The notes beneath the pieces are model-generated. The model did not search any database, was not told the origin of the DNA, and was given only the letters and a program-made list of their open reading frames with translations. From Desulfosarcinaceae bacterium (GTDB taxonomy: Bacteria > Desulfobacterota > Desulfobacteria > Desulfobacterales > Desulfosarcinaceae): a stretch of DNA of 64,000 nucleotides. Positions 1 to 64,000 of this stretch are shown here, one piece after another (positions within the stretch are counted from its first letter, which is position 1; every line of letters starts with the position of its first letter). Both the position numbers and the translations under genes were made by a program. The stretch is taken from positions 1-64,000 of the forward strand of contig JASJCL010000009.1 of assembly GCA_030066015.1 (NCBI GenBank), in the 5' to 3' direction.

Positions 1-1026
1 GCCCCTCCGGGCGATCCCGTTATCCCCTGGTTGGAAAAAATGGAGAACGCTTCTCTTCAAGCCAAAGGGCTCACCCAGCAGCTGCTTACCTTCTCCAGAG
101 GGGGGGAGCCGGTCAAGAAGGTCGTTTCCCTCGCCGAGACCCTGCAAAACACGATCTCCTTCTCGCTCCGAGGGTCCAATGTCGTGTCCAATATGGAGAT
201 CGATGACAACCTCCCGCCGGTGGAAGTCGATGAGGGCCAGATCGGTCAGGTGGTCCACAACCTCATCCTGAACGCCAACCAGGCCATGCCGGACGGCGGC
301 GTCATCCACGTTCGGCTGACCGCTGAAGCGCTGCCGGGCCTAAATTCGCTGAAGCTTCCTGCCGGCGATTACCTTCGCCTGACCATCGCAGACCAGGGGT
401 GCGGCATACCGCGCGAGCACGTGTCCAAAATTTTCGATCCCTACTTTACCACCAAGAGTGAGGGCAGCGGACTGGGCTTGACGGCCGCCTACGCCATCAT
501 CAAGAAACATCAGGGATCGCTCTCGGTGACCTCTACCCCCGGCAAGGGGACCCGCTTCCACGTGCACCTGCCCGTCTCCCGAGGCGCCGAACAACGGCGC
601 GTCTCTGTCGATCCCGCCATCGCTTCGGGCAAAGGGCGTGTTCTCTTGATGGATGACGAGTACTTTATCCGGGATATGGCGCAGTTAATGATCTCAAAAC
701 TGGGCTATCACATATCGGTGGTCGAGAACGGGCATCAAGCGTGCAATGTCTATCAGAAGAGCCTGGACAACGGCACGCCCTTCGATATCGTTATTCTGGA
801 TCTGACCATTCCCGGGGGGATGGGCGGGCGGGAAACCCTCGCGCAATTGAAACAGATCGATCCAGAGGTCAAAGCGGTGGTATCCAGCGGTTATTCGAAC
901 GATCCCATCATGGCCAACTTCATCGAATACGGCTTTGTCGATATCGTCACCAAGCCTTATAGCTTGGAGGATATGAGCCGCGTTCTGCAGCGGGTGACGC
1001 GACTGCAATCGGCGACCTGCGCCTGA
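1..1026 (+). CDS. Hybrid sensor histidine kinase, 3' part (ATPase plus receiver domain)
   Basis: The gene enters from the left edge: the frame is open from base 1, so the sensor region and the phosphoacceptor histidine are outside the window. What remains begins with the end of a HisKA dimerisation helix (LTQQLLTFSRGG), then a GHKL ATPase with the N-box (NLILNANQAM), G1 box (DQGCGIP) and G2 box (GSGLGL). A C-terminal receiver domain has the acidic pair MDDE, a phosphoacceptor Asp in VILDLTIPG and the conserved Lys in TKPY. It is therefore a soluble-side module of a phosphorelay kinase. The signal it senses and its partner cannot be told. No response regulator lies beside it; the next gene is convergent. 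Confidence 0.9.
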   Translation, partial: APPGDPVIPWLEKMENASLQAKGLTQQLLTFSRGGEPVKKVVSLAETLQNTISFSLRGSNVVSNMEIDDNLPPVEVDEGQIGQVVHNLILNANQAMPDGGVIHVRLTAEALPGLNSLKLPAGDYLRLTIADQGCGIPREHVSKIFDPYFTTKSEGSGLGLTAAYAIIKKHQGSLSVTSTPGKGTRFHVHLPVSRGAEQRRVSVDPAIASGKGRVLLMDDEYFIRDMAQLMISKLGYHISVVENGHQACNVYQKSLDNGTPFDIVILDLTIPGGMGGRETLAQLKQIDPEVKAVVSSGYSNDPIMANFIEYGFVDIVTKPYSLEDMSRVLQRVTRLQSATCA

Positions 1027-1241
1027 TGGCGCGATCTCTTCTCCATCCGCTTTACTGCGCTTGCCTTGCCCTGCCGGCCCCGCTGCGCAAGCGCCGGTGA
1101 AGCGCGCCCATCGTCCCCCCTCGGGTTGGCTGCCTTTCAGGGGATGCCGACCATGCCCACCCTGTCCATGGCCCGCACCCATGGAAGATGGCCTGGCGAA
1201 GAGGGCCGTTGCGCGTTCGACCGTAATCCCCTTCGCGTGCT

Positions 1242-1958
1242 TCAGCCCATAAACAGATTCCACATCGCCGAGACGGGCATGGCGATGAAGAGGGCCGGCA
1301 GCATATTGGCAAGGGGAAATTTGGCAATGCCGCCGATGTTGAAGCCGGTGGCCAAAAGGACGAGGCCCCCCACTGCCGAAAAGTCGTCGATCATGACGGG
1401 CGTCGTCAGCGGCAGAACAATGGTTGCCGCGTAGTATAGACTGGACTGTACGACCAACATGGGCACGGCCACGGTCGCCAGGGTGTAGCCCAATGAGGTG
1501 GCGAAAATGATGGCCGTGAAAAAATCGATGCACGCTTTGATGATGAGCAAGGTCGGATCCCCGGTCATCCCCTCGCGCATGGGGCCGAACACGCCGAGTG
1601 CGCTGGCGCAGAACAACACGATCATTGAGGTGAATTTGTCCATGAACTCCGCTTCGGAGATACCGCTTTCGGGCGGCGGGAGAACTTTTTCCACCCCCTT
1701 TCTGGCCGTGTTTGCCAGCTTCTGAAGCGCGCCTTCCACGTTCATCAGCTCGCCGATGATGGTGCCGAAGAGCAGTGCCAGGACCATGGCGGGCATGGTC
1801 TTCACCTTCACGACCATAACCGCCCCGATACCCATGGCGGCGATGGCGAAGACCAGCGGAAGCCGGGTGCGCAGCCGCTCCGGCAGATGACGGCCAAGGG
1901 AGGCGCCGAGGAGGCTGCCCACGGCGACGGAAGTGGAATTGACAAAAGGACCAATCAT
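1242..1958 (-). CDS. DUF554 family membrane protein
   Basis: This 238-residue polytopic membrane protein has about six to seven hydrophobic segments. The opening (MIGPFVNSTSVAVGSLLG) and the following glycine-rich helices match the DUF554 (YqgA/YdfK-type) family, whose function is not established. A strong Shine-Dalgarno sequence (GGAGG) sits about 7 nt before the ATG, which supports this start. It lies 136 bp downstream of the XRE-cupin regulator on the same strand and could be the last gene of the hydroxyacid locus, although the gap leaves room for separate transcription. Family assignment is by recognition of the N-terminal pattern and topology. Confidence 0.8.
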   Translation of the reverse strand: MIGPFVNSTSVAVGSLLGASLGRHLPERLRTRLPLVFAIAAMGIGAVMVVKVKTMPAMVLALLFGTIIGELMNVEGALQKLANTARKGVEKVLPPPESGISEAEFMDKFTSMIVLFCASALGVFGPMREGMTGDPTLLIIKACIDFFTAIIFATSLGYTLATVAVPMLVVQSSLYYAATIVLPLTTPVMIDDFSAVGGLVLLATGFNIGGIAKFPLANMLPALFIAMPVSAMWNLFMG

Positions 1959-2094
1959 GCGGGCCTCCTCGATCTATCGATGGCGTTTCAGCGGCCTCGG
2001 CTTGGCACAAGGCCCCGCTGGCTCATTCACCGCATTCAGGTGACAGAGCGGCGCCGCTGAGGCGCGGCCGTCCGCCAACCGCCAAGCGCTGTCA

Positions 2095-2673
2095 CTACCG
2101 GCCGTGTCGCTTGTATAAATAGATGATCACCAGCAATTTGGCCGCTCCCTCACCGACGCTTCTGCCGGAGTGGGGCACGCGGCTGTCAAAGTAGGCATTG
2201 TCCCCCGCCTCCAGCCGATAGACCTCGTCACCGTAGATCAACTCTAGCGCGCCCTCGAGGACATAGATGAACTCCTCGCCCTCGTGGGAGAACATCTTGG
2301 GCAGCTCATGGGGTGCGTAGATGATGAAGGGCTCCATGTTCTTGCCGGCTTTTTCACCGGCCAGGATCTGGTAATCATAGCATGCCGGCTGACCGGCACC
2401 CCGGATATAGGTCCCCCTGTCGCTCTTTTGAATGCTGATGCGGGGATCGGCCGCCGGCCGCGGTACCAGATCACGCGCCAGCAGGGTCGTCACCTCCACC
2501 CCCAAGGCGTGGGCGATCTTGTTGAGCGTGGTGTAGGGGGGCGCCTTCTCCGAGCGTTCCACCCTGGAGAGATATCCTTTGGTCAGACCGCAGGCTGCCG
2601 CCAGCTGGGCCAGGGTCCATCCATTTCGCTGGCGAATGGTTTTGATGTTCTGGCAGATCGTTTTTTCATCCAT
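2095..2673 (-). CDS. XRE-family transcriptional regulator with C-terminal cupin domain
   Basis: This 192-residue regulator has an N-terminal helix-turn-helix of the Cro/XRE type (residues about 8-65; WTLAQLAAACGLTKGYLSR). A C-terminal cupin_2 barrel follows (about 115-185), including SHEGEEFIYVLEGALEL and a second motif ending in PHSGRS. Proteins of this design are single-component sensors in which the cupin is thought to bind a small ligand. It sits 12 nt after the TRAP large permease gene on the same strand, so it is probably the local regulator of the dehydrogenase, racemase and transporter genes upstream. The ligand and operator are unknown; a 12-bp inverted repeat at 10525-10556 is a candidate site. 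Confidence 0.88.
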   Translation of the reverse strand: MDEKTICQNIKTIRQRNGWTLAQLAAACGLTKGYLSRVERSEKAPPYTTLNKIAHALGVEVTTLLARDLVPRPAADPRISIQKSDRGTYIRGAGQPACYDYQILAGEKAGKNMEPFIIYAPHELPKMFSHEGEEFIYVLEGALELIYGDEVYRLEAGDNAYFDSRVPHSGRSVGEGAAKLLVIIYLYKRHGR

Positions 2674-2685
2674 GCGGCACCCCCA

Positions 2686-4029
2686 TTAGTAGCCGTAGAC
2701 CAGCTTGGGCAGCCGGGTCACCAGATCCGGCCACAGGGCGATGATGACCAGGACGATGAGCTGGAGCACCACGAAGGGGATGATGCCCTTGTAGAGATGG
2801 GTGGTCTGCACCTGGGGGGGGGAGACGCCCTTGAGGTAGAAGAGGGAGGGGCCGAAGGGCGGGGTCATGAAGGAGGTCTGAAGGTTGACGGCGAACATGA
2901 TGCCGAACCACAAGGGGTCGTAGCCGTAGTCCACCACGATGGGGGCGATAATGGGGATGTGAATATAGGTGATCTCGATGAAGTCGAGAAAGAAGCCCAA
3001 CAGGAAGATGAACACCATCACCATGGTGACCAGTTGCCATCCCTGCAGATGAAGACTATCGATGAACTCCCGCAGGAGATCGTCGCCCCCCAGGCCCCGG
3101 AAGACCAGCGCGAAACAGGTCGCTCCCATGATGATGATGAAGACCATGCAGGTCATCTTGATGGTCTCCTTGGCGACCTCGTGCAGCAGGGGGACGGAGA
3201 GTTTGCGATTGAGGGCGGTGAGCAGCACGGCGCCGACGGCCCCCATGGCGCCCGATTCAGTGGGGGTGGCGATGCCGGCGAAGATGGTGCCCAAAACGGC
3301 CAGAATGAGGAAGAGGGGGGGCACCAGGGCCTTGCAGATGCGGCGCAGAAACGCCGGATCAAAGGCGATCCGCCTTTCATGGGCGGCGGGCACGTGCCGC
3401 GTCCCCGCAAAGGAGGAGAGCCAGATAAAGAGGCAGTAGAGGAGGACAAGGATCAGGCCGGGCAGGAGGGCGCCGACGAACATGTCGCCGATGGGGACCT
3501 CCATGACGGGTCCCAGGAGGAGCAGCACCAGACTGGGGGGGATGATCTGGCCCAGGGTGCCCGAGGCGGCCACCGTGCCAGCGGCGAAGCTGCGCGAATA
3601 GCGATGTTCCAGCATGGTGGGCAGGGACATGAGGCCCATGGTGACCACCGTGGCGCCGACGATGCCGGTGGAGGCGCCCAGGAGCGCCCCCACCACCACC
3701 ACCGAGATGGCCAGGCCACCCCGCACGTTGCGGAAAAGGGCCTGCATGGTTTCCAGCAGTTCCCGGGCCAACCCCGATCGCTCCAGGGCCAACCCCATGA
3801 AGATAAATAGCGGCACCGCCATGAGCATGGTGTTGGTCATGATGCCCCACATGCGCAGCGGCAGCAGATCGAAAAAGCTGGGCGAAAGCCCGATCAGACC
3901 GAAGAGAAAACTGGTCCCCATCATGGTGAAGGTCACCGGGAAGCCCACCATGAGGGCGATGGTGAGCACCAGAAAGAGCCAGGCCGCCAGGTAGTCGGCC
4001 ATCCAGAGGGGCAGGAGATCAATGAGCAT
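2686..4029 (-). CDS. dctM: TRAP transporter large permease (DctM type)
   Basis: This 447-residue, highly hydrophobic protein of about 12 transmembrane segments belongs to the DctM family, the ion-coupled translocation subunit of tripartite TRAP transporters. Recognisable stretches are the first helices (LVLTIALMVGFPVTFTMMG), the glycine- and proline-rich PTESGAMGAVGA region and the C-terminal TPPFGPSLFYLKG. The pattern is that of the branch often annotated mannitol/chloroaromatic or 2-oxoacid type. It follows the small permease by 96 nt and precedes the regulator. Together with the DctQ and DctP genes upstream it forms a complete carboxylate importer. Confidence 0.93.
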   Translation of the reverse strand: MLIDLLPLWMADYLAAWLFLVLTIALMVGFPVTFTMMGTSFLFGLIGLSPSFFDLLPLRMWGIMTNTMLMAVPLFIFMGLALERSGLARELLETMQALFRNVRGGLAISVVVVGALLGASTGIVGATVVTMGLMSLPTMLEHRYSRSFAAGTVAASGTLGQIIPPSLVLLLLGPVMEVPIGDMFVGALLPGLILVLLYCLFIWLSSFAGTRHVPAAHERRIAFDPAFLRRICKALVPPLFLILAVLGTIFAGIATPTESGAMGAVGAVLLTALNRKLSVPLLHEVAKETIKMTCMVFIIIMGATCFALVFRGLGGDDLLREFIDSLHLQGWQLVTMVMVFIFLLGFFLDFIEITYIHIPIIAPIVVDYGYDPLWFGIMFAVNLQTSFMTPPFGPSLFYLKGVSPPQVQTTHLYKGIIPFVVLQLIVLVIIALWPDLVTRLPKLVYGY

Positions 4030-4125
4030 GGCCGGACTCCGCTGCTGGGGAATCGGCGTTGCCGAATGTGTGGATGGGTCGCTCCGCTGCAGGTCGCCGC
4101 GAAGCGATGTTGGGGGCTCCCATGG

Positions 4126-4662
4126 CTACGCCTCCGGCTCCTGCGGCAGGGGGCTGCCGGCGAGGATGAAGGCGCTCTTGATCCCCAGGGAGATACCCTG
4201 CAGCAGCATGAGCAGGTAGCCCAAGGGCAGGGCGGCCTTGATGAGAAAGCGGGCCTGGATGCCGCCGGGGTCCAATGAGGTCTCCCCCACCCGGTAGGCG
4301 TCCACCACCCAGGGAATGGTCGTGGTCAATACCAGGTAGCAGCAGGGGATGAGCAGGCCGACCACCCCGATCAGATTGACCCAGGCCTGCCGATGGCGCC
4401 GCATCCGGGAGTAGAAGATGTCTACCCGCACGTGGCGGTCATGGAGCAGGGTGAAGCCGGCCCCTACCAGGAAGACAAAAGCGAAGAGGTGCCACTCCAG
4501 CTCCGCCATGAAGACGAAGCTGGTGTTGAACACGTAGCGCAGTACCACGTTGGAGAAGATCACCAGGATAAAGAGCAGCACGGCGACGGTCACCACCGTG
4601 CTGCCGATCCAGGTGTTGAGCCGGTCCGTCCAGCGCACGTATATCGTCAGCCAGCGCTTCAT
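4126..4662 (-). CDS. dctQ: TRAP transporter small permease (DctQ type)
   Basis: This 178-residue protein has four predicted membrane helices, the normal size and topology for a DctQ small subunit. A family-like stretch is LEWHLFAFVFLVGAGFTL in the second and third helices. It pairs with DctM in the membrane. The ATG overlaps the stop of the binding-protein gene (ATGA), showing translational coupling and fixing the start. In this order (DctP, DctQ, DctM) all three subunits are present in one transcription unit. Confidence 0.93.
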   Translation of the reverse strand: MKRWLTIYVRWTDRLNTWIGSTVVTVAVLLFILVIFSNVVLRYVFNTSFVFMAELEWHLFAFVFLVGAGFTLLHDRHVRVDIFYSRMRRHRQAWVNLIGVVGLLIPCCYLVLTTTIPWVVDAYRVGETSLDPGGIQARFLIKAALPLGYLLMLLQGISLGIKSAFILAGSPLPQEPEA

Positions 4663-5747
4663 CCGGCCATGGTGTTCCAGTAGACCTTCTCCGACATTTT
4701 GCCCCAGACGGCCGTTTTGGCCATGAACGCCATATAGTCGGCGTGCACCTTGGCAGCGAAGGGATCCTTCTGGGCTTCGGCCTCGATGACCTCCTTGGAG
4801 ATGGCCTTGAGTTTCTGCATCACGTCGTCGGGGTAGACTTCCACCTGGACCCCATGCTCGGTGATCAGTTTGTCCAGCGCCGCGCCGCTCTGGTTGTCAA
4901 AGGCCGCCAGGGTGCGGATGTTGATGTCGGCGGCGGCGATGTCGAGGATCCGCTGGAGGTGGGGCGGCAGCTCCATGTAGGCCTTTTTGTTGAAGAAGAT
5001 GTCGAGCACCGGTCCGGGTTCGTGCCAACCGGGGGTGTAGTAGTATTTGGCCACCTTATAGAGGCCCAGCAGGATGTCGTGGACCGGCCCCACGAATTCG
5101 GCGGCATCCACCACCCCCCGCTCCAGGGCGGGGAAGATCTCGGCGGGCGGCATCATCACGGTGGTCACGCCCACCTCGGAGAGCACTTTGCCGGCGATGC
5201 TGCCGATCCGCATCTTGAGCCCCTTGAAATCTTCCAGCGAGGTGATCTTCTTGCGGTACCAGCCCCCCATCTGGACGCCGGAGTTGCCCACGATGCGGGG
5301 GACCAGGTCGAAGCGGTCATAGAGTTCGGTCATGAGGGTCATGCCGTTGCCCTCGTAGAACCATGCGTTGATGGACTGGGCGTTCATGCCGAAGGGGATC
5401 GAACCGAACCAGTTGAAGGCGGTGGACTTGCCCGCCCAGAAATAGGGCGAACCCGAGCCCATCTGCACCGTCCCCTTGGCCACGGCGTCGAAGGCGCCAA
5501 AGGGGGGCACCAACTCTCCGCCGCCGTAGAGTTTTATCTCCAGTTGCCCCCCGGACATCTCCTTGACGTTCTCGCAGAACTGCCGAATGCCGTCGAACAT
5601 GATCTTGACTTTGGGATTCCAGAAGCTGGTCGCCTGCCAGCGGATCTTCTTGTCGGCCGCGATGACGGCTGGTGCGCCGATGCTCAGCGATGCCGCTGCC
5701 GCGGCGGTGCCGATGCCGGCCTGTTTCAGAAAGGTTCGTCTCTTCAT
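4659..5747 (-). CDS. dctP: TRAP transporter substrate-binding protein (DctP/TakP-like)
   Basis: This 362-residue periplasmic binding protein opens with a Tat-type signal (MKRRTFLKQAGIG, then a hydrophobic stretch ending APAVIAA). The start chosen has a strong Shine-Dalgarno (AAGGAGG); a longer frame upstream lacks one. The core has the DctP pattern, with LKMRIGSIAGKVL supplying the conserved Arg that usually binds the ligand carboxylate, and MPPAEIFPALERGVVDAAEF. A GWHEPGPVLD segment resembles the 2-oxoacid/lactate-binding branch (TakP and related proteins). With a LarA homologue and a D-lactate-type dehydrogenase next door, a 2-hydroxy or 2-oxo acid is the likely ligand; this is inference. 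Confidence 0.9.
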   Translation of the reverse strand: MKRRTFLKQAGIGTAAAAASLSIGAPAVIAADKKIRWQATSFWNPKVKIMFDGIRQFCENVKEMSGGQLEIKLYGGGELVPPFGAFDAVAKGTVQMGSGSPYFWAGKSTAFNWFGSIPFGMNAQSINAWFYEGNGMTLMTELYDRFDLVPRIVGNSGVQMGGWYRKKITSLEDFKGLKMRIGSIAGKVLSEVGVTTVMMPPAEIFPALERGVVDAAEFVGPVHDILLGLYKVAKYYYTPGWHEPGPVLDIFFNKKAYMELPPHLQRILDIAAADINIRTLAAFDNQSGAALDKLITEHGVQVEVYPDDVMQKLKAISKEVIEAEAQKDPFAAKVHADYMAFMAKTAVWGKMSEKVYWNTMAG

Positions 5748-5787
5748 TGCGCCTCCTTCGGTTGGGTCGATCTGTGTTGGCGATCTC

Positions 5788-7062
5788 CTATCGGTGGTCA
5801 TCCGTCCCCGGCCGGGGCAGGATGTTCTCGGCAAAGGGGATGACGATGCCGCGCCCGCGGAGCTGATCCAGCGTTGCCTGCGGATCTGCGGTGGTGTCGA
5901 AGCCCAAGGCGTGGACCCGATCCGGCGCCAGGTCGGACACCAGCGTGACCCGGTAGCGCTTCAGCAGGTCCATCACCCGCAGGGCCACGTAGGCGGGCAT
6001 GGAAAAGTCTTCGCATAATTGGCGTCCCAGCGCCGCCGGAGCGTCTTTATGGGAGATGAGGGCATCGGCGAACAGCGCGTTGCCCACCCCTTCGGCGCAC
6101 CCAGCCACGAAGAGGATCCGGCCGCCCGCCTTCACGGCGCGTGCAGCGTTAAAGAGGGCTTTGGTGGCCTGATAGAGCTGGCCGTCGGTGCGGTGCCCGC
6201 CGGCCGAGATCACGGCAAAGTCGGCCTGTTGCGGTAGGGGGACGCTGCAGGCGGCGTCCAGCCGTGCGCAACCATCGCGGAAGGTCTCCCGCAGGGCGCC
6301 GGCCCGGCAGTAGAAGAGCTCTCCCTTGCCGTTGGCGGCCACCGCAACATAGGTGCAGCTTTTCCCTTCGAGGAAGATGTCGGCGGCCTCCTCCAGATCC
6401 TCGTGCACGGGGTTGCCGGCCAGGATGGCGGGCCCCACGCGGGGATGGGGGGCGCCCGTCGCGGTGATGGCCAGGGCGTGGTTCTGCTGGACGCTGTCGT
6501 AGCCGGCGATACCCGGAAGAATGTATTTGCGCCCGCCGCCGTAACCCGCCAGCAGATGGTGCAACATGCCGCCGAAGATGATGATGTGGTCGGCCGCGAC
6601 GGCTTCTCGGGTGATATCCACCGGCGTCCCGCGGGATGTCCGGCCCATGTGAACCAGTCGGGACCGGTCACGGTTGGCCGAGTTGAGAACACGGCACCGC
6701 TGCACGTCCAGGCGGCCGGTCAGCCGGCTGATCCGTTCCGATGGGATCGCCGCGTGGGTTCCCAGGGCGATGATGATCGTGAGGCGCTCTTCCCGCACAC
6801 CGGCCGCACGCAGCGTGGCCACCAATTGGGGAACGACCAGGTCTCCCCGGGCCCACAGCCGGGTGTCGTCGGGGATGAGGATGGCGACGTTTTGGCCCTC
6901 GATACCGGCCGGAAGGTGGGCCCGTATGCCCCGACGGACCCGCGATTGGAGCTCGGTTACCGTCAGTGCGGGGATCTCCGGCCCGCTGAGGCGCTGGATC
7001 GCCTCGGCATCGGGTACGATGAGCGAAACAGTGCCCCGTCCCTTCTTCAGATCGATCTTCAT
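5788..7062 (-). CDS. larA: LarA-family nickel-dependent 2-hydroxyacid racemase homologue
   Basis: This 424-residue protein of the LarA/DUF2088 family interconverts configurations at C2 of lactate or related 2-hydroxy acids, using a pincer nickel nucleotide cofactor in characterised members. Visible family motifs are ILIPDDTR (about residues 62-69), IIIALGTH, and YGGGRKYILPGIAGYDSVQ. The start at 7062 has an AGGAT Shine-Dalgarno; codons upstream in frame look non-coding. A near-consensus promoter lies at 7220-7248. Because LarA paralogues act on many 2-hydroxy acids, lactate itself is only one possibility. The maturation genes larB, larC and larE are not in this window. Confidence 0.85.
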   Translation of the reverse strand: MKIDLKKGRGTVSLIVPDAEAIQRLSGPEIPALTVTELQSRVRRGIRAHLPAGIEGQNVAILIPDDTRLWARGDLVVPQLVATLRAAGVREERLTIIIALGTHAAIPSERISRLTGRLDVQRCRVLNSANRDRSRLVHMGRTSRGTPVDITREAVAADHIIIFGGMLHHLLAGYGGGRKYILPGIAGYDSVQQNHALAITATGAPHPRVGPAILAGNPVHEDLEEAADIFLEGKSCTYVAVAANGKGELFYCRAGALRETFRDGCARLDAACSVPLPQQADFAVISAGGHRTDGQLYQATKALFNAARAVKAGGRILFVAGCAEGVGNALFADALISHKDAPAALGRQLCEDFSMPAYVALRVMDLLKRYRVTLVSDLAPDRVHALGFDTTADPQATLDQLRGRGIVIPFAENILPRPGTDDHR

Positions 7063-7368
7063 CGGATCATCCTGCGGCGATCCACGGTCATCGGCGAACG
7101 TTCGGGAGGGGCGAGGGGCGATCGGGCAGGGATCCACATGGGCGTCGCTCGGTGTTCTCCGGTCCAGCGGTTCGGGGTGGTGGCAATCGGTCCGCGGCAG
7201 GGCGCCGCAGAAGCCTCTCTTTTAATGGCTTTGTTTACGGATTGTCAACGGCTTCTTGAGCGGTGCGGTGAGAGCGCAGCGGTTGCATGGGGGGATGGGG
7301 GCACCCCCGCGCCATGGTTTTTGATTGGTAAACTCGGACTCGTGGCCGCCGGCCAGGTTAGGCGTCGA
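7063..7368. other. Intergenic region between dehydrogenase and larA homologue
   Basis: These 306 bp separate two co-oriented genes. The only signal seen is the minus-strand promoter at 7220-7248. No open frame with a plausible start and codon use, and no clear terminator hairpin, was found. The gap suggests that larA and the TRAP genes can be expressed separately from the dehydrogenase. Confidence 0.5.
7220..7248 (-). promoter_or_regulatory. Sigma-70-type promoter upstream of larA homologue
   Basis: Reading the minus strand, a perfect -35 box TTGACA (7248-7243) is followed after exactly 17 nt by TTAAAA (7225-7220), four of six bases of the -10 consensus. It points at the larA start about 150 nt downstream, leaving a 5' leader of roughly that length. 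Function is inferred from sequence only. Confidence 0.55.
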
Positions 7369-10302
7369 TCACAAGGGTGTTGCCGCCAGTGCTGCGGACA
7401 GAATCTGGATGGGATGCTGCGCCCGGCGGCCGGTGCCATCGGTAATCTGCTGGCGACAGCTCGTGCCCGCCGCCGCGATCAGGGTTTCCGGTGCCGCTGT
7501 CCGCACACTGGGGAAGAGGGCCGCCTCGCCGATGGCCATGGAGATCTCGTAGTGCTCCTGCTCGAAGCCGAAGGCCCCCGCCATGCCACAGCAGCCCGCC
7601 GCGATCTCCTCGACATCGGCGTTGGGGACGAGCTCCAGGAGGGCTACCACCTGTTCGGCGGTGCCGAAGGCTTTCTGGTAGCAGTGGGTGTGGAGCCGGA
7701 TCGTGCGCCTGGGCGGCTGGGGTGTGAAGCGCAGGCGCAGCTCGCCCGCTGCAGCCAGCTCGGCGATGAACTCCTCGAAGAAGTAGGCCTTGGCGGCGAC
7801 CTCGCGGGCCGCTTCGCTCTTGAGCAGGTCGGGGTATTCATCGCGGAAACAGGCGATACAGCTGGGCTCCACGCCGATGAGGGGCACCCCTCGGCGAATG
7901 TGGGGCAGCAGCAGTGCCACGTTGTGGCGGGCGTTGGAGCGCGCCCTGTCGAGCAGCCCTTTGGAGATGTGCGGCCGACCGCAGCAGCGTCGTCCCGGCA
8001 CCACGATCACCCGGTAGCCAGCGGCCTCCAGAACCGCTACGGCGGCCCGGCCGATCCACGGCTCGTGATAGCTGAGGTGGCAGTCGTCCCAGAGAATCAC
8101 ATCACCGCGGTTGGGCGCCGCGCCAACCTTCCGGCGTCGGTACCACTGCTGGAAGGTCTCCGCCGACAGGAGGGGCAGTCGGCGGCGGCGGTCGATCCCG
8201 AGGCCGCGCTCCAATATTCGACGGAAGACCGCGCTGCGGTAGAGACGATTGGCCAGGCGGGGGGCCTTGCTGGCCACGGCGTCGGCCTGGGGCAGGGCCG
8301 CGATGGCCCGCGACCGCAGGGGGATCCCGTGGACAGACTGGTAGTGGGCGAGAAACTCCACCTTCAGCTTGGCCATGTCCACCTTGGCGGCGCACTCGCT
8401 GCGGCAGGCCTTACACGCCAGGCAGAGATCCATGGCCCGATGGAGGGCCTCGGCGCCGAGGCCCATGGGGCCGAGGCCACCGGTGATGGCCGCCCGCAAC
8501 GCGTTGGCCCGCCCCCGCGTGCTGTGGAGCTCCGCCTTGGTCGCCCGATAGGAGGGGCACATGGTGCCGGCCGACATGGAGCGGCAGATGCCCATGCCGT
8601 TGCACATCTCCACCAGGCCGGCAAAGCCGCCGTAGGCGCTGAAGTCAAGATGGGTTTGTGCCGGCGCCAGGGGGGTGCGGTAGTCCGGGTGGTAGCGCAG
8701 CCAGCCCGTATCCCAGGGCGCGATCGGGTCGAGGATCTTGTGAGGATTGAGGCGGCCGTCGGGATCAAAGGCCCGCTTCACCGCTTTGAAGGCCTGGTGC
8801 AGGCGGGGTCCGAAGAGCTTTTCGTTGAAATAGCTGCGCGCCAACCCCTCGCCGTGCTCGCCGGTGGAACTGCCATGGTGGGCCAGCACCACGTCAAGGA
8901 TCTCATGCGCGAGCAGCTCAAGCGTCCGCAGGCCGGCCCGGGTTTTCAGATCGATCTTGAGCCCCATGTGGAGACAGCCGGCCGAGGCATGGGCGTCGAA
9001 ATTGATCTCCAGGCCATAGCGGCGGCCCAAGGCCACCACATCCTGGGTGTAGGCGGCCAGGCGCTCCACCGGGACACTGGGATCGTCGATGATCCAGATG
9101 GGCTTGTCGGCCCGGGGTTTGCTGAGGAGCAGGCCGAAGACCGCCTTGCGCAATGACCACACGTTGGCCACCTGGTCGGTGGTGTCGCAATGGGTAAGGG
9201 GCTGGCGATAGCCTGCGCGCTGCAGCCATTGGCCGAACCCGCTGAGGCGCCCCGCCAATTCCTCGGGCGTGGCCTCAGCGAACTCGACGATGAGGATGGC
9301 CCCGGGATTGCCCTGCACGAAGCGGCGCAGGCGCCGGCGATAGAGGGGATGGGCGTCGGCCAACAGGATGGAGGGGGCCGTCATCAACTCTGCGGCGGCG
9401 GGCTGATGGTCGAGGATGGCGGGCACCATCTCCAGGGCCTCGGTCGCGCCGGGAAAGTGCAGGACCATCAGGTTCACCGCCCCGGGCCGGGGCACCACCC
9501 TGAGCTTGAGGTCACCGATGACGGCCAGGGAGCCTTCGCTGCCCGCTAGGAGGGGGGCCAGATTGAAGGGAAGGCCCGCCTTGCGGTCCGCCATCAGCTG
9601 GTTGAGGCGATAGCCGGCAACGCTCCGCCAGGTGTGGGGATAGCCGGTTTCGATCTCCTCGCCGTAGGCGGCCAGAATCTCAGGGATCCGTTGATAGAGA
9701 CGGCCCTCGAGTGTGTCCCGGCGGGCCAGGGCGGCCGTTGCGGCGGTATCCACGGGGCCCAGACGGGCCCGGCTGCCGTCGGCCAGAATGACGGTCATTT
9801 CCTGGATGTAATCACCCAGCATGCCATAGCGACAGCTGTGGGCGCCGGTGGAGTTGTTGCCCGCCATTCCGCCCATGGTGGCCACCATGCTCGAGGAGGG
9901 ATCGGGACCCACCATCAGGCCGTGGGCCGCCAAGGCGGCGTTGACGGCGTCGAGGACGGCGCCGGCCTCCACCCGCACCCAGCGCTCCTGCGGTTGGATC
10001 TCCAACACCTTGTCCAGGTATTTGGAGTGATCCATAATCAGGCCGGTGCCCACGGTCTGGCCGGAGAGGTTGGAGCCGCCCCCCCGGGGGATGACGGGAA
10101 CGCCGTGGCGGGCGGCGATTGCCACCGCCGCCTGAATGTCGTCTAAATGGCGGGGCACGACCACGCCCACCGGCACCTTGCAGTAATCGGATGCGTCGGT
10201 GCTGTAGAGGTGGCGGGTAAGGGTGTCGGCGTACACCTCACCGCAGACCGCTTTTTCCAAATCGTTTACCAGGGCCTCGCGTGCCTTCCCGATTGAATCC
10301 AT
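7369..10302 (-). CDS. FAD-binding and Fe-S dehydrogenase, D-lactate dehydrogenase type (GlcD/GlpC-like fusion)
   Basis: This 977-residue oxidoreductase joins three modules. Residues about 1-250 are a FAD_binding_4 domain (PRGGGSNLSGQ, ATMGGMAGNNSTG), and about 250-510 the FAD-oxidase C domain with HASAGCLHMG and HHGSSTGEHGEG. Next comes an Fe-S part with NGMGICR...MCPSY and a CLACKACRSEC cluster motif. The C-terminal half carries two CCG motifs (RCCGRPHISKG; GCCGMAGAFGFE), as in GlpC/GlcF and heterodisulfide reductase subunits. Such fusions oxidise D-lactate or another 2-hydroxy acid and pass electrons to an Fe-S or menaquinone acceptor. The adjacent racemase homologue and TRAP importer support that role. 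No strong Shine-Dalgarno precedes the ATG. Confidence 0.9.
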   Translation of the reverse strand: MDSIGKAREALVNDLEKAVCGEVYADTLTRHLYSTDASDYCKVPVGVVVPRHLDDIQAAVAIAARHGVPVIPRGGGSNLSGQTVGTGLIMDHSKYLDKVLEIQPQERWVRVEAGAVLDAVNAALAAHGLMVGPDPSSSMVATMGGMAGNNSTGAHSCRYGMLGDYIQEMTVILADGSRARLGPVDTAATAALARRDTLEGRLYQRIPEILAAYGEEIETGYPHTWRSVAGYRLNQLMADRKAGLPFNLAPLLAGSEGSLAVIGDLKLRVVPRPGAVNLMVLHFPGATEALEMVPAILDHQPAAAELMTAPSILLADAHPLYRRRLRRFVQGNPGAILIVEFAEATPEELAGRLSGFGQWLQRAGYRQPLTHCDTTDQVANVWSLRKAVFGLLLSKPRADKPIWIIDDPSVPVERLAAYTQDVVALGRRYGLEINFDAHASAGCLHMGLKIDLKTRAGLRTLELLAHEILDVVLAHHGSSTGEHGEGLARSYFNEKLFGPRLHQAFKAVKRAFDPDGRLNPHKILDPIAPWDTGWLRYHPDYRTPLAPAQTHLDFSAYGGFAGLVEMCNGMGICRSMSAGTMCPSYRATKAELHSTRGRANALRAAITGGLGPMGLGAEALHRAMDLCLACKACRSECAAKVDMAKLKVEFLAHYQSVHGIPLRSRAIAALPQADAVASKAPRLANRLYRSAVFRRILERGLGIDRRRRLPLLSAETFQQWYRRRKVGAAPNRGDVILWDDCHLSYHEPWIGRAAVAVLEAAGYRVIVVPGRRCCGRPHISKGLLDRARSNARHNVALLLPHIRRGVPLIGVEPSCIACFRDEYPDLLKSEAAREVAAKAYFFEEFIAELAAAGELRLRFTPQPPRRTIRLHTHCYQKAFGTAEQVVALLELVPNADVEEIAAGCCGMAGAFGFEQEHYEISMAIGEAALFPSVRTAAPETLIAAAGTSCRQQITDGTGRRAQHPIQILSAALAATPL

Positions 10303-11054
10303 GCGCGCACCATAGTCGATTTGGCGATGAAATCAACCCCCCTGGTGCTGCCCTTTTACAGCCGATGCGGGGTGCTGGGCGGCCCAGGTCGGCGCCGGCA
10401 CCGCCGGCAGGATGGGCATTCCACTTCAGCGGGCGGCTGTCCATCTCGCCGGCCGGTGACGGGTGCCCTCGGCACACCGACGGCTCCGTCTGGCAAGCGC
10501 TTCTGGCGGCGGCACGGCAAGAAAATTGGCAAATCTCTCCCTCAAGACTTGCCAATCACACCCGCTGGCGCCTACACTAACTATTGGTGCTTCGCAGACA
10601 AAGAGAAGCGCGGACGAGCAGCCCGGGCGCCATCGCGCCGCTGTCGTGTCCCAAGGAGGGGTGAGCGGCGGTGGCTGCCGTTTCCGCCCCCTTCCTCACC
10701 TGCATCCCCGCTGCCCGACCTGAACCGCTGCACCGGTGAATCGCCTGCCCCACCGCACCATTTCATTGAGGTGCGGACCATACCACCCTGCTGTTGCGTT
10801 CATCACCACATCTCAGAAGCCGTTTTCAGCCCTGCGATTCATCGCTCCCCTGCGTTGGGTTCCGCGCCGCCTGCGGATCGCTTTTTGGCGTCTCAGCGGA
10901 GCGCCCTGAGAATTCTCATCAGAAGGGAGGTGAATGGTCGTTGTGGACGGCGGGCAGTCATGCGATGGAAACGGGTCTAATCCTGCGGTGATTCAGGCAT
11001 CGACCACCTGCCCGTCGATGGGTCGCTAAACCACCTTAAGAAAGGAGCAAGCCG
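10303..11054. other. Intergenic region between divergent dehydrogenase and GYD genes
   Basis: About 750 bp lie between genes transcribed away from each other. It holds an inverted repeat (10525-10556) and, near the GYD gene, a purine-rich AGAAGGGAGGTGA followed by a 31-codon frame (10934-11029) of unconvincing composition. No riboswitch class, tRNA or clear sigma-70 promoter was recognised. Longer frames here have the composition of chance GC-rich frames. Confidence 0.5.
10525..10556. promoter_or_regulatory. Inverted repeat, candidate operator upstream of the dehydrogenase gene
   Basis: Two 12-nt arms, ATTGGCAAATCT and AGACTTGCCAAT, are separated by 8 nt and match at 11 of 12 positions. The outer 8 bp (ATTGGCAA/TTGCCAAT) are perfect. 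The site lies about 220 bp before the dehydrogenase ATG in a divergent intergenic region, where a dimeric regulator would be expected to bind. It has no T-run, which argues against a terminator. The XRE-cupin protein at 2095-2673 is an obvious candidate ligand, but this is inference. Confidence 0.45.
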
Positions 11055-11405
11055 ATGCTGTGGGTATCCTATGGTAAATTGTCAAATGAGGGCCTCAAGG
11101 GCCTCGTGTCCGAGCCCCAAGACCGGGCAGAAGCCGTCGCCCGGCTCGTCAACGCTTTGGGCGGGGAGATGATCAGCTACCACATGCTGCTCAACGGCGA
11201 TATCGATTTTATCATCGTTTCGGAGATGCCCGATGATCGGGTCAAGGATAGGATCCTGGTCGACGCCCTGGTGGTGAGAAGTGCCGGGGGTGTGGAATCG
11301 GTGACAACGGTGCCGGCGCTGCAGGCCCAAGATGCAATGCCGCAGATGCAGAAAGCCAAAGATCTGTTGGCGGCCATGGCCTATCGGACGCCTGCGCAGA
11401 CCTGA
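11055..11405 (+). CDS. GYD domain protein
   Basis: This 116-residue protein has the GYD-family pattern: a first strand and short helix (WVSYGKLSNEGLKGL), a helix RAEAVARLVNALGGEMISYHMLLNGDIDFIIVSEMP, and a last part SVTTVPALQA. The GYD/dimeric alpha-beta barrel-like family has no settled function. An AGGAG Shine-Dalgarno lies 8 nt before the ATG. The C-terminal 25 residues are a charged extension. It is convergent with rubrerythrin, with a hairpin between them. Confidence 0.75.
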   Translation: MLWVSYGKLSNEGLKGLVSEPQDRAEAVARLVNALGGEMISYHMLLNGDIDFIIVSEMPDDRVKDRILVDALVVRSAGGVESVTTVPALQAQDAMPQMQKAKDLLAAMAYRTPAQT

Positions 11406-11429
11406 TGCGGCCATTGCTATAAGCGCATT

Positions 11430-11463
11430 GACAGGGAACGGGATCTTTGGCCTGTTCCCTGTC
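11430..11463. terminator. Hairpin between convergent GYD and rubrerythrin genes
   Basis: A perfect 10-bp stem (GACAGGGAAC / GTTCCCTGTC) with a 14-nt loop lies 25 nt after the GYD stop. It is followed on the plus strand by a weak pyrimidine tract (TTCCCCTC). The position between convergent genes suggests a bidirectional transcription stop, though there is no long T-run. Confidence 0.5.
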
Positions 11464-11586
11464 TTCCCCTCGTCGCAGGGTTTGAAATCCACCCCGTCCA
11501 GTCCGGCGGGAACGGGGGCTGACACACCCGCCCGCTCTTCGGCCCTTAGCGGCCATTGATCAGGCGTCAGCACCCGATGGTTGGAT

Positions 11587-12162
11587 CTACCAGTTTTCGG
11601 CCAGCAACTCGAAATAGGAGGCGGGTCGGACGCACGCCGGACAGGTATCCGGCGCGGCTGTGCCGGTATGGAGATAGCCGCAGCTGCGGCAGCGCCAGAT
11701 CGCTGCTTCGGCGCGCTTGAAGGCCCGGCCAGTGTCGAGGTTGGCAGCCAAAGTGCGGAACGCTTTCTCGTGCTGTCGTTCGGCGACGATGATGGCATCC
11801 CACAGGTCGGCGGCCCGGGCAAAGCCCTCCTCCCGTGCGACGACGGCGAAGCTGGGGTACAATTCGGTGTGCACCTTCTGCTCCAGATCGGCCGCGGCGA
11901 CCAGATTGGCAGTGGTGTCTTGGAGAACGCCGGTGAGGAAGCTGGCCGTGATCTCCAGCTCGCCGCCGTTGAAGAACTTGAAGAACCGCAGGGCGTGCTC
12001 GCACTCCTGGCCGGCCGTCTCCCGGAAGATGTGGGCGATTTGGGCGTAGCCATCCTCGGCGGCGCGGTCGGCGAAAAAGGTGTAGCGCGTCGTGGCCTGG
12101 GACTCGAAGGCATATGAGGTCAGCAGGTTTTTGGCGGTCTGACTCTCTCTGAATTTCGGCAT
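11587..12162 (-). CDS. rbr: Rubrerythrin
   Basis: This 191-residue protein has a ferritin-like diiron four-helix domain (residues about 1-145), with Glu/His ligands in YAFESQATTRYTFFA, AGQECEHALRFFKF and AERQHEKAF. A C-terminal rubredoxin domain has CRSCGYLHTG and CPACVRP. Rubrerythrins reduce hydrogen peroxide with electrons from reduced ferredoxin, rubredoxin or NADH routes in anaerobes. The gene lies 107 nt downstream of a small ferredoxin on the same strand, a natural electron donor. Full length for the family. Confidence 0.96.
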   Translation of the reverse strand: MPKFRESQTAKNLLTSYAFESQATTRYTFFADRAAEDGYAQIAHIFRETAGQECEHALRFFKFFNGGELEITASFLTGVLQDTTANLVAAADLEQKVHTELYPSFAVVAREEGFARAADLWDAIIVAERQHEKAFRTLAANLDTGRAFKRAEAAIWRCRSCGYLHTGTAAPDTCPACVRPASYFELLAENW

Positions 12163-12269
12163 ATCCTAATTCTTATCCGGATCGTTGTTGAACCAAAAAG
12201 AGCCATTGACGCGCAGGGCGCAACAGCTCTTGCCTGTCTGCTCGATGAGGGGGACAGTTTGGCGAGGGG

Positions 12270-12461
12270 CTATTCGATAATTTCGATGGCATCCGCGCCG
12301 CACTCCTCGGCGGCCTGGCGGGCGATATCCTGGAGGTGTTCCGGGACCTCGTCGTACTTCACTATCGAGAGCAGTTGATCCTCGTCGTACTCGAAGAGTT
12401 CGGGGCACAATTTGTTGCAGTTGCGGTCTCCCATGCATTGACTGGTGATGACAACCTTCAT
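12270..12461 (-). CDS. Single-cluster ferredoxin with Asp in the cluster motif
   Basis: This 63-residue ferredoxin has a motif C9-MG-D12-RN-C15-NKL-C19-P and a fourth Cys in the C-terminal EECGADAIEI. The second ligand position of the usual CxxCxxC is Asp, as in the Pyrococcus furiosus ferredoxin, so the protein may carry a [4Fe-4S] cluster with one Asp ligand or interconvert with [3Fe-4S]. The start is supported by a GGGAGGAG Shine-Dalgarno. It is upstream of and probably co-transcribed with rubrerythrin. Many acidic residues (YDEDQ, EECGADAIEIIE) fit a low-potential electron carrier. Confidence 0.88.
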   Translation of the reverse strand: MKVVITSQCMGDRNCNKLCPELFEYDEDQLLSIVKYDEVPEHLQDIARQAAEECGADAIEIIE

Positions 12462-12587
12462 CGATCTCCTCCCTCGGATTTAATGGGTTTCGGGTCGGCC
12501 TAAACGTGGAAGTGACTGGGCGTTGGAACTGGAATTCATCCGAGCATAGAAGATTTCCGGTGGGAATACAAGCCTCCGCCCCCCTCC

Positions 12588-13244
12588 TCATGGCGGCGCC
12601 GCTGGCGGCCGCTGACCATAGCCCTTGAATTTCTCCAAAACAGCGTTCATCTCCGCTTCCGACAGAATATGCGGGCGGCCGATGGCGCGGGTTTGGTAGT
12701 AAAGGCGGGCCACCAGTTCGATCTCCTCGGCCACGGCAAAGGCACGTGTCAGGGAGGGGCCCACGGCCACCAGCCCGTGGTTGGCCAGCAACACGGCCTG
12801 GTCCTCTCCGATGGTGGCGATGATGCCGGCGGCCAGTGCGGGGGTTCCGAAAGTGGCGTAGGGGGCCACCCGCACCTTGTGGCCGCAGTAACCCACCAGG
12901 TAGTGGACGGCGGGGATCTCCTCTCGCAGGCAGGCAAAGGTGGTGGCGTAGACCGAGTGGGTGTGGACCACGGCGCGGATATCGGGGCGGTGATCGTAGA
13001 GGGCCAGGTGGAATCCCAGCTCGCTGGAGGGCGTGAGACCGTCGGCGAGACGCTCCCCGCGGCGATCGGTGACCACCAGCTGCTCCGGTGTCAAGTCCGC
13101 GTAAGCGATGCCGCTGGGGGTGATGGTAACCCGGCCGCCGTCATCCAGTGCGCTGATATTGCCGCCGCTGCCGGTGGTCAGTCCTGCCGCCGCCATCTTG
13201 CGTCCAACCGCCACGATCTCCATTGCCAGTGCCGCCGCCGCCAT
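12588..13244 (-). CDS. Class II aldolase/adducin family protein
   Basis: This 218-residue protein resembles L-fuculose-phosphate aldolase and its relatives. The zinc ligands and catalytic base are visible as HTHS (about residues 91-94), ANHG near 153-156 and the Glu in PSSELGFH. The start at 13244 has a GGAGGAGGG Shine-Dalgarno, 27 nt after the stop of the large GlmS-like gene, so the two are probably co-transcribed. The exact sugar phosphate is unknown; the family also includes methylthioribulose-phosphate dehydratase and ribulose-phosphate epimerases, which cannot be excluded. Confidence 0.85.
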   Translation of the reverse strand: MAAAALAMEIVAVGRKMAAAGLTTGSGGNISALDDGGRVTITPSGIAYADLTPEQLVVTDRRGERLADGLTPSSELGFHLALYDHRPDIRAVVHTHSVYATTFACLREEIPAVHYLVGYCGHKVRVAPYATFGTPALAAGIIATIGEDQAVLLANHGLVAVGPSLTRAFAVAEEIELVARLYYQTRAIGRPHILSEAEMNAVLEKFKGYGQRPPAAPP

Positions 13245-13270
13245 CTGCCTGCCCTCCTCCCCCCGTGTCG

Positions 13271-16200
13271 TTAACCTTTCCTTGCGGCCAGGGCCACCAG
13301 GATCTGCTCGCCGATCTTTTCGGCCGACAGGCCGAAGAGGTCTTCCATGGGGGCCATATCGATGTAGGCGTCCTCCCATTTGGCGCTGCTCTCCTGAACG
13401 ATGTTCTGGATGTGTTCGAACTTGCCGCCCAGCGCCTTGATTTTGCTGGCCAGGGGAACGGCATCCTTGAAGGCGATGTTGAGCAGCAGAAGGTTGGCGA
13501 TCTGGTTGGGTTTGGACGGGTCATTGGAGATGACGGGGATGACCACGATGCTGCGCCCATCCTTGCGCCCTTTGCCGATGTAGACGTTGCCCTGGCGCAC
13601 GATGATGCGCTTGGTCCCTTTGAGGAGGGTGTCGCTCTCGACCCGAGACGGTAATTCGGCCAGGATGCCGCCTTTTTTCAGGACCTCGATGGTGGTCTCG
13701 TCGGTGATCTCCCCCAGAAGGTTGAGATGGTCGATCTGGTAGAGAATCGATCCATTGATGCGGTCGATGACCCCTTGAAGGTTCTTCAGGACGATGATGT
13801 TGCGGTTGATGAGCTGACCCAGTCCGATCTCATGAACGGCCAGCGCATCGAAGAGGATACCCTCCACCTTTTCGCTGATGCGACTGGTGCCCACGGTGAC
13901 GGTCTTGGCCTGGTGCTTAATGGCGTCCACCGGCCGCGACATCTGATTTATGGCCTCCCCGATGTGGGTGTAAAAGGTCTTGAGCATGTTGGCCGCCGTC
14001 CCCTTCACCTTGAAATCGATCTCGAAATCGGAGACCGGCAGGCGACCGGTGAGGTATTTCAGCAGCAGGGTCAGATCGGCGGCGAACCCGAAGCCGGCCG
14101 GCAGCCCGCCCTCTTGGCGGCGGGCTCTGAAGCGGCGGTAGAAGGCGGCGATCTTCTCACGGAAGGATTTCTCCAGGACCACCTCGTAGACATCCAGCCC
14201 CTCGTCTGCATAGCGATCGATGGTGGTCTGCAGGTCGCTGCGGAAGGTGTGCAGGAAGCGCGACCCCTCATTGATGGCCAGAGCGGCGTAATACCCCCAT
14301 ATGTGACCCACCAGGGTGTTGAGGATGGGGGCCAGGTGGGGGCTGACGGCGGGAACCTGGAAGAGGTCGGCGGCATACGCGCCAAAACGCTCCTCTCCCT
14401 CATCGGCAATGACGACAGGGGTGGCTTTGTGGGCCTTGAAGATCGCCGTGTCTTTGATGATATCGCCGATGACGGTACCGCTGGTGCCAGCCGCACAGAC
14501 GATGATGAGGGGCTCCGAAGAGAGATCGATGTGCTTTTTGTCCTCCACGTAGTCGCTGGAGATGGTCTTGTAGCAGAGCTCGCTGAGCTTGATACGGATC
14601 TCGTCCGCGGCGGCCTTGTTGGGCCCGCTGCCCACGGCCGCCCAATAGGTTTTGGTGGGGGCCAGGCGGCGGGCCGAGACGGCGATCGCCTCTCTAAGGC
14701 GCAGTACCTGGCGCATATGGTGGGGCATGCGACTGAGCTCCTTGAGCTCGTTGGAGATGAATTGTTCGCTGCGACGGCCCAGAACAGCGGCCACCTTGAG
14801 AGAGAGCAGGGCGCCGGCCACGATCTGGGAGTAGAAGGCTTTGGTCGAGGCCACCGACATCTCGATGTCCCGCCCGCTGCTGGTGTAGATAACCCCATCG
14901 ACCTTGAAGGTCAGGTCGGAGTCGCGACGATTGACGATGGCCAGGGTGTGGGCGCCGCGCTCGCGCACCATGTCCACGGTGCGGTTGGTATCGGTGGTGG
15001 TGCCCGATTGACTGATGGCCACTACCAAAGTGTCCGCCATGGCGGTTTGGGCGTCCCCCTCGGCCAGGCGGAAGCCGCTCAGCTCCGAGGCCTTGAGGGC
15101 GGCGATCATCAGGTCGGGGTCTGCGGCGTAGGCATTCAGGATATCGGCACAGGCCTGAGCGGCGATGCCGGCAGTGCCCTGGCCGACGAAATAGACCCGA
15201 CGAATCCTGCCCGCTTGAAGGGCTTCGGTCAATGATGCGGGAAAGGCCTTCTCGTCCAAGGCGATGACGTGGCGTTCCTCGGTGGCCGACGACTCGGCCG
15301 GAGGCGTTTCTTCGGGAGCGGCCACACTGCGGGGGACCGCCTCCCCGGGAACGACTTTCCAGCGGTTTTGAAGCGTCATCTCCACCGAGCGCGGCGATTC
15401 GGAGATCTCTTTGAGGAAGTAGTGGGGGAAGTCCTGCCGGTCGATGTCGCGGGAGGTGATCTCGGTGGTCTGCAGATCCGCCTCGCCCAAGGCCACCGGT
15501 GTGCCGTCGTGGTAAATGGCTGTGATGCCGGCCAGGCCGCCTGCGCTGTCCTGATCGAGGATGAAGATCTGTCCCTGAACGGGTCCGTTGGGGCCTTCGA
15601 TCATCTGCTCGCCATTCATCTTGACGAAGCGGTCGGTCTCCTCCACAAACCCATATACCTCGGAAGTGGGCATATAGTGATTGTCGGCGATGCCCACAAA
15701 GACCGCCTGACCGCTGCCCTTCTGGCTGAGGAAGAATTTACCGGGGGCCAGGTCGGTGTGCATGCTGATGGCGTGAGAACCCTCGAAATCGTTTACCGCC
15801 CGCCGGAAGGCCTCTGCTACGCTGTGGCCCTGGTTCAGATAGTGTTCGATCTGGAGGGGGATCACCTTGGTGTCGGTGGTGATGGCGGCTGGAATGGCCA
15901 CCCCCTCGGCTTCCAGCGCGTTCTTGAGGGCCAGGTAGTTGTCGATGTCGCCGTTGAGGCAGACGTGGATAAGGCCCTTGGTTTGGGGGGGGGCAGCGTT
16001 CAGGGCGTTGTCCACCGGGTGGCAGTTGGGTTCGGTGATGGCCCCCACCGAGGCCCAGCGGGTGTGGGAGGAGACGGTGAACGTGGCGAAGTCGCTGGCC
16101 GCCATCTGGGCCAGGACCTTGTCGGCGGCGATCTGCTGCCGCAGAAACCCGATGTTGTCGCCCAGACTGCCGATCTCGGCCGCGATCTTATAGGTCAGGG

Positions 16201-17095
16201 TGATGGCCAGCTGTCGCTGTGGGCCGCTACCCCTCTCCATGAGGCTGAGCCCCCGATTCACCAGCACCGCAGCGCCGCTGCGGGCTTCGATCTCCGCTTT
16301 GAGGGCGGCTGTGTTGAGGATCTCCCGGAACCGGTCGATCCCGTCGCCCCTCAGGACGAAGAGCAGACTGATGCCGGCAGAGTCGCGGCCACGGACTTCG
16401 AGCCGGTCGATGCTGTTGAGGACCGCGTTGATCTTGCGATAGACGCCCACCGCGGCGGCGGCGGTTTTGCCGGGGGCTGCGACCATCAGCTCCCGGATCT
16501 TGGCGATGTTGTCGCTGAGTTCGGTGGTCAACGCCCAATGGGCGTCCTTCAATTGCTCCAGCCGCGCGGCGGCCATGTCGGCGGCACCGGTGTCCAGGCG
16601 GCCCATGCGTTCGGCCAGGGCGCTGCCCTCCTGTTGGATAAGGCGTCCCAGACGCTCCGCCGTTTCTACCAGCTGCTTCTGGTCGGTCGCATCGGCAAAA
16701 AGGGTCAAGAAGTGATCTTCACACTTGTACTGGCGGGTAAGGCCCAGGATGGCATCCAGGGTGTCGCTGCCGCCCAGATAGCGATCGACGCGGGTGGACT
16801 TGCCGTCGCCGACCGCCGTCAAGGGGTGCTTCTCGCAGCGCTCGACCAGGGCCTCCAGCGCCGCTGCGTCCCCACCGGCGGCAGCCGGCGGCGCTTTTGT
16901 GACGGCGATCAATCCCGCCAAACCGCAGCACAAGTTATTGGGCCTAATGGGCCCTATCACCAGGGTTCCCGGGGGGGCTGCCTCGGGCGAGATGCCCACC
17001 TGTATGCGGGTCGGAATCCACTGCTTGATCCTGTCGCTGAGACTGCTGAGGTGTCGGCGCACCGTCTGGCGCGTCGATCGTCGGTCCAGGGCCAT
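13271..17095 (-). CDS. Giant GlmS-like amidotransferase/SIS protein
   Basis: This 1274-residue protein is about twice the length of glucosamine-6-phosphate synthase. A class II glutamine amidotransferase part has CCGLAG at residues 56-61, RGRDSAGI near 237 and HTRWASVGA near 345; about 170 residues separate the first two. Two SIS sugar-isomerase domains follow (GQGTAGIAAQ near 635 with EMSVASTKAFYSQ; a second near 820). After an insertion, KHQAKTVTVGTSR near 1055 resembles the GlmS C-terminal tail (NLAKSVTVE), and about 200 unassigned residues end the protein. AGGAGG precedes the ATG, so the Cys nucleophile is not N-terminal. The context (kdsB, waaA, aldolase) suggests amino-sugar or envelope metabolism. 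Confidence 0.8.
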   Translation of the reverse strand: MALDRRSTRQTVRRHLSSLSDRIKQWIPTRIQVGISPEAAPPGTLVIGPIRPNNLCCGLAGLIAVTKAPPAAAGGDAAALEALVERCEKHPLTAVGDGKSTRVDRYLGGSDTLDAILGLTRQYKCEDHFLTLFADATDQKQLVETAERLGRLIQQEGSALAERMGRLDTGAADMAAARLEQLKDAHWALTTELSDNIAKIRELMVAAPGKTAAAAVGVYRKINAVLNSIDRLEVRGRDSAGISLLFVLRGDGIDRFREILNTAALKAEIEARSGAAVLVNRGLSLMERGSGPQRQLAITLTYKIAAEIGSLGDNIGFLRQQIAADKVLAQMAASDFATFTVSSHTRWASVGAITEPNCHPVDNALNAAPPQTKGLIHVCLNGDIDNYLALKNALEAEGVAIPAAITTDTKVIPLQIEHYLNQGHSVAEAFRRAVNDFEGSHAISMHTDLAPGKFFLSQKGSGQAVFVGIADNHYMPTSEVYGFVEETDRFVKMNGEQMIEGPNGPVQGQIFILDQDSAGGLAGITAIYHDGTPVALGEADLQTTEITSRDIDRQDFPHYFLKEISESPRSVEMTLQNRWKVVPGEAVPRSVAAPEETPPAESSATEERHVIALDEKAFPASLTEALQAGRIRRVYFVGQGTAGIAAQACADILNAYAADPDLMIAALKASELSGFRLAEGDAQTAMADTLVVAISQSGTTTDTNRTVDMVRERGAHTLAIVNRRDSDLTFKVDGVIYTSSGRDIEMSVASTKAFYSQIVAGALLSLKVAAVLGRRSEQFISNELKELSRMPHHMRQVLRLREAIAVSARRLAPTKTYWAAVGSGPNKAAADEIRIKLSELCYKTISSDYVEDKKHIDLSSEPLIIVCAAGTSGTVIGDIIKDTAIFKAHKATPVVIADEGEERFGAYAADLFQVPAVSPHLAPILNTLVGHIWGYYAALAINEGSRFLHTFRSDLQTTIDRYADEGLDVYEVVLEKSFREKIAAFYRRFRARRQEGGLPAGFGFAADLTLLLKYLTGRLPVSDFEIDFKVKGTAANMLKTFYTHIGEAINQMSRPVDAIKHQAKTVTVGTSRISEKVEGILFDALAVHEIGLGQLINRNIIVLKNLQGVIDRINGSILYQIDHLNLLGEITDETTIEVLKKGGILAELPSRVESDTLLKGTKRIIVRQGNVYIGKGRKDGRSIVVIPVISNDPSKPNQIANLLLLNIAFKDAVPLASKIKALGGKFEHIQNIVQESSAKWEDAYIDMAPMEDLFGLSAEKIGEQILVALAARKG

Positions 17096-17146
17096 GGGGC
17101 CTCCTTGTTTATCGGCGTAGGGGTCGCGGGTCGGATGAGACCATTT

Positions 17147-17908
17147 TTAGCTCGGATCTGTCCGGGGTTCAAGTAGATGCCGCACCCGCTGCAGATCTTC
17201 GGGGCGGTCCACGCCGATGCTGCGATGGCGGGTCACAACGACGTGTATCGCCATATCGTTTTCCAGCAGGCGCAATTGTTCGAGTTTCTCCGCCGCTTCC
17301 AGCGGACTGGGGCCCAGCCCGGCAAACTGGACGAGCCGGTGGAAGCGAAAGGCATAGATGCCGATGTGGCCCAAATAGGGCGGGGTCGTGGTGGCGGCTT
17401 GGCGAAAGGGGACGGCGGCCCTCGAGAAGTAGAGGGCACGACCGGAGATCGAGCGAACCACCTTCACCTGGTCCGTGCGCTCACACTCGGCGGGTGTGAT
17501 GGCATGGGCCAGAGTGGTGGTCATCACCGCCGGGTCGCCAAAGGGGGCGACCAACTCCGCCAACATCTCCGGGGCCAGTGCCGGCTCATCTCCCTGTATA
17601 TTGACCACCACCGTTTCCGGGGCATCCGCGAGTCCCAAGAGGCGGGCGGCTTCGAGGACGCGATCGGTGCCGCTGGGATGGTCCGATCGGGTCATGACCA
17701 CTGGTACGTTCAGCGACTCGGCGGCCCGGCGGATACGCTCATCGTCGGTGGCCAGAACCACCTTGGCCAGGGAGCCGCATCGGCAGGCGCGGCTGTAGAC
17801 ATGCCAGAACATGGGTTTGCCCAGAATATCGGCCAAGGGTTTGCCGGGAAAGCGCGAGGAAGCGAAGCGTGCCGGGATCACGCCGATGCAGGTGGGGGTG
17901 GCGGTCAT
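17147..17908 (-). CDS. kdsB: 3-deoxy-manno-octulosonate cytidylyltransferase
   Basis: This 253-residue CMP-Kdo synthetase activates Kdo with CTP before its transfer to lipid A. The N-terminal nucleotide-binding loop [15 protein letters not shown] is canonical; other family stretches are [23 protein letters not shown] and [10 protein letters not shown]. The start at 17908 is the ATG giving the standard N-terminus, preceded by AGAGG; in-frame codons upstream are not protein-like. It lies between waaA and the GlmS-like gene on the same strand, consistent with a lipopolysaccharide core cluster. Confidence 0.96.
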
Positions 17909-18059
17909 GGGGCCTCTTTCGTCAATAGGGGCAATGGGTTCTCGCTCCATCTCGGGTTTGTCGGCGTATCGGACGACCTGCGGACCGGTTGTGGGGCGAC
18001 CCGTTGGATGCACACCGAAAAGGTCTCTTGGGCCGGGAAGATCTCAAGCGCACCCCCCT

Positions 18060-19373
18060 TTAGACCAGATAGCGGCGTATCAGTCCAGCGGCCTGGGCGC
18101 TGCCGCCCCTGCGGGAGGCCAGATAGGCATCTAGGGCGCTGCGGACGACGGCTTTGTCCTTGTCGGAGCTCGGCCTCTCGAGGGCGGTGCACAACGCCTG
18201 GAAGGCCCCCGCCGGATCGCCCACTTCCTGGACCAGTCCCGCCCGGATCAGACCGCGTCCCACCCAGGCGAAATTGTCCCAATACGGCCCGATGACGGGC
18301 CGGATGCCCTGGGCCAACGGTTCGAGAAAATTCTGTCCGCCCAAGGGCACCAAGCTGCCGCCCACATAGGCGCCCCGAGCCAGTGCGTAGGCGGCGCCCA
18401 GTTCGCCGAAGGTGTCCCACAGCAAAATGCCGCCGCTGTTGAGAACCACATCTGCGCCATTGGCCTTGGATCTTAGGATCCAGGGTAGAGATCGCCGCTT
18501 GAGGTGTCGCTGCCAGCTCCCCAAGCGCTCCATGTGGCGCGGAAAGAGCGCCAGGATCGCGGTCGGGTGACGCCGATGGAGGGCGCTGATCAGTTCCGCC
18601 ACCTGGGCTTCCTCGGCCCTGCGCACCGAGCCCAACACCACCAGGGGATGGTGGGCGCTCACCAATTGCCTCAGTTCCGGCGAGGGCTCTGACGCGGTGG
18701 TGTTCACACGGTCGAATTTGATGTTGGGCATGGTGGTCACCCCGGCGGAACCGAAGACACTGGCGAATCGCCGGGCATCATCGGCGGACAGCGCCATGAC
18801 GACTTCGGGACGCAGGGCGCGCCAAAGGCTCGGACGCAGCCGGTAGTGCCGTTGGCTGCGGGGGCCCATGCGGGCGTTGATCACCGCCAGTGGGATGCGG
18901 GCTGATTTGAGCGCGCCCATGAAGCCCGGCCACAGCTCGGTTTCCAGCAAGACGGCCAGTCGCGGCCGCACTTGGGCCACCGCGCGTCGCATGAGCGCGG
19001 GACGGTCGAAGGGCAGGTAACGCACCGTCATCCGCAGCGGCGCGTTGCGCTTGTCTTGGATTTGCGCCTGCTGCATCAGGATGTCGTATCCCTGGCGGGT
19101 CTGGGTGGTGACCAGCAAACGGGTGGGGCGGCTTAGGTGCAGGGCGCTCGCAAGAGAAACCGCCAGAAAAGCCTCGCCAGCGGATGCCGCCTGCCACCAG
19201 AGATGGGCCGGTGGCAGGGCGGCGGCAGCGCTCAGGCAGCGCTGGTCATAGCCAACCGCCAGCCGGCGCTGGAACTTGAGCAGTGGAATCAGGAGCCGCC
19301 ACAAACGATCGTACCAGCGCAGAAGGCGCCGGTCGGCAGGACGCAGTTCGGTGGCTGATCGCGAAGGGTTCAT
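18060..19373 (-). CDS. waaA: 3-deoxy-D-manno-octulosonic acid transferase
   Basis: This 437-residue protein of the WaaA (KdtA) GT30 family transfers Kdo from CMP-Kdo to lipid A precursor at the inner membrane. It has the N-terminal glycosyltransferase motif with the catalytic Glu (AASAGEAFLAVSLA). The C-terminal donor-site motif GGSLVPLGGQNFLEPLAQG has Gln where many homologues have His. It begins 11 nt after the stop of the transpeptidase gene and precedes kdsB by 150 nt. Length is normal for the family. Confidence 0.93.
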   Translation of the reverse strand: MNPSRSATELRPADRRLLRWYDRLWRLLIPLLKFQRRLAVGYDQRCLSAAAALPPAHLWWQAASAGEAFLAVSLASALHLSRPTRLLVTTQTRQGYDILMQQAQIQDKRNAPLRMTVRYLPFDRPALMRRAVAQVRPRLAVLLETELWPGFMGALKSARIPLAVINARMGPRSQRHYRLRPSLWRALRPEVVMALSADDARRFASVFGSAGVTTMPNIKFDRVNTTASEPSPELRQLVSAHHPLVVLGSVRRAEEAQVAELISALHRRHPTAILALFPRHMERLGSWQRHLKRRSLPWILRSKANGADVVLNSGGILLWDTFGELGAAYALARGAYVGGSLVPLGGQNFLEPLAQGIRPVIGPYWDNFAWVGRGLIRAGLVQEVGDPAGAFQALCTALERPSSDKDKAVVRSALDAYLASRRGGSAQAAGLIRRYLV

Positions 19374-19384
19374 GGCCGCCGGCC

Positions 19385-20866
19385 TCAGGATGCGCTCTTC
19401 TGGTCGCCGGCCTTCTCCTTTCTGGCGAAGTGTTCTTCGAAGTAGTGTCGGAAGGCGATGCGGGCGTATTCGCCTGCCCGTCTACCGATGAACTCCTCAT
19501 GGGCGACGACGACGGCCACGGCCAGGCTGGCCGCTCCACCCTTTTCATGGGCGTAGCCGGCGAACCAGTCGAAACGGGCATCGTGGGCCCGGTTGAAGAT
19601 GGAGCCGGTCTTGCCGCCGATGACGAGCTTGGACAGCACCTTGTCGCGGCGTTGGTTGCGGAAAACCTTGCGCCCGGTTCCCGATCGGATGGTGGTTTCC
19701 ATGAGGCGGCTGAGGGTGGCCACGGTGTCGGGACCCATGACCTGGGCCCAAATGCGGGGCTCGCTGCGGTAGACGAGGGCTTGCTTTTCGTTGCGCACGG
19801 CCTCGATGAGGGTGGGTTCGATCATCTGCCCGTCGTTGACCATGGCGCCGGCGATGACGGCGGCGTGCAGCGGCGAGATCGTCGTCTCGCGGTTGAAGCC
19901 ACTGGCCAGCTCGGCCCACCGATAGGGGACCTCGCTACTGGTGTACTGGCTGGGGGGCAGGGGCAGCTCAAAGGGCATGGGACTATTGAATCCCATGCTT
20001 TCGGCGTATCTGGTAAGGGCTTCCCCCTTGAGATAAAGGGCCCCGATTTTGCCGAATACGGGGTTGACCGACTTGGCAAAGGCGTTCTGGAAGGAGATTC
20101 GGTTGGTGTACTTGTTGTCGGTCTCCTTGAGCTGCTTTTTATAGAGGGTGTGGGCGTAGCCGTTGTACTTCAGAACAGTGCCGGCCCGGTAGCCCATCTT
20201 CTCGGCGGCGGCGACGGCACTGACGATCTTAAAGAGGCTGGCGGCGGGGTAGGCATCGCTGAGGCAGGGGTCGAGGGGCGCTTCGCTCTTGTCGAAGCTG
20301 GCCATGGTCACCACCCGGCCGCTGTGCGGCTCCAGGGCCACGATACCGATGTGACGGGAGTTCTTGCGGTCCATACTCTCTAGCAGACGCTTTTGGAGCG
20401 CGATATCCAGGTGGGTCTCGGCATAGTAGGGTTTGCCGTCGACCTTGAAGAAGACCATGCGGCGGTTGAGGTTGGTGAAGTTTACCGTGCCCATGATGGG
20501 CTGCAGCTCCATCTTGGTAAGGGTGCCCTCGGTCGCGATGGGGCGCGACGGTGGTGGGGCCGAGGTTGGCGGTGGCGATTTCTCGGTGGTGGCGTTCGGT
20601 GTCGCGGCCGCGCTTTCGACGGGAGCGGGTGGCGCCGCAGGCGCTGTGGCCACCGCCTTGGAGGAGTGGGAGGCTTGGCAACCGGATCCCGCCAGTCCGG
20701 TGAGCAGGCCGTAGGCGCTGGCTGTGATGACGGCCGCGACGGCCCCCAGGCGCAGGCAAATGTTCATGAAGCGGCTGCGGGCGCGGCGGCGCTGCAGTGT
20801 CGTCTGGTACTCCCGCCAGGAGGGGCGCAGGGAGCGCATCGCCGGCTTCTTTGATGAGTAGCGCAT
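19385..20866 (-). CDS. Penicillin-binding protein with transpeptidase domain
   Basis: This 493-residue protein has a basic cytoplasmic N-terminus and one membrane segment (about residues 38-58). A Pro/Ala/Ser-rich linker (about 70-115) leads into a penicillin-binding transpeptidase domain. All three active-site motifs are present: SLFK, SVN and KTGS. No transglycosylase domain is seen, so it is a monofunctional (class B-like or divergent) transpeptidase cross-linking peptidoglycan in the periplasm. It is the first gene before waaA and kdsB. Its start is uncertain: no Shine-Dalgarno precedes 20866, and the ATG at 20839 is an alternative. Confidence 0.88.
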   Translation of the reverse strand: MRYSSKKPAMRSLRPSWREYQTTLQRRRARSRFMNICLRLGAVAAVITASAYGLLTGLAGSGCQASHSSKAVATAPAAPPAPVESAAATPNATTEKSPPPTSAPPPSRPIATEGTLTKMELQPIMGTVNFTNLNRRMVFFKVDGKPYYAETHLDIALQKRLLESMDRKNSRHIGIVALEPHSGRVVTMASFDKSEAPLDPCLSDAYPAASLFKIVSAVAAAEKMGYRAGTVLKYNGYAHTLYKKQLKETDNKYTNRISFQNAFAKSVNPVFGKIGALYLKGEALTRYAESMGFNSPMPFELPLPPSQYTSSEVPYRWAELASGFNRETTISPLHAAVIAGAMVNDGQMIEPTLIEAVRNEKQALVYRSEPRIWAQVMGPDTVATLSRLMETTIRSGTGRKVFRNQRRDKVLSKLVIGGKTGSIFNRAHDARFDWFAGYAHEKGGAASLAVAVVVAHEEFIGRRAGEYARIAFRHYFEEHFARKEKAGDQKSAS

Positions 20867-21002
20867 AGATATAGTTATAGTGGAACCAACGCCCCAATGG
20901 GATGGCGGCGCTATAAATCCTCGGTGGCAGTCCTCTGAGAGGAGGGGCCGGTTACGGGCCGCCCAGCCGTCAACAGATCGACGCCGTTACGTCCGGCGGC
21001 CC

Positions 21003-22925
21003 CTAACTGACGGGCGTGCCCGATGCCATGGGCGTGTCCAGGCAGATGATGGACAAACCGTCGCTATCGCTCGCTGCAAGGAGCATGCCCTTAGACAAGA
21101 CCCCCATCAATTTGGCTGGTTTCAGGTTGGCCACGATCACCACCTGTTTTCCTATCAAATCGTCTGGGGCATAGCTGCCGGCGATACCGGAGACAATGGT
21201 GCGGGTCTCGCCCCCCATCTCGACGGTCAGCTGCAGCAATTTCTTGGCCCTGGGAATCGTCTCCGCCTTGGTGATGGTCCCTACCCGAAGGTCGATCTTG
21301 GCGAAGGTGTCGATGGTGATTTCCTCTTTGAGTGCAGGGGTCAATCCGCTGGTGCTTTGCACTGCCGCCGGTGCTGTCCGCTGCAGCTCCACGCGGGGGA
21401 AAAGGGTAATGGTTTTGGGCAGCTGGATGCCGGGTAGCAGCCCCTTCCAGGATTTCAGGGTGTCGAGTTTGAAGAAGGCCGCTTCAGGATCCTGGCCCAG
21501 GTGGCGCTGCATGGTTTTGGCCGTGTCGGGCATCACCGGGTAGATCAGACCGGAGATGATGCGCAGCCCTTCCAGAAGATTGTACAGGACCACCCGCAGC
21601 TGCTCGTTGGTGGCCTTGCTCTTGGCCAACACCCAGGGCGTGGTGAGGTCGATATACTTGTTGAGATGACCGATGAGGTCCCAAATCTCCAGGAGGGCCT
21701 TGTGGAAGGCGAAAACCTCCATATGGCCGCTGTAGGCCGCGATCGTCTCCATGACCTTGCCCTTGAGATCCAGCGAGGCGAACTCCGCTTCGGCCGCACT
21801 ATCGAGGGCGGGGATCTCGCCCTTGAAATATTTATGCACCATGGTCACCACGCGAGAGAAGAGGTTGCCCAGGTCGTTCGCCAGATCGGCGTTGATGCGG
21901 TTGACGAGACCCTCTTCGCTGAAGCTTGAATCGAGGCCGAAAACCATATCGCGCATGAGGAAAAAGCGGAAGGCGTCCAAGCCATAGACGTTCTTCAGCT
22001 TCAGCGGCTCGATGACGTTGCCCAGACTTTTCGACATCTTGCTCTCGTCAACGTTCCAGTAGCCATGGACATTGAGATGCTGATAGAGCGGTATGCCGGC
22101 CGCCTTGAGCATGATGGGCCAGTAGATGCCGTGCGGCTTGAGGATATCCTTGGCGACGATGTGCTGGGCAACCGGCCAGTAGGTCTTGAAGGCCTCACCA
22201 TCTGGATAGCCCAGCGCAGAGACGTAGTTGAGCAGCGCATCGAACCAGACATAGGTGACGTACTCGCCGTCGAAGGGCAGGCTGATGCCCCACTGGAGAC
22301 GGGATTTGGGGCGTGAGATGCATAGATCCTCAAGCGGCTCGCGGAGAAAGGCGAGTACTTCATTGCGATAGCGCTCTGGGCGAATGAAGTCGGCGTTGGT
22401 CTGGATGTGATCGATGAGCCATTGCTGATATTTGCTCATCTTGAAGAAGTAGTTGGATTCCTTGATCGTTTCGGGGGTGGTTTCATGGTCGGGACATCTC
22501 CCCTCCACCAGCTCCCTTTCGGTGTAGAAGCGTTCGCAGCCGAAGCAGTAAAGCCCCTCGTACTCACTGAAGTAGATGTCACCGTTGTCGTAGATCCGCT
22601 GCAGGATCTGCTGGACCAACTCCATGTGCGCCTTGTCGGTGGTTCGAATGAACTGATTGTTGGCGATGTTCAACTCCGGCCACAACTCGCGAAACAGCGC
22701 ACTGATGCGGTCAACGTAGGCCCGTGGGCTGAGACCCTCCTGCTGGGCGGCGCGCACAATTTTATCGCCATGTTCGTCGGTTCCCGTCAGGAACCAGGTG
22801 GTATCGGTGCGCATGCGGTGATAGCGGGAGATGACGTCGGCGGTGATGGTGGTATAGGCATGTCCCAGATGGGGCCGTGCATTGACGTAGTAAATGGGCG
22901 TGGTGACGTAGAATGGCTGTTCCAT
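21003..22925 (-). CDS. metG: Methionyl-tRNA synthetase
   Basis: This 640-residue class I synthetase has the HIGH signature as HLGHAYTTI near residue 16, a zinc-binding knuckle (CFGCERFYTERELVEGRCPDH region) and KMSKSLGN. A C-terminal EMAP/Trbp111-type tRNA-binding domain begins near ITIDTFAKIDLRVG. The start at 22925 gives the usual N-terminus (MEQPFYVTTPIYYVN) and has an AGGAG site upstream; a longer frame is rejected. It follows ricT and holB on the same strand, a frequent grouping. Confidence 0.97.
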   Translation of the reverse strand: MEQPFYVTTPIYYVNARPHLGHAYTTITADVISRYHRMRTDTTWFLTGTDEHGDKIVRAAQQEGLSPRAYVDRISALFRELWPELNIANNQFIRTTDKAHMELVQQILQRIYDNGDIYFSEYEGLYCFGCERFYTERELVEGRCPDHETTPETIKESNYFFKMSKYQQWLIDHIQTNADFIRPERYRNEVLAFLREPLEDLCISRPKSRLQWGISLPFDGEYVTYVWFDALLNYVSALGYPDGEAFKTYWPVAQHIVAKDILKPHGIYWPIMLKAAGIPLYQHLNVHGYWNVDESKMSKSLGNVIEPLKLKNVYGLDAFRFFLMRDMVFGLDSSFSEEGLVNRINADLANDLGNLFSRVVTMVHKYFKGEIPALDSAAEAEFASLDLKGKVMETIAAYSGHMEVFAFHKALLEIWDLIGHLNKYIDLTTPWVLAKSKATNEQLRVVLYNLLEGLRIISGLIYPVMPDTAKTMQRHLGQDPEAAFFKLDTLKSWKGLLPGIQLPKTITLFPRVELQRTAPAAVQSTSGLTPALKEEITIDTFAKIDLRVGTITKAETIPRAKKLLQLTVEMGGETRTIVSGIAGSYAPDDLIGKQVVIVANLKPAKLMGVLSKGMLLAASDSDGLSIICLDTPMASGTPVS

Positions 22926-23059
22926 GGAATGGCTCCTGTGACGGCTCCCGACGGCCGCTGAGGGCGAGGCGTCGATCCGAATTAAGGGCTGAGCGGCAAA
23001 GTCGATCTGAACTACGCCAACCCATGCGAATGGGACTCTGCTATTTGGCATCCAGGGCG

Positions 23060-24052
23060 CTATCCCTGGGCGTTCTCCTCGTGGGCGCCGGACGCCTGCG
23101 GACGCCCTTTCGGCCCCCGGCGATTTTCCTGACCCCGCATCTCTGCACCGCGTTTGGCCGATTTCCGCCGATGGCCCTTCGATCGTTGGCCGCGACGACT
23201 ACGCTCCGATTTGGTCGACGATCTCTCTTCTCCGGAACGATCCTGCGGTGAGGGGCCGCGGATCACCTGATCAGGCCCCATGTCGACCTCTTTGCCCTCC
23301 TCGGTGCGGATGGTAAACTGGCGGGCAAGGGGATTGTGACGGATCACCTTGCCGCGGCCCACCTCGGTGTTGACCATCTTGCCGAGCTTGGGAAACCCTT
23401 TTTTCTGATGGATGTAGGTCTCGTTCTCATAGGTCAGACAGCACATCAGGCGGCCGCACTGCCCCGAAATTTTGGTGGGGTTGAGGGATAGGCCCTGCTC
23501 TTTGGCCATGCGGATCGAAACCGGCTCGAATTTGTTGAGAAAAGAGCTGCAGCACAACTCCCGGCCGCAGCGTCCCAGGCCGCCGCACATTTTGGCCTGA
23601 TTGCGGATGCCCACCTGACGCATCTCGATGCGCACACGAAACTCTTTCACGAGGATTTTGACCAGCTGACGGAAGTCGACCCGTCCATCGGCGGTGAAGA
23701 AGAAGGTCAGGCGGCTGGTGTCGAAGGTGCTCTCTACCGAGAATAGGTTCATCTGTAACTTGAGGCGCTTGATCGCCTCCAGGCAATAGGCGTGGGCACG
23801 TTCCTCCAGGGTGGCATTTTGCGCCCGCTGAGCGAAATCCTTCTCAGTGGCCAGGCGGAACACCTTTTTAAGGGCCTGTTTGCCCTCTTTCTTGGAGGGC
23901 ATCGGCTCCGGAGCGACCGCCACGACGCCGAAGCCCAGCCCCTTTTCTGTCTCCACAATGACGGGATCATCCACCTTCAGCACGAATGCCCCGCTGTCAA
24001 AATCGTATATTTTACCGCCCGTCTTGAAACGAACGCCGACTATTTTGCTCAT
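23060..24052 (-). CDS. ricT: PSP1 domain protein (RicT/YaaT family)
   Basis: This 330-residue protein has the PSP1 domain in the first 250 residues, with the cysteine-rich core CGGLGRCGRELCC ... GQCGRLMCCLTYE that in Bacillus RicT takes part in Fe-S cluster binding within the RicA-RicF-RicT complex. The C-terminal 70 residues are a low-complexity, Arg/Gly/Ser/Gln-rich tail. No RicA or RicF homologue is visible nearby. It sits between holB and metG on the same strand, the conserved position for this family in many bacteria. Outside Firmicutes its role is not settled. Confidence 0.92.
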   Translation of the reverse strand: MSKIVGVRFKTGGKIYDFDSGAFVLKVDDPVIVETEKGLGFGVVAVAPEPMPSKKEGKQALKKVFRLATEKDFAQRAQNATLEERAHAYCLEAIKRLKLQMNLFSVESTFDTSRLTFFFTADGRVDFRQLVKILVKEFRVRIEMRQVGIRNQAKMCGGLGRCGRELCCSSFLNKFEPVSIRMAKEQGLSLNPTKISGQCGRLMCCLTYENETYIHQKKGFPKLGKMVNTEVGRGKVIRHNPLARQFTIRTEEGKEVDMGPDQVIRGPSPQDRSGEERSSTKSERSRRGQRSKGHRRKSAKRGAEMRGQENRRGPKGRPQASGAHEENAQG

Positions 24053-24099
24053 GATCTTTATTCCTTACACCTCGATGCGGCCACAAACGCGATACACCC

Positions 24100-25134
24100 C
24101 TAAAGCGACCGCAGTGGTGTCGCCGGCAGGAGACCGTTGAGGCGCAACACCAGCGTTTCGATGCACAGTCGCCGATTGGCGTTGCCTCTGAGGGCGCGCT
24201 GAGCCGCTTCCACGGCGTCGTACCTGGCAACCAACTCCCTCTCCGTCAGCGCCAACTTTTCCGCTGCCAGGTTGGCCATCAGGTCTTGATGCAACACCTT
24301 GTCCGGGGCGTGTTGGATCACCGCCAGGTCCCGCAACCAACTCTTGATCAACTCCAGGCTATCTTCCAGATGCGACTTGGCCTTTACCAATTGCTCTGCG
24401 AAGGCGAGTAGCCGGCCGACGGCGGCACCACCCGCCGCCGCGGGCTCCAGAAGACCGATCCCCGCCAATACCCAGTGTCGACGATCCGCCCAATCACCGG
24501 TAGCCATGGCGGCTGCTCTTGAATAGCTACCTCTGGCCATGGCGGCTATTGTGGCGGCGAGGGCCGGGTCGATATCTTTGCGGGCCGTGAGAAGGGCTGC
24601 GATGGTTTCCTGTCGAAGCGGATTGAAGCGCACCCGCCGGCAGCGCGAGACGATGGTCGGCAGGAGATCTGATGTCTGGGGAGCTGTTAAAATGAGGATC
24701 GTGCCCTCGGGGGGCTCCTCCAGGATCTTCAGCAGGGCGTTCCCCGCTTCGGGATTGAGGCTTTGCGCACCTTGCAGGATGGCCAAACGGGTTCCCGCCT
24801 CATAGGGTTTTAATGCCAGAGTGTCGCATAGGGCGCGAATTTGGTCAATGCGCATAAACGCACCGCGGGGCGCCAGGTGGAGGATATCGGGATGGTGCCC
24901 CGCCACGATGCGCCGGCAGTTGCGACATGCCCCGCAGGGCAGCTGGTGCACCTCTTGGTCCGCTCTTCGGTCGCAATTCACTGCCATGGCAAACCGCCGG
25001 GCGGCCGTGCCTTTACCAATGCCGTCAATGCCGGTGAAGAGCATGGCTTGGGGAATGGCACGCCGCCTCAGAAGGTTCAGAAGACCGGTGATGGCGGTTT
25101 CCTGGTCACGGATGTCGGTTAAAGCACTTGGCAT
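24100..25134 (-). CDS. holB: DNA polymerase III delta' subunit
   Basis: This 344-residue AAA+ clamp-loader subunit shows a P-loop-like segment (TGIDGIGKGTAARRF). The zinc-binding cysteines CGACRNC follow, with an earlier Cys in VNCDRR, and LLKILEEPPEGTILILTAPQ corresponds to the SRC-preceding helix region. VSRCRRVRFNPL carries the SRC motif. MPSALTDIRDQE is taken as the start because it matches the family N-terminus, although no good Shine-Dalgarno is present; upstream in-frame starts at 25173 and 25209 are possible. It is the first gene before ricT and metG. Confidence 0.92.
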   Translation of the reverse strand: MPSALTDIRDQETAITGLLNLLRRRAIPQAMLFTGIDGIGKGTAARRFAMAVNCDRRADQEVHQLPCGACRNCRRIVAGHHPDILHLAPRGAFMRIDQIRALCDTLALKPYEAGTRLAILQGAQSLNPEAGNALLKILEEPPEGTILILTAPQTSDLLPTIVSRCRRVRFNPLRQETIAALLTARKDIDPALAATIAAMARGSYSRAAAMATGDWADRRHWVLAGIGLLEPAAAGGAAVGRLLAFAEQLVKAKSHLEDSLELIKSWLRDLAVIQHAPDKVLHQDLMANLAAEKLALTERELVARYDAVEAAQRALRGNANRRLCIETLVLRLNGLLPATPLRSL

Positions 25135-25295
25135 GATATCGGTTCGGCGCCGCCGGTTTCGAGCGGCGCCCATAAAGACAGCAGCCGCTTCCCGATTCGG
25201 GGCGGCCACTGGCGGTGTTGTTCACCAATTCTTGGTGCGAAACTGGTCTTTTGGGAGAGGGGGGTGCCGAAAAGGTCTCTGCATTGAGAGGCTGC

Positions 25296-25355
25296 TCCCG
25301 AGAAGGTCTCTCCCGAGAAGGTCTCTCCCGAGAAGGTCTCTCCCGAGGAGGTCAT
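25296..25355. repeat. Tandem 15-bp repeat, about 3.7 copies
   Basis: The unit TCCCGAGAAGGTCTC is repeated exactly three times (25296-25310, 25311-25325, 25326-25340). A diverged fourth copy runs to 25355, and a related AAGGTCTC lies just upstream at 25272. It falls in the non-coding gap between holB and the HU-type gene. Because the unit is a multiple of three, repetitive peptides appear in all frames, but none has a credible gene context. It may be a variable-number tandem repeat. Confidence 0.85.
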
Positions 25356-25397
25356 TCATCAAAAGCCCTTAAACCGGAAGCTCCCTTTAGCAGAGTA

Positions 25398-25673
25398 TCA
25401 GCGGTCGACACGCTCCTTGAGCTCCTTACCTGATTTGAAAAAGGGCAGCTTTTTGGGTTTGATGGTGACTTTCTCCCCGGTTTTCGGATTGCGCCCTACG
25501 TAGCTCTTATACTCCTTGACGAAAAAGCTGCACAGGCCCCTGATTTCCACCCGCTCACCCCGCGCCATGGCCTCGGACATGCTATCGAAGAAGATCTGGA
25601 CGACTTTTGCGGCTTCAGCTTTTGAGATGTTGGCCTCGTTCTTCAAGGCGGAGATGAGCTCCAGTTTATTCAT
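25398..25673 (-). CDS. HU/IHF family DNA-binding protein
   Basis: This 91-residue histone-like protein matches the HU/IHF family throughout. It has an N-terminal helical dimerisation part (MNKLELISALKNEANISKAEA) and the DNA-contacting arm with the invariant GRNPKTGE. VEIRGLCSFFVK resembles IHF-type chains more than classical HU (which has GFGTF). It has a strong AAGGAGG Shine-Dalgarno and a near-consensus promoter (25725-25753). It bends DNA as a nucleoid protein; whether it pairs with another subunit is not visible. Confidence 0.95.
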   Translation of the reverse strand: MNKLELISALKNEANISKAEAAKVVQIFFDSMSEAMARGERVEIRGLCSFFVKEYKSYVGRNPKTGEKVTIKPKKLPFFKSGKELKERVDR

Positions 25674-25724
25674 TTATCCTCCTTTGCGCGATTGAACTCG
25701 GATCTCCCAGTTGAGCAATCACCC

Positions 25725-25753
25725 CTCATAACTAAAAGTTTATAAGATGTCAA
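25725..25753 (-). promoter_or_regulatory. Sigma-70-type promoter of the HU/IHF gene
   Basis: On the minus strand a perfect TTGACA (25753-25748) is followed after 17 nt by TATGAG (25730-25725). The latter matches four of six -10 bases. It starts about 50 nt before the ATG, a normal leader length, and lies between the NusG-like stop and the HU/IHF start. Confidence 0.65.
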
Positions 25754-25757
25754 CCAG

Positions 25758-26288
25758 TTATGAAGCTATTGGGGGAAGCTTTTCCACGTCCTGAAGATCG
25801 ACTTCTACGGCGGCAAACTGGCCAAGTGCTTCCACCTCGACGATGACGCGATCCTGTCCACGATAGTGGGAAAAGGTGCCGGTGACGCCGGCGAGAGGTC
25901 CATGGATCACGAGGACGCGATCACCCTTCTGGAAACCCGAACCTGTGGTGATGGGGCTTTCAGTGGAGACCATGATTTTCAGGGAGGCGACGGCCTCGTC
26001 GGTGACCGGGACGGGCCCGCTGATGTTGCCGATGAGACGCACGGCCCCCACCGTCTTGAGGATCTCCAGGTGTTCGGTGGGATTGAGGTCGGTGCGCACA
26101 AAGAGGTAGCCGGGAAACAGCGGCGCATCGATCATCAACTTTCGATCGCGACGCTTACTGGGCACCCGGATTTTGGGCAGGAAGGTTTCGAGGGATTTCT
26201 TGCTGAGACCTTCGTACACCACATTTTCGAAGCGGCTCTTGGTATGGACCACGTACCAGGCTGGCACAAGGATGTCGGGCGAACTCAT
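25758..26288 (-). CDS. NusG-paralogue transcription antiterminator (RfaH/UpxY type)
   Basis: This 176-residue protein has an NGN domain (residues about 9-110; WYVVHTKSRFENVV, APLFPGYLFVR) and a C-terminal KOW domain (GDRVLVIHGPLAGVTGTF). The short NGN and the spacing fit specialised NusG paralogues such as RfaH, LoaP and UpxY, which help polymerase read through long surface-polysaccharide operons. No secE or ribosomal-protein genes are nearby, arguing against housekeeping nusG. GGAAGG lies about 12 nt before the ATG at 26288. It stands alone downstream of lptD, so its target operon is not obvious here. Confidence 0.85.
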   Translation of the reverse strand: MSSPDILVPAWYVVHTKSRFENVVYEGLSKKSLETFLPKIRVPSKRRDRKLMIDAPLFPGYLFVRTDLNPTEHLEILKTVGAVRLIGNISGPVPVTDEAVASLKIMVSTESPITTGSGFQKGDRVLVIHGPLAGVTGTFSHYRGQDRVIVEVEALGQFAAVEVDLQDVEKLPPIAS

Positions 26289-26402
26289 GGGATCTTGGTT
26301 TCCTTCCAGACCTGGGGTTGACCTGCCGAGCGGGTCGTGCCGGCGGACGCTGCGGCAGCGGTCTCCGAATGCCAAGCGAATGCAAGTGGTTCGAACGTTC
26401 TT

Positions 26403-26431
26403 GATAGACCCGATGAAGGCCGTTTTGTCAA
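26403..26431 (-). promoter_or_regulatory. Possible promoter of the NusG-like gene
   Basis: On the minus strand TTGACA (26431-26426) is followed after 17 nt by TCTATC (26408-26403), a weak -10. The perfect -35 and exact spacing make it plausible, with the ATG about 110 nt downstream. Confidence 0.4.
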
Positions 26432-26485
26432 TGCTATTCCGTGGCGAAACTTACATCAACACCTGGTGAGGGAGCGGCTACTCCA

Positions 26486-28783
26486 TCAACCGCCGATCTT
26501 CCCCAACCCAACCAGATTGATGGTGACATAGGTCCGGCGGTCCTCGTCCTCGACACTGTGGGAGAGATCGAGGGACCAGCACTGGCGAGTGTAGGTGACG
26601 CCCACCAGCCACTCGAGCACCTCATCGTTGAATAGATCCCACTCCAGTGTGCCCCGTAGGTCAAGGCCGTCACGAAGACGCAGGAGCGCCCGGGAATTCA
26701 GCGTTTCACTGGGGGATACGTTCGCCTCGCGATCCGCCAGTACCTGACGGTATTCCACCGCAACGCGATCGCCCCTGCGGTCACTCAGGGAGCCGCCGAT
26801 GCTGTAGCGGGTAAACAATTGATCGTAGACCGACCAGCGTGCCTCGCTGGTCAGCGCGAGTCTTTGGACAGGCGTCAATTCAAGGTCGAGACGCAGATCC
26901 GACCATGGCTCCGGGTCACCGTCATTGGCCGCGTTGATGTCGTAATCCTGGTCCAGTTTGAGCCGCGCCACTTGTCGGTAGGCATATCGGGGCAGGCCGG
27001 CATCGCTTGGTGCAGCCGGTTGCGGATAGCGGGATGTCAGGGTTTGGGTGAGGACCCACGTCAACTGGTTTTCTCGGTCGACGCGATCGCTGCTGTCAAA
27101 ATCCGGCAGGTCCTCCTGATCCACCCGGGGAATATAGGTATAGATCAGCTGGGGCCTCAGGTTGTGCTTGCCGCGATCGGTCCCCGGTAAAATCCCGGGG
27201 AAGATGCGGTAGATCTCACTGGAGAGATCCAGGCCCAGATCATACAGCTCCCGATGGCGGGCCTGACCCTCCCGATCTGGATCCTCCTCCACTTCATACA
27301 GGTTCCACAGGGTTTGACGATACCCGGCGGATGGCTCCAGGGAGAGAAAACGGTCCCACTTGAACGGCCATGCCAGGCGCGGATAGAGGTCCAGGCGATA
27401 CCCCTTATCGCCGTCCGCTTCAAAGAGGTGGGCGGCCTCGCTGGCCGCCGTGAGGTAGAGCGGGCTATCGGACAGGCGGTGTCGGCTGATATCGAGATCG
27501 AGGGCCGGCAGGCGCTGAAGCGTTCTGTCGTCCGTCCCCTGCCGGCGCGCCACCACATTGTCATCCCAGCGGCCCTCAACGTTCAGGCTATAGCTCCCCC
27601 AGGTGCGCGCCAGATTGAGGCGATTGGGTCGCACGGTGTCGTCATCGTCGTCGATGTCGCGGCCAAAGGTGTCCAGAAAATAGTCACGGGTGTCGTTGAA
27701 TCCCGTATAACCCCGCTTGAACTCCGGCAGATAGTCTTGATCACTGACCAGATCGAGGTCGAGTTTGGCCATGAAGCCGGCCGGCAGGGCATGATCATGT
27801 TTCATGCGCAGCCAGTAGCGATCCCGATTGGGGCGCAGGATGTCGCGGGATGCATCGCTGTTGGAGGTGTCGTCGTACCCCCAGTTGCGCGAGTTGTCTC
27901 CTTGTCCGTCGTCCACCCGTCGGTCCAGCAGGCCGTCCGCCATGAGGGCGCCACGGGAGATCTCGCTCAGGAAATAGCGCAGCTCCACGCCGCCTTTGAG
28001 GCCTCGCGCACTCATGTAATCTGCGGTCAACGTGGCGTCCGCGCTCTCACCCAGCACCAGGAAGAGCGGCTGGCGGTATTGCCATCCCTTGCGATCGCTA
28101 TAGCCCAGCTGAGGCGCCAGCAAACCGCTTTGGCGTTTCAGCTTCACCGGGAAGGCCACATATGGGCTGTAAAGCACGGGAATTCCGCGGACCTCCATGG
28201 ATGCATGGGTGGCAGTGCCATAGCCCTCGATGGTCACCGCGACCCGCCTACCGCTGATGGCCCAATCCGGCGAAGGGCCATCACAGGTCGTGATGGTGGC
28301 GTTTTGGGCGATGTAGGTGTCCGGTCCCGTTTTACGGATCTCCTCGCCGCGGATATAAAAATGGTTTTCAGCCAGAAACAGGCTGCCATCATAGAGGGTG
28401 CCGGTGTCCGACTCCAGGTCAACCGCCACACGGTCTCCGGTGAGGCGGTCACCATTGGTGGTGAGCACCACCTCACCCTTGGCCATTGCGGTGGAAGCCG
28501 CTGTATCGAAGCGAATCCACTGCGCGCTGAGGCTGTAGTCCTCCTTGCGGATGGTAACGTTGCCTTCGGCCAGATAGGCCCGCTCCAGGGGGTCGTAGAC
28601 GATTTTATCGGCCCAGATGCGATAGGGCTGGGCTGGGTCCAGGGCGATGGCGGGCCGTTTGACGGGTTCGGCGGCACCTCCGGAGAGGTCAAGAAGGAGG
28701 AGGATCACGACGGTCAGCAGGAGGGCGCTGACCCGTGGCAGGCGCGGGAGGCCCAAGGGCGCCGTGGGACGGGTGGTCAACAC
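26486..28783 (-). CDS. lptD: LPS-assembly protein LptD
   Basis: This 765-residue outer-membrane protein begins with a signal sequence (hydrophobic residues about 18-36). An OstA/LptA-like jellyroll follows (about 55-200; YLAEGNVTIRKEDYSLSA, GDRLTGDRVAVDLE), then a large beta-barrel ending in an aromatic-rich last strand. In complex with LptE it inserts lipopolysaccharide into the outer leaflet. The start codon is GTG at 28783 with AGGGAAGG 6 nt upstream. Few cysteines are present (TTCDG and RQCWS), so the disulfide pattern of enterobacterial LptD is not fully conserved. Confidence 0.94.
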   Translation of the reverse strand: MLTTRPTAPLGLPRLPRVSALLLTVVILLLLDLSGGAAEPVKRPAIALDPAQPYRIWADKIVYDPLERAYLAEGNVTIRKEDYSLSAQWIRFDTAASTAMAKGEVVLTTNGDRLTGDRVAVDLESDTGTLYDGSLFLAENHFYIRGEEIRKTGPDTYIAQNATITTCDGPSPDWAISGRRVAVTIEGYGTATHASMEVRGIPVLYSPYVAFPVKLKRQSGLLAPQLGYSDRKGWQYRQPLFLVLGESADATLTADYMSARGLKGGVELRYFLSEISRGALMADGLLDRRVDDGQGDNSRNWGYDDTSNSDASRDILRPNRDRYWLRMKHDHALPAGFMAKLDLDLVSDQDYLPEFKRGYTGFNDTRDYFLDTFGRDIDDDDDTVRPNRLNLARTWGSYSLNVEGRWDDNVVARRQGTDDRTLQRLPALDLDISRHRLSDSPLYLTAASEAAHLFEADGDKGYRLDLYPRLAWPFKWDRFLSLEPSAGYRQTLWNLYEVEEDPDREGQARHRELYDLGLDLSSEIYRIFPGILPGTDRGKHNLRPQLIYTYIPRVDQEDLPDFDSSDRVDRENQLTWVLTQTLTSRYPQPAAPSDAGLPRYAYRQVARLKLDQDYDINAANDGDPEPWSDLRLDLELTPVQRLALTSEARWSVYDQLFTRYSIGGSLSDRRGDRVAVEYRQVLADREANVSPSETLNSRALLRLRDGLDLRGTLEWDLFNDEVLEWLVGVTYTRQCWSLDLSHSVEDEDRRTYVTINLVGLGKIGG

Positions 28784-29007
28784 AAGGGGCCTTCCCTGCT
28801 ACAGTCCGGTTGGTATATGGGCATCTGTGCCTCGTGTGGGATGCAGGAAGGCGATGGGCGCCAGGGCCGCCGGGTGCTCGGATAACCGCTTGCAAGACCA
28901 TGAAGGATCCCATATAAATCATGCGCGATGTAAAAATCAACCGCGCCGCGCAACGCTGTTGGCGGCGGGTTTCGGTGCCACCCTCTGAGACCAAGGTTCA
29001 AGGTTCC

Positions 29008-29796
29008 ATGCACATCCTTCTCACCAACGATGATGGCATCCATGCCCCCGGCCTGTGGGCCCTCCACGAGGCCTTTGCCGCCCATGGACGGGTTACTGTC
29101 GTGGCCCCGGATCGTGAACGCAGCGCCGTGGGACACGGAATTACCCTTCACACGCCACTGCGCAGTGGCGAGGTGGTCCTCGAGGGCGGCCGGAAGGGGG
29201 TCGCGGTCAACGGCAAACCGGCCGATTGTGTGAAGCTGGCGCTTCACGCGCTTCTCGAGGCGCCGCCCGATCTGGTCGTCTCCGGTATCAATCCCGGGGC
29301 CAACGTGGGCATCAACCTCAACTACTCCGGAACGGTGGCCGCCGCCAAAGAGGCGGCCCTATTTGGCGTTCCCGCTCTGGCGGCTTCAATCGCCGGGGCG
29401 CCCAGTGACCGAATGCACGCTGTCGGCAGGTTCGTTTACCGCGTGGCCTGCGAATTGCTGCAAAAACCGCTGTCCGTGGGCACCTTTCTCAATCTCAATT
29501 TTCCCGACCGCTCCGTCGCAGCAGCGGCGGGGGTGAAGGTCTGTCGTCAGGCCATCAACGGTGATCGCGAGTTCTTCGTCAAGCGCAGGGATCCCCGTCA
29601 GCGGGCCTACTATTGGGCCGGCCTCGACCCGAGCGGGACCGCCGCGGACGATGGGGCCGATACCACCGCCTTGGCGAAGGGGTATATCTGTATCACACCC
29701 GTCACCTGCGATATGACCGACCACAACGCCCTCGCCACCCTAAAGTCTTGGGGGCTGGAGAACGGGTTTCGAGAGCGGGCTGCGGGCGGTGATTGA
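29008..29796 (+). CDS. surE: 5'/3'-nucleotidase SurE
   Basis: This 262-residue protein of the SurE family dephosphorylates nucleoside monophosphates with a divalent metal. The start MHILLTNDDGIHAPG holds the Asp-Asp metal site, and GINPGANVGINLNYSGTVAAA with the preceding Ser/Asn completes the active site. The ATG at 29008 is chosen because it gives the canonical N-terminus; upstream in-frame codons are not conserved. It is divergent from lptD and begins a plus-strand run with the YhaM-like gene and tmk. Confidence 0.96.
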   Translation: MHILLTNDDGIHAPGLWALHEAFAAHGRVTVVAPDRERSAVGHGITLHTPLRSGEVVLEGGRKGVAVNGKPADCVKLALHALLEAPPDLVVSGINPGANVGINLNYSGTVAAAKEAALFGVPALAASIAGAPSDRMHAVGRFVYRVACELLQKPLSVGTFLNLNFPDRSVAAAAGVKVCRQAINGDREFFVKRRDPRQRAYYWAGLDPSGTAADDGADTTALAKGYICITPVTCDMTDHNALATLKSWGLENGFRERAAGGD

Positions 29797-29853
29797 GCAC
29801 CGCCGCGGGCGATGGATCTGGTGGAACCCCATTAGATACGGTGTCCAAACGTC

Positions 29854-30837
29854 ATGAAGCACCAATTCATCAGTGATCTCAAGGCCGGCCAAACTTTGGA
29901 CGACCGTTTCCTGCTCACGGAAAAGCGCATTTCGCATAAGAAGGACGGCAATGCCTACCTGACGCTGACCCTGGGCGACCGCAGCGGCACCCTCGCCGGC
30001 GTCGCATGGGACAATGTGGCACGCATCGCCGCCGCCGCACAGGTGGGCGACGTGGTCCACGCCCGGGGTCAGGTAGGAGAGTTTCGCGACCGCCTTCAGG
30101 TCGTCCTTCGCAGCCTGACGGCCGAGCCCGCCGACCGCATCGATGCGGCCGATTTCCTGCCCGCCACCAGCCGGAACCGAGATGCGATGTTCGACCGGCT
30201 CACCCAATTGACGGCAGGGATGGCCAACCCCCACCTCAAGGCCCTCATGGCGCAGTTCTGGGCCGATCTCGACTTTGTCGCAGCCTTCAAGAACGCCCCG
30301 GCCGCCAAGTTGATGCATCACGCCTATATCGGCGGTTTGCTTGAGCACACCCTTTCTATGGCGCTGCTCTGTGAGCGCATCGGGGGTCACTATGCGGGCA
30401 TCGATATGGATCTCCTTCTTTGTGGCGCCATTCTCCACGACATCGGCAAAACGCGTGAGCTCAGCTACGCCCTGAGTTTCGATTACTCGGACGAGGGGCG
30501 CCTGCTCAGCCACATTGTCATCGGCTTGGAGATGGTGGACGCCAAAATCCGCCAAATCGACGATTTTCCCAAACGGTTGGCCGATCTGCTGAAGCACCTC
30601 ATTGTCAGCCATCATGGCAGCCGCGAGTTGGGGTCGCCGGAACCGCCCAAGACCATCGAAGCCCTCTTGCTCAATCACATCGACGAGATCGACTCCAAGG
30701 TGAACGCCATCCGCGATTTCATCCAACGAGAGGATGGAAGCGCCCATTGGACCCCTTACCATCGCTTATTGGAGCGCCATTTTTACAAGGGACCCGGAGG
30801 CTCGGAAATCGTCTCCGATGATGGAGAGGGCGTGTGA
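29854..30837 (+). CDS. YhaM-like 3'-5' exoribonuclease (OB fold plus HD domain)
   Basis: This 327-residue protein has an N-terminal OB-fold nucleic-acid-binding domain (residues about 15-95; YLTLTLGDRSGTLAGVAWD). An HD metal-dependent domain follows, with HHAYIGGLLEHTLSMA and the ILHDIGKTREL motif near residue 195. The architecture matches the Bacillus YhaM family, which degrades RNA and DNA from the 3' end. Its stop codon overlaps the GTG start of tmk (GTGA), so the two are translationally coupled. No clear Shine-Dalgarno precedes the ATG. Confidence 0.9.
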   Translation: MKHQFISDLKAGQTLDDRFLLTEKRISHKKDGNAYLTLTLGDRSGTLAGVAWDNVARIAAAAQVGDVVHARGQVGEFRDRLQVVLRSLTAEPADRIDAADFLPATSRNRDAMFDRLTQLTAGMANPHLKALMAQFWADLDFVAAFKNAPAAKLMHHAYIGGLLEHTLSMALLCERIGGHYAGIDMDLLLCGAILHDIGKTRELSYALSFDYSDEGRLLSHIVIGLEMVDAKIRQIDDFPKRLADLLKHLIVSHHGSRELGSPEPPKTIEALLLNHIDEIDSKVNAIRDFIQREDGSAHWTPYHRLLERHFYKGPGGSEIVSDDGEGV

Positions 30838-31505
30838 AGACGGACAGCAAGGTCGGCGCCGAGCCTCTGTTCATCACCCTCGAGGGGATTGAGGGCTCCG
30901 GCAAAACGACACAGATGGACCGCCTGCGCTGCCATCTGGAGGCGGTCGGCCGTCAGGTGTTGGTCACGCGGGAACCCGGCGGCACCCCCATCGGACAGCA
31001 GATCCGGAAGCTGCTCCTGGATCCGGCCAACCACGCATTGGTTCCCGAGGCAGAGCTCCTGCTTTACATGGCCGATCGGGTGCAGCATATCCGCACCCGC
31101 ATTCAACCCGCGCTGGCAGCGGGTAAGGTCGTTCTCTGCGATCGTTTTTTCGACGCCACCATCGTTTACCAGGGGGCCGCGCGAGGGCTGGCGGCAGATA
31201 TGATCGAACAGCTTTACACACTCACCTGTGGAAGCCTCCGCCCCGATCTCACCTTCCTGTTGGACCTCTCCCCCGAGGAGGGGCTCCGAAGAGCCTGGGA
31301 TCAGCTGGCGAACGGCGACCGCACCGGTGCCGAGTCACGCTTCGAACAGGAAAAGCTTGACTTTCACTACAAAGTGCGTGCCGGATACCTTAAACTAGCG
31401 GCAGCCCACCCGGCACGCTACCGCATCATCGATGCATCCGCTGCCCCCGAGGCTGTCGGCCGGGCCATGATCGAACACTTGGATCGGCGACTTTTGGCGC
31501 CCTGA
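30834..31505 (+). CDS. tmk: Thymidylate kinase
   Basis: This 223-residue dTMP kinase has a P-loop EGIEGSGKTTQ (residues about 16-26), the DRY-equivalent FDATIVYQGAARG, TREPGGTPIG and a lid region around SRFEQEKLDF. It phosphorylates dTMP to dTDP for DNA synthesis. The start is a GTG that overlaps the upstream stop codon by two bases, indicating coupling. The next gene starts 88 nt downstream and may be in the same transcript. Confidence 0.95.
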   Translation: MKTDSKVGAEPLFITLEGIEGSGKTTQMDRLRCHLEAVGRQVLVTREPGGTPIGQQIRKLLLDPANHALVPEAELLLYMADRVQHIRTRIQPALAAGKVVLCDRFFDATIVYQGAARGLAADMIEQLYTLTCGSLRPDLTFLLDLSPEEGLRRAWDQLANGDRTGAESRFEQEKLDFHYKVRAGYLKLAAAHPARYRIIDASAAPEAVGRAMIEHLDRRLLAP

Positions 31506-31593
31506 CCGGCGGAGATATCCTGCTGCTGCCGGCCACGGCGCATCACTGACCCCATCCTGCGGCGGTACATATAATTGACAGGACTCGGTTGAA

Positions 31594-33873
31594 ATGACCT
31601 CCACCATCCTTGACATGATCGGCGACACCCCCCTGATTGAGATCCGCCACCTCAATCCCAATCCCCAGGTGCGCATGCTGGCCAAGCTGGAGTATCTCAA
31701 TCCCGGCGGCTCCATCAAGGACCGGCCGGCCCTGAGCATGATCACTGCGGGGGAGGCATCGGGCGAATTGACGCCGGATAAGATCGTTCTGGAGGCGACC
31801 AGCGGCAACACGGGTATCGGGCTTGCAATGGTGTGTTCGGTCAAAGGGTACCGGCTCCAGCTGGCCATGTCCGAAGCCGCCTCGGTGGAGCGTCAAAAGA
31901 TCTTGAAGGCCCGAGGCGCGGAGATCCTCCTGACCCCCGGACACTTGGGCACCGACGGCGCCATCGAGGAAGTGTACCGTCTGGCCCGCGAGTATCCCGA
32001 TCGCTACTTCATGACCGATCAGTACAACAATCCCGCCAACTGGCGGGCCCATTACGAAACCACGGCAGCGGAGATCTGGGCGCAGACCGGCGGCCAGGTG
32101 GACGTGCTGGTGGCCACGCTGGGCACCTCGGGCACCCTCATGGGGCTTTCCCGCCGTCTTAAGGAGCTGAATCCGCGCGTGCGCATCGTCGGCGCTGAAC
32201 CCTTCCTGGGCCACAAGCTCCAGGGGCTCAAGAATATGAAGGAGGCATATCGGCCTGAAATTTTCGACAAGGACCGCCTGGATGCCAAACCCAATGTGGA
32301 TGATGAGGAAGCCTTCGAGATGACCCGTCGACTGGCGCGGGAAGAAGGCCTCTTCGTTGGGATGAGCAGTGGTGCGGCAATGGTGACGGCCGTCGCGGAG
32401 GCCCGCCGGATGGACCCGGGTGTGCTCGTGGTGGTGCTGCCGGACGGCGGCGAGCGCTATCTGTCCACCAGCGTTTTCGATGTGCGCGAACCGGTCAAGC
32501 TTCGGTTGTTCAACACCCGCAGTCGACGCAAGGAGGCGTTCGAGACGCTCAAGCCCGGCAAGGTGGGCATGTACACCTGCGGCCCAACGGCGCATGCCCC
32601 ATTGCAAATCGGCGAGGGGCGCCGCTTCATATTTGCCGATCTGCTGCATCGCTACCTGGAGTATCGCGGCTATGCGGTGCGCCACATCATGAACATCACA
32701 GATTTGGATGACAAGACCATACAGGGTTCCGAGGCGGCCGGCCAAGCCTTGACGGCCTTCACCGATGCCCAGATCGAAGGGATCAAGGCCGACCTGGCCG
32801 CGTTGCGGATCAAACCGGCCGACGACTACCCGCGTTCCAGCCAGCACCAGGACGCCATGGTGAAAATGGCCGATCAACTCGTTCGCAAGGGATACGCTTA
32901 CGAAAAATTGCGTTCGCTTTACTTCAACATCTCACGTGCCAAGGACTACGGGCAGTTTTCAGGAATTGATCTCGATAAGATCCGTCTCGGGGCCACCGTG
33001 GATCTGGACGAATACGAAAAGGACAATCCCCGCGATTTCACCCTGCTTAAACGTGCCCGCCTCAGCGAACTCAAGCGGGGCATCTACACCAAGACCGATT
33101 GGGGCAATGTGCGCCCCTCTTGGCATCTCCAGTGCACGGCAATGGCCATGCACCACCTGGGGCGGCGATACGACATTCACACCGCCGGCCGGGAATTGCT
33201 CTTCCCCCACCACGAGAACAGCATCGCCATCGCCACCGCCGTCAGCGGCCACGCCGCCGCCAACCTCTGGGTGCATTGCGATCGGGTCCTTCTGGATGGC
33301 AAGAGCGTGCACGAGAGAACCAACGCCCTCACCGTGCGGGGCCTCCTGGAGAGCGGATGGGAGGGGCGCGTACTGCGCTTCTGGCTCCTGGGCAGCCACT
33401 ACCGCAAGGCGGTGATCTTCAGCAATGAGCGGCTGACCCAAGCCCGAGCCGCCTTGCGCCGGCTGGATACGGCCGTTAGGGAGCTGATGGACCACCATGG
33501 CGGAGAGCCATACGCCGAACTGGACCAGTTGCGCTACGACATCAAGCAGGGCTTCACCAACGCCATGGACGACGACCTCAATATCTCCGCTGCGTTGGCC
33601 GCCATTTTCAAGAACATCCGCAAGGTCAACCAGCTCCGTCAAACCGGTCGGATCGATGCCGCCGGTGCCGGGCAGGTGGTCGAAACCTTGCGTCAGATCG
33701 ACACGGTTCTGCAGGTATTCGACTTTGACCTCCCGGAGCATCCCCCCACCGTACAGGCCCTCTTGGATGAACGCGCCGCTGCCCGCAGTCGGGGGGACTG
33801 GGCCACCGCCGATGCCATGCGCGATCGGCTGCTGGAGATGGGCGTGCGGGTGCGTGACAGCCATGTTGACTGA
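31594..33873 (+). CDS. Cysteine synthase fused to a catalytically degenerate CysRS-like domain
   Basis: One 759-residue frame joins two enzymes. Residues 1 to about 302 are a PLP cysteine synthase: the Schiff-base Lys is K42 in NPGGSIKDR, with SGNTGIG and GTSGTLMG phosphate loops. Residues about 303-759 align along most of cysteinyl-tRNA synthetase (FNTRSRRKEAF, MYTCGPT, NITDLDDK, WHLQC, FPHHEN, TNALTVRGLL, SHYR). Both ATP signatures are lost: HIGH is QIGE (338-341) and KMSKS is KSVHE (570-574). Zinc ligands C329, C514 and H539 are kept; the fourth, normally Glu, is S543. The C-terminus stops before the anticodon-contacting tail. A cysteine-sensing or regulatory role is my inference. Confidence 0.9.
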   Translation: MTSTILDMIGDTPLIEIRHLNPNPQVRMLAKLEYLNPGGSIKDRPALSMITAGEASGELTPDKIVLEATSGNTGIGLAMVCSVKGYRLQLAMSEAASVERQKILKARGAEILLTPGHLGTDGAIEEVYRLAREYPDRYFMTDQYNNPANWRAHYETTAAEIWAQTGGQVDVLVATLGTSGTLMGLSRRLKELNPRVRIVGAEPFLGHKLQGLKNMKEAYRPEIFDKDRLDAKPNVDDEEAFEMTRRLAREEGLFVGMSSGAAMVTAVAEARRMDPGVLVVVLPDGGERYLSTSVFDVREPVKLRLFNTRSRRKEAFETLKPGKVGMYTCGPTAHAPLQIGEGRRFIFADLLHRYLEYRGYAVRHIMNITDLDDKTIQGSEAAGQALTAFTDAQIEGIKADLAALRIKPADDYPRSSQHQDAMVKMADQLVRKGYAYEKLRSLYFNISRAKDYGQFSGIDLDKIRLGATVDLDEYEKDNPRDFTLLKRARLSELKRGIYTKTDWGNVRPSWHLQCTAMAMHHLGRRYDIHTAGRELLFPHHENSIAIATAVSGHAAANLWVHCDRVLLDGKSVHERTNALTVRGLLESGWEGRVLRFWLLGSHYRKAVIFSNERLTQARAALRRLDTAVRELMDHHGGEPYAELDQLRYDIKQGFTNAMDDDLNISAALAAIFKNIRKVNQLRQTGRIDAAGAGQVVETLRQIDTVLQVFDFDLPEHPPTVQALLDERAAARSRGDWATADAMRDRLLEMGVRVRDSHVD

Positions 33874-33896
33874 CGATGAATCGAGGGGTTTGCCCG

Positions 33897-34904
33897 ATGA
33901 CGCCCGTTTATCTCCCTTTTAGTACCATTGAGGTTGCCACCGCCGAGAACCTGTTGCGCTGGTTCGCCACCATCACCCTCTACCAGCCGCGGATAAGCCT
34001 TCTGCCGGAGGCCTTGGCGCCGTGGCTCTCAGAGGGGCGCATTCGAACGTGCATTCCCGTTGACGACGCGGATGGGCGGCTCGAGCGCGCCCTGACGATA
34101 TGCCATCGGTGGGCCCAGGAGCGCGATCTGGGCAGGGGCGGGGCGGCAGCCTTTCTCAGGGCCCAATCGCCGGTAACCCCACTTTACGATGATGAGGCGG
34201 TCGGCCGTTTGCGCCGTCAGATCCTGTCCGGCGGCCCATCGCAAAAGGATACCCTGCCAGAGGATCCCGTTTTCGACGCGCGCCTGTTTTTGGCCATGGC
34301 CGAGGCTTACGACCGCGACAGCGCGCAAGCCGCCCGCCAGCTACAGGCGCTCCAGGCACTCGAGATGGAAGTACTGCAGGAGATGCACGCCGAAACGCAG
34401 ACGAATGCCAGGATCGGGCCGCCAACCGCCGCTCTTGCGGCAGCCGAGGACCGCGGCGCCCTCATGACCAGCGAGCGTCTGCGCGCCTGGGCCACCCTCG
34501 CCAGCCAGGACGTGGCGGCACCAGCGCTGATGGTCACAGATAGCCGGGCTGTGGCCGATGAACTGCTCGAATTCTGCAGCGGGGCCCCATCTGATGCACC
34601 GACTGCTACCCTTGAGGTTTCACTCGAGGGGATCGAATCGGCGGATCCCGACAACCGCCAGGCGCACCTGATGAGCTGGCTGGCGGAGACCCTCACCGCC
34701 GAGGCGCCCCGCGCTCGCTTCACCTGCGTCGCCGCCGGTCTGCCCCAGCACACTGGGGAAGGGCCCGTCTTGGCACTGCACCTTCTTGAAAGCTGTCCCA
34801 CCGGGCACCTTTTGCAACGGCTGCTGCCCCGCGGCGTTTCCCCCCGCTGGCACGCCGGGTCGGAGCAGTATTCTCATGGGATACTGGCCGCTCTTCACGC
34901 CTGA
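33897..34904 (+). CDS. Hypothetical protein downstream of the cysteine synthase fusion
   Basis: I do not recognise this 335-residue protein. It has no signal peptide, membrane segment or cysteine cluster. It is mostly helical, with an Ala/Gln/Glu-rich region around residues 140-180 (likely coiled coil) and a more mixed C-terminal half. The start at 33897 is preceded by GAGGGG. It begins 23 nt after the fusion gene and is very probably co-transcribed, which makes it a candidate functional partner. Codon use resembles the neighbouring genes. Confidence 0.75.
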   Translation: MTPVYLPFSTIEVATAENLLRWFATITLYQPRISLLPEALAPWLSEGRIRTCIPVDDADGRLERALTICHRWAQERDLGRGGAAAFLRAQSPVTPLYDDEAVGRLRRQILSGGPSQKDTLPEDPVFDARLFLAMAEAYDRDSAQAARQLQALQALEMEVLQEMHAETQTNARIGPPTAALAAAEDRGALMTSERLRAWATLASQDVAAPALMVTDSRAVADELLEFCSGAPSDAPTATLEVSLEGIESADPDNRQAHLMSWLAETLTAEAPRARFTCVAAGLPQHTGEGPVLALHLLESCPTGHLLQRLLPRGVSPRWHAGSEQYSHGILAALHA

Positions 34905-35012
34905 GTAAATAGCTCCTTTGAAAATTAAAACAAATATTACGGTAGTTTATATAGAAATATGGCCGGGAAACGCTCACTCCACACAATTACCGCTAGCGGA
35001 CTTCAGTGAGGC

Positions 35013-35041
35013 TTGACTGGCCGCATCAGATAGTATATGGC
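35013..35041 (+). promoter_or_regulatory. Possible promoter of the ferredoxin gene
   Basis: TTGACT (35013-35018) is followed by TATGGC after 17 nt, or by TATATG after 15 nt, upstream of the ferredoxin ATG at 35158. The region from 34905 is notably more AT-rich than its surroundings. The -10 choice is ambiguous. Confidence 0.35.
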
Positions 35042-35157
35042 CAATTCGACGTTGACCTTAATCTGAAACTGGCGCGCGGATTGGAACCGATGCGCCGGTC
35101 CCAGGTGCACGCAATTAGGTGTCAATACCCTATACCCTATCAAAGGAGGCAGTTAAG

Positions 35158-35346
35158 ATGGCATTTATCCCCACAGTAGACGCAGAAAAGTGCGTCGGTT
35201 GCGAAGAGTGCGTTGACGTATGTCCGGTGGAAGTTTTCGAGATGGAAGACGGCAAATCCATCGTCGCCAACGGCGAAGAGTGCCTTGGCTGTGAGAGCTG
35301 CGTCGAAGTCTGCGAAGATGACGCCATCACCGTCGAAGAGACCTGA
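35158..35346 (+). CDS. 2[4Fe-4S] ferredoxin
   Basis: This 62-residue ferredoxin has two cluster motifs: CVGCEECVDVCP (about residues 12-23) and CLGCESCVEVCE, the second with Glu in place of the usual Pro. It is highly acidic. The start at 35158 is set by a perfect AAAGGAGG Shine-Dalgarno; an in-frame ATG 39 nt upstream lacks one. It is a standalone gene flanked by an AT-rich leader and a strong intrinsic terminator, which fits a short, highly expressed monocistronic mRNA for an anaerobic low-potential carrier. Confidence 0.96.
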   Translation: MAFIPTVDAEKCVGCEECVDVCPVEVFEMEDGKSIVANGEECLGCESCVEVCEDDAITVEET

Positions 35347-35665
35347 TTCACCGCCATCCATATGAGGATGGTAACGAATTGGCTTCTTGGCCCCCTGGAG
35401 ATCCTCCTCCAGGGGGCTTTTCATTTGCATCCATAAAGAATTGCCTAAGATGCCTCCGGCATCGTGCGCAGGTGCTGCCATTTTTCTGTAATCCAACCGG
35501 CTGGGCCTCGCTGCACGATTAAAACCGTATCGGGCAAGCCGGCATCCCTGGTAAAGACGCCGGCTGAATCAACGCCGGGGCGACCGCTGGTGTCAAGTCT
35601 GCGCCCAAACGGACGATACCCTTAGCGAACCGAATCCAACGCGCGGCGTCCGAAAGGGGGGTTGC
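35347..35665. other. Intergenic region after the ferredoxin
   Basis: These 319 bp hold the ferredoxin terminator (35391-35422). Beyond it I see no gene, repeat or clear promoter before the Shine-Dalgarno of the next gene. Confidence 0.5.
35391..35422 (+). terminator. Intrinsic terminator of the ferredoxin gene
   Basis: A GC-rich stem CCCCCTGGAG / CTCCAGGGGG with a short loop is followed directly by CTTTTC, 45 nt after the ferredoxin stop. This is a textbook Rho-independent terminator. Confidence 0.9.
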
Positions 35666-35968
35666 ATGGCAAAGCGGATCAAACAATATATTGTCTGGGC
35701 CATCATGGCCTACGCCTTCTACTTCCTGCTGGACCACCATTTTATCTACTACCAGCACCAAGTCCGACTGCTGAAAAAGATGGAGCCCAGTCTGGAATAC
35801 ACCTTCTTCAGCTTGGAGAACAAGAAGCCGGAGAAGATCCTGGCCATCGACCTCCTGCGCTGGGACGGCATCGGTGATCTCCTGGTGGAGTACGAACTTA
35901 TCCCCGAAGAGAAGCGCTGGGATCTCGAGAATCAATTCGATCTCGCGGACGAGGCGGACGGGGAATAG
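35666..35968 (+). CDS. Small single-pass membrane protein, function unknown
   Basis: This 100-residue protein has a short basic start (MAKRIKQ), one hydrophobic, aromatic-rich helix (residues about 8-25), then a hydrophilic domain rich in Glu, Asp and Leu. That arrangement predicts an inner-membrane anchor with the C-terminal domain on the opposite side. AAAGGGGGG precedes the ATG at suitable distance. I recognise no family. The acidic C-terminus and clean ribosome-binding site support a real gene. Confidence 0.7.
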   Translation: MAKRIKQYIVWAIMAYAFYFLLDHHFIYYQHQVRLLKKMEPSLEYTFFSLENKKPEKILAIDLLRWDGIGDLLVEYELIPEEKRWDLENQFDLADEADGE

Positions 35969-36176
35969 CCCCGCGCTATCCAAGCGCGTCGGCCCTCCCC
36001 ACCCCCCTTCAGCATTCCCAAATATGGGCGTATCGTCGTATCCGGCCAGCCCACTGGCAACCGCGGCTGCGCATTCTCCTTGTCATTCTGCATCAGAATC
36101 GTTACACCCGCATCAGATCGCCGCCCCCAACGGCGGGTGGTAACCCGCGCTCCTGCAGCATCCGGGAATCTCAGCC

Positions 36177-37097
36177 ATGCGCATTTATGTAAAGCTCTTT
36201 AGCACTGCCATGTGCTGGAGCGGCACCTTCATCGCCGGCCGTCTGCTGGCGGGGGAGGTGACGCCCCTCTCATCCGCGTTCCTGCGGTTTCTCATCGCCG
36301 CCGCTCTTCTGCTCTATCTTACCTGTCGCATCCATGGTCGATTGCCGCTGCCCAGCGGCCGTCAATTGGGCGGTCTGGCGGTTCTTGGGCTGACGGGGGT
36401 GGTGAGTTACAACCTCTTTTTCTTCAAAGGGCTCACACTGGTGCCGGCGGGACGCGCTTCGGTGATTATTGCCACCAATCCCATCATCATCACCCTCAGT
36501 GCCGCCCTCCTCTTCCGGGAGCCGCTCAGTACCCGCAAATTGACGGGGGTCGTGGTGTCGGTGTGTGGTGCCGTCATCGCCATCTCGAAAGGCCATCCCG
36601 CCAGTCTGATGCAGGGAGGGCTTGGTTGGGGAGAAGTGCTGATCTTCTGCTGCGTTCTCAGCTGGGTGGTCTACACCCTGGTGGGCAAGGCGATCTTGGG
36701 CGATCTTTCTCCGCTGGTTGCGGTAACCTACGCGGCCCTATTCGGAACCATCGGTCTGGGGATTCCGGCGCTGGGGGCCGGCCTATTGGCCCAGGTAGGC
36801 GGGTATAGTCTGGTCAATTGGCTGAGCCTCGCCTATCTGGGCGTCTTCGGTACCGTCGTGGGCTTCATCTGGTACTATGAGGGTGTCCGTGCCATCGGTG
36901 CTGCCCGGGCGAGCCTCTTCATCAATTTCGTTCCTCTGGGGGCCATCGTTATGGCCTTCGGTCTCTTGGGCGAGCCGGTAACCTTATCGCTGGTCGCCGG
37001 CACGCTGTTGGTGGTTTGTGGCGTCTACTTGACCTCCACTCCGGGACGGAAAGACGCCATCGCCGCTGAGGATCCGGTGCGCCGAGAGCCTGTTTAG
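36177..37097 (+). CDS. EamA/DMT-family transporter
   Basis: This 306-residue protein has ten predicted membrane helices in two EamA repeats of five, the standard topology of drug/metabolite transporters. Family-typical stretches are WSGTFIAGRLLAGEVTPLSSAFLRF in the first helix pair and FIWYYEGVRAIGAARAS in the second repeat. It probably exports or imports a small metabolite across the inner membrane; the substrate cannot be predicted. It is followed by a HAD phosphatase on the same strand. Confidence 0.9.
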   Translation: MRIYVKLFSTAMCWSGTFIAGRLLAGEVTPLSSAFLRFLIAAALLLYLTCRIHGRLPLPSGRQLGGLAVLGLTGVVSYNLFFFKGLTLVPAGRASVIIATNPIIITLSAALLFREPLSTRKLTGVVVSVCGAVIAISKGHPASLMQGGLGWGEVLIFCCVLSWVVYTLVGKAILGDLSPLVAVTYAALFGTIGLGIPALGAGLLAQVGGYSLVNWLSLAYLGVFGTVVGFIWYYEGVRAIGAARASLFINFVPLGAIVMAFGLLGEPVTLSLVAGTLLVVCGVYLTSTPGRKDAIAAEDPVRREPV

Positions 37098-37146
37098 AAC
37101 GGCCGAATCCTTTCATCCAACCTGTAACGGAAAGGCGTTGCGGATC

Positions 37147-37617
37147 ATGATAGCCTGCGAAATCCCCGGGATGGGGCCGCTTCGGCTCCGCCACCTCGTT
37201 CTCGACTATAACGGTACCCTGGCGGTGGATGGCGGCCTGCTGCCCGGCGTGGCCGAACGGCTGCAATCGCTTGCCAAGGATCTCTCCATTACCGTCCTGA
37301 CAGCGGACACCTTCGGCCGGGCTGCCCAGGGATTGGGCGATCTGCCCTGCGAGTTGGCCATTTTACCGGAGGGGTCGCAGGATATCGCCAAGCGGGAGTT
37401 TGTCAGGGGTCTGGGGGCCGAGATGTGCGTCTGTATTGGCAATGGTCGCAACGATCGTCTCATGCTCGAGACCGCCGCTCTGGGAGTGGCTGTGATCTTG
37501 GGGGAGGGCGCTGCAGGGTCCGCTCTCCTTGCCGCCGACGTGGTGTGTACCTCCATCACTTCGGCCCTGGATCTGCTCGTGAACCCGCTGCGGCTGGCGG
37601 CCACCTTGCGGTGTTGA
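37147..37617 (+). CDS. HAD-superfamily phosphatase, soluble P-type ATPase-like
   Basis: This 156-residue protein resembles the soluble P-type-ATPase-like HAD group (COG4087). Its core motifs are LDYNGTL (catalytic Asp; the usual second Asp is Asn), the Thr of VLTADTFG, a Lys in QDIAKREF and the metal-binding GNGRNDRLML. A cap domain is absent, and the length is normal for this group. The ATG at 37147 is favoured over a TTG at 37138. Its substrate is unknown. It is convergent with moaA and close to gpgS, but it is not an obvious glucosyl-phosphoglycerate phosphatase. Confidence 0.82.
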   Translation: MIACEIPGMGPLRLRHLVLDYNGTLAVDGGLLPGVAERLQSLAKDLSITVLTADTFGRAAQGLGDLPCELAILPEGSQDIAKREFVRGLGAEMCVCIGNGRNDRLMLETAALGVAVILGEGAAGSALLAADVVCTSITSALDLLVNPLRLAATLRC

Positions 37618-37765
37618 GCAACCGCCGGTCAATGGCCGCTTCGCCACCCGCGGCAGCTTCCCTTCGGTCCAGCGCTTGAGGACCCGTTTGGCGGGACCCA
37701 TCGGCCGCATTTGGGGGATTTGTAAGAGGGTGCGACCTACTTGCACGGGGCCGCTTATGCGCGGC

Positions 37766-38758
37766 TCACCCCCCAATGCCCGACATGGGATCGCTCACCT
37801 TTGGCGCGGTGGGCACGGCCAGGCGATGGTGTGCCTTTTTGGTGCGCACGGCTTCACGGATGAGGTTCGCCAGCATGGCGTCGGAAGCACCGCTGCGCAG
37901 AGGAGTGCGCAGATCGGTCTGCTGGTCGGAGAGGAGGCAGCCCCTGAGTTGCCCGCTTGCGGTGAGGCGCAGACGGTTGCAGCGGTTGCAAAAGTGGCGG
38001 CTGACCGAACTGATGAAGCCCAATTCACCAATGGCGCCTTCAATGCGGTAGCGTTGGGCGGGCCCGTCGTTGACCTGGCGGCCCACCGCTTTCAGGTCGC
38101 CTAAAACCGAGAGCCGTTCCTGGATCTCTGGGGTCAGGAGGTTGGCGGCCGGATCCATGCGGGCGTTTCCGATGGGCATGTATTCGATGAAGCGCACATG
38201 GAAGGGGTAGTCGAAGGTCAGGCGCCCCATTTCGAGAAGTTCATCCTCATTGATCCCGCGCAGGGCCACAACGTTGATTTTAATGGGATGAAAACCCAGT
38301 AGGAGGGCTTTTTCGATCCCGGCCCAGACCCGGTCGAAATGGTCGTAACCGGATATTTCGCGGTAACGCTCCCTCCTCAGGGTGTCGAGGCTGACGTTGA
38401 TGCGCCGCACCCCCGCCTCACGCAACCGCTCCAGATTGGGTCCCAGCAGGACCCCATTGGTGGTCACCGAGAGATCTTGAAGATCGGGGATGGCCGACAG
38501 CTGGCTCAGGAATGTGTAAACGCCTTTGCGTACAAGGGGTTCGCCCCCGGTGATGCGGACCTTGGTGACCCCCATCTGCGTACAGATTCTCACCAGGCGC
38601 AACAGCTCTTCATAGGTGAGGATATCTTCGTGGTCGAGCTTGGGCAGGCGACCGTCGGGTACACAGTAAAGACAGCGCAGGTTGCAGCGGTCGGTGATGG
38701 AGATGCGCAGATAGCTGAGTCTACGGTCGAAGGTGTCGATCAGCGCCGGGGCGTTCAT
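37766..38758 (-). CDS. moaA: GTP 3',8-cyclase (molybdenum cofactor biosynthesis)
   Basis: This 330-residue radical-SAM enzyme makes the first molybdopterin intermediate from GTP. It has the N-terminal cluster motif CNLRCLYC (about residues 23-30), with TGGEPLVR for SAM binding. A C-terminal cluster motif is CNRCNRLRLTASGQLRGC, and the GG C-terminus matches MoaA. Its start overlaps the gpgS stop (ATGA), so it is the last gene of a peptidase-like/gpgS/moaA operon, an odd grouping with no other moco gene present. Confidence 0.96.
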   Translation of the reverse strand: MNAPALIDTFDRRLSYLRISITDRCNLRCLYCVPDGRLPKLDHEDILTYEELLRLVRICTQMGVTKVRITGGEPLVRKGVYTFLSQLSAIPDLQDLSVTTNGVLLGPNLERLREAGVRRINVSLDTLRRERYREISGYDHFDRVWAGIEKALLLGFHPIKINVVALRGINEDELLEMGRLTFDYPFHVRFIEYMPIGNARMDPAANLLTPEIQERLSVLGDLKAVGRQVNDGPAQRYRIEGAIGELGFISSVSRHFCNRCNRLRLTASGQLRGCLLSDQQTDLRTPLRSGASDAMLANLIREAVRTKKAHHRLAVPTAPKVSDPMSGIGG

Positions 38759-39735
38759 GCGCGCATCCGTGTCTTTTTCTGATACTCGGGAATCGTAATC
38801 ATGGGCGGGCGCTCGCGGTTCTCGAGGAGGGTGGCGTTGGCCTCAAATTCGCCTTTTACCAAACGGTACTGAATCATCTCGTCGAATAGATCGCGCTCCA
38901 GGTGAATTAACCCCAGGCGCTGTTTGCGGTTGATGAAGGTCTTCATGATCGAGAAGGCCATGCGGCCCAGGGCTTTGGTATCCTGGTTGCGGTGGACCCG
39001 TTTCTCCAAATCCACCTGGGCCATCACCTCCATACCCCATTTGCGATAGATGTCCAAGATCATACTGGTCTCGACACCGTATCCGATGGGGAAGGGGATC
39101 TGTTCGAAGATCTCGCGGAAACCGGCGTACTCTCCCGAAAGGGGCTGCATGATTTGTGTCAGTTCCGGGAAAAAGAGGGAGAAGAGGGGCCGTATCACCA
39201 GTTCGGTCACTCTACCGCCACCCGTGGGGCGAATTTCGTCTTTGCTGATGGCGATGGGGCGGTCGTAGAAGGCCTTGGTGTATTTGATGCCCGGATTGAG
39301 CAGCAGCGGGCCGATGAGACCATAGGCAAAGCGATGATGGATGTTTTTGATGTCGGCATCCAGGTAAACGATGATGTCGCCGCTGGTGATGAAGAGGGCT
39401 TTCCAGAGGTTTTCTCCCTTCCCGCGGCAGCTGGGCAGGTGGGGCAGGATGTCGTCCGCCAGGTGGACATCGGCACCGAAGGCGCGGGCCACCTCGCAGG
39501 TCGCATCGCTGGAGCCGGAATCGATGACGACGATCTCGTCCAGTAGCGGATAGCGGGTCATCAGTTCGGACTTCAGAATGACCAACTCCTTTGCGATGGT
39601 GCGCTCCTCGTTGAGTGTCGGCAGACAGAGGGAGATCTTCAATCCACGTTCGGTCTTGGCCGAGACCAAACGGTTGAGATCGGAGAACTGGTGGTAGTGG
39701 AAGGTGTTGGTATGGATCCAGTCAGTCGTCATCAC
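38755..39735 (-). CDS. gpgS: Glucosyl-3-phosphoglycerate synthase-like glycosyltransferase
   Basis: This 326-residue GT-A enzyme of the GT81 type opens with ISLCLPTLNEERTIAKE, followed by VVIDSGSSDAT and the metal-binding VYLDADIKN. GYGVETSMILDIY follows in the acceptor region. GpgS makes glucosyl-3-phosphoglycerate, the precursor of the compatible solute glucosylglycerate, from NDP-glucose. The matching phosphatase is not seen. The gene overlaps the upstream peptidase-like gene by 14 nt and moaA by 4 nt, so the three are tightly coupled. Mannosyl-specific homologues cannot be excluded. Confidence 0.78.
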   Translation of the reverse strand: MMTTDWIHTNTFHYHQFSDLNRLVSAKTERGLKISLCLPTLNEERTIAKELVILKSELMTRYPLLDEIVVIDSGSSDATCEVARAFGADVHLADDILPHLPSCRGKGENLWKALFITSGDIIVYLDADIKNIHHRFAYGLIGPLLLNPGIKYTKAFYDRPIAISKDEIRPTGGGRVTELVIRPLFSLFFPELTQIMQPLSGEYAGFREIFEQIPFPIGYGVETSMILDIYRKWGMEVMAQVDLEKRVHRNQDTKALGRMAFSIMKTFINRKQRLGLIHLERDLFDEMIQYRLVKGEFEANATLLENRERPPMITIPEYQKKTRMRA

Positions 39736-40888
39736 AGACCCCCCTATCGATGGCTTGGATACCGGCGATCACCTGGGCGATTCCCCGGCTGAGGGGAGCG
39801 ATCTGGGCGCTGGCGGTACGCTCCTGTTGGCGCCGTCCATGGGTGATCCCCAAGGTCACGGCGGGAATTTGACGCGATAGAAATATGGACAGCTCCGATT
39901 CGCTGGGACTGCTGACGGGGGCGACCTGAAGGGCGCTCATGATCTGGATGATCGATTTGACCAGCGGATGACTATAGGCCAGGCGGGCGGCGTTCACGTT
40001 GCTGACGGTTTCCAGGGTCAGGGAGACTTCGTAGACATGGCCGAGGCCTTCGACGATATCGAAAATGTCGGTGTAGAGGCTCTTCACCATCTCGTCGGAA
40101 TCACTGTGGATCTCGAAGCCCAGCCGCGCCTCGTTGGCCGGTGCGCCATGTTTGAGCCCGCCCGATATGGTACCGATGACGATCTCCGTGCGTGGTCGTT
40201 GGGGAAGACGCAGGGCGAGGATCTGGTCGATGGCCTCGTTGATCACCAGAATGGCGTTGGGGCGTTGACAATGCCGCTCTGCCGGGCCCGAGAGGGTATC
40301 GCAAATCACCTCTCCGCGAATCATGCCATCGGAGTAGTGGCTCAGGCGCCCCAGGTCAGCGCTCTCCATGCAGATGGCGCCACGAATGGGGGTCGACCAG
40401 GTTTTGAGGAGGTGTCGGATTCCCCTTAAATTGCCCTTGCCGATACTCTGGATCACGCCGGCCAGGACGATGTCACTCTGGAAGGTCAGGTCCAGCTGCC
40501 GGAAAACTTCCGGCAACGAGGCCAGCACACCCACCCCGATGGAGTTGTCCAGTACCCCCGCACCGCTGATATGATCTGCGGTGACGGTGAAGTTGTGGTC
40601 CACGTCTTCACCGAAGGAGGTGTCGCTGTGGGCGACGATGAAGATGGGCGCACGCGTCTGGCTGCGGCCGCGAATAATGCCGATGGGATTCTGATAACCG
40701 TCGGTGGTGCACTCATCCACACCGAATTCGGCCAGGCGGTCGAGGAGCGCGGCGGTGCGGTTGTGCTCACGAAAGGTGGGGGCCGGAATCTGCCCCAACA
40801 ACACGATGTTGGCCAGAATGGTCTCGATGATGGCCTCGATGCCATCGATATAGGCGGGAATCCGCTCTAAAGGGATTTCGGGGCGCAT
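39722..40888 (-). CDS. M20/M42-like peptidase homologue with altered active site
   Basis: This 388-residue protein follows the M20/M42 metallopeptidase layout. A first metal motif is VAHSDTSFGED (His, Asp), then GAGVLDNSIGVGVL (bridging Asp), and a late THG. At the position where family members carry the catalytic base and ligand (Glu-Glu before IG or VG), this protein reads IQSIGKG, that is Gln-Ser. The enzyme is therefore probably inactive as a peptidase or works differently. The start at 40888 has a GGAGAT site; a promoter lies 217 nt upstream. It is coupled to gpgS by a 14-nt overlap, suggesting a role linked to that product. Confidence 0.75.
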   Translation of the reverse strand: MRPEIPLERIPAYIDGIEAIIETILANIVLLGQIPAPTFREHNRTAALLDRLAEFGVDECTTDGYQNPIGIIRGRSQTRAPIFIVAHSDTSFGEDVDHNFTVTADHISGAGVLDNSIGVGVLASLPEVFRQLDLTFQSDIVLAGVIQSIGKGNLRGIRHLLKTWSTPIRGAICMESADLGRLSHYSDGMIRGEVICDTLSGPAERHCQRPNAILVINEAIDQILALRLPQRPRTEIVIGTISGGLKHGAPANEARLGFEIHSDSDEMVKSLYTDIFDIVEGLGHVYEVSLTLETVSNVNAARLAYSHPLVKSIIQIMSALQVAPVSSPSESELSIFLSRQIPAVTLGITHGRRQQERTASAQIAPLSRGIAQVIAGIQAIDRGVCDDD

Positions 40889-41104
40889 CTGATCTCCACG
40901 AAGCGTTCGGGATGTATACCACGGGGCTGCGGTCGGCAAGGCCACCTGCGGCACCGGGCAACCAACGCCTAACGGAGCGAATCATCGGTGGTGAACAATG
41001 GGGAGAGATGCCGGTGGGTGTGCCGCGGGTCGCGCTTGTACCGTCACGATTGCTCAGGATTCTGCTCTCTGAGCGCGCTCGATCTAACAAATCCAATGAT
41101 ATCA

Positions 41105-41133
41105 GTATAACATCTCGTCCTGGAAAGGGTCAA
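41105..41133 (-). promoter_or_regulatory. Sigma-70-type promoter of the peptidase-like/gpgS/moaA operon
   Basis: On the minus strand TTGACC (41133-41128) is followed after 17 nt by TTATAC (41110-41105). Both boxes are close to consensus. The operon's first ATG lies about 210 nt further on, giving a long untranslated leader in which I recognise no riboswitch. Confidence 0.6.
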
Positions 41134-41176
41134 TGCCGCCGGGAGGGGGGGAACGGTCTGGTGGCGGCAAGCCGCG

Positions 41177-42718
41177 TCAGCTCTGGGCGGCCAGTATGGC
41201 CGCCACCAAGCCATCGATGGTGTAAGTGTCCGCTTCGATATCCACCGTGAAACCAAGACGCCTGGCGGTCTCTGCCGTGATGGGCCCGATTGCGGCGGTC
41301 AGAACGCCCTCCATGAGCCGTTTGTGTTGATCCTCGGGCAGCATGCGGCGGAAATTTTCAACCGTTGAACTGCTGGTAAAGGTCACCAGGTCTACACCGC
41401 CCCGCTCCAGGGCGTCGCAGATGCCATCCGCGCTGGCCGCATCCATGACGGTTTCATAGACGGGAATTTCATCCACCCGGGCCCCCATGCGGGTGAGTTC
41501 TGCCGGCAGAATGGGGCGCGCCTCCTTGGCGCGCGGCAGCAGTATGCGGCGACCTGAGAGGGCGTGGCCGGCGAAAGCGGCCACCACCGCTTCGGCGCGA
41601 TAATTGTCGGGGATGATGTCGCTGTTGAGGCCGTACGCCTTGAGTCGTTCTGCCGTTGCCGGACCGATGACGGCCGTTTGGAGATGGGCGAGGGCTCTAG
41701 CGTCCTTGCCGCGGGTGAAGAGACGCTCGAAGAACTGGCTGACGCCGTTGACGCTGGTGAAGACGATCCAGTGGTAGTCGGCCAGTCGGTCGATGGCCGC
41801 GTCTAGGTCGCCCCAGCTGGCTGGCGGCTGGATGCGGATGGTGGGATATTGCAGGCAGGCGGCTCCCAGATCGCTGAGGCGGGCCACCAAGGCACTGGCC
41901 TGCTGACGGGCCCGCGTGACAAGGATGCGTTTGCCCAGCAGCGGTCGCTGTTCGAACCACTGCATCTGTTTCCGCAGGTGCACCACCTCGCCCACGACGA
42001 TGATCGCGGGGGCCTTCAGGCCCGCTGCGCGAACCCGCTCGACGATGTCGTCGAGGGTCCCCGTGACCGTCCTCTGCCGGGGCGTGGTCCCCCATCGAAC
42101 GAGGGCCACGGGGGTGTCTCCCGGCCGTCCGTGATCACGCAGTTGCCGGCTAATATGGGGCAAGTTCTTGACCCCCATGAAGAACACCAGGGTGCCGATC
42201 CCGCCGGCAAGGGCGGCCCAATCGACACTCGAGCTGGGCTTGGTGGGATCCTCGTGCCCGGTGACGAAGGCCACGGTGGAGGTGTACTTTCGATGGGTCA
42301 GCGGGATGCCGGCATAGGCCGGTGCGGCCACCGCCGAGGTGACGCCGGGGACGATTTCGAAGGGGATTTTGTCGGCCAGGAGTTCCTCAATCTCTTCGCC
42401 GCCGCGGCCGAAGACGAAGGGGTCGCCGCCCTTGAGGCGCACCACCGATCTACCCGTTTTGGCCTTGGCCACCAGCAGTCGGTTGATCTCCTCCTGGGGC
42501 AGGGTGTGGTCGCCCCCCTTTTTGCCCACGTAAATCAGCTCGGCGTCGTCTCGGGCGTGGGCCAGGAAGGCCTCGGCAGCCAGATAATCGTAGACAACCG
42601 TGTCGGCGGCGGCAATGCACTCCAAGCCCTTCACCGTGATCAACCCGGGGTCACCTGGGCCGGCACCGACGAGGTAGACCATGCCGGATTTCGCATGTGG
42701 GGAGTGTGGTTTACGCAT
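41177..42718 (-). CDS. Uroporphyrinogen-III methyltransferase/synthase fusion (CobA-HemD)
   Basis: This 513-residue bifunctional enzyme starts with a SUMT domain (residues about 10-255). It has VGAGPGDPGLITVKG, GGDPFVFGRGGEE and AAPAYAGIPLTHR, the motifs of the S-adenosylmethionine-dependent methylase that makes precorrin-2. The C-terminal uroporphyrinogen-III synthase domain starts near LGKRILVTRAR. Together they carry hydroxymethylbilane to precorrin-2 for siroheme or cobalamin. The start at 42718 overlaps the hemC stop by 8 nt and has a GGAAGA site; a start at 42751 is less likely. Confidence 0.93.
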   Translation of the reverse strand: MRKPHSPHAKSGMVYLVGAGPGDPGLITVKGLECIAAADTVVYDYLAAEAFLAHARDDAELIYVGKKGGDHTLPQEEINRLLVAKAKTGRSVVRLKGGDPFVFGRGGEEIEELLADKIPFEIVPGVTSAVAAPAYAGIPLTHRKYTSTVAFVTGHEDPTKPSSSVDWAALAGGIGTLVFFMGVKNLPHISRQLRDHGRPGDTPVALVRWGTTPRQRTVTGTLDDIVERVRAAGLKAPAIIVVGEVVHLRKQMQWFEQRPLLGKRILVTRARQQASALVARLSDLGAACLQYPTIRIQPPASWGDLDAAIDRLADYHWIVFTSVNGVSQFFERLFTRGKDARALAHLQTAVIGPATAERLKAYGLNSDIIPDNYRAEAVVAAFAGHALSGRRILLPRAKEARPILPAELTRMGARVDEIPVYETVMDAASADGICDALERGGVDLVTFTSSSTVENFRRMLPEDQHKRLMEGVLTAAIGPITAETARRLGFTVDIEADTYTIDGLVAAILAAQS

Positions 42719-43640
42719 CTTTCTGTAGTTCTTCCAGAAGGGTTTTGGCACCGCGTTCGAGAAGTCGGTCCGCCAGGCGAATACCGGCGCGATGCGGCTC
42801 GCTGGCCGCTGCTTCGAGCTGGTCTCGGATCATGGTTTGGCCGTCCAGACCGGCCACCAGGCCGGTGAGGGTAAGGGTGTCTTCGGTTAACCGGCCGTGG
42901 CCGGCAATGGGCACTTGACAGCCTCCTTCGAGGCGGTGCAGAAAGGCCCGCTCTGCCGTGACCACCGTTCGGGTGGCGGCATCGTCGATGGTTGCCATGA
43001 GGGGTCGGATCGTCGCGTCGTCGGCCCTGGTTTCGACGCACAGGGCCCCCTGGCCAACAGCGGGCAGCATGGTGGCCTCGTCCAAAACGGCGCTGATGCG
43101 GTCACCATAGCCCAAACGCTTCAAGCCAGCGGCGGCCAGGACAATGGCGTCCAGCGCTTCAGTTTCCAGCTTCTTGAGTCGGGTGTCCAGGTTGCCCCTC
43201 AGACCGCAGATCTCGATGTCGGGGCGGTGGTGACGGAGCTGAGCGCTACGTCGCAGGCTGCTGGTGCCCACACGCGCGCCTTGGGGAAGCGTGTCAAGAC
43301 CACCGCCAGAGCGCGTCACCAGCGCATCTTGGGGCTGTTCACGTGCAGGGACGGCACCGATGCACAGACCGGCGGGAATTTCGGCCGGCATATCCTTCAT
43401 GCTGTGGACAGCCAGGTCGATGCGGCCGTTGAGAAGGGCCTCTTCGATCTCCTTAACGAAGAGACCTTTGCCGCCTACCTTGGCCAGGGGTACATCGAGA
43501 ATCTTGTCCCCTTTGGTCTTGATGATGACGAGTTCGCAGGCGATCTCCGGGTGATCCTTTTGCAAGGCGGCCTTTACCCAATTGGCCTGCCAAAGGGCCA
43601 ACTTGCTGCCCCGGGTACCGATGCGGATGGGAGTGGTCAT
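42711..43640 (-). CDS. hemC: Hydroxymethylbilane synthase (porphobilinogen deaminase)
   Basis: This 309-residue enzyme polymerises four porphobilinogens. The N-terminus IRIGTRGSKLALWQ, the middle GTSSLRRSAQLR and the cofactor-binding Cys in EGGCQVPIAG are all present. The start at 43640 gives the standard N-terminus; a longer frame is not protein-like. It follows fmdB by 11 nt and overlaps the CobA-HemD gene, so three consecutive tetrapyrrole steps sit in one operon. Confidence 0.96.
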   Translation of the reverse strand: MTTPIRIGTRGSKLALWQANWVKAALQKDHPEIACELVIIKTKGDKILDVPLAKVGGKGLFVKEIEEALLNGRIDLAVHSMKDMPAEIPAGLCIGAVPAREQPQDALVTRSGGGLDTLPQGARVGTSSLRRSAQLRHHRPDIEICGLRGNLDTRLKKLETEALDAIVLAAAGLKRLGYGDRISAVLDEATMLPAVGQGALCVETRADDATIRPLMATIDDAATRTVVTAERAFLHRLEGGCQVPIAGHGRLTEDTLTLTGLVAGLDGQTMIRDQLEAAASEPHRAGIRLADRLLERGAKTLLEELQKDA

Positions 43641-43651
43641 GGTCACCGGCC

Positions 43652-43882
43652 TCAGTGACCACAAGTGTTGCAGCTGGTGGCGGCACAGCCGCTGCAGGCT
43701 GACGCACCAGCGGACTGGTTGGTCACCTGGCCGCCGCTGCCCTTGCTGACGAAACCACACGCCGACATCAATCGGCAGACCTCGCTGGCCCCACACTCGG
43801 GGCAATTGGGGCATTCGTCACCGAAGACCAGGGTCTCAAAATCTTTCGCACAGGATTTGCAATGGTATTCGTATATGGGCAT
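43652..43882 (-). CDS. FmdB-family zinc ribbon protein
   Basis: This 76-residue protein has the FmdB zinc ribbon MPIYEYHCKSCAKDFE ... CPNCPECG at the N-terminus. A Gly/Ser/Ala/Cys-rich tail ends CAATSCNTCGH, with extra Cys pairs typical of these small regulatory proteins. GAGGAGA precedes the ATG at 43882. Function is unknown beyond possible regulation. It is the first gene before hemC. Confidence 0.9.
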   Translation of the reverse strand: MPIYEYHCKSCAKDFETLVFGDECPNCPECGASEVCRLMSACGFVSKGSGGQVTNQSAGASACSGCAATSCNTCGH

Positions 43883-43925
43883 TCTGTCTCTCCTCGAGGT
43901 TCGCGCGGTGCGGGAGGTCCACCCG

Positions 43926-43959
43926 GTAAAAAAGAGAGACCTTTGGATACCCAAAGGCC
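43926..43959 (-). terminator. Intrinsic terminator or attenuator between selA and fmdB
   Basis: On the minus strand a stem CCTTTGG / CCAAAGG with a short loop is followed by TCTCTCTTTTTT. It lies about 55 nt after the selA stop, so it most simply ends the selA transcript. A possible promoter lies just upstream of it (43982-44009); if real, the hairpin would sit in the fmdB leader. Confidence 0.75.
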
Positions 43960-43981
43960 TTTTGGTTTATCTAAGCCCTTC

Positions 43982-44009
43982 ATTCTAACACACACCATCG
44001 GCATTGCAA
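43982..44009 (-). promoter_or_regulatory. Possible promoter of the fmdB-hemC operon
   Basis: On the minus strand TTGCAA (44009-44004) is followed after 16 nt by TAGAAT (43987-43982). Spacing is slightly short and the hairpin downstream makes the arrangement ambiguous. Confidence 0.4.
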
Positions 44010-44013
44010 GCAT

Positions 44014-45453
44014 CTATGCAGGCGATTCGGCGGGATCCATCAGGACGCGGGCCAATGCAGTACGGATGAGGCCATACTCCTCTTGCGACAAGGTGCGCGG
44101 GTCGAGCAGGAGGGCGTCATTTTCGATGCGGACGATAACGGCAGGTTCCGCTGTCCTGAGGGCGCTTTCCAGGCTGTTGGCCGACCGGCCGGCCACCTGG
44201 ACGCTGACGCATTTGGTGGGCAGCTCCAGCATCGGCAGGGAGCCCCCACCGGCGCGGGAGATGCCGTCGACGATCTCCAGCAGGAGACGGGTGTCCGCGA
44301 TGGCCGCCAAAGTGTCCTTCAGCTTCGCCGCCTGCTGGGCCAGTGCTTCCAGGGGGGTGAGCAGCATGCGCAGGGTGGGTACCTCCTGCAGGAGTCGTTG
44401 GGGATCCCGGTACAGCTGGAGGGTGGCCTCCAGGGCGGCCAAGGTCAGCTTGTCGATGCGCAGGGCGCGGGTAAGGGGGTTCTTCTTGATCGCCTCGATG
44501 ATCTTCCGCTTGCCCAGGATCAGACCCGTCTGGGGCCCCCCCAGGAGCTTGTCACCGCTGAAGGTGATCACGTCCACGCCAGTGGACACCGCCTGCTGCA
44601 CCGTGGGTTCCCGCAGCAGCCCCATCTGGCTGAAATCCACCAAAGTGCCGCTGCCGAGATCCTCCATTACGGGTACGCCATGGGTTTTGCCGATGGTCAC
44701 CAGCTCCTTCAGCGACACGCTTTTGGTAAATCCCACCAGGCTGTAGTTGCTCGTGTGGACCTTGAGCAGGAGGCCGGTTTGGGGACCGATGGCGCCTTCG
44801 TAATCGCGGGCGTGGGTGCGGTTGGTCGTGCCCACTTCCTTGAGGATGCCGCCGCTTTTGGCCATAACGTCGGGGATGCGGAAGGCGCCGCCAATCTCCA
44901 CCAGCTCGCCTCGCGAGACGATCACTTCCCTGCCTCGGGCGATGGTGTCCAGGGTCAACAGGACTGCGCCGGCATTGTTGTTGACCACCATGGCGGCCGG
45001 GGCGCCGCTCAGTTCGCAGAGGATCTCCTCGACGGCGCTGTAACGGGAGCCACGGCGCCCTTTGGCCAGATCGAACTCCAGATTGCTGTAGTGGGCGGCG
45101 ATGGTCCGCAGGTTCTCCAAGGCGCTATCCGCCAGGAGAGACCGGCCCAAGTTGGTGTGCACCACCACACCGGTGGCGTTAATGGTGCGACGCAGGTTGA
45201 GGCGCGAGGCTTGCTGCATGCGCGCTTTGGCGTCCCTTAGAATGGCGCTCTCCATAGCGCCAGCGGTATTCGGTGCTGCCGCCCCGCTCTTGAGGATGGC
45301 ACGGCGGACGCCATCGACCGCCTCCCGCAGGCATCGGGTCTGAATCGTTTTGGGCACACCGGCCAGGGCGGGATCCTGTGCCGCCAGGAGAAGGAGATGA
45401 TCCACTCCGGGCAGCTGTCTGAGTAGGGACTGTGTTTTGGCCTCGAGGGGCAT
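44014..45453 (-). CDS. selA: L-seryl-tRNA(Sec) selenium transferase
   Basis: This 479-residue PLP enzyme converts seryl-tRNA(Sec) to selenocysteinyl-tRNA. It has the family N-terminus LLRQLPGVDHLL, NATGVVVHTNLGRSLL, and the PLP-lysine motif FSGDKLLGGPQTGLI. The start at 45453 yields the normal length; upstream in-frame codons overlap the preceding gene. Its presence implies that the organism uses selenocysteine, but selB, selD, tRNA-Sec and any UGA-containing gene were not found in this window. It follows the CheD-HDOD gene by 43 nt. Confidence 0.96.
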   Translation of the reverse strand: MPLEAKTQSLLRQLPGVDHLLLLAAQDPALAGVPKTIQTRCLREAVDGVRRAILKSGAAAPNTAGAMESAILRDAKARMQQASRLNLRRTINATGVVVHTNLGRSLLADSALENLRTIAAHYSNLEFDLAKGRRGSRYSAVEEILCELSGAPAAMVVNNNAGAVLLTLDTIARGREVIVSRGELVEIGGAFRIPDVMAKSGGILKEVGTTNRTHARDYEGAIGPQTGLLLKVHTSNYSLVGFTKSVSLKELVTIGKTHGVPVMEDLGSGTLVDFSQMGLLREPTVQQAVSTGVDVITFSGDKLLGGPQTGLILGKRKIIEAIKKNPLTRALRIDKLTLAALEATLQLYRDPQRLLQEVPTLRMLLTPLEALAQQAAKLKDTLAAIADTRLLLEIVDGISRAGGGSLPMLELPTKCVSVQVAGRSANSLESALRTAEPAVIVRIENDALLLDPRTLSQEEYGLIRTALARVLMDPAESPA

Positions 45454-45496
45454 GATCGCGGGTCTCCGGCGTTGGTGAAATCGGGAGGGTCTGCTG

Positions 45497-46861
45497 TCAG
45501 AACGTCCCAGATTGCGCGTCCGCACTCTCCGCTGGGGAGAGGGCGGCGTCGGGTATCAGATCGACCAGCTCTGGGAACCGATTTTCGCTTAAACCCAGTG
45601 CGGCCATTTGGCGGGTGAGCCGGCGGGTGTCGTGGCACTCGATCTCCAGCCCGCTGTTGAAGCGCGACATCAGCAGATCGGCCAGGTAGACGATGGCGGC
45701 GAGTTCGCTTCGGGGCGTCTTGGGGTCGGGGTGGTGATGGTGCCGGATGCAGTGGATCAAGGTATCCGGAAAATCCCATCGCTGGGCCAGAATGTGGCCG
45801 ACCTGGATGTGATCGGTCCCCAGCAGTTTGCGTTCCACGGCGATGATGTCGTGGTTGTTCTCCATCAGGTTGCGGTAAAACAGAGGGTAGACCGCCGTCA
45901 CGTATTGATCCAGCACCACCTTGCCGATGTCGTGTAGCAGACCTGCCGTATAGGCCCTCGTGGGGGCAACCTTTTCGGTCAAAACGGCGATCTGTTCCGC
46001 CACCAGGGCGACCCCGATGGCGTGGTGATAGATGCCCCCCTTGCAAAGGGAATATCCCATTTCGGATTGTTCAAAGTAGCTTTGAACAGCCGCCGAGATA
46101 ACCAACTTCACCAGCAGGTCCTGACCCAGGAAGACCAGGGCGTGGTCCAACGACTCTACCCGTTTTTTCTTGGTAAAGAGTGCCGAATTGGCCAGCTGGA
46201 GCGTACGGGCGCTGATCACCTGATCCTTGCGCACCTCGTGGCCGATGCGGGCAATGTCGTACTCGCCCTCGTCGATGATGCGCAAGACCTTGAGGGCCAC
46301 CTGGGGAATGGGTTGCAGACGCTCCATGGCCGCCGCGATCTCGGAGGCGCTTGGCGCTTGGATCGGCATATCGCCGTCAATCTTTTCTACACCGGCAGGC
46401 GCTATGGACACATGGCCGGTGCGCAGATCCAGCCCCAGACAACAGGTGAAAAAGCCGCCGGTCTCCGATCGCTCGATGTCAATTCCCGACGCTGCGAGAA
46501 TGGCGAGCACCTTCTCCGCGGTGCGGCCGCCGATGTCCAGTTCGATGTCCTGCTGGTTGAGGGGGCCCACCAGAGCACCGCCGGCTACGCCGGCCTTCAG
46601 CCTGGCTTTGTCGGCGCCGGCGGCACAGACCGCTTCGATGAAGCGCGGCACCCCGGTGCTGGCATACTTATCCGGCTGATCCACCGCTGTGGTGCTCACC
46701 GGTTCGGGCAGAAGCAGATGGAGAATGCCGCCTACCTTGTTCTCGGGATCGTAGAGCGAGAGGCCCACGCAGGTGCCCAGGAAGGCTTGTAAAAGGATGG
46801 GCTGCTGCTGGCCAATATATCGGGTCCCGGCGGCCACATGGTACTTGGTTAAGATGGTCAT
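45497..46861 (-). CDS. CheD-HDOD fusion protein
   Basis: This 454-residue protein fuses a CheD-like chemoreceptor deamidase (residues about 5-165) to an HDOD domain (about 185-390) with a short tail. The CheD catalytic Cys and His are present at the correct 17-residue spacing: C31 in LGTCVGLSLYDP and H48 in GGILHLLLP. The position 6 before the Cys, usually Thr, is Gln25. HDOD hallmarks are LQPIPQVALKVLRII, YTAGLLHDIGKVVLD and IRHHHHP. A strong promoter lies upstream. Coupling of receptor deamidation to an HDOD signalling module is inferred. It precedes selA by 43 nt. Confidence 0.85.
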   Translation of the reverse strand: MTILTKYHVAAGTRYIGQQQPILLQAFLGTCVGLSLYDPENKVGGILHLLLPEPVSTTAVDQPDKYASTGVPRFIEAVCAAGADKARLKAGVAGGALVGPLNQQDIELDIGGRTAEKVLAILAASGIDIERSETGGFFTCCLGLDLRTGHVSIAPAGVEKIDGDMPIQAPSASEIAAAMERLQPIPQVALKVLRIIDEGEYDIARIGHEVRKDQVISARTLQLANSALFTKKKRVESLDHALVFLGQDLLVKLVISAAVQSYFEQSEMGYSLCKGGIYHHAIGVALVAEQIAVLTEKVAPTRAYTAGLLHDIGKVVLDQYVTAVYPLFYRNLMENNHDIIAVERKLLGTDHIQVGHILAQRWDFPDTLIHCIRHHHHPDPKTPRSELAAIVYLADLLMSRFNSGLEIECHDTRRLTRQMAALGLSENRFPELVDLIPDAALSPAESADAQSGTF

Positions 46862-46930
46862 ATAACAGGCTTTCGGTCCGCCATGTGTTGGCGGCTGAGA
46901 GGCATAGTATTTTGTTGATTTTAAAGAATA

Positions 46931-46960
46931 ATTATAGCATTTATACACAATTCGAATCAA
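46931..46960 (-). promoter_or_regulatory. Sigma-70-type promoter of the CheD-HDOD gene
   Basis: On the minus strand TTGATT (46960-46955) is followed after 18 nt by a perfect TATAAT (46936-46931). It lies in the AT-rich divergent gap between this gene and rfbB, about 70 nt before the ATG at 46861. Confidence 0.7.
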
Positions 46961-46979
46961 CACTTTCATGGAGATCTGC

Positions 46980-48032
46980 ATGCGGAACCTGCTTGTTACC
47001 GGCGGTTGCGGCTTCATCGGGACGAACTTCATTCGCCATCTCTTGCGGCGAAACGATTTCCTTGGCCGAATTGTCAACGTTGACCTTTTGACCTACGCTG
47101 GGAATCCGGAGAACCTGGCGGATCTCGCCGAAACCCACGTGGCTCGATACCAGTTCGTCAAGGCCGATATCTGCGACCGGTCCGCCATGGAGGAGGTCTT
47201 CGACACCCACCGCATCGATACGGTATGCCATTTTGCGGCCGAATCCCATGTGGATCGCTCCATTGTGGGGCCGGCTGCCTTCATCCGCACCAATATCCTC
47301 GGCACCTTCACCCTGCTGGAGATCTGCCGCGAACGACACGCCGACATTCACCGCTTTCACCACGTCAGCACGGATGAGGTATACGGGTCATTGGGTGCAG
47401 AGGGCCTCTTCACTGAAACCACGGCCTACGATCCCAGCAGTCCCTATTCCGCCTCAAAGGCGGGATCTGACCACCTGGTCAGGGCCTACCAGCGGACCTA
47501 TGATTTGCCGGTGACCCTCTCCAACTGCAGCAACAATTACGGCCCTTACCAGTTTCCCGAAAAGCTCATTCCCCTCATGATTCTCAATGCCCGCGAGGGA
47601 AAGCCGCTGCCGGTCTACGGCGACGGCAAAAATGTGCGCGATTGGCTCTACGTAGAAGACCACTGCGCGGCCATTTGGCAGGTACTGCAGGCCGGTCGGT
47701 GCGGTGAAACCTACAATGTGGGCGGCCGTTGTGAAATGGAGAATCTGCAGGTGGTCGAAACCATCTGCGATCGTCTCGATCTGCTGGTACCGCCGACTGG
47801 CGATGCCCGTCGAAATCTCATCACCTTTGTGGCCGACCGTCCCGGACATGATCGCCGCTACGCCATCGACTGTAGCAAGATTGAGACGGAGCTGGATTGG
47901 CAGCCTCAGGAGAGCTTTGCCAGTGGCATCGAGAAGACCATTCAGTGGTATCTCGACAATGTTGAGTGGGTCGCTCGGGTGCGTTCGGGAGCCTACCGCG
48001 AGTGGATCGCGACGCACTACGGAGATGATTGA
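46980..48032 (+). CDS. rfbB: dTDP-glucose 4,6-dehydratase
   Basis: This 350-residue short-chain dehydrogenase/reductase is of the RmlB type. It has the NAD-binding [19 protein letters not shown] with the catalytic Thr-Asp-Glu, and YSASKAG with the YxxxK pair. [15 protein letters not shown] follows, diagnostic of this enzyme. It makes dTDP-4-keto-6-deoxyglucose for surface sugars. The ATG at 46980 is chosen because GGAG lies 7 nt before it; the ATG at 46968 is in frame but less well placed. No other rml gene is adjacent. Confidence 0.95.
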
Positions 48033-48160
48033 CGGTCACATCGCCCAATCCAAGGGTCGGTTGCACCACAGCTGCCGTAGATTGGGACCTGCTGGGAGGG
48101 TGGATTTCCGATTTGACGAAGCAACCCATTAATGAAGCAATTTAATTCGAAGGGAGAGAG

Positions 48161-48880
48161 ATGTCGACCGATGCCAGAGAGCGCCTGATTTTTGCCTTGG
48201 ATGTTCCTGAACCGGAGATGGCCTACGCCTTGATCGAACAGCTCAGCGGTCATGTTGGCCTTTTCAAGGTGGGCCTGGAACTCTTCGTGCGTTGCGGGCC
48301 TGCTATGATCCACCATATTCGCGAAGAGGCACGGGTGGGGGTGTTTTTGGATCTCAAGCTGCACGACATTCCCGCCACCGTCGAGCGGACCATGGCCCGC
48401 ATCGCCGATCTGGGCGTTCAGTTCGCCACCGTGCACTGTGGGGAGAGCCCCGAAATGTTGGCGGCTGCGGTGAGGGGCAGCGGGGGTCAGGTGGGCGTGT
48501 TGGGGGTAACCGTGCTGACCAGCGTCTCCGCTGATGCGTTGCGTCTGGCAGGCTTTGGTGACGGCAGCCAGTCAGCCCTGACCGAATTGGTCAGACAGCG
48601 TGCGGCCATCGCCAAATCCGCCGGTGTTCAGGGCGTCGTCTGCTCGGGGCTTGAGGCCGCTGCTCTAAAAGCGGATTTGGGCGAGGATTTTCTCGCCGTA
48701 ACGCCCGGCATCCGTCCCGCGGAGGCCGCTGCCGCAGGCGACCAGCAGCGGGTGGTCACTCCCGGCGCCGCCATCGCTGCTGGCGCCGACTATTTGGTGG
48801 TGGGGCGTCCCATCCGCGACGCCCGGGATCCGGCGGCAGCGGCGGATGCCATCTCAGCCGAAATCGCTGCAGCCCTCTAA
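48161..48880 (+). CDS. pyrF: Orotidine 5'-phosphate decarboxylase
   Basis: This 239-residue enzyme has the catalytic DLKLHDIPATV (Asp-Lys-Asp tetrad members) near residue 63. The N-terminal LIFALDVPE and the C-terminal phosphate loop TPGIRPAEA and VGRPIRDARDP are also present. It completes UMP synthesis. A GAAGGGAGAG site precedes the ATG. Its last codons overlap by four bases, tail to tail, with a tiny gene on the other strand. Confidence 0.96.
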   Translation: MSTDARERLIFALDVPEPEMAYALIEQLSGHVGLFKVGLELFVRCGPAMIHHIREEARVGVFLDLKLHDIPATVERTMARIADLGVQFATVHCGESPEMLAAAVRGSGGQVGVLGVTVLTSVSADALRLAGFGDGSQSALTELVRQRAAIAKSAGVQGVVCSGLEAAALKADLGEDFLAVTPGIRPAEAAAAGDQQRVVTPGAAIAAGADYLVVGRPIRDARDPAAAADAISAEIAAAL

Positions 48881-48972
48881 AAGACGCGCGCCTCTCGCAG
48901 AAGTGTCAGGGCCAGAAGGAGCAGAGCGCCTATCACCACTACCCAGAGCTGTTCTGGGGAGAAACGTTTCAT
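48877..48972 (-). CDS. 31-residue single-pass membrane peptide downstream of lysC
   Basis: A 31-codon frame encodes MKRFSPEQLW, then a hydrophobic run VVVIGALLLLALTLL, then REARVF. This gives a short basic start, one transmembrane helix and a charged end. GGAG lies 7 nt before the ATG, and the frame begins 24 nt after the lysC stop, so it could be expressed from the lysC transcript. It overlaps the end of pyrF tail to tail. No family is recognised. The ribosome-binding site and clean helix support a real microprotein, but such short frames can be chance. Confidence 0.55.
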   Translation of the reverse strand: MKRFSPEQLWVVVIGALLLLALTLLREARVF

Positions 48973-48995
48973 GGGCGTCTCCACCCGATGCCTGT

Positions 48996-50216
48996 TTAGG
49001 CATCGCTGTCGAGACCGAATGCCGTGTGCAACACCCGCACAGCCAACTCGGCATACTTCTCCTCGACGACGCAACTGATGCGGATCTCTGAAGTGGAGAT
49101 CATCATGATGTTGATGTTCTCACGCGAGAGGGTGTTGAACATGACCGCGGCGACACCGGAGTGGTTTTTCATGCCCACACCGATGACCGACACCTTGGCG
49201 ATCTCGGTGTCTCCATAGACCTTCTCTGCGCCGATCTCCGTTGCCACTTGCGCCTCGATCTCCATGGCGCGTTGAAATTCGGCTTTCGGCACGGTGAAGG
49301 TCAAGTCGGTCTCGCCGCCAGGTCGGGTGTTCTGAATAATCATATCCACGAGAATACCGGCCTCTGCCACCGGCGAAAAGATCTTGGCAGCGATCCCCGG
49401 TTGATCGGGCACCTTCCTCAGGGTGATGCGGGCTTCGTCTTTGTTGTGGGTCACCCCCGAAACGACCAGCTGCTCCATCCCGGAATCTTCGTTGACGACC
49501 ATGGTTCCCTCCTCTTCGGAAAATGACGACCTAACGTGCACGGGGATGTTGTATTTTTTGGCGAATCCCACCGACCGGATCTGAAGTACCTTGGCGCCCA
49601 GGCTGGCCATGTTGAGCATCTCATCGTAAGAGATCTCTTTGAGCTTGCGCGCTTTGGCGCAGACATTGGGGTCGGCTGTGTAGATGCCGTCCACGTCCGT
49701 GTAAATCTCACAGACGTCGGCTTCCAGCGCTGCGGCGATGGCAACGGCAGAGGTGTCCGATCCGCCGCGGCCCAGAGTGGTGATGTTGCCCTTGACATCG
49801 CATCCCTGAAAACCAGCCACGACGACGATGTGGCGCTTTTGGATGAGTTGACGCAGGCGTGACGCGCCGATTTCGAGAATGCGGGCGTTGCCGTAGTCGC
49901 AATCGGTGACCACGTCTGCCTGATGGCCCAGCAGGCTCTCGGCCGGATACCCCATTTCGGTGAGCAACATGGCTAGCAGCGCCGAAGTGGTCTGCTCGCC
50001 AGTGGCCAGCAGAACGTCCAATTCCCGCCGGTTGGGGTTTTCACTGATGGTGTGGGCCATGCCGATTAATTTATCCGTCTCGCCGGCCATTGCGGAAAGG
50101 ATGACGACCACGTCGTCGCCTTTGTCGTAGGTCTTGGCCACCCGACGGGCCACATTGCGAATCCTTTCGATATCGGCAACGGAGGTGCCGCCAAATTTCT
50201 GAACGACGAGTGCCAT
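48996..50216 (-). CDS. lysC: Aspartate kinase
   Basis: This 406-residue enzyme phosphorylates aspartate, entering the lysine, threonine and methionine pathways. It has the N-terminal KFGGTSVADIERI, the catalytic-domain motif FQGCDVKGNITTLGRGGSDTSA, and two C-terminal ACT domains (from about residue 265) for feedback control. VSVIGVGMKNHSGVAA is in the last ACT unit. It follows tsaE by 72 nt on the same strand and ends the phoH-to-lysC run. Confidence 0.96.
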   Translation of the reverse strand: MALVVQKFGGTSVADIERIRNVARRVAKTYDKGDDVVVILSAMAGETDKLIGMAHTISENPNRRELDVLLATGEQTTSALLAMLLTEMGYPAESLLGHQADVVTDCDYGNARILEIGASRLRQLIQKRHIVVVAGFQGCDVKGNITTLGRGGSDTSAVAIAAALEADVCEIYTDVDGIYTADPNVCAKARKLKEISYDEMLNMASLGAKVLQIRSVGFAKKYNIPVHVRSSFSEEEGTMVVNEDSGMEQLVVSGVTHNKDEARITLRKVPDQPGIAAKIFSPVAEAGILVDMIIQNTRPGGETDLTFTVPKAEFQRAMEIEAQVATEIGAEKVYGDTEIAKVSVIGVGMKNHSGVAAVMFNTLSRENINIMMISTSEIRISCVVEEKYAELAVRVLHTAFGLDSDA

Positions 50217-50288
50217 CTAGGGTCGTCCTTTCATCGGGGAGGGGGATGCCGGTTGCGTCCTTGCCGCGCGCGGTGCTCGGAACACCGC

Positions 50289-50783
50289 TCAGGCGCTGAA
50301 AAAATCGAGTCTATCTATCAGATCAACGTAGGGAAGTCCATACGCAATCAGCTCGATGTCACGGGTCTGGGGCGCAGAGGGGACCAGGCGGACCTGCAGA
50401 TGTTCGGGCGGCAGCTCTGCCGGCGGGAGGCGGTCGGGCCATTCGATGACCAGGACTCCGGATAATCCGATCTGATCGGCCAAACCGAGGCTTTCCAGAT
50501 CGGCTGCGCCTGTCGGCAGTCGGTACAGATCCACATGATAAAGCGTCAGGCGTCCCGGGTATTCATTCACCAGGGTATAGGTAGGGCTCGTGACGACGTA
50601 TGTCTCGGGCACCGCCAATCCGTCGGCCAATCCCTGGGCAAAAACGGTTTTACCGCTGCCCAGCTCTCCTTCGAGCAGCACGAGGCTGCCGTCCGCCAGG
50701 CGTCGGCCGACCGCCGTCGCCAGACGTCGCGTGTCTGCGGCACCATCCGAGGTGAATCTCAGTTGGCGGATGGCGACACTCAT
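50289..50783 (-). CDS. tsaE: tRNA threonylcarbamoyladenosine biosynthesis ATPase TsaE
   Basis: This 164-residue P-loop protein has LEGELGSGKTVFAQGLA and SPTYTLVNEY ... YHVDLYRL, the standard TsaE motifs. With TsaB and TsaD it makes the t6A modification on ANN-decoding tRNAs. Its ATG overlaps the nnr stop (ATGA), fixing the start at 50783. A C-terminal stretch lists the usual ELPPEHLQVRL. Confidence 0.95.
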   Translation of the reverse strand: MSVAIRQLRFTSDGAADTRRLATAVGRRLADGSLVLLEGELGSGKTVFAQGLADGLAVPETYVVTSPTYTLVNEYPGRLTLYHVDLYRLPTGAADLESLGLADQIGLSGVLVIEWPDRLPPAELPPEHLQVRLVPSAPQTRDIELIAYGLPYVDLIDRLDFFSA

Positions 50784-52375
50784 GGCAGAAGGATGTCGGT
50801 CAAGGGTTGCTCTGGATGGTGTGCGGAGGCCAACTGCGATATCGTTTCTGGCAGAATGGCCATGAGATCCGATGCCAAATATCCCTGGGGCCCCATTGTT
50901 GCAGCCAGCCGGTCCCCGGCAGCGCCGTGGAGATAGACCCCCAGACGGGCAGCCGCCTCTGGTGAGCTGCCCTGGGTAACCAGAGCGGCGATGATGCCTG
51001 TCAGTACATCCCCCATTCCGCCCGACGCCATCCCGCTGTTCCCGCTGAGGTTGATCCAAACCTCCCCGCCCTGGCTGGCCACCACCGTACGGGCGCCTTT
51101 GAGGACCAGCGTCACACCGTGTTCCGTCGCGAATTTGCGGGCGCTGGCCACCCTGTCCGCCAGCAATTCAGCGGTGGGGTGCCCCGTGAGGCGGGACATC
51201 TCGCCGGGATGTGGGGTGAGAATAATGGGGACCTCGGCCGCCGTCAGCACCGCGAGGCGCTCGGCCAGGAGATTGAGACCGTCGGCGTCGATCACCAGGG
51301 GTAGGGGGCTTCGACTTACAAGCGCTTCCAGGAGGTCACCCGTCTCCGCCTCCGTTCCGATGCCTGGGCCCAGCGCCACGCATCTGCGTCCCGCCGATAG
51401 TCCCAGAATTTGCGGGAGCGCTTCTGTCGATAGACCACCCAATGGGGTTTCAGCCAATCCCACCGTCATGGCTTCCAGCGTCTGTTGAGCCACCAGGGGC
51501 TGGACCCCCTGGGGACACCCCAAGGTGACCAATCCGGCTCCCGCCCGAAGGGCTGCCATGGCGGCCATCGCGGCTGCGCCGGTGGTACCCGATTTTCCGG
51601 CGATTACCAGTAGGTGACCCGTGGTGCCTTTATGGGCCAGGGGATCTCTGGGGCGCAGGAGCGCATGGGCGGCGTCGGCCGTCATCAGATGCTGGCGGCA
51701 ACCGACGCCGCGTGCGATGTGCGGGGGAATGCCGATCTCAATCACTTTGAGGCGGCCCGTGTGTTCGGCACCGGGATAGAGCAGGTGCCCCACCTTGGCG
51801 AAGGCGAAGGTCGCCGTGGCGTCGGCGGTGATGCAGATCCCTTGTACACGACCGGTGTCGGCATTTAGGCCCGATGGGATGTCAACGGCGAAAATGGGCT
51901 TTTTGGTGGCGTTAAGAAACGTGATGACGGACCGATAGTAGCCGCGCACGTCGGCGTTGAGGCCGGTGCCCAACAGGGCATCGATCCAGACCGCAGGTGC
52001 TGACATCTGCGCCGCCTGTTGAGTAAAGGCCGCTTGGTCGGGAAGGGCGATCACCGCCACCCCCAGGCGGGAGATCAGCTCCAGGTTGACGCGCGCATCG
52101 CCGGTCACTCGCTCGGTCTCGCTGAGGAGATATACCGTCACGGGTATGCCGCGCTGGTAAAGGTAGCGCGCCATGACGAAGCCGTCACCCCCATTGTTGC
52201 CCCGTCCGGCCACGACTCCCACCGCACCGCCGTTGGCCTTCCTATAGGTGGTCTCCAAGAAAAAGGCGGTTGCGCCTCGACCGGCGTTTTCCATCAACAC
52301 CCGACCGGGAAGCCCGAAGCGCTTGATCGTCTCGCGATCCATCTGCTGCATTTCGGCAGCCGTCACCAGGTCCAT
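50780..52375 (-). CDS. nnr: Bifunctional NAD(P)H-hydrate repair enzyme
   Basis: This 531-residue protein has an N-terminal NAD(P)HX epimerase (YjeF_N; GRGNNGGDGFVMARYL, VDIPSGLNADTG) and a C-terminal ADP-dependent dehydratase (GKSGTTGAAAMAAMAALRAG, DADGLNLL, GGMGDVLTG). It repairs hydrated NAD(P)H. GTG/ATG choices were resolved in favour of 52375 by a GAGG site. It follows the pdxJ-like gene by 25 nt; acpS, often found at this spot, is absent. Confidence 0.94.
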   Translation of the reverse strand: MDLVTAAEMQQMDRETIKRFGLPGRVLMENAGRGATAFFLETTYRKANGGAVGVVAGRGNNGGDGFVMARYLYQRGIPVTVYLLSETERVTGDARVNLELISRLGVAVIALPDQAAFTQQAAQMSAPAVWIDALLGTGLNADVRGYYRSVITFLNATKKPIFAVDIPSGLNADTGRVQGICITADATATFAFAKVGHLLYPGAEHTGRLKVIEIGIPPHIARGVGCRQHLMTADAAHALLRPRDPLAHKGTTGHLLVIAGKSGTTGAAAMAAMAALRAGAGLVTLGCPQGVQPLVAQQTLEAMTVGLAETPLGGLSTEALPQILGLSAGRRCVALGPGIGTEAETGDLLEALVSRSPLPLVIDADGLNLLAERLAVLTAAEVPIILTPHPGEMSRLTGHPTAELLADRVASARKFATEHGVTLVLKGARTVVASQGGEVWINLSGNSGMASGGMGDVLTGIIAALVTQGSSPEAAARLGVYLHGAAGDRLAATMGPQGYLASDLMAILPETISQLASAHHPEQPLTDILLP

Positions 52376-52400
52376 CTCGCACCTCATGCCACTGGTGGGG

Positions 52401-53132
52401 TTAAAGTTGGTTTGCCATGGTAACCATATCGCCCACAGCCTTGTGGAGGCCCACGTATAGCGCTTGCGTGATGACGCTGTGGCCGATGAGCAGGTGTTCA
52501 ATTTCGGGAAGACCGGCGAAAGCGCGGAGATTGTTGTAGCCCAGACCACCGGCGAGCCACGGTCGCAATTTCAGGCGGTGGGCCAGCTTAATGGCATCCA
52601 CCACCTGCCCGAAGGCCTGTTCGACCTGTTCATCGGAGCCGCCATGGCGATATCCTTGGCTGAAGCTATGGGTATTGAGGACGACGCCGTCGGCGCCCGC
52701 CTGCAGCGCCAGTTTGACCTGCTCCGGTTGCGGGTCGATGAAGATCAAGGCCCGAATACCGTTGTTCTGCAAGGCTTTTAGACTGTCTTCGAGCTCCTTG
52801 TGATGGACCATCAGGTCGATGCCGCTTCGGGGCACCATAGACAGGGGGTGCACACTGACGAGCACGCAAAGGTCGGGACGCAAATCCATGGCCAGACCAA
52901 AAAGTTCCGCGGCCGCTGGGATGGTGATGATCAGTCGGGTATGCACTGTTTCACGGAGAAGGCGCAGATCGCGTTCGGCGATGGGACTGCTCTCAGTGCC
53001 GAGGCTGGCCGCCACCCCGGCTGCTCCCGCGATCTGGATGAAGGTGGCGGCGGCAACTGGATCCGGCTCCATCTCTCCGCGGGTCTGACGCAGGGCGCCG
53101 ACGGGATCCACACTGATGTAGACGCCTGCCAT
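52401..53132 (-). CDS. PdxJ-family protein with a degenerate active site
   Basis: This 243-residue TIM barrel aligns end to end with pyridoxine 5'-phosphate synthase: ALRQTRG, PDPVAAA, RALIFIDPQPEQVKLALQAGADGVV and GHSVITQALYVGL all match. Nearly all catalytic positions differ. NIDH becomes SVDP, VHLREDRRH becomes ASLGTESSP, NLEM becomes IITI, VPEKR becomes VSVHP, and NAGHGL becomes LAGGL. The gene is intact, uses similar codons to its neighbours, and sits between ybeY and nnr, a normal pdxJ position. It is unlikely to make pyridoxine phosphate by the known mechanism; a new or regulatory role is inferred. Confidence 0.85.
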   Translation of the reverse strand: MAGVYISVDPVGALRQTRGEMEPDPVAAATFIQIAGAAGVAASLGTESSPIAERDLRLLRETVHTRLIITIPAAAELFGLAMDLRPDLCVLVSVHPLSMVPRSGIDLMVHHKELEDSLKALQNNGIRALIFIDPQPEQVKLALQAGADGVVLNTHSFSQGYRHGGSDEQVEQAFGQVVDAIKLAHRLKLRPWLAGGLGYNNLRAFAGLPEIEHLLIGHSVITQALYVGLHKAVGDMVTMANQL

Positions 53133-53599
53133 TATGCCTCCCTTTCTCCAGCGGTAGGATCGATCCGGGCCAAAACGGCCTTCAGTTCCTTGGACTTGGC
53201 CGCCATCTTAGCAGCATCGGCCGTGTTGCTGACATGATCGTAACCGAAAAGATGCAGTATGCCGTGGATGAGCAGGTCGTCCAATCGCTCTTCGAACGGC
53301 ATGGCCGCCCCCTCGCTCTCGCTCCGGCAGGTGTCGAGTGAAATGACCACGTCACCGATCAGATGGGGTGTCACCTCGCTGAACGCCCCCTCTCGCATGG
53401 AAAAAGCGATGACGTTGGTGGGGCCGCTGCGCTGGAGATATTGCTGGTTGAGGGCGGCGATCTCATCGTCGTCCACCAGCACGATGGACAACTCCCCGTC
53501 AGGACAGTCCAAGGCGTTTAAGATGGCCGCGGCCTTCATCTGGACGCTTTCCTGCTGAACGGGCTGTCTTTTTTGACGATTGTCGATCTGAATCTCCAT
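53132..53599 (-). CDS. ybeY: Endoribonuclease YbeY
   Basis: This 155-residue protein has the UPF0054 zinc motif HGILHLFGYDH (about residues 114-124). It matures 16S rRNA and takes part in ribosome quality control. The start at 53599 gives the family-typical opening MEIQIDNRQ with an AGAGG site. This places its first 101 nt inside the 3' end of pgpH. The stop shares one base with the start of the pdxJ-like gene. Confidence 0.95.
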   Translation of the reverse strand: MEIQIDNRQKRQPVQQESVQMKAAAILNALDCPDGELSIVLVDDDEIAALNQQYLQRSGPTNVIAFSMREGAFSEVTPHLIGDVVISLDTCRSESEGAAMPFEERLDDLLIHGILHLFGYDHVSNTADAAKMAAKSKELKAVLARIDPTAGEREA

Positions 53600-55902
53600 G
53601 CTTGGCCTCTCCGCTTTTCCCCTGTGCCAAGGATTGCACTTCGGCGTATTCGATACGGTGATGGTGAATCCCGTTCAAGATCTTATAGAAACTCCGGGCG
53701 ATACGATGCAGGTCTTTAAGGGTCAACTCACAGTCGTCCAGTTGACCATCAGAGAAAATTTTGTTGATCAGATTCTGCACCAGTCCCTGGATGCGCGCCG
53801 GTGTGGGATTTTCCAGGGTTCGCGATGCAGCTTCGACCACATCGGCCAGCATCACCAGACCGGCCTCTTTGGTTTGTGGTTTTGGCCCGGGATAGCGGAA
53901 GTCACTGACGTTGACATTTTCCTCCCCCCGCAGCTGTTTGGCCTTCTCAAAGAAATAGCTGATCAAACTTGTTCCATGGTGCTGTTTAATGGCGTCGATG
54001 ATGGCCGTACCCAGTTTGTGTTGACGGGCGATCTCGACGCCCTCCTTGACATGGGAGCTGAGGATCAGGGCCGACATGCTGGGGGCCAACTTGTCGTGAC
54101 GATTGCGGCCGTTGGTTTGGTTTTCAATAAAGTAGAGCGGCTTCTTTATTTTGCCAATGTCATGGTAATACCCGCAAACCTTCGCCAGAAGAGGGTTGGC
54201 CCCGATCTCCGTTGCGGCGGCTTCCACTAGCGAACCCACGATGACCGAGTGATGGTAGGTCCCGGGAGCCTCGATCATGAGTCTTCTGAGGAGGGGGCGG
54301 TCGAGATTGGCGCGTTCTAGCAGGGTGATGTCGGTAGTGTAGTGAAAGAGCATCTCAATGACGGGTGCCACGCCGATGGTGATGATACCGGCAAAGGCGC
54401 CACCCATGAAGGCGAAGACCACATTCCAGAGCAGCTGGTACCCGGTGATTTCGCCGAAGTAGAGGTCGATCGCAGTCGCCAGAATCGCATTGACCAGGCC
54501 GATCTTCAGACCGGCCTGAATGATGAGTTGGCGCTCCCGGCAGGACTGGGTCCAATAGGCGGCGATCACACTGGAGAGCCAGAAATAGATGAAGAGCTCG
54601 AAGCGGTTTTGCAGCATGATGGCGCTGCAAACTGCCACCACCAGCCCGAAGGTATGGGCCAGCGCCGGTCCCAAAAAGAGGCAGACAGTCATGGCGCCAC
54701 AGGTCAAGGGAATACCGTAGACCAATGAGGCGGCCGGGATCGAGAAGAGGGCGTTGTCCGTCCATGCCTCGGTGAGGATGCCGGCAAACTTGATCACCAG
54801 GAGGAGGACCACCAGCACAAAAGCGCAGAACAGAAGATTTCGGTCGTGTTCGCCGCCAACGGCGGGCGTGTGTTGCAGCCCCACGTAGTAGGCCGTTAAG
54901 AGCAGACAAATCAGAAGCAGGCCGCCACCGGCCACCCGACTCAGCAACTTTTCGGTGCGGGCTTGCTCCGCCAGCGCCTTCAGCTTGATAATCTGTTCGG
55001 CGGTGACCCGTTCGCCTTCGCGCAGCAGCATCTCACCCGCTTTTATCTTGTAAAGAATCGGTTTGGTCTGCACGATGGCCAACTGCTTACGTGCTTCGGT
55101 TTCATGACGGTTAAGGCTGATGTTGGGCTGCAGCAGGCGCTGCACCAGGTCCACCACAAGTCCGATGCGGGCGTACGCTTGGTTGACCAGCAGGGGCTGG
55201 CCCACGACGCGGACCATGGTTTTCGCCTGGTCGGGACCGTAATACGGGCGCAGGTTCTTCACCAATCGCTCTTTTTGAGAGGGCAACTCCCGCAGCGTGA
55301 TGCCTTTTTCGGCTTCGCGCAGCAAGAGCTCTTTGTTGGCCACGATACCGTTGCCCATGATCTCGGTGAGAATGCGCACAATGTCGCTTTGCAGTTCATG
55401 GGAGAAGGCGGCCTGTCGGAGCAGGTCGAAGGCACCTTCGCTAATTGTGAGTCCCAAGACGGATTCGAAAGCGTTTTTGTGATCGCCAACGGTCTCGCCG
55501 GCTGGATCGGGATAGGGCGTTTGCGTGTCCGCACTGGCATCGAACCCCAGGTCAACGACCTCGTCCGTGGACGGTATGCGCTGGCGCATCTCCTTGAAGG
55601 CGGTCTCCACGCGCTGGACCAGATTGACCATCAGGGTGGTATCGTGGTCGTAAACCGTCAATACTGCTTCGGCGGCTTTTCGCTGCAGCTCCCTGGAAGC
55701 TGCCTCGTCTTCGATGAAAAAATCTTGGGGCGCCTTAATGTCATGCTCGACGACGTCGCCCGGAGCATAGCTGTATCGGCGGATGGAAAGGCTAGGGTAA
55801 AGGAGCAGCAGAAAGAGTCCCAGGCATAAGGACAGCAGCAGCCAGGGAAGGTAGGGGCGCGATGCGGCGGCCTTGTTCTTGGGATCGCCGCTGCGCTCGC
55901 CT

Positions 55903-56904
<1,002 letters not shown>

Positions 56905-57243
56905 GCCAAATTGGCGGACCTAGTTCTCGAGTATCGTGGCCATTGGCGCTGATCCGGCACCGTGCCTATGCTATATTGGACAGGCCGTCAAGCGATCTGT
57001 TAACGCTGTGATGCACCAATCTGATTCGGCCAGACCCTAACCAACTTTATACGTGAATGCAAATGGGCTCACAAACACCTGCATTCTCTCCTTGAAGCTA
57101 TGGACGAATGGGGGAAGCGCCACTACGGCCAACGATGGGTTCCCAGCCCTGATTTCCGTAAGTGGAAAAGGCTTGACGGGTGACTATGCACTTGCTACTC
57201 AGCGGTTCCATCTGCTCCATGGCCCTCCAGTTCAGGGGAATTC
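56905..57243. other. Divergent intergenic region between phoH and cvpA
   Basis: These 339 bp contain weak promoter-like elements (56943-56991) for both directions and no convincing gene. A 64-codon frame near 57053-57247 lacks a ribosome-binding site and overlaps the start of cvpA. Confidence 0.5.
56943..56991. promoter_or_regulatory. Weak divergent promoter elements
   Basis: Plus strand: TTGGCG (56943-56948) and TATGCT (56967-56972), 18 nt apart. Minus strand: TTGACG (56991-56986) with TAGGCA 17 nt further. Each has one poor box. Confidence 0.3.
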
Positions 57244-57774
57244 ATGAACCCATTCGATATTCTCATCATTATCATTATCGTGGTCACTCTGATTCGGGGG
57301 GTCTTTCGCGGTCTGGTCAAAGAGCTGGCTTCCATCATCGGCGTCCTGGGCGGATTTTATGCGGCTTACAGCTACTATCCCTTTCTTGGTCAGCCCCTTG
57401 GCCGTTGGATACCACAGCCGGGTTGGGCCAATATCGTCAGCTTCCTCATCATTTTCACCGTCATCTATCTGATCGTCAGCATCCTTGGGGTCATCATCAA
57501 GTACCTGCTCAGCATTGCCTTCCTGGGGTGGGTGGACCGGCTTTGTGGAACCCTTTTCGGAGCCTTTAAAGGCGTCCTGATATGTGCCGTGCTATTGGTG
57601 GCGCTGATAGCCTTTCTGCCGGCCAGTTCCAATATTGTGCGGGCCTCAATGCTATCCCCCTACGTCAAGAAGATTGCCCACCCCATGGCCCGTATGGTGA
57701 CCAAAGAGATGCGTCAACGCTACAATCACAACGCTGAAGAGGTGGAAAAGACGTGGCGCCAAAAGCAAAATTAA
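57244..57774 (+). CDS. CvpA family membrane protein
   Basis: This 176-residue protein starts with NPFDILIIIIIVVTLIRGVFRGLVKELASIIG, the CvpA hallmark of a first helix followed by RGxxRGxxKE. It has four predicted membrane helices and a short basic cytoplasmic tail. CvpA proteins are linked to colicin V production in E. coli and to envelope homeostasis more widely; the exact role is unknown. Its end overlaps mazG by 22 nt. Confidence 0.9.
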   Translation: MNPFDILIIIIIVVTLIRGVFRGLVKELASIIGVLGGFYAAYSYYPFLGQPLGRWIPQPGWANIVSFLIIFTVIYLIVSILGVIIKYLLSIAFLGWVDRLCGTLFGAFKGVLICAVLLVALIAFLPASSNIVRASMLSPYVKKIAHPMARMVTKEMRQRYNHNAEEVEKTWRQKQN

Positions 57775-58511
57775 CCTCTCCGCCCTCCCACCCAATACCG
57801 GCCAAACGCTTCATCGAAAGCCTTACACCAATCGCGGCCCTCAGGGAGTTGATCGCAACCCTGCGCGGTGACGGCGGCTGCCCCTGGGACCGCCAGCAGA
57901 CACCCGAAAGCGTTACGACGTATCTTCTCGAGGAGGCTTACGAACTGGTGAGCGCTGTGGAAGCAGGGGAGCATAGCGCCATTGAAGAGGAACTGGGAGA
58001 CGTGCTGTTTCAGGTGTTATTTATGGCGCAGCTGTTTGAGGAGCACGGCCTCTTGGATCTTGCAGCGGTGGCCGAGCGCAATCGTACCAAAATGATGCGA
58101 CGCCATCCCCATGTCTTCGGAGACGAGACCATCGCATCCGCTGGCGACGTCAAACTGCGCTGGGCGGAGATCAAGGCGGTCGAGAAAGAAACGAACGGGC
58201 AATCACGGCAATCCATTGATATCCCAACCAAACTACCGGCACTGCTCAAGGTTTGCCGGTATTTTGAGCGTCTACCTGAAAAACCCCACCCCAGTGAGCC
58301 GCTCGGAGAGGCGGTTGCGGCACTCAATAAAGTGGCGGCCGCAACTAATGTCTCGAAATCCCATGCGACCGATCTGGGTGCGGTGGATGCTGTTGAGACC
58401 GCTGGGGATGCCCTCCTCCACCTCGTCCATGCGATTCTTCGGATGAATCAGCATCCCGAAACCCTCCTTCACCGGGCCCTACGCAAGCGATTGGCGCCAC
58501 ATCCCGACTGA
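57753..58511 (+). CDS. mazG: Nucleoside triphosphate pyrophosphohydrolase MazG
   Basis: This 252-residue enzyme hydrolyses aberrant NTPs to monophosphates. The first MazG domain has CPWDRQQT and LLEEAYELVSAVEAGE ... EEELGDVLFQ with the metal-binding Glu/Asp set. The second repeat (VETAGDALLHLVHAILRM) is more diverged. The start is a GTG at 57753, overlapping cvpA, which fits translational coupling. Confidence 0.93.
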   Translation: MAPKAKLTSPPSHPIPAKRFIESLTPIAALRELIATLRGDGGCPWDRQQTPESVTTYLLEEAYELVSAVEAGEHSAIEEELGDVLFQVLFMAQLFEEHGLLDLAAVAERNRTKMMRRHPHVFGDETIASAGDVKLRWAEIKAVEKETNGQSRQSIDIPTKLPALLKVCRYFERLPEKPHPSEPLGEAVAALNKVAAATNVSKSHATDLGAVDAVETAGDALLHLVHAILRMNQHPETLLHRALRKRLAPHPD

Positions 58512-58856
58512 ATAGAATATCGGAACATTTCTACAGATTTATACAGGGTGTGACCCAGGTAGATTCGCTGCGGAGCCAGGAAACCGCCATGTTCAGCGGC
58601 AGCGGTCCTCATTGCCCATGAAGTTTGATTGAGGTGGAGATCGGGGTAAGCAATACCTCACCGGCCGCGATGCCGCTCAGCATGAAGGGACAGTGCGGCA
58701 TCCCCGTGACGTTACTAGCGGAGAATGGGGCGGCAGGATTCCCCCATGACTCAGCGGGGTAGGAGTTGGGCTTCTTGAGAGCCCAGACAGAGTCATGGTG
58801 GGGCATGGCCATTCAAGGATGACCATTCGTTCGGTTGGTACGGTGCGAGATGCCCT
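58512..58856. other. Intergenic region between convergent mazG and a small flagellar-type gene
   Basis: These 345 bp hold no recognised gene or terminator. A minus-strand frame of 67 codons (58609-58812) has a somewhat protein-like composition but no ribosome-binding site and no family match; it is left uncalled. Confidence 0.45.
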
Positions 58857-59159
58857 TTAGACCATTTCGTCAACGGGCTTTTTCGCTGGCGGCAGCCTGA
58901 AAATCAAGTCGCCATTGTTGTTGTACTTCTCGTAGATGACGCGGCCTTCCTCAAAGGTGTGGGCGCTGTTTTTCTTCGCCTCCTCTTCTTCGGCGGCCGT
59001 TTTCTTGCTAAGTTCGGCGCTATCCTGCGCCGATTCGATCGGCCGGTCCTCCCTTACCTTCTGCTCCTTTTCGATGAGCGCTTTTTTCTCCTGTGCGACA
59101 ACGGTGTTCTCCGGCCGCCCCAAGTTCTGCACCGATGATGGTCCAACACTGTCCAACAT
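58857..59159 (-). CDS. Small hydrophilic protein with FlaG-like C-terminus
   Basis: This 100-residue protein has an extended, highly charged helical middle (Glu/Lys/Ala-rich, residues about 22-72). A short C-terminal domain, VIYEKYNNNGDLIFRLPP, resembles the strand and PP pattern at the end of FlaG-type flagellar proteins. The likeness is weak. It sits 102 nt downstream of the DVU0524-family gene, which is itself flagellar-associated, supporting a motility link. A GGGGA site precedes the ATG. Confidence 0.6.
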   Translation of the reverse strand: MLDSVGPSSVQNLGRPENTVVAQEKKALIEKEQKVREDRPIESAQDSAELSKKTAAEEEEAKKNSAHTFEEGRVIYEKYNNNGDLIFRLPPAKKPVDEMV

Positions 59160-59261
59160 GACTAGATCCCCCTTTTACCGTTCTGGCGCCACCTTGAAGC
59201 CGATTCTGGCGGAAGCCGTAGATGCCCCCGGTAGGCTGGCGGTTGATTCTCAACTCGCACG

Positions 59262-59693
59262 TCAATTGGCGTCTGATTGTGAATCTGCTGCGCCCTCTTT
59301 TTTTGCCAATTCCACCAGGTGATTCATCAGGGCGCTGGAATCATCCACTGGCATGGCATTTGTTACCTTGCGATTCTCCTGATCCAAGGTGTTGAAAAAA
59401 AACTGTTTCCCTTTATTGGGGGCGGGGGATAAAGGATGATGGAGGGGTGTGCCTTCGGGGGTGGGCGATTCTGGCCCAGGCGCAAGCTCTCCGTATGTGC
59501 GGATGCGATCCAGGATTGTCGACGAGACCCGTTCGAAGACGCTCTCGCGAGAATCCCCTCCGCTGAGGGTTACACGATCCAGCTCGGCTTTGAAAGCAGA
59601 TTGCTGGGGCGTAGGTGCCGCCGTCCGGCCTTGACTGAGCTGACGGCGATAGACATTGAGCACGTTGTGAATCTGATAGCTATGAATATCCAC
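59262..59693 (-). CDS. DVU0524-family FlgM-associated protein
   Basis: This 143-residue protein has the characteristic opening DIHSYQIHNVLNVYRRQLSQG and continues with VTLSGGDSRESVFERVSSTILDRI. That pattern is found in the DVU0524 family of Desulfobacterota, usually encoded beside the anti-sigma factor gene flgM. The start is taken as the GTG at 59693, 8 nt after GGAGG; a GTG two codons earlier is too close to that site. No flgM is visible here. The C-terminal half is Pro-rich, then helical. Confidence 0.75.
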   Translation of the reverse strand: MDIHSYQIHNVLNVYRRQLSQGRTAAPTPQQSAFKAELDRVTLSGGDSRESVFERVSSTILDRIRTYGELAPGPESPTPEGTPLHHPLSPAPNKGKQFFFNTLDQENRKVTNAMPVDDSSALMNHLVELAKKEGAADSQSDAN

Positions 59694-59754
59694 TTTCACT
59701 ACCTCCGAACCCCTTATCGGCCTGGGTGACTTCTGCTTTAGGTTTTTTTGCCAT

Positions 59755-59796
59755 TAAAAAACCCACCTCCATTATCGGACGATGGAGATGGGCTTT
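59755..59796 (-). terminator. Intrinsic terminator of the FBA-like aldolase gene
   Basis: On the minus strand an 11-bp stem CCCATCTCCAT / ATGGAGGTGGG (one G-U pair) is followed immediately by TTTTTT. It lies about 75 nt after the aldolase stop and before the DVU0524-family gene. Confidence 0.9.
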
Positions 59797-59868
59797 AACT
59801 AAATGGCTGTAATATCGGGCTGGTGGAACCACTTCGATCAATTTCAAAGGACCCAGCAATAGCCCCTG

Positions 59869-61164
59869 TTAATCATCGAAATCCCCCTCGGGTCCTTTGT
59901 CCGATACGATCGATTTGGCCCGTTCAATTATCAGATCGCGGGTCCACTGGGCAGGATCCTCGATTCGTTCAGCCCTTGGGCCCGGATCGAAACTGCCCGC
60001 CTGGTTGATCGCGTCAATGGCGTGGGGCGCCGTGTCGGTGGCGTCAAATACCTCTGTCAGCAGGTTGAAGACAAAATCCTCCACACGTTTGGCCATGCGA
60101 TCCCGGTATCGCTTCTCCTGACCGAGGAATTTGTTTTCAAATGGTAGGTTGAGTTTCTTGAAATTCCCACCAGAAAGCCCATTTTTGGCGGCGTAGGTCA
60201 GCATCTCTTCCCACAGGGTGGCGTTAACGCCCTCCCCCCTAATCTTAATAAATTGTCCCGCCTCATCGAGTTGGGCATTGCCGTCATCATTGACCTTCAG
60301 TCCCCACGAGATCATTTGCAGGGCGGTGGCCACGTTGGCTTTGGTGGTGCGTGTCTTGTCACGGATCTCACGGAGCCGCTCGGAGCTGTTGCCCGATGTG
60401 CCGTGCTGGGCACCGGAAACGCGATAGGGCTCTAATGCGGCGTGAATCTCGGCGGTCAGGTCTACCTGAATCCCTTGGCCGCTCGCCTCGATCCCGTGGG
60501 TGGTGCCATTGTTGAGGGCAATCCAGGTGGGGTAGATCTCATGGGCATTGAGACCCTGGATAAGGAACAGCGCTTCCTCTACGGTGGAAAGCCCCAGTTT
60601 GCCTTTTATCTCACCAACTTCTGTTTCGAGGCTGGCCCACTGCGGGACGAAGGGCCTCAGCGCGATGCTGGCCAGCAGGTTTTGGTCGTCCGGCAGGTGG
60701 GAGGCATCGATGGCGATGGAGGTGATGCCGGCATCAAAAATGGAGGGGATTTCAGCCTTGGCAGCGGTGATATCGGCCTCTCCCTTGATACCGTAATGAT
60801 CGGCGTGCAGCGCGATGGGGATGGTGATCCCCATCTCGTTGCAGAGAGCGTCCACCTGGCGGGCGATATTCCAATAGTTCACCGGACAATAGGCCGCGGC
60901 GCCCCCTTCCGATTTGGCGATTTCGATAATCAGCGCTGAATTGGCCCGCTGGGCGGCCCGCAGCACCCCGCGAATGATGAGGTGGCTACGACCATTGGCG
61001 GCGATGGAGATTGCCGAACCCTTTGCGAGCATTGCTTTATCAATGAAGCCGCCACTGACCAGCAAGGCCTGCGAATTTGGGAAGAGGCGTTGGATATTGG
61101 GCGGCCGTCCCACCTTCAGGGCCATTTGAAATGCTTGCGATGAGCCACTCATGGATGAAGCCAT
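59869..61164 (-). CDS. Class II fructose-bisphosphate aldolase-like protein
   Basis: This 431-residue TIM barrel is of the zinc-dependent class II aldolase group, longer than standard Fba (about 300-360). Metal ligands are visible in IALHADHYG, the Glu-rich LETEVGEIKG, GTTHGIEASGQ and SGAQHGTSGN. A 100-residue C-terminal extension (ENKFLGQEKRYRDRMAKRVED onward) ends with a charged tail. GGAGGTG lies just before the ATG at 61164. It may be the cell's fructose-bisphosphate aldolase or a related sugar-phosphate aldolase; substrate is not certain. Confidence 0.82.
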   Translation of the reverse strand: MASSMSGSSQAFQMALKVGRPPNIQRLFPNSQALLVSGGFIDKAMLAKGSAISIAANGRSHLIIRGVLRAAQRANSALIIEIAKSEGGAAAYCPVNYWNIARQVDALCNEMGITIPIALHADHYGIKGEADITAAKAEIPSIFDAGITSIAIDASHLPDDQNLLASIALRPFVPQWASLETEVGEIKGKLGLSTVEEALFLIQGLNAHEIYPTWIALNNGTTHGIEASGQGIQVDLTAEIHAALEPYRVSGAQHGTSGNSSERLREIRDKTRTTKANVATALQMISWGLKVNDDGNAQLDEAGQFIKIRGEGVNATLWEEMLTYAAKNGLSGGNFKKLNLPFENKFLGQEKRYRDRMAKRVEDFVFNLLTEVFDATDTAPHAIDAINQAGSFDPGPRAERIEDPAQWTRDLIIERAKSIVSDKGPEGDFDD

Positions 61165-61254
61165 TTTCACCTCCTTGATGAAGGCGATGAGGGCGGGGGC
61201 CTCTCATCGGTTTTTCTCGATTTTTTCGGAATGAACCGGTCTTAACCAGTTTGC

Positions 61255-61797
61255 TTACTGGGACTGAACAATGTCGGGGGGCGGCGTTTTAACGGCCTTG
61301 TTAAAGGCGTCGACCTCAGCCTTGAGCGCTTTGGCTTCGGTTTCATAGGTGGCGATCTCGGTCTGCAGAGCCGTTACCTTTGCTTGGAGGGCGTTTTGTT
61401 TCTCCGGCGTGTCTGCCATTTGACGCAACACTTCGATTTCGGCTTTCGCGCTCATGAGACGTTCATATTCGGTTTTCAATTTCTCCTGGCGGGTCACCAA
61501 GGCTTGTCGTTTCTCCTCAAGAAATGTGACCGCTTCCTTTGCCCGTGTGGCAGCTTCTGTCGCCGGATCTGCATCCGCGGCCGCCGGTGCCGGCGGCTGG
61601 GGGGGCTGAACATCAGAGTAAGCCTCCACTTTATCCCGCTGGTCCAGCGGTACCTGACTGAGATCGTCGGTGAAATGGATGGAACCGTCCTCACCGGTAT
61701 AGCGATAGAACTCCGCCCAGAGGCCGCCGGGAAACATGAGGCTGCCGGCTAGGAGGAGGCCGCCAAGCACGCAGAGTTGGATGCCTAGGCCACGCAT
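61255..61797 (-). CDS. DUF4124 coiled-coil envelope protein
   Basis: This 180-residue exported protein has a signal sequence (about 1-28). A DUF4124 segment (EFYRYTGEDGSIHFTDDLSQVP) comes next, then an Ala/Pro linker and a long coiled coil (about residues 85-165). DUF4124 proteins are periplasmic and of unknown function. A consensus promoter at 61868-61897 drives it. Confidence 0.82.
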   Translation of the reverse strand: MRGLGIQLCVLGGLLLAGSLMFPGGLWAEFYRYTGEDGSIHFTDDLSQVPLDQRDKVEAYSDVQPPQPPAPAAADADPATEAATRAKEAVTFLEEKRQALVTRQEKLKTEYERLMSAKAEIEVLRQMADTPEKQNALQAKVTALQTEIATYETEAKALKAEVDAFNKAVKTPPPDIVQSQ

Positions 61798-61867
61798 GGG
61801 ACCGCCTTTCGTTAAAGAATGCCGGAATCCGAATGGCTGGCTCTTTGCAGAGCCGTAAACACCTGCT

Positions 61868-61897
61868 ATTATACGGATCCCGATGTTTATGTGTCAA
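61868..61897 (-). promoter_or_regulatory. Consensus sigma-70 promoter of the DUF4124 gene
   Basis: On the minus strand a perfect TTGACA (61897-61892) is followed after 18 nt by a perfect TATAAT (61873-61868), about 70 nt before the ATG. It is the best sigma-70 match in the window. Confidence 0.85.
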
Positions 61898-61977
61898 GTC
61901 GCAGGCACTTGAATGACGATTCTAATGTCCTGTTTACGCTACAACTTTTCCATATCTGCAACTTACCAGGAGCAGCA

Positions 61978-64000
61978 ATGAAGATCTTGGCTCACCATCC
62001 CGTGGCTGGCAGTCCCCTCATCGGTCTGGTCATCATCTGCAGTCTGTTGATGGCCTGTGCACTGGCACCGGAGGGTGGTCCTGCCCAACCGAAGGTTGAC
62101 ACCGAGGCGGACGCGCTGTTTCAGGACGCCGAGGCCCGTTTTGATGCCGGCGACTTTGCGGCGGCGATCGAGGGATACAACACCTACCTGCTTCAGGCCC
62201 CCCAGGGCAGGTGGGCCGCCGCCAGTCTGATAAAAGTCGGCGCCGCCTACCAACGTCTGGAGCGCCCGCTGGATGCATTGAATAGCTATCAGCGAGTTTT
62301 GACAGAGTTTCCCGATGCGCCTTATGCCACCGACGCCTATCTTGAAATGGTTGAACTTTACGCTCAGACCCACCGCTTCGATCAACTCCTCGAGCTGACC
62401 CCGCCTAAGGGGCAGGAAATGTTGTCTCCCGGTCAGAAGGTGCGTCTGTTCACATTGAGAGGTGACGCTTTCCTGGCCCAGGGATATCCTGCCGATGCAT
62501 ATGTCCAGTATCGTGCTGCTCTGGATCTCGACGGGGATACCCTCACCCCGACCGAGGCCGCGTTGACCGTGGCCGCTCGTCTCGAAGAGAGCGTCCGTCA
62601 ACTCAATCTCGCAGAGAATCAACTCTTTCTCGAGGGAGAAAGCCATCACGGCATCCATGCCCTCCTGCTCTATTACCTGGGCCTGCATCAGGCCGATGCG
62701 GGGCAGCCCGACAAAGCCGTTGAGACCCTCTCCAGTTTCGCCGGTCGCTATCCCGACCACCCTTATATCGGCCGCGCATTCACATTAATGGAGGAATTTT
62801 CCCACCACCAACAGTTTGCACCCTTCACCATCGGCTGCCTGCTGCCGCTCAGTGGTCCCTATGCGGCCTATGGCAAGCGCGCTTTGCAAGGGATCGAGTT
62901 GGCCCTGAGTGATTGGTCGACTCAAAATTGGCATCCCATGCGATTGGTGGTGCGGGATTCCCGCGGCGAGACGCACACCGCCTTGGAAGCATTGACGGCA
63001 CTGGCAGAAGAGGGAGTGGGGGCCGTCATCGGCCCCATGGTCACCGCAGAGGCGGTTGCGCCAAAGGCGCAGGAGATGGGTCTGCCCATCGTCGCTATGA
63101 CGCAGAAAGCCGGCGTCGCCGGCATCGGTTCCTACATTTTTCGCAACTTCATGACGCCAGAGATGCAGATGCAGGCACTGGGGGCGTATGCAGTGGAGAC
63201 CCTCGGGCTGAAGCGGTTTGCCATCCTCTATCCCCGGGAGCCTTACGGTGAGCGGTTTATGCAGCAGTTCTGGCGGGCCGTAGCCGCCCGTGGAGGGGAA
63301 GTGACGGCGGTAGAAGCCTATGATCCAAAGAATACCGACTTTGCCCGCCCCATCAAACAGCTGATCGGCGAGGCCGTTCCCGTCGATAGGCGTCTCTCGG
63401 CACCCGCCCGTGTGCAGGATCCCCGGCTGCAGGCCAATGCGCGGCGTGGCGATGGGCCGCAGACCTTGGCCCAGCACTTGTTTGCCTCGCCCACGGCATG
63501 GATAATGGATGGCTACCGCACCACCGCTACCAGTCCCGTCGGCGCCACCGCCCTTGAAGACGCTGGCCGGATGGCGGTGACCGCCAAGTTTGAGGCAATC
63601 TTTCTACCCGATTCCCCGCGCAAGGCCGGTCTTATCATTCCCCAACTGGCCTATTACGACATCCGCCATGCCCAGCTATTGGGGACCAATTTGTGGCATT
63701 CGCCCCAACTGCTCGAAATGGCCCGCAAGTATGTACAGGGGGCCATTTTCACAGATGGCGTTCACTTTGAAACGGAGCAGACGGTCAAGGATGCGTGGCC
63801 GGATCCGGCACACGTTTTTCGAACAGCATTCAAGACCATCTACACCGGCGAGCCGGACCTCATTGCCGCCACTGCGTACGATACGGCCGAAATTCTCTTC
63901 GCCATCTTTTCTGAATCGGAGATTCGATTGCGCCGCGATATTAAAAACCGCCTCAATTTGGCGGGCCCCTTTCCCGGTATCACCGGGCAAACCACCTTCA
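61978..64000 (+). CDS. LpoA-like lipoprotein (TPR plus periplasmic-binding fold), 5' part
   Basis: The frame is open from the ATG at 61978 to the window edge (674 codons, no stop), so the gene is incomplete. A lipobox LLMAC ends the signal peptide. The first about 260 residues are TPR-like helical repeats (AEARFDAGDFAAAIEGYNTYL). A type I periplasmic-binding fold begins near FTIGCLLPLSGPYAAYGKRA and continues with VGAVIGPMVTAEA and FAILYPREPYGE. That order matches the LpoA/YraM penicillin-binding-protein activators and some ABC amino-acid binding proteins. A cell-wall role at the outer membrane is likely but inferred. Confidence 0.85.
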   Translation, partial: MKILAHHPVAGSPLIGLVIICSLLMACALAPEGGPAQPKVDTEADALFQDAEARFDAGDFAAAIEGYNTYLLQAPQGRWAAASLIKVGAAYQRLERPLDALNSYQRVLTEFPDAPYATDAYLEMVELYAQTHRFDQLLELTPPKGQEMLSPGQKVRLFTLRGDAFLAQGYPADAYVQYRAALDLDGDTLTPTEAALTVAARLEESVRQLNLAENQLFLEGESHHGIHALLLYYLGLHQADAGQPDKAVETLSSFAGRYPDHPYIGRAFTLMEEFSHHQQFAPFTIGCLLPLSGPYAAYGKRALQGIELALSDWSTQNWHPMRLVVRDSRGETHTALEALTALAEEGVGAVIGPMVTAEAVAPKAQEMGLPIVAMTQKAGVAGIGSYIFRNFMTPEMQMQALGAYAVETLGLKRFAILYPREPYGERFMQQFWRAVAARGGEVTAVEAYDPKNTDFARPIKQLIGEAVPVDRRLSAPARVQDPRLQANARRGDGPQTLAQHLFASPTAWIMDGYRTTATSPVGATALEDAGRMAVTAKFEAIFLPDSPRKAGLIIPQLAYYDIRHAQLLGTNLWHSPQLLEMARKYVQGAIFTDGVHFETEQTVKDAWPDPAHVFRTAFKTIYTGEPDLIAATAYDTAEILFAIFSESEIRLRRDIKNRLNLAGPFPGITGQTTF

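Follow-up and report, generated by a model that had tools for sequence, protein, structure and literature searches.

The window, by which we mean the whole 64,000-nucleotide stretch of Desulfosarcinaceae DNA analysed here, contains a single open, stop-free frame on the forward strand (31594-33873) that encodes a protein of 759 residues. As the earlier note had proposed, ORF and domain matches show one intact frame joining a complete cysteine synthase to a cysteinyl-tRNA synthetase (CysRS) homologue. The latter is itself complete, residues 302-756 comprising the catalytic region, the DALR helical domain and CysS_C. The parts of the gene are as follows.

31594-33873, forward strand: whole fusion gene, cysteine synthase plus CysRS-like protein, 759 aa (ORF, domain matches, full-length homologues)
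31594-32481, forward strand: cysteine synthase half (CysK/CysM, fold-type II PLP), residues 1-296 (TIGR01136, PALP, structural model)
32497-33453, forward strand: CysRS-like catalytic region, residues 302-620 (tRNA-synt_1e; Z 49 to CysRS structures)
33553-33720, forward strand: DALR-type helical domain, residues 654-709 (DALR_2)
33733-33861, forward strand: CysS_C anticodon-binding domain, residues 714-756 (Pfam PF23493, E 9e-11; structure)

The synthase half matches TIGR01136 over residues 6-295 (350.8 bits; cut-off 344.15) and the Pfam family PALP over residues 6-284, and the Pfam match to tRNA-synt_1e covers residues 316-618. An AlphaFold2 model of the fusion has a mean pLDDT of 86, with a pTM of 0.61 that leaves the relative placement of the domains uncertain. 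Model residues 1-292 superpose on CysM/CysK structures (VIA-align; Z 37-39) and are close to the CysM enzymes of M. tuberculosis and E. coli, while residues 302-759 follow E. coli CysRS, as seen in its complex with tRNA (1u0b), all the way to the C-terminal end (VIA-align; Z 49.2, 437 residues, 37% identity).

Distribution, origin and genomic context

A search for further fusions, which the earlier note had suggested, found them in about 87 of 97 sampled relatives, mostly at full length and 56-73% identical, and in 155 of the 395 genomes sampled across the phylum, where full-length identity falls as low as 44%. Named matches come from Desulfobacterales, Desulfobulbaceae, Syntrophales, Desulfofervidaceae and other Deltaproteobacteria/Desulfobacterota, Desulfonema magnum being one example. 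The best 80 contig matches are nearly all Deltaproteobacteria/Desulfobacterota by title; the one titled Methanococcoides is perhaps mis-binned. The fusion is an old one, found widely in a large phylum to which the sulfate-reducing bacteria belong.

The CysRS halves of the fusions all fall on one side of a branch that separates them from the canonical CysRS of the same genomes and from that of E. coli (SH-aLRT 98). This argues for a single origin, and there was probably one fusion event. By sequence comparison the fusion is under purifying selection, with a dN/dS of about 0.07-0.15 for the CysRS-like region in five pairs that include degenerate members, dS being near saturation in some. These ratios, and the absence of internal stops among the full-length matches listed, rule out a decaying pseudo-domain. 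A sequencing or assembly error is likewise ruled out, since the fusion and its motif loss are both conserved in relatives, and a phage or mobile origin was set aside because no relative was found in viral contigs.

No neighbour of the fusion is conserved across the phylum, nor is there a conserved genomic link to cysS, and no recurring sulfur-carrier genes were seen among the neighbourhoods compared. Within its own order the genes run surE, HD/OB protein, tmk, fusion and unknown 340-aa protein, an arrangement that says little on function. In the window, the frame directly downstream of the fusion (33876-34904, forward strand) encodes a 342-aa protein with no Pfam match; in 13 of 41 genomes examined, from the own order and near it, a member of this family likewise follows the fusion immediately, in the same orientation.

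The cysteine synthase half and its substrate

Two lysines of the synthase half are fixed throughout the family.

31717-31719, forward strand: K42, PLP Schiff-base lysine (70/70 fusions)
32230-32232, forward strand: K213 in the family motif HxxQGLKNMxExY, aligning with the Arg of the M. tuberculosis CysM LRNMDEGF loop (70/70 fusions; absent from the organism's own CysK)

PLP lysine, phosphate-binding loops and family score all mark this half as a cysteine synthase. K42 and the two phosphate loops (SGNTG and GT-GT), previously read from the window protein, are indeed present there and invariant in 70 fusions, as are all the catalytic and PLP residues checked. The substrate loop containing K213 is nearly fixed among the fusions and differs from that of the same genome's CysK. 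Taken alone as a fragment, it has its best match in M. tuberculosis CysM (3dwg/3dki), an O-phosphoserine-dependent cysteine synthase according to the title of PDB entry 3dki. The two loops, LRNMDEGF in CysM and LKNMxExY in the fusion, are the closest found, although the fusion has Lys where CysM has Arg, and CysM carries no CysRS-like domain.

In eight closed genomes (G124, G160, G194, G294, G133, G195, G417 and G303) a search at E<=1e-30 brought up no CysK/M-like protein besides the fusion, and these eight gave no credible CysE or MetX either. CysE is absent (E<=1e-20) from 75 of 155 genomes with the fusion as against 50 of 240 without it, counts that ignore shared ancestry. Other genomes, the window's among them, have an additional adjacent cysE-cysK pair (G000:C150 in the window genome). 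Given that many fusion genomes have no CysE, the fusion would be expected to work without O-acetylserine from that enzyme. Since it is the sole synthase-like enzyme found in the eight closed genomes and CysE is absent from them, O-phosphoserine is the likely acceptor. The window genome also encodes (G000:C69:18509-19420) a PLP enzyme that, judged by eye, resembles a cystathionine beta-synthase-type protein with C-terminal CBS repeats, and so is another relative of cysteine synthase with a regulatory domain.

Active-site and tRNA-recognition residues of the CysRS-like half

The positions equivalent to the ATP motifs and zinc ligands of E. coli CysRS are listed below.

32578-32580, forward strand: C329, zinc ligand equivalent (E. 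coli C28; C in 55/70)
32605-32616, forward strand: QIGE (338-341) replacing HIGH, then the family signature R343 R344 (E. coli H40 position His in 3/70; RR in 70/70)
33133-33135, forward strand: C514, zinc ligand equivalent (E. coli C209; C in 55/70)
33208-33210, forward strand: H539, zinc ligand equivalent (E. coli H234; H in 70/70)
33220-33222, forward strand: S543 at the fourth zinc position (E. coli E238; E in 42/70, Ser in the window protein only, of 70)
33304-33318, forward strand: SVHER (571-575) replacing KMSKS (alignment to E. coli CysRS; second Lys kept in 4% of fusions)

The window protein has neither HIGH (or HIGN) nor KMSKS. Alignment confirms that HIGH has become QIGE; KMSKS is lost as well, as the earlier note had it, but the aligned residues are S571-V-H-E-R575, a shift by one from the 570-574 given there. 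Across the family the second His of HIGH (E. coli H40) is His in 3 of 70 fusions (4%) and Asn in another 3, the equivalent of E. coli K269, the second Lys of KMSKS, is kept in 3 of 70, and the two residues after the HIGH position (equivalents of E. coli R42 and T43) are both Arg in all 70. Several canonical-invariant residues, among them F47, I74, W184 and Q241 of E. coli, are lost in every fusion. The loss of the ATP signatures is therefore conserved across relatives and the second half cannot be an ordinary CysRS, as had been claimed; it is probably no longer able to load tRNA. It is the motif loss that relatives share, and not the precise letters of the window: its order mostly has HxGE..RR and KKVDE, and both the Gln of QIGE and the Ser at the fourth zinc position are unusual, order relatives mostly having His (83%) and Glu (83%), respectively.

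The window protein keeps three of the four zinc ligands (C329, C514 and H539) and has Ser for the fourth, in agreement with the earlier reading. In its order all four are usually kept (97/93/100/83%), and so are the equivalents of E. coli T68 (97%) and W205 (100%), which we take to be part of the cysteine pocket. The C28 and C209 equivalents are each missing in 15 of 70 fusions, and in one clade, with 11 sampled members, neither zinc cysteine and neither ATP motif survives. Some lineages keep HLGN..RR and KMSRS, and five fusions from other families (L036, L040, L043, L050 and L051) have near-canonical HLG(N/L)..RR, KMSRS and all zinc ligands. With such near-canonical members, the family shows a graded decay of the synthetase active site.

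A separate canonical cysS, for which the earlier note had advised looking, is present in the window genome (G000:C137:3922-4863) and in 27 of 27 genomes checked, which rules out the fusion as a genome's only CysRS. Given that relatives share the motif loss and that a canonical cysS is present, neither circumstance that the earlier note had named against itself, a genome with no other cysS together with aminoacylation by the fusion, or a motif loss due to sequencing error in one genome, was found. The canonical enzyme of the window organism sits on a long branch and differs in type from the one carried by most of the phylum (PF01406 scores of 316 versus about 430-476 bits), which suggests that the canonical CysRS of the window's order was replaced by transfer. 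In two genomes whose fusion is degenerate there is also a third CysRS paralogue, which stands alone (L173 in G383:C32; L174 in G457:C1). This protein has no anticodon domain and a very long branch; it matches what has been published on CysRS* and is a candidate for that enzyme.

The tRNA-recognition residues lie near the end of the protein.

33772-33813, forward strand: R727, R731, W736 and D740, equivalents of tRNA-Cys G34 contact residues R423, R427, W432 and D436 of E. coli (alignment, 70 fusions)

In E. coli CysRS these four residues contact base G34 of tRNA-Cys (Hauenstein et al. 2004, re-analysed in PMC12684709). The window protein has an anticodon-binding domain with the G34-contact residues, and all 70 fusions have R at the position of R423, R or K at R427, W, F or Y at W432 and D at D436. 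The earlier note had reported the anticodon-contacting tail as missing. This was wrong in the main, as CysS_C is present at 714-756, superposes on 1u0b and keeps the G34 contacts. What the window protein lacks is just the final ~10 residues (...PQGTTWRRK in E. coli). The C-terminal ~10 residues of canonical enzymes, W458 included, are absent from all 70 fusions, and tRNA binding might suffer from this loss; the GTxWR motif is likewise missing from the end of the organism's own canonical CysRS.

We compared retention along the CysRS half by taking positions invariant (at least 94%) in 18 canonical enzymes, with a single tail position left out, and scoring the share kept in the fusions. Across all fusions 92% of these positions are kept in the anticodon domain and 62% in the rest of the CysRS half. 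In the degenerate clade, which has lost the zinc cysteines, the shares are 93% and 46%. For the KMSKS loop they are 31% (all fusions) and 7% (degenerate clade). Of 123 consecutive blocks, each made up of eight invariant positions, the anticodon block ranks first for retention (permutation p 0.009 for all fusions, 0.0015 for the degenerate clade). As judged from these shares, selection is seen to have kept the anticodon-recognising residues while the ATP motifs were abandoned. The earlier claim that tRNA functions were lost is accordingly unsupported, the anticodon-binding domain being the best-kept part of the CysRS half. Structural demands may account for some of the residues retained in this domain. 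Its dN, taken over the full length, does not fall below that of the remainder of the CysRS half, and its net charge does not separate fusions from canonical enzymes.

Proposed function and its alternatives

A regulatory role is, by analogy, the most natural reading of the CysRS-like domain, given that a synthetase paralogue that would no longer charge tRNA is attached to an enzyme making the same amino acid. Building on the computed architecture, conservation, single origin, motif loss and retention of tRNA residues, on the canonical CysRS alongside and on the genomes without CysE or a second synthase, we propose that the domain is a tRNA-Cys-binding pseudo-synthetase regulating the attached cysteine synthase, itself probably O-phosphoserine-using. 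We give this proposal an even chance of being right. The N-terminal half would produce cysteine by combining sulfide with an activated form of serine, which is probably O-phosphoserine. The C-terminal pseudo-synthetase, which in most lineages would form no cysteinyl-adenylate, would dock tRNA-Cys via its anticodon domain, and its occupancy by (uncharged) tRNA-Cys would alter the activity of the attached synthase, a coupling that, like its direction, we infer. In E. coli CysRS a communication path starting at the anticodon region reaches the catalytic centre (PMC9976931). In lineages with the zinc site, cysteine or the cysteinyl end of Cys-tRNA may also modulate the synthase, and some near-canonical members might still activate cysteine. 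Cysteine synthesis would thereby track demand at translation. In its full form the proposal is of a biosynthetic enzyme under direct tRNA control, in which the pseudo-synthetase reads tRNA-Cys, possibly its charging state, and sets cysteine output, the fusion being in some species the sole synthase found and apparently using O-phosphoserine without CysE; this we hold more tentatively, at somewhat below an even chance.

The earlier note had suggested a cysteine sensor that regulates the attached enzyme. Regulation is still the most natural reading, but sensing through zinc-bound cysteine cannot be the function of the whole family, since the clade of 11 has lost both zinc cysteines while its tRNA residues remain; it may operate in the window's own order. 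As a rival, this account has the zinc pocket bind free cysteine and feedback-inhibit the synthase, with tRNA uninvolved. Loss of the ATP motifs is expected of a sensor, and the zinc ligands and T68/W205 equivalents usual in the window's order suit one. The 11-member clade, however, keeps the fusion under purifying selection without zinc cysteines, the window protein has itself lost the fourth ligand, and the superior retention of the anticodon domain is left unexplained; we consider the sensor unlikely. A scaffold is more doubtful still: here the CysRS-like half would recruit tRNA-Cys and/or the real CysRS, and local hand-over would limit free cysteine in sulfide-rich cells, with no allostery. 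The covalent link and the anticodon domain are conserved and a canonical CysRS was always present, but no such interaction is known and the fusion has no conserved genomic link to cysS.

That the C-terminal half, at least in near-canonical members, activates cysteine for transfer to tRNA or to a small acceptor, in the manner of MshC, is improbable. Five fusions do combine HLG(N/L)..RR, KMSRS and all zinc ligands, but the second Lys of KMSKS is nearly always lost, several canonical-invariant residues are lost in all fusions, and most lineages, the window's included, have no intact copy of either motif. Cysteine synthesis on tRNA, with the PLP half acting on a seryl or phosphoseryl group of tRNA-Cys held by the CysRS-like half, would draw on the kept tRNA-recognition residues, the O-phosphoserine-like substrate loop and, in principle, the precedent of SepRS/SepCysS (PMC5424206). 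We regard it as very improbable, given that the synthase half is by sequence an ordinary small-molecule enzyme, that a canonical CysRS is present and that no SepRS-like partner was noticed nearby. The same low estimate applies to the extreme form in which the fusion makes cysteine on tRNA-Cys or hands it over to it, which is far less likely than a tRNA-controlled enzyme. Least probable of all is a cysteine persulfide synthase as proposed for CysRS (CARS/CPERS), with PLP at the KIIK and KMSK lysines: a CysRS paralogue joined to a PLP enzyme in a sulfide-rich lineage, with K73 and K266 equivalents often kept, would suit it, yet the K269 equivalent is lost in 96%, K266 is Ser in the window protein and EcCARS needs the KIIK/KMSK lysines (PMC10655014).

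Our preferred reading, a tRNA-binding regulator of the synthase, has parallels among known systems. HisZ, a paralogue of HisRS, has no adenylation activity and controls HisG (PMC9437257). Both there and here a synthetase paralogue is attached to an enzyme making the same amino acid, with the true synthetase alongside, adenylation being absent in HisZ and the motifs lost in the fusion. HisZ, however, is a separate, class II-derived subunit on ATP phosphoribosyltransferase, whereas the fusion is a covalently joined class I CysRS that acts on the final step and keeps its anticodon-binding domain. Paralogy, motif loss and physical linkage are seen in the fusion; control of the synthase would follow by analogy. 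Gcn2 is described as sensing uncharged tRNA via a fused HisRS-like domain (PMC4335047), and like the fusion it joins a pseudo-synthetase domain, in its case one that binds uncharged tRNA to control the enzyme, to a catalytic partner. Gcn2 is nevertheless a eukaryotic kinase with a class II HisRS domain, and tRNA binding by the fusion is predicted. The mycothiol ligase MshC is, like the fusion, a CysRS paralogue outside translation with the same core fold (3c8z, Z 43.5), but it is an active ATP-dependent ligase, whereas the fusion has lost its ATP motifs in most lineages, carries CysS_C and a cysteine synthase, and scores 179 against the MshC NCBIfam cut-off of 485. CysRS* of Desulfobacterales, active on SelC* and without an anticodon domain (Mukai 2017b, as described in PMC9437257), is also a second CysRS in related bacteria; it has an intact active site and no anticodon domain, the reverse of the fusion.

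For CysRS, the only paralogues named in a review on such proteins across the synthetases are CysRS* and MshC (PMC9437257), and we found no description of a cysteine synthase-CysRS fusion in the open-access full-text literature, although a subscription-only paper or database annotation may exist. Synthetase paralogues in amino acid or thiol metabolism, such as HisZ and MshC, are a known kind; what appears new, within that literature, is a cysteine synthase carrying a CysRS-derived domain that has lost its ATP motifs and kept its tRNA-recognition domain. Recognising it would keep automatic annotation from labelling the gene a plain cysteine synthase or a cysteine--tRNA ligase, and the graded decay of its active site across lineages offers a natural series for the transition from synthetase to regulator. 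If the proposal is true, a protein itself would tie amino acid synthesis to tRNA, with neither transcription nor riboswitches involved, and the main cysteine enzyme would be identified for some members of a large and ecologically important group of sulfur bacteria, many of them without CysE.
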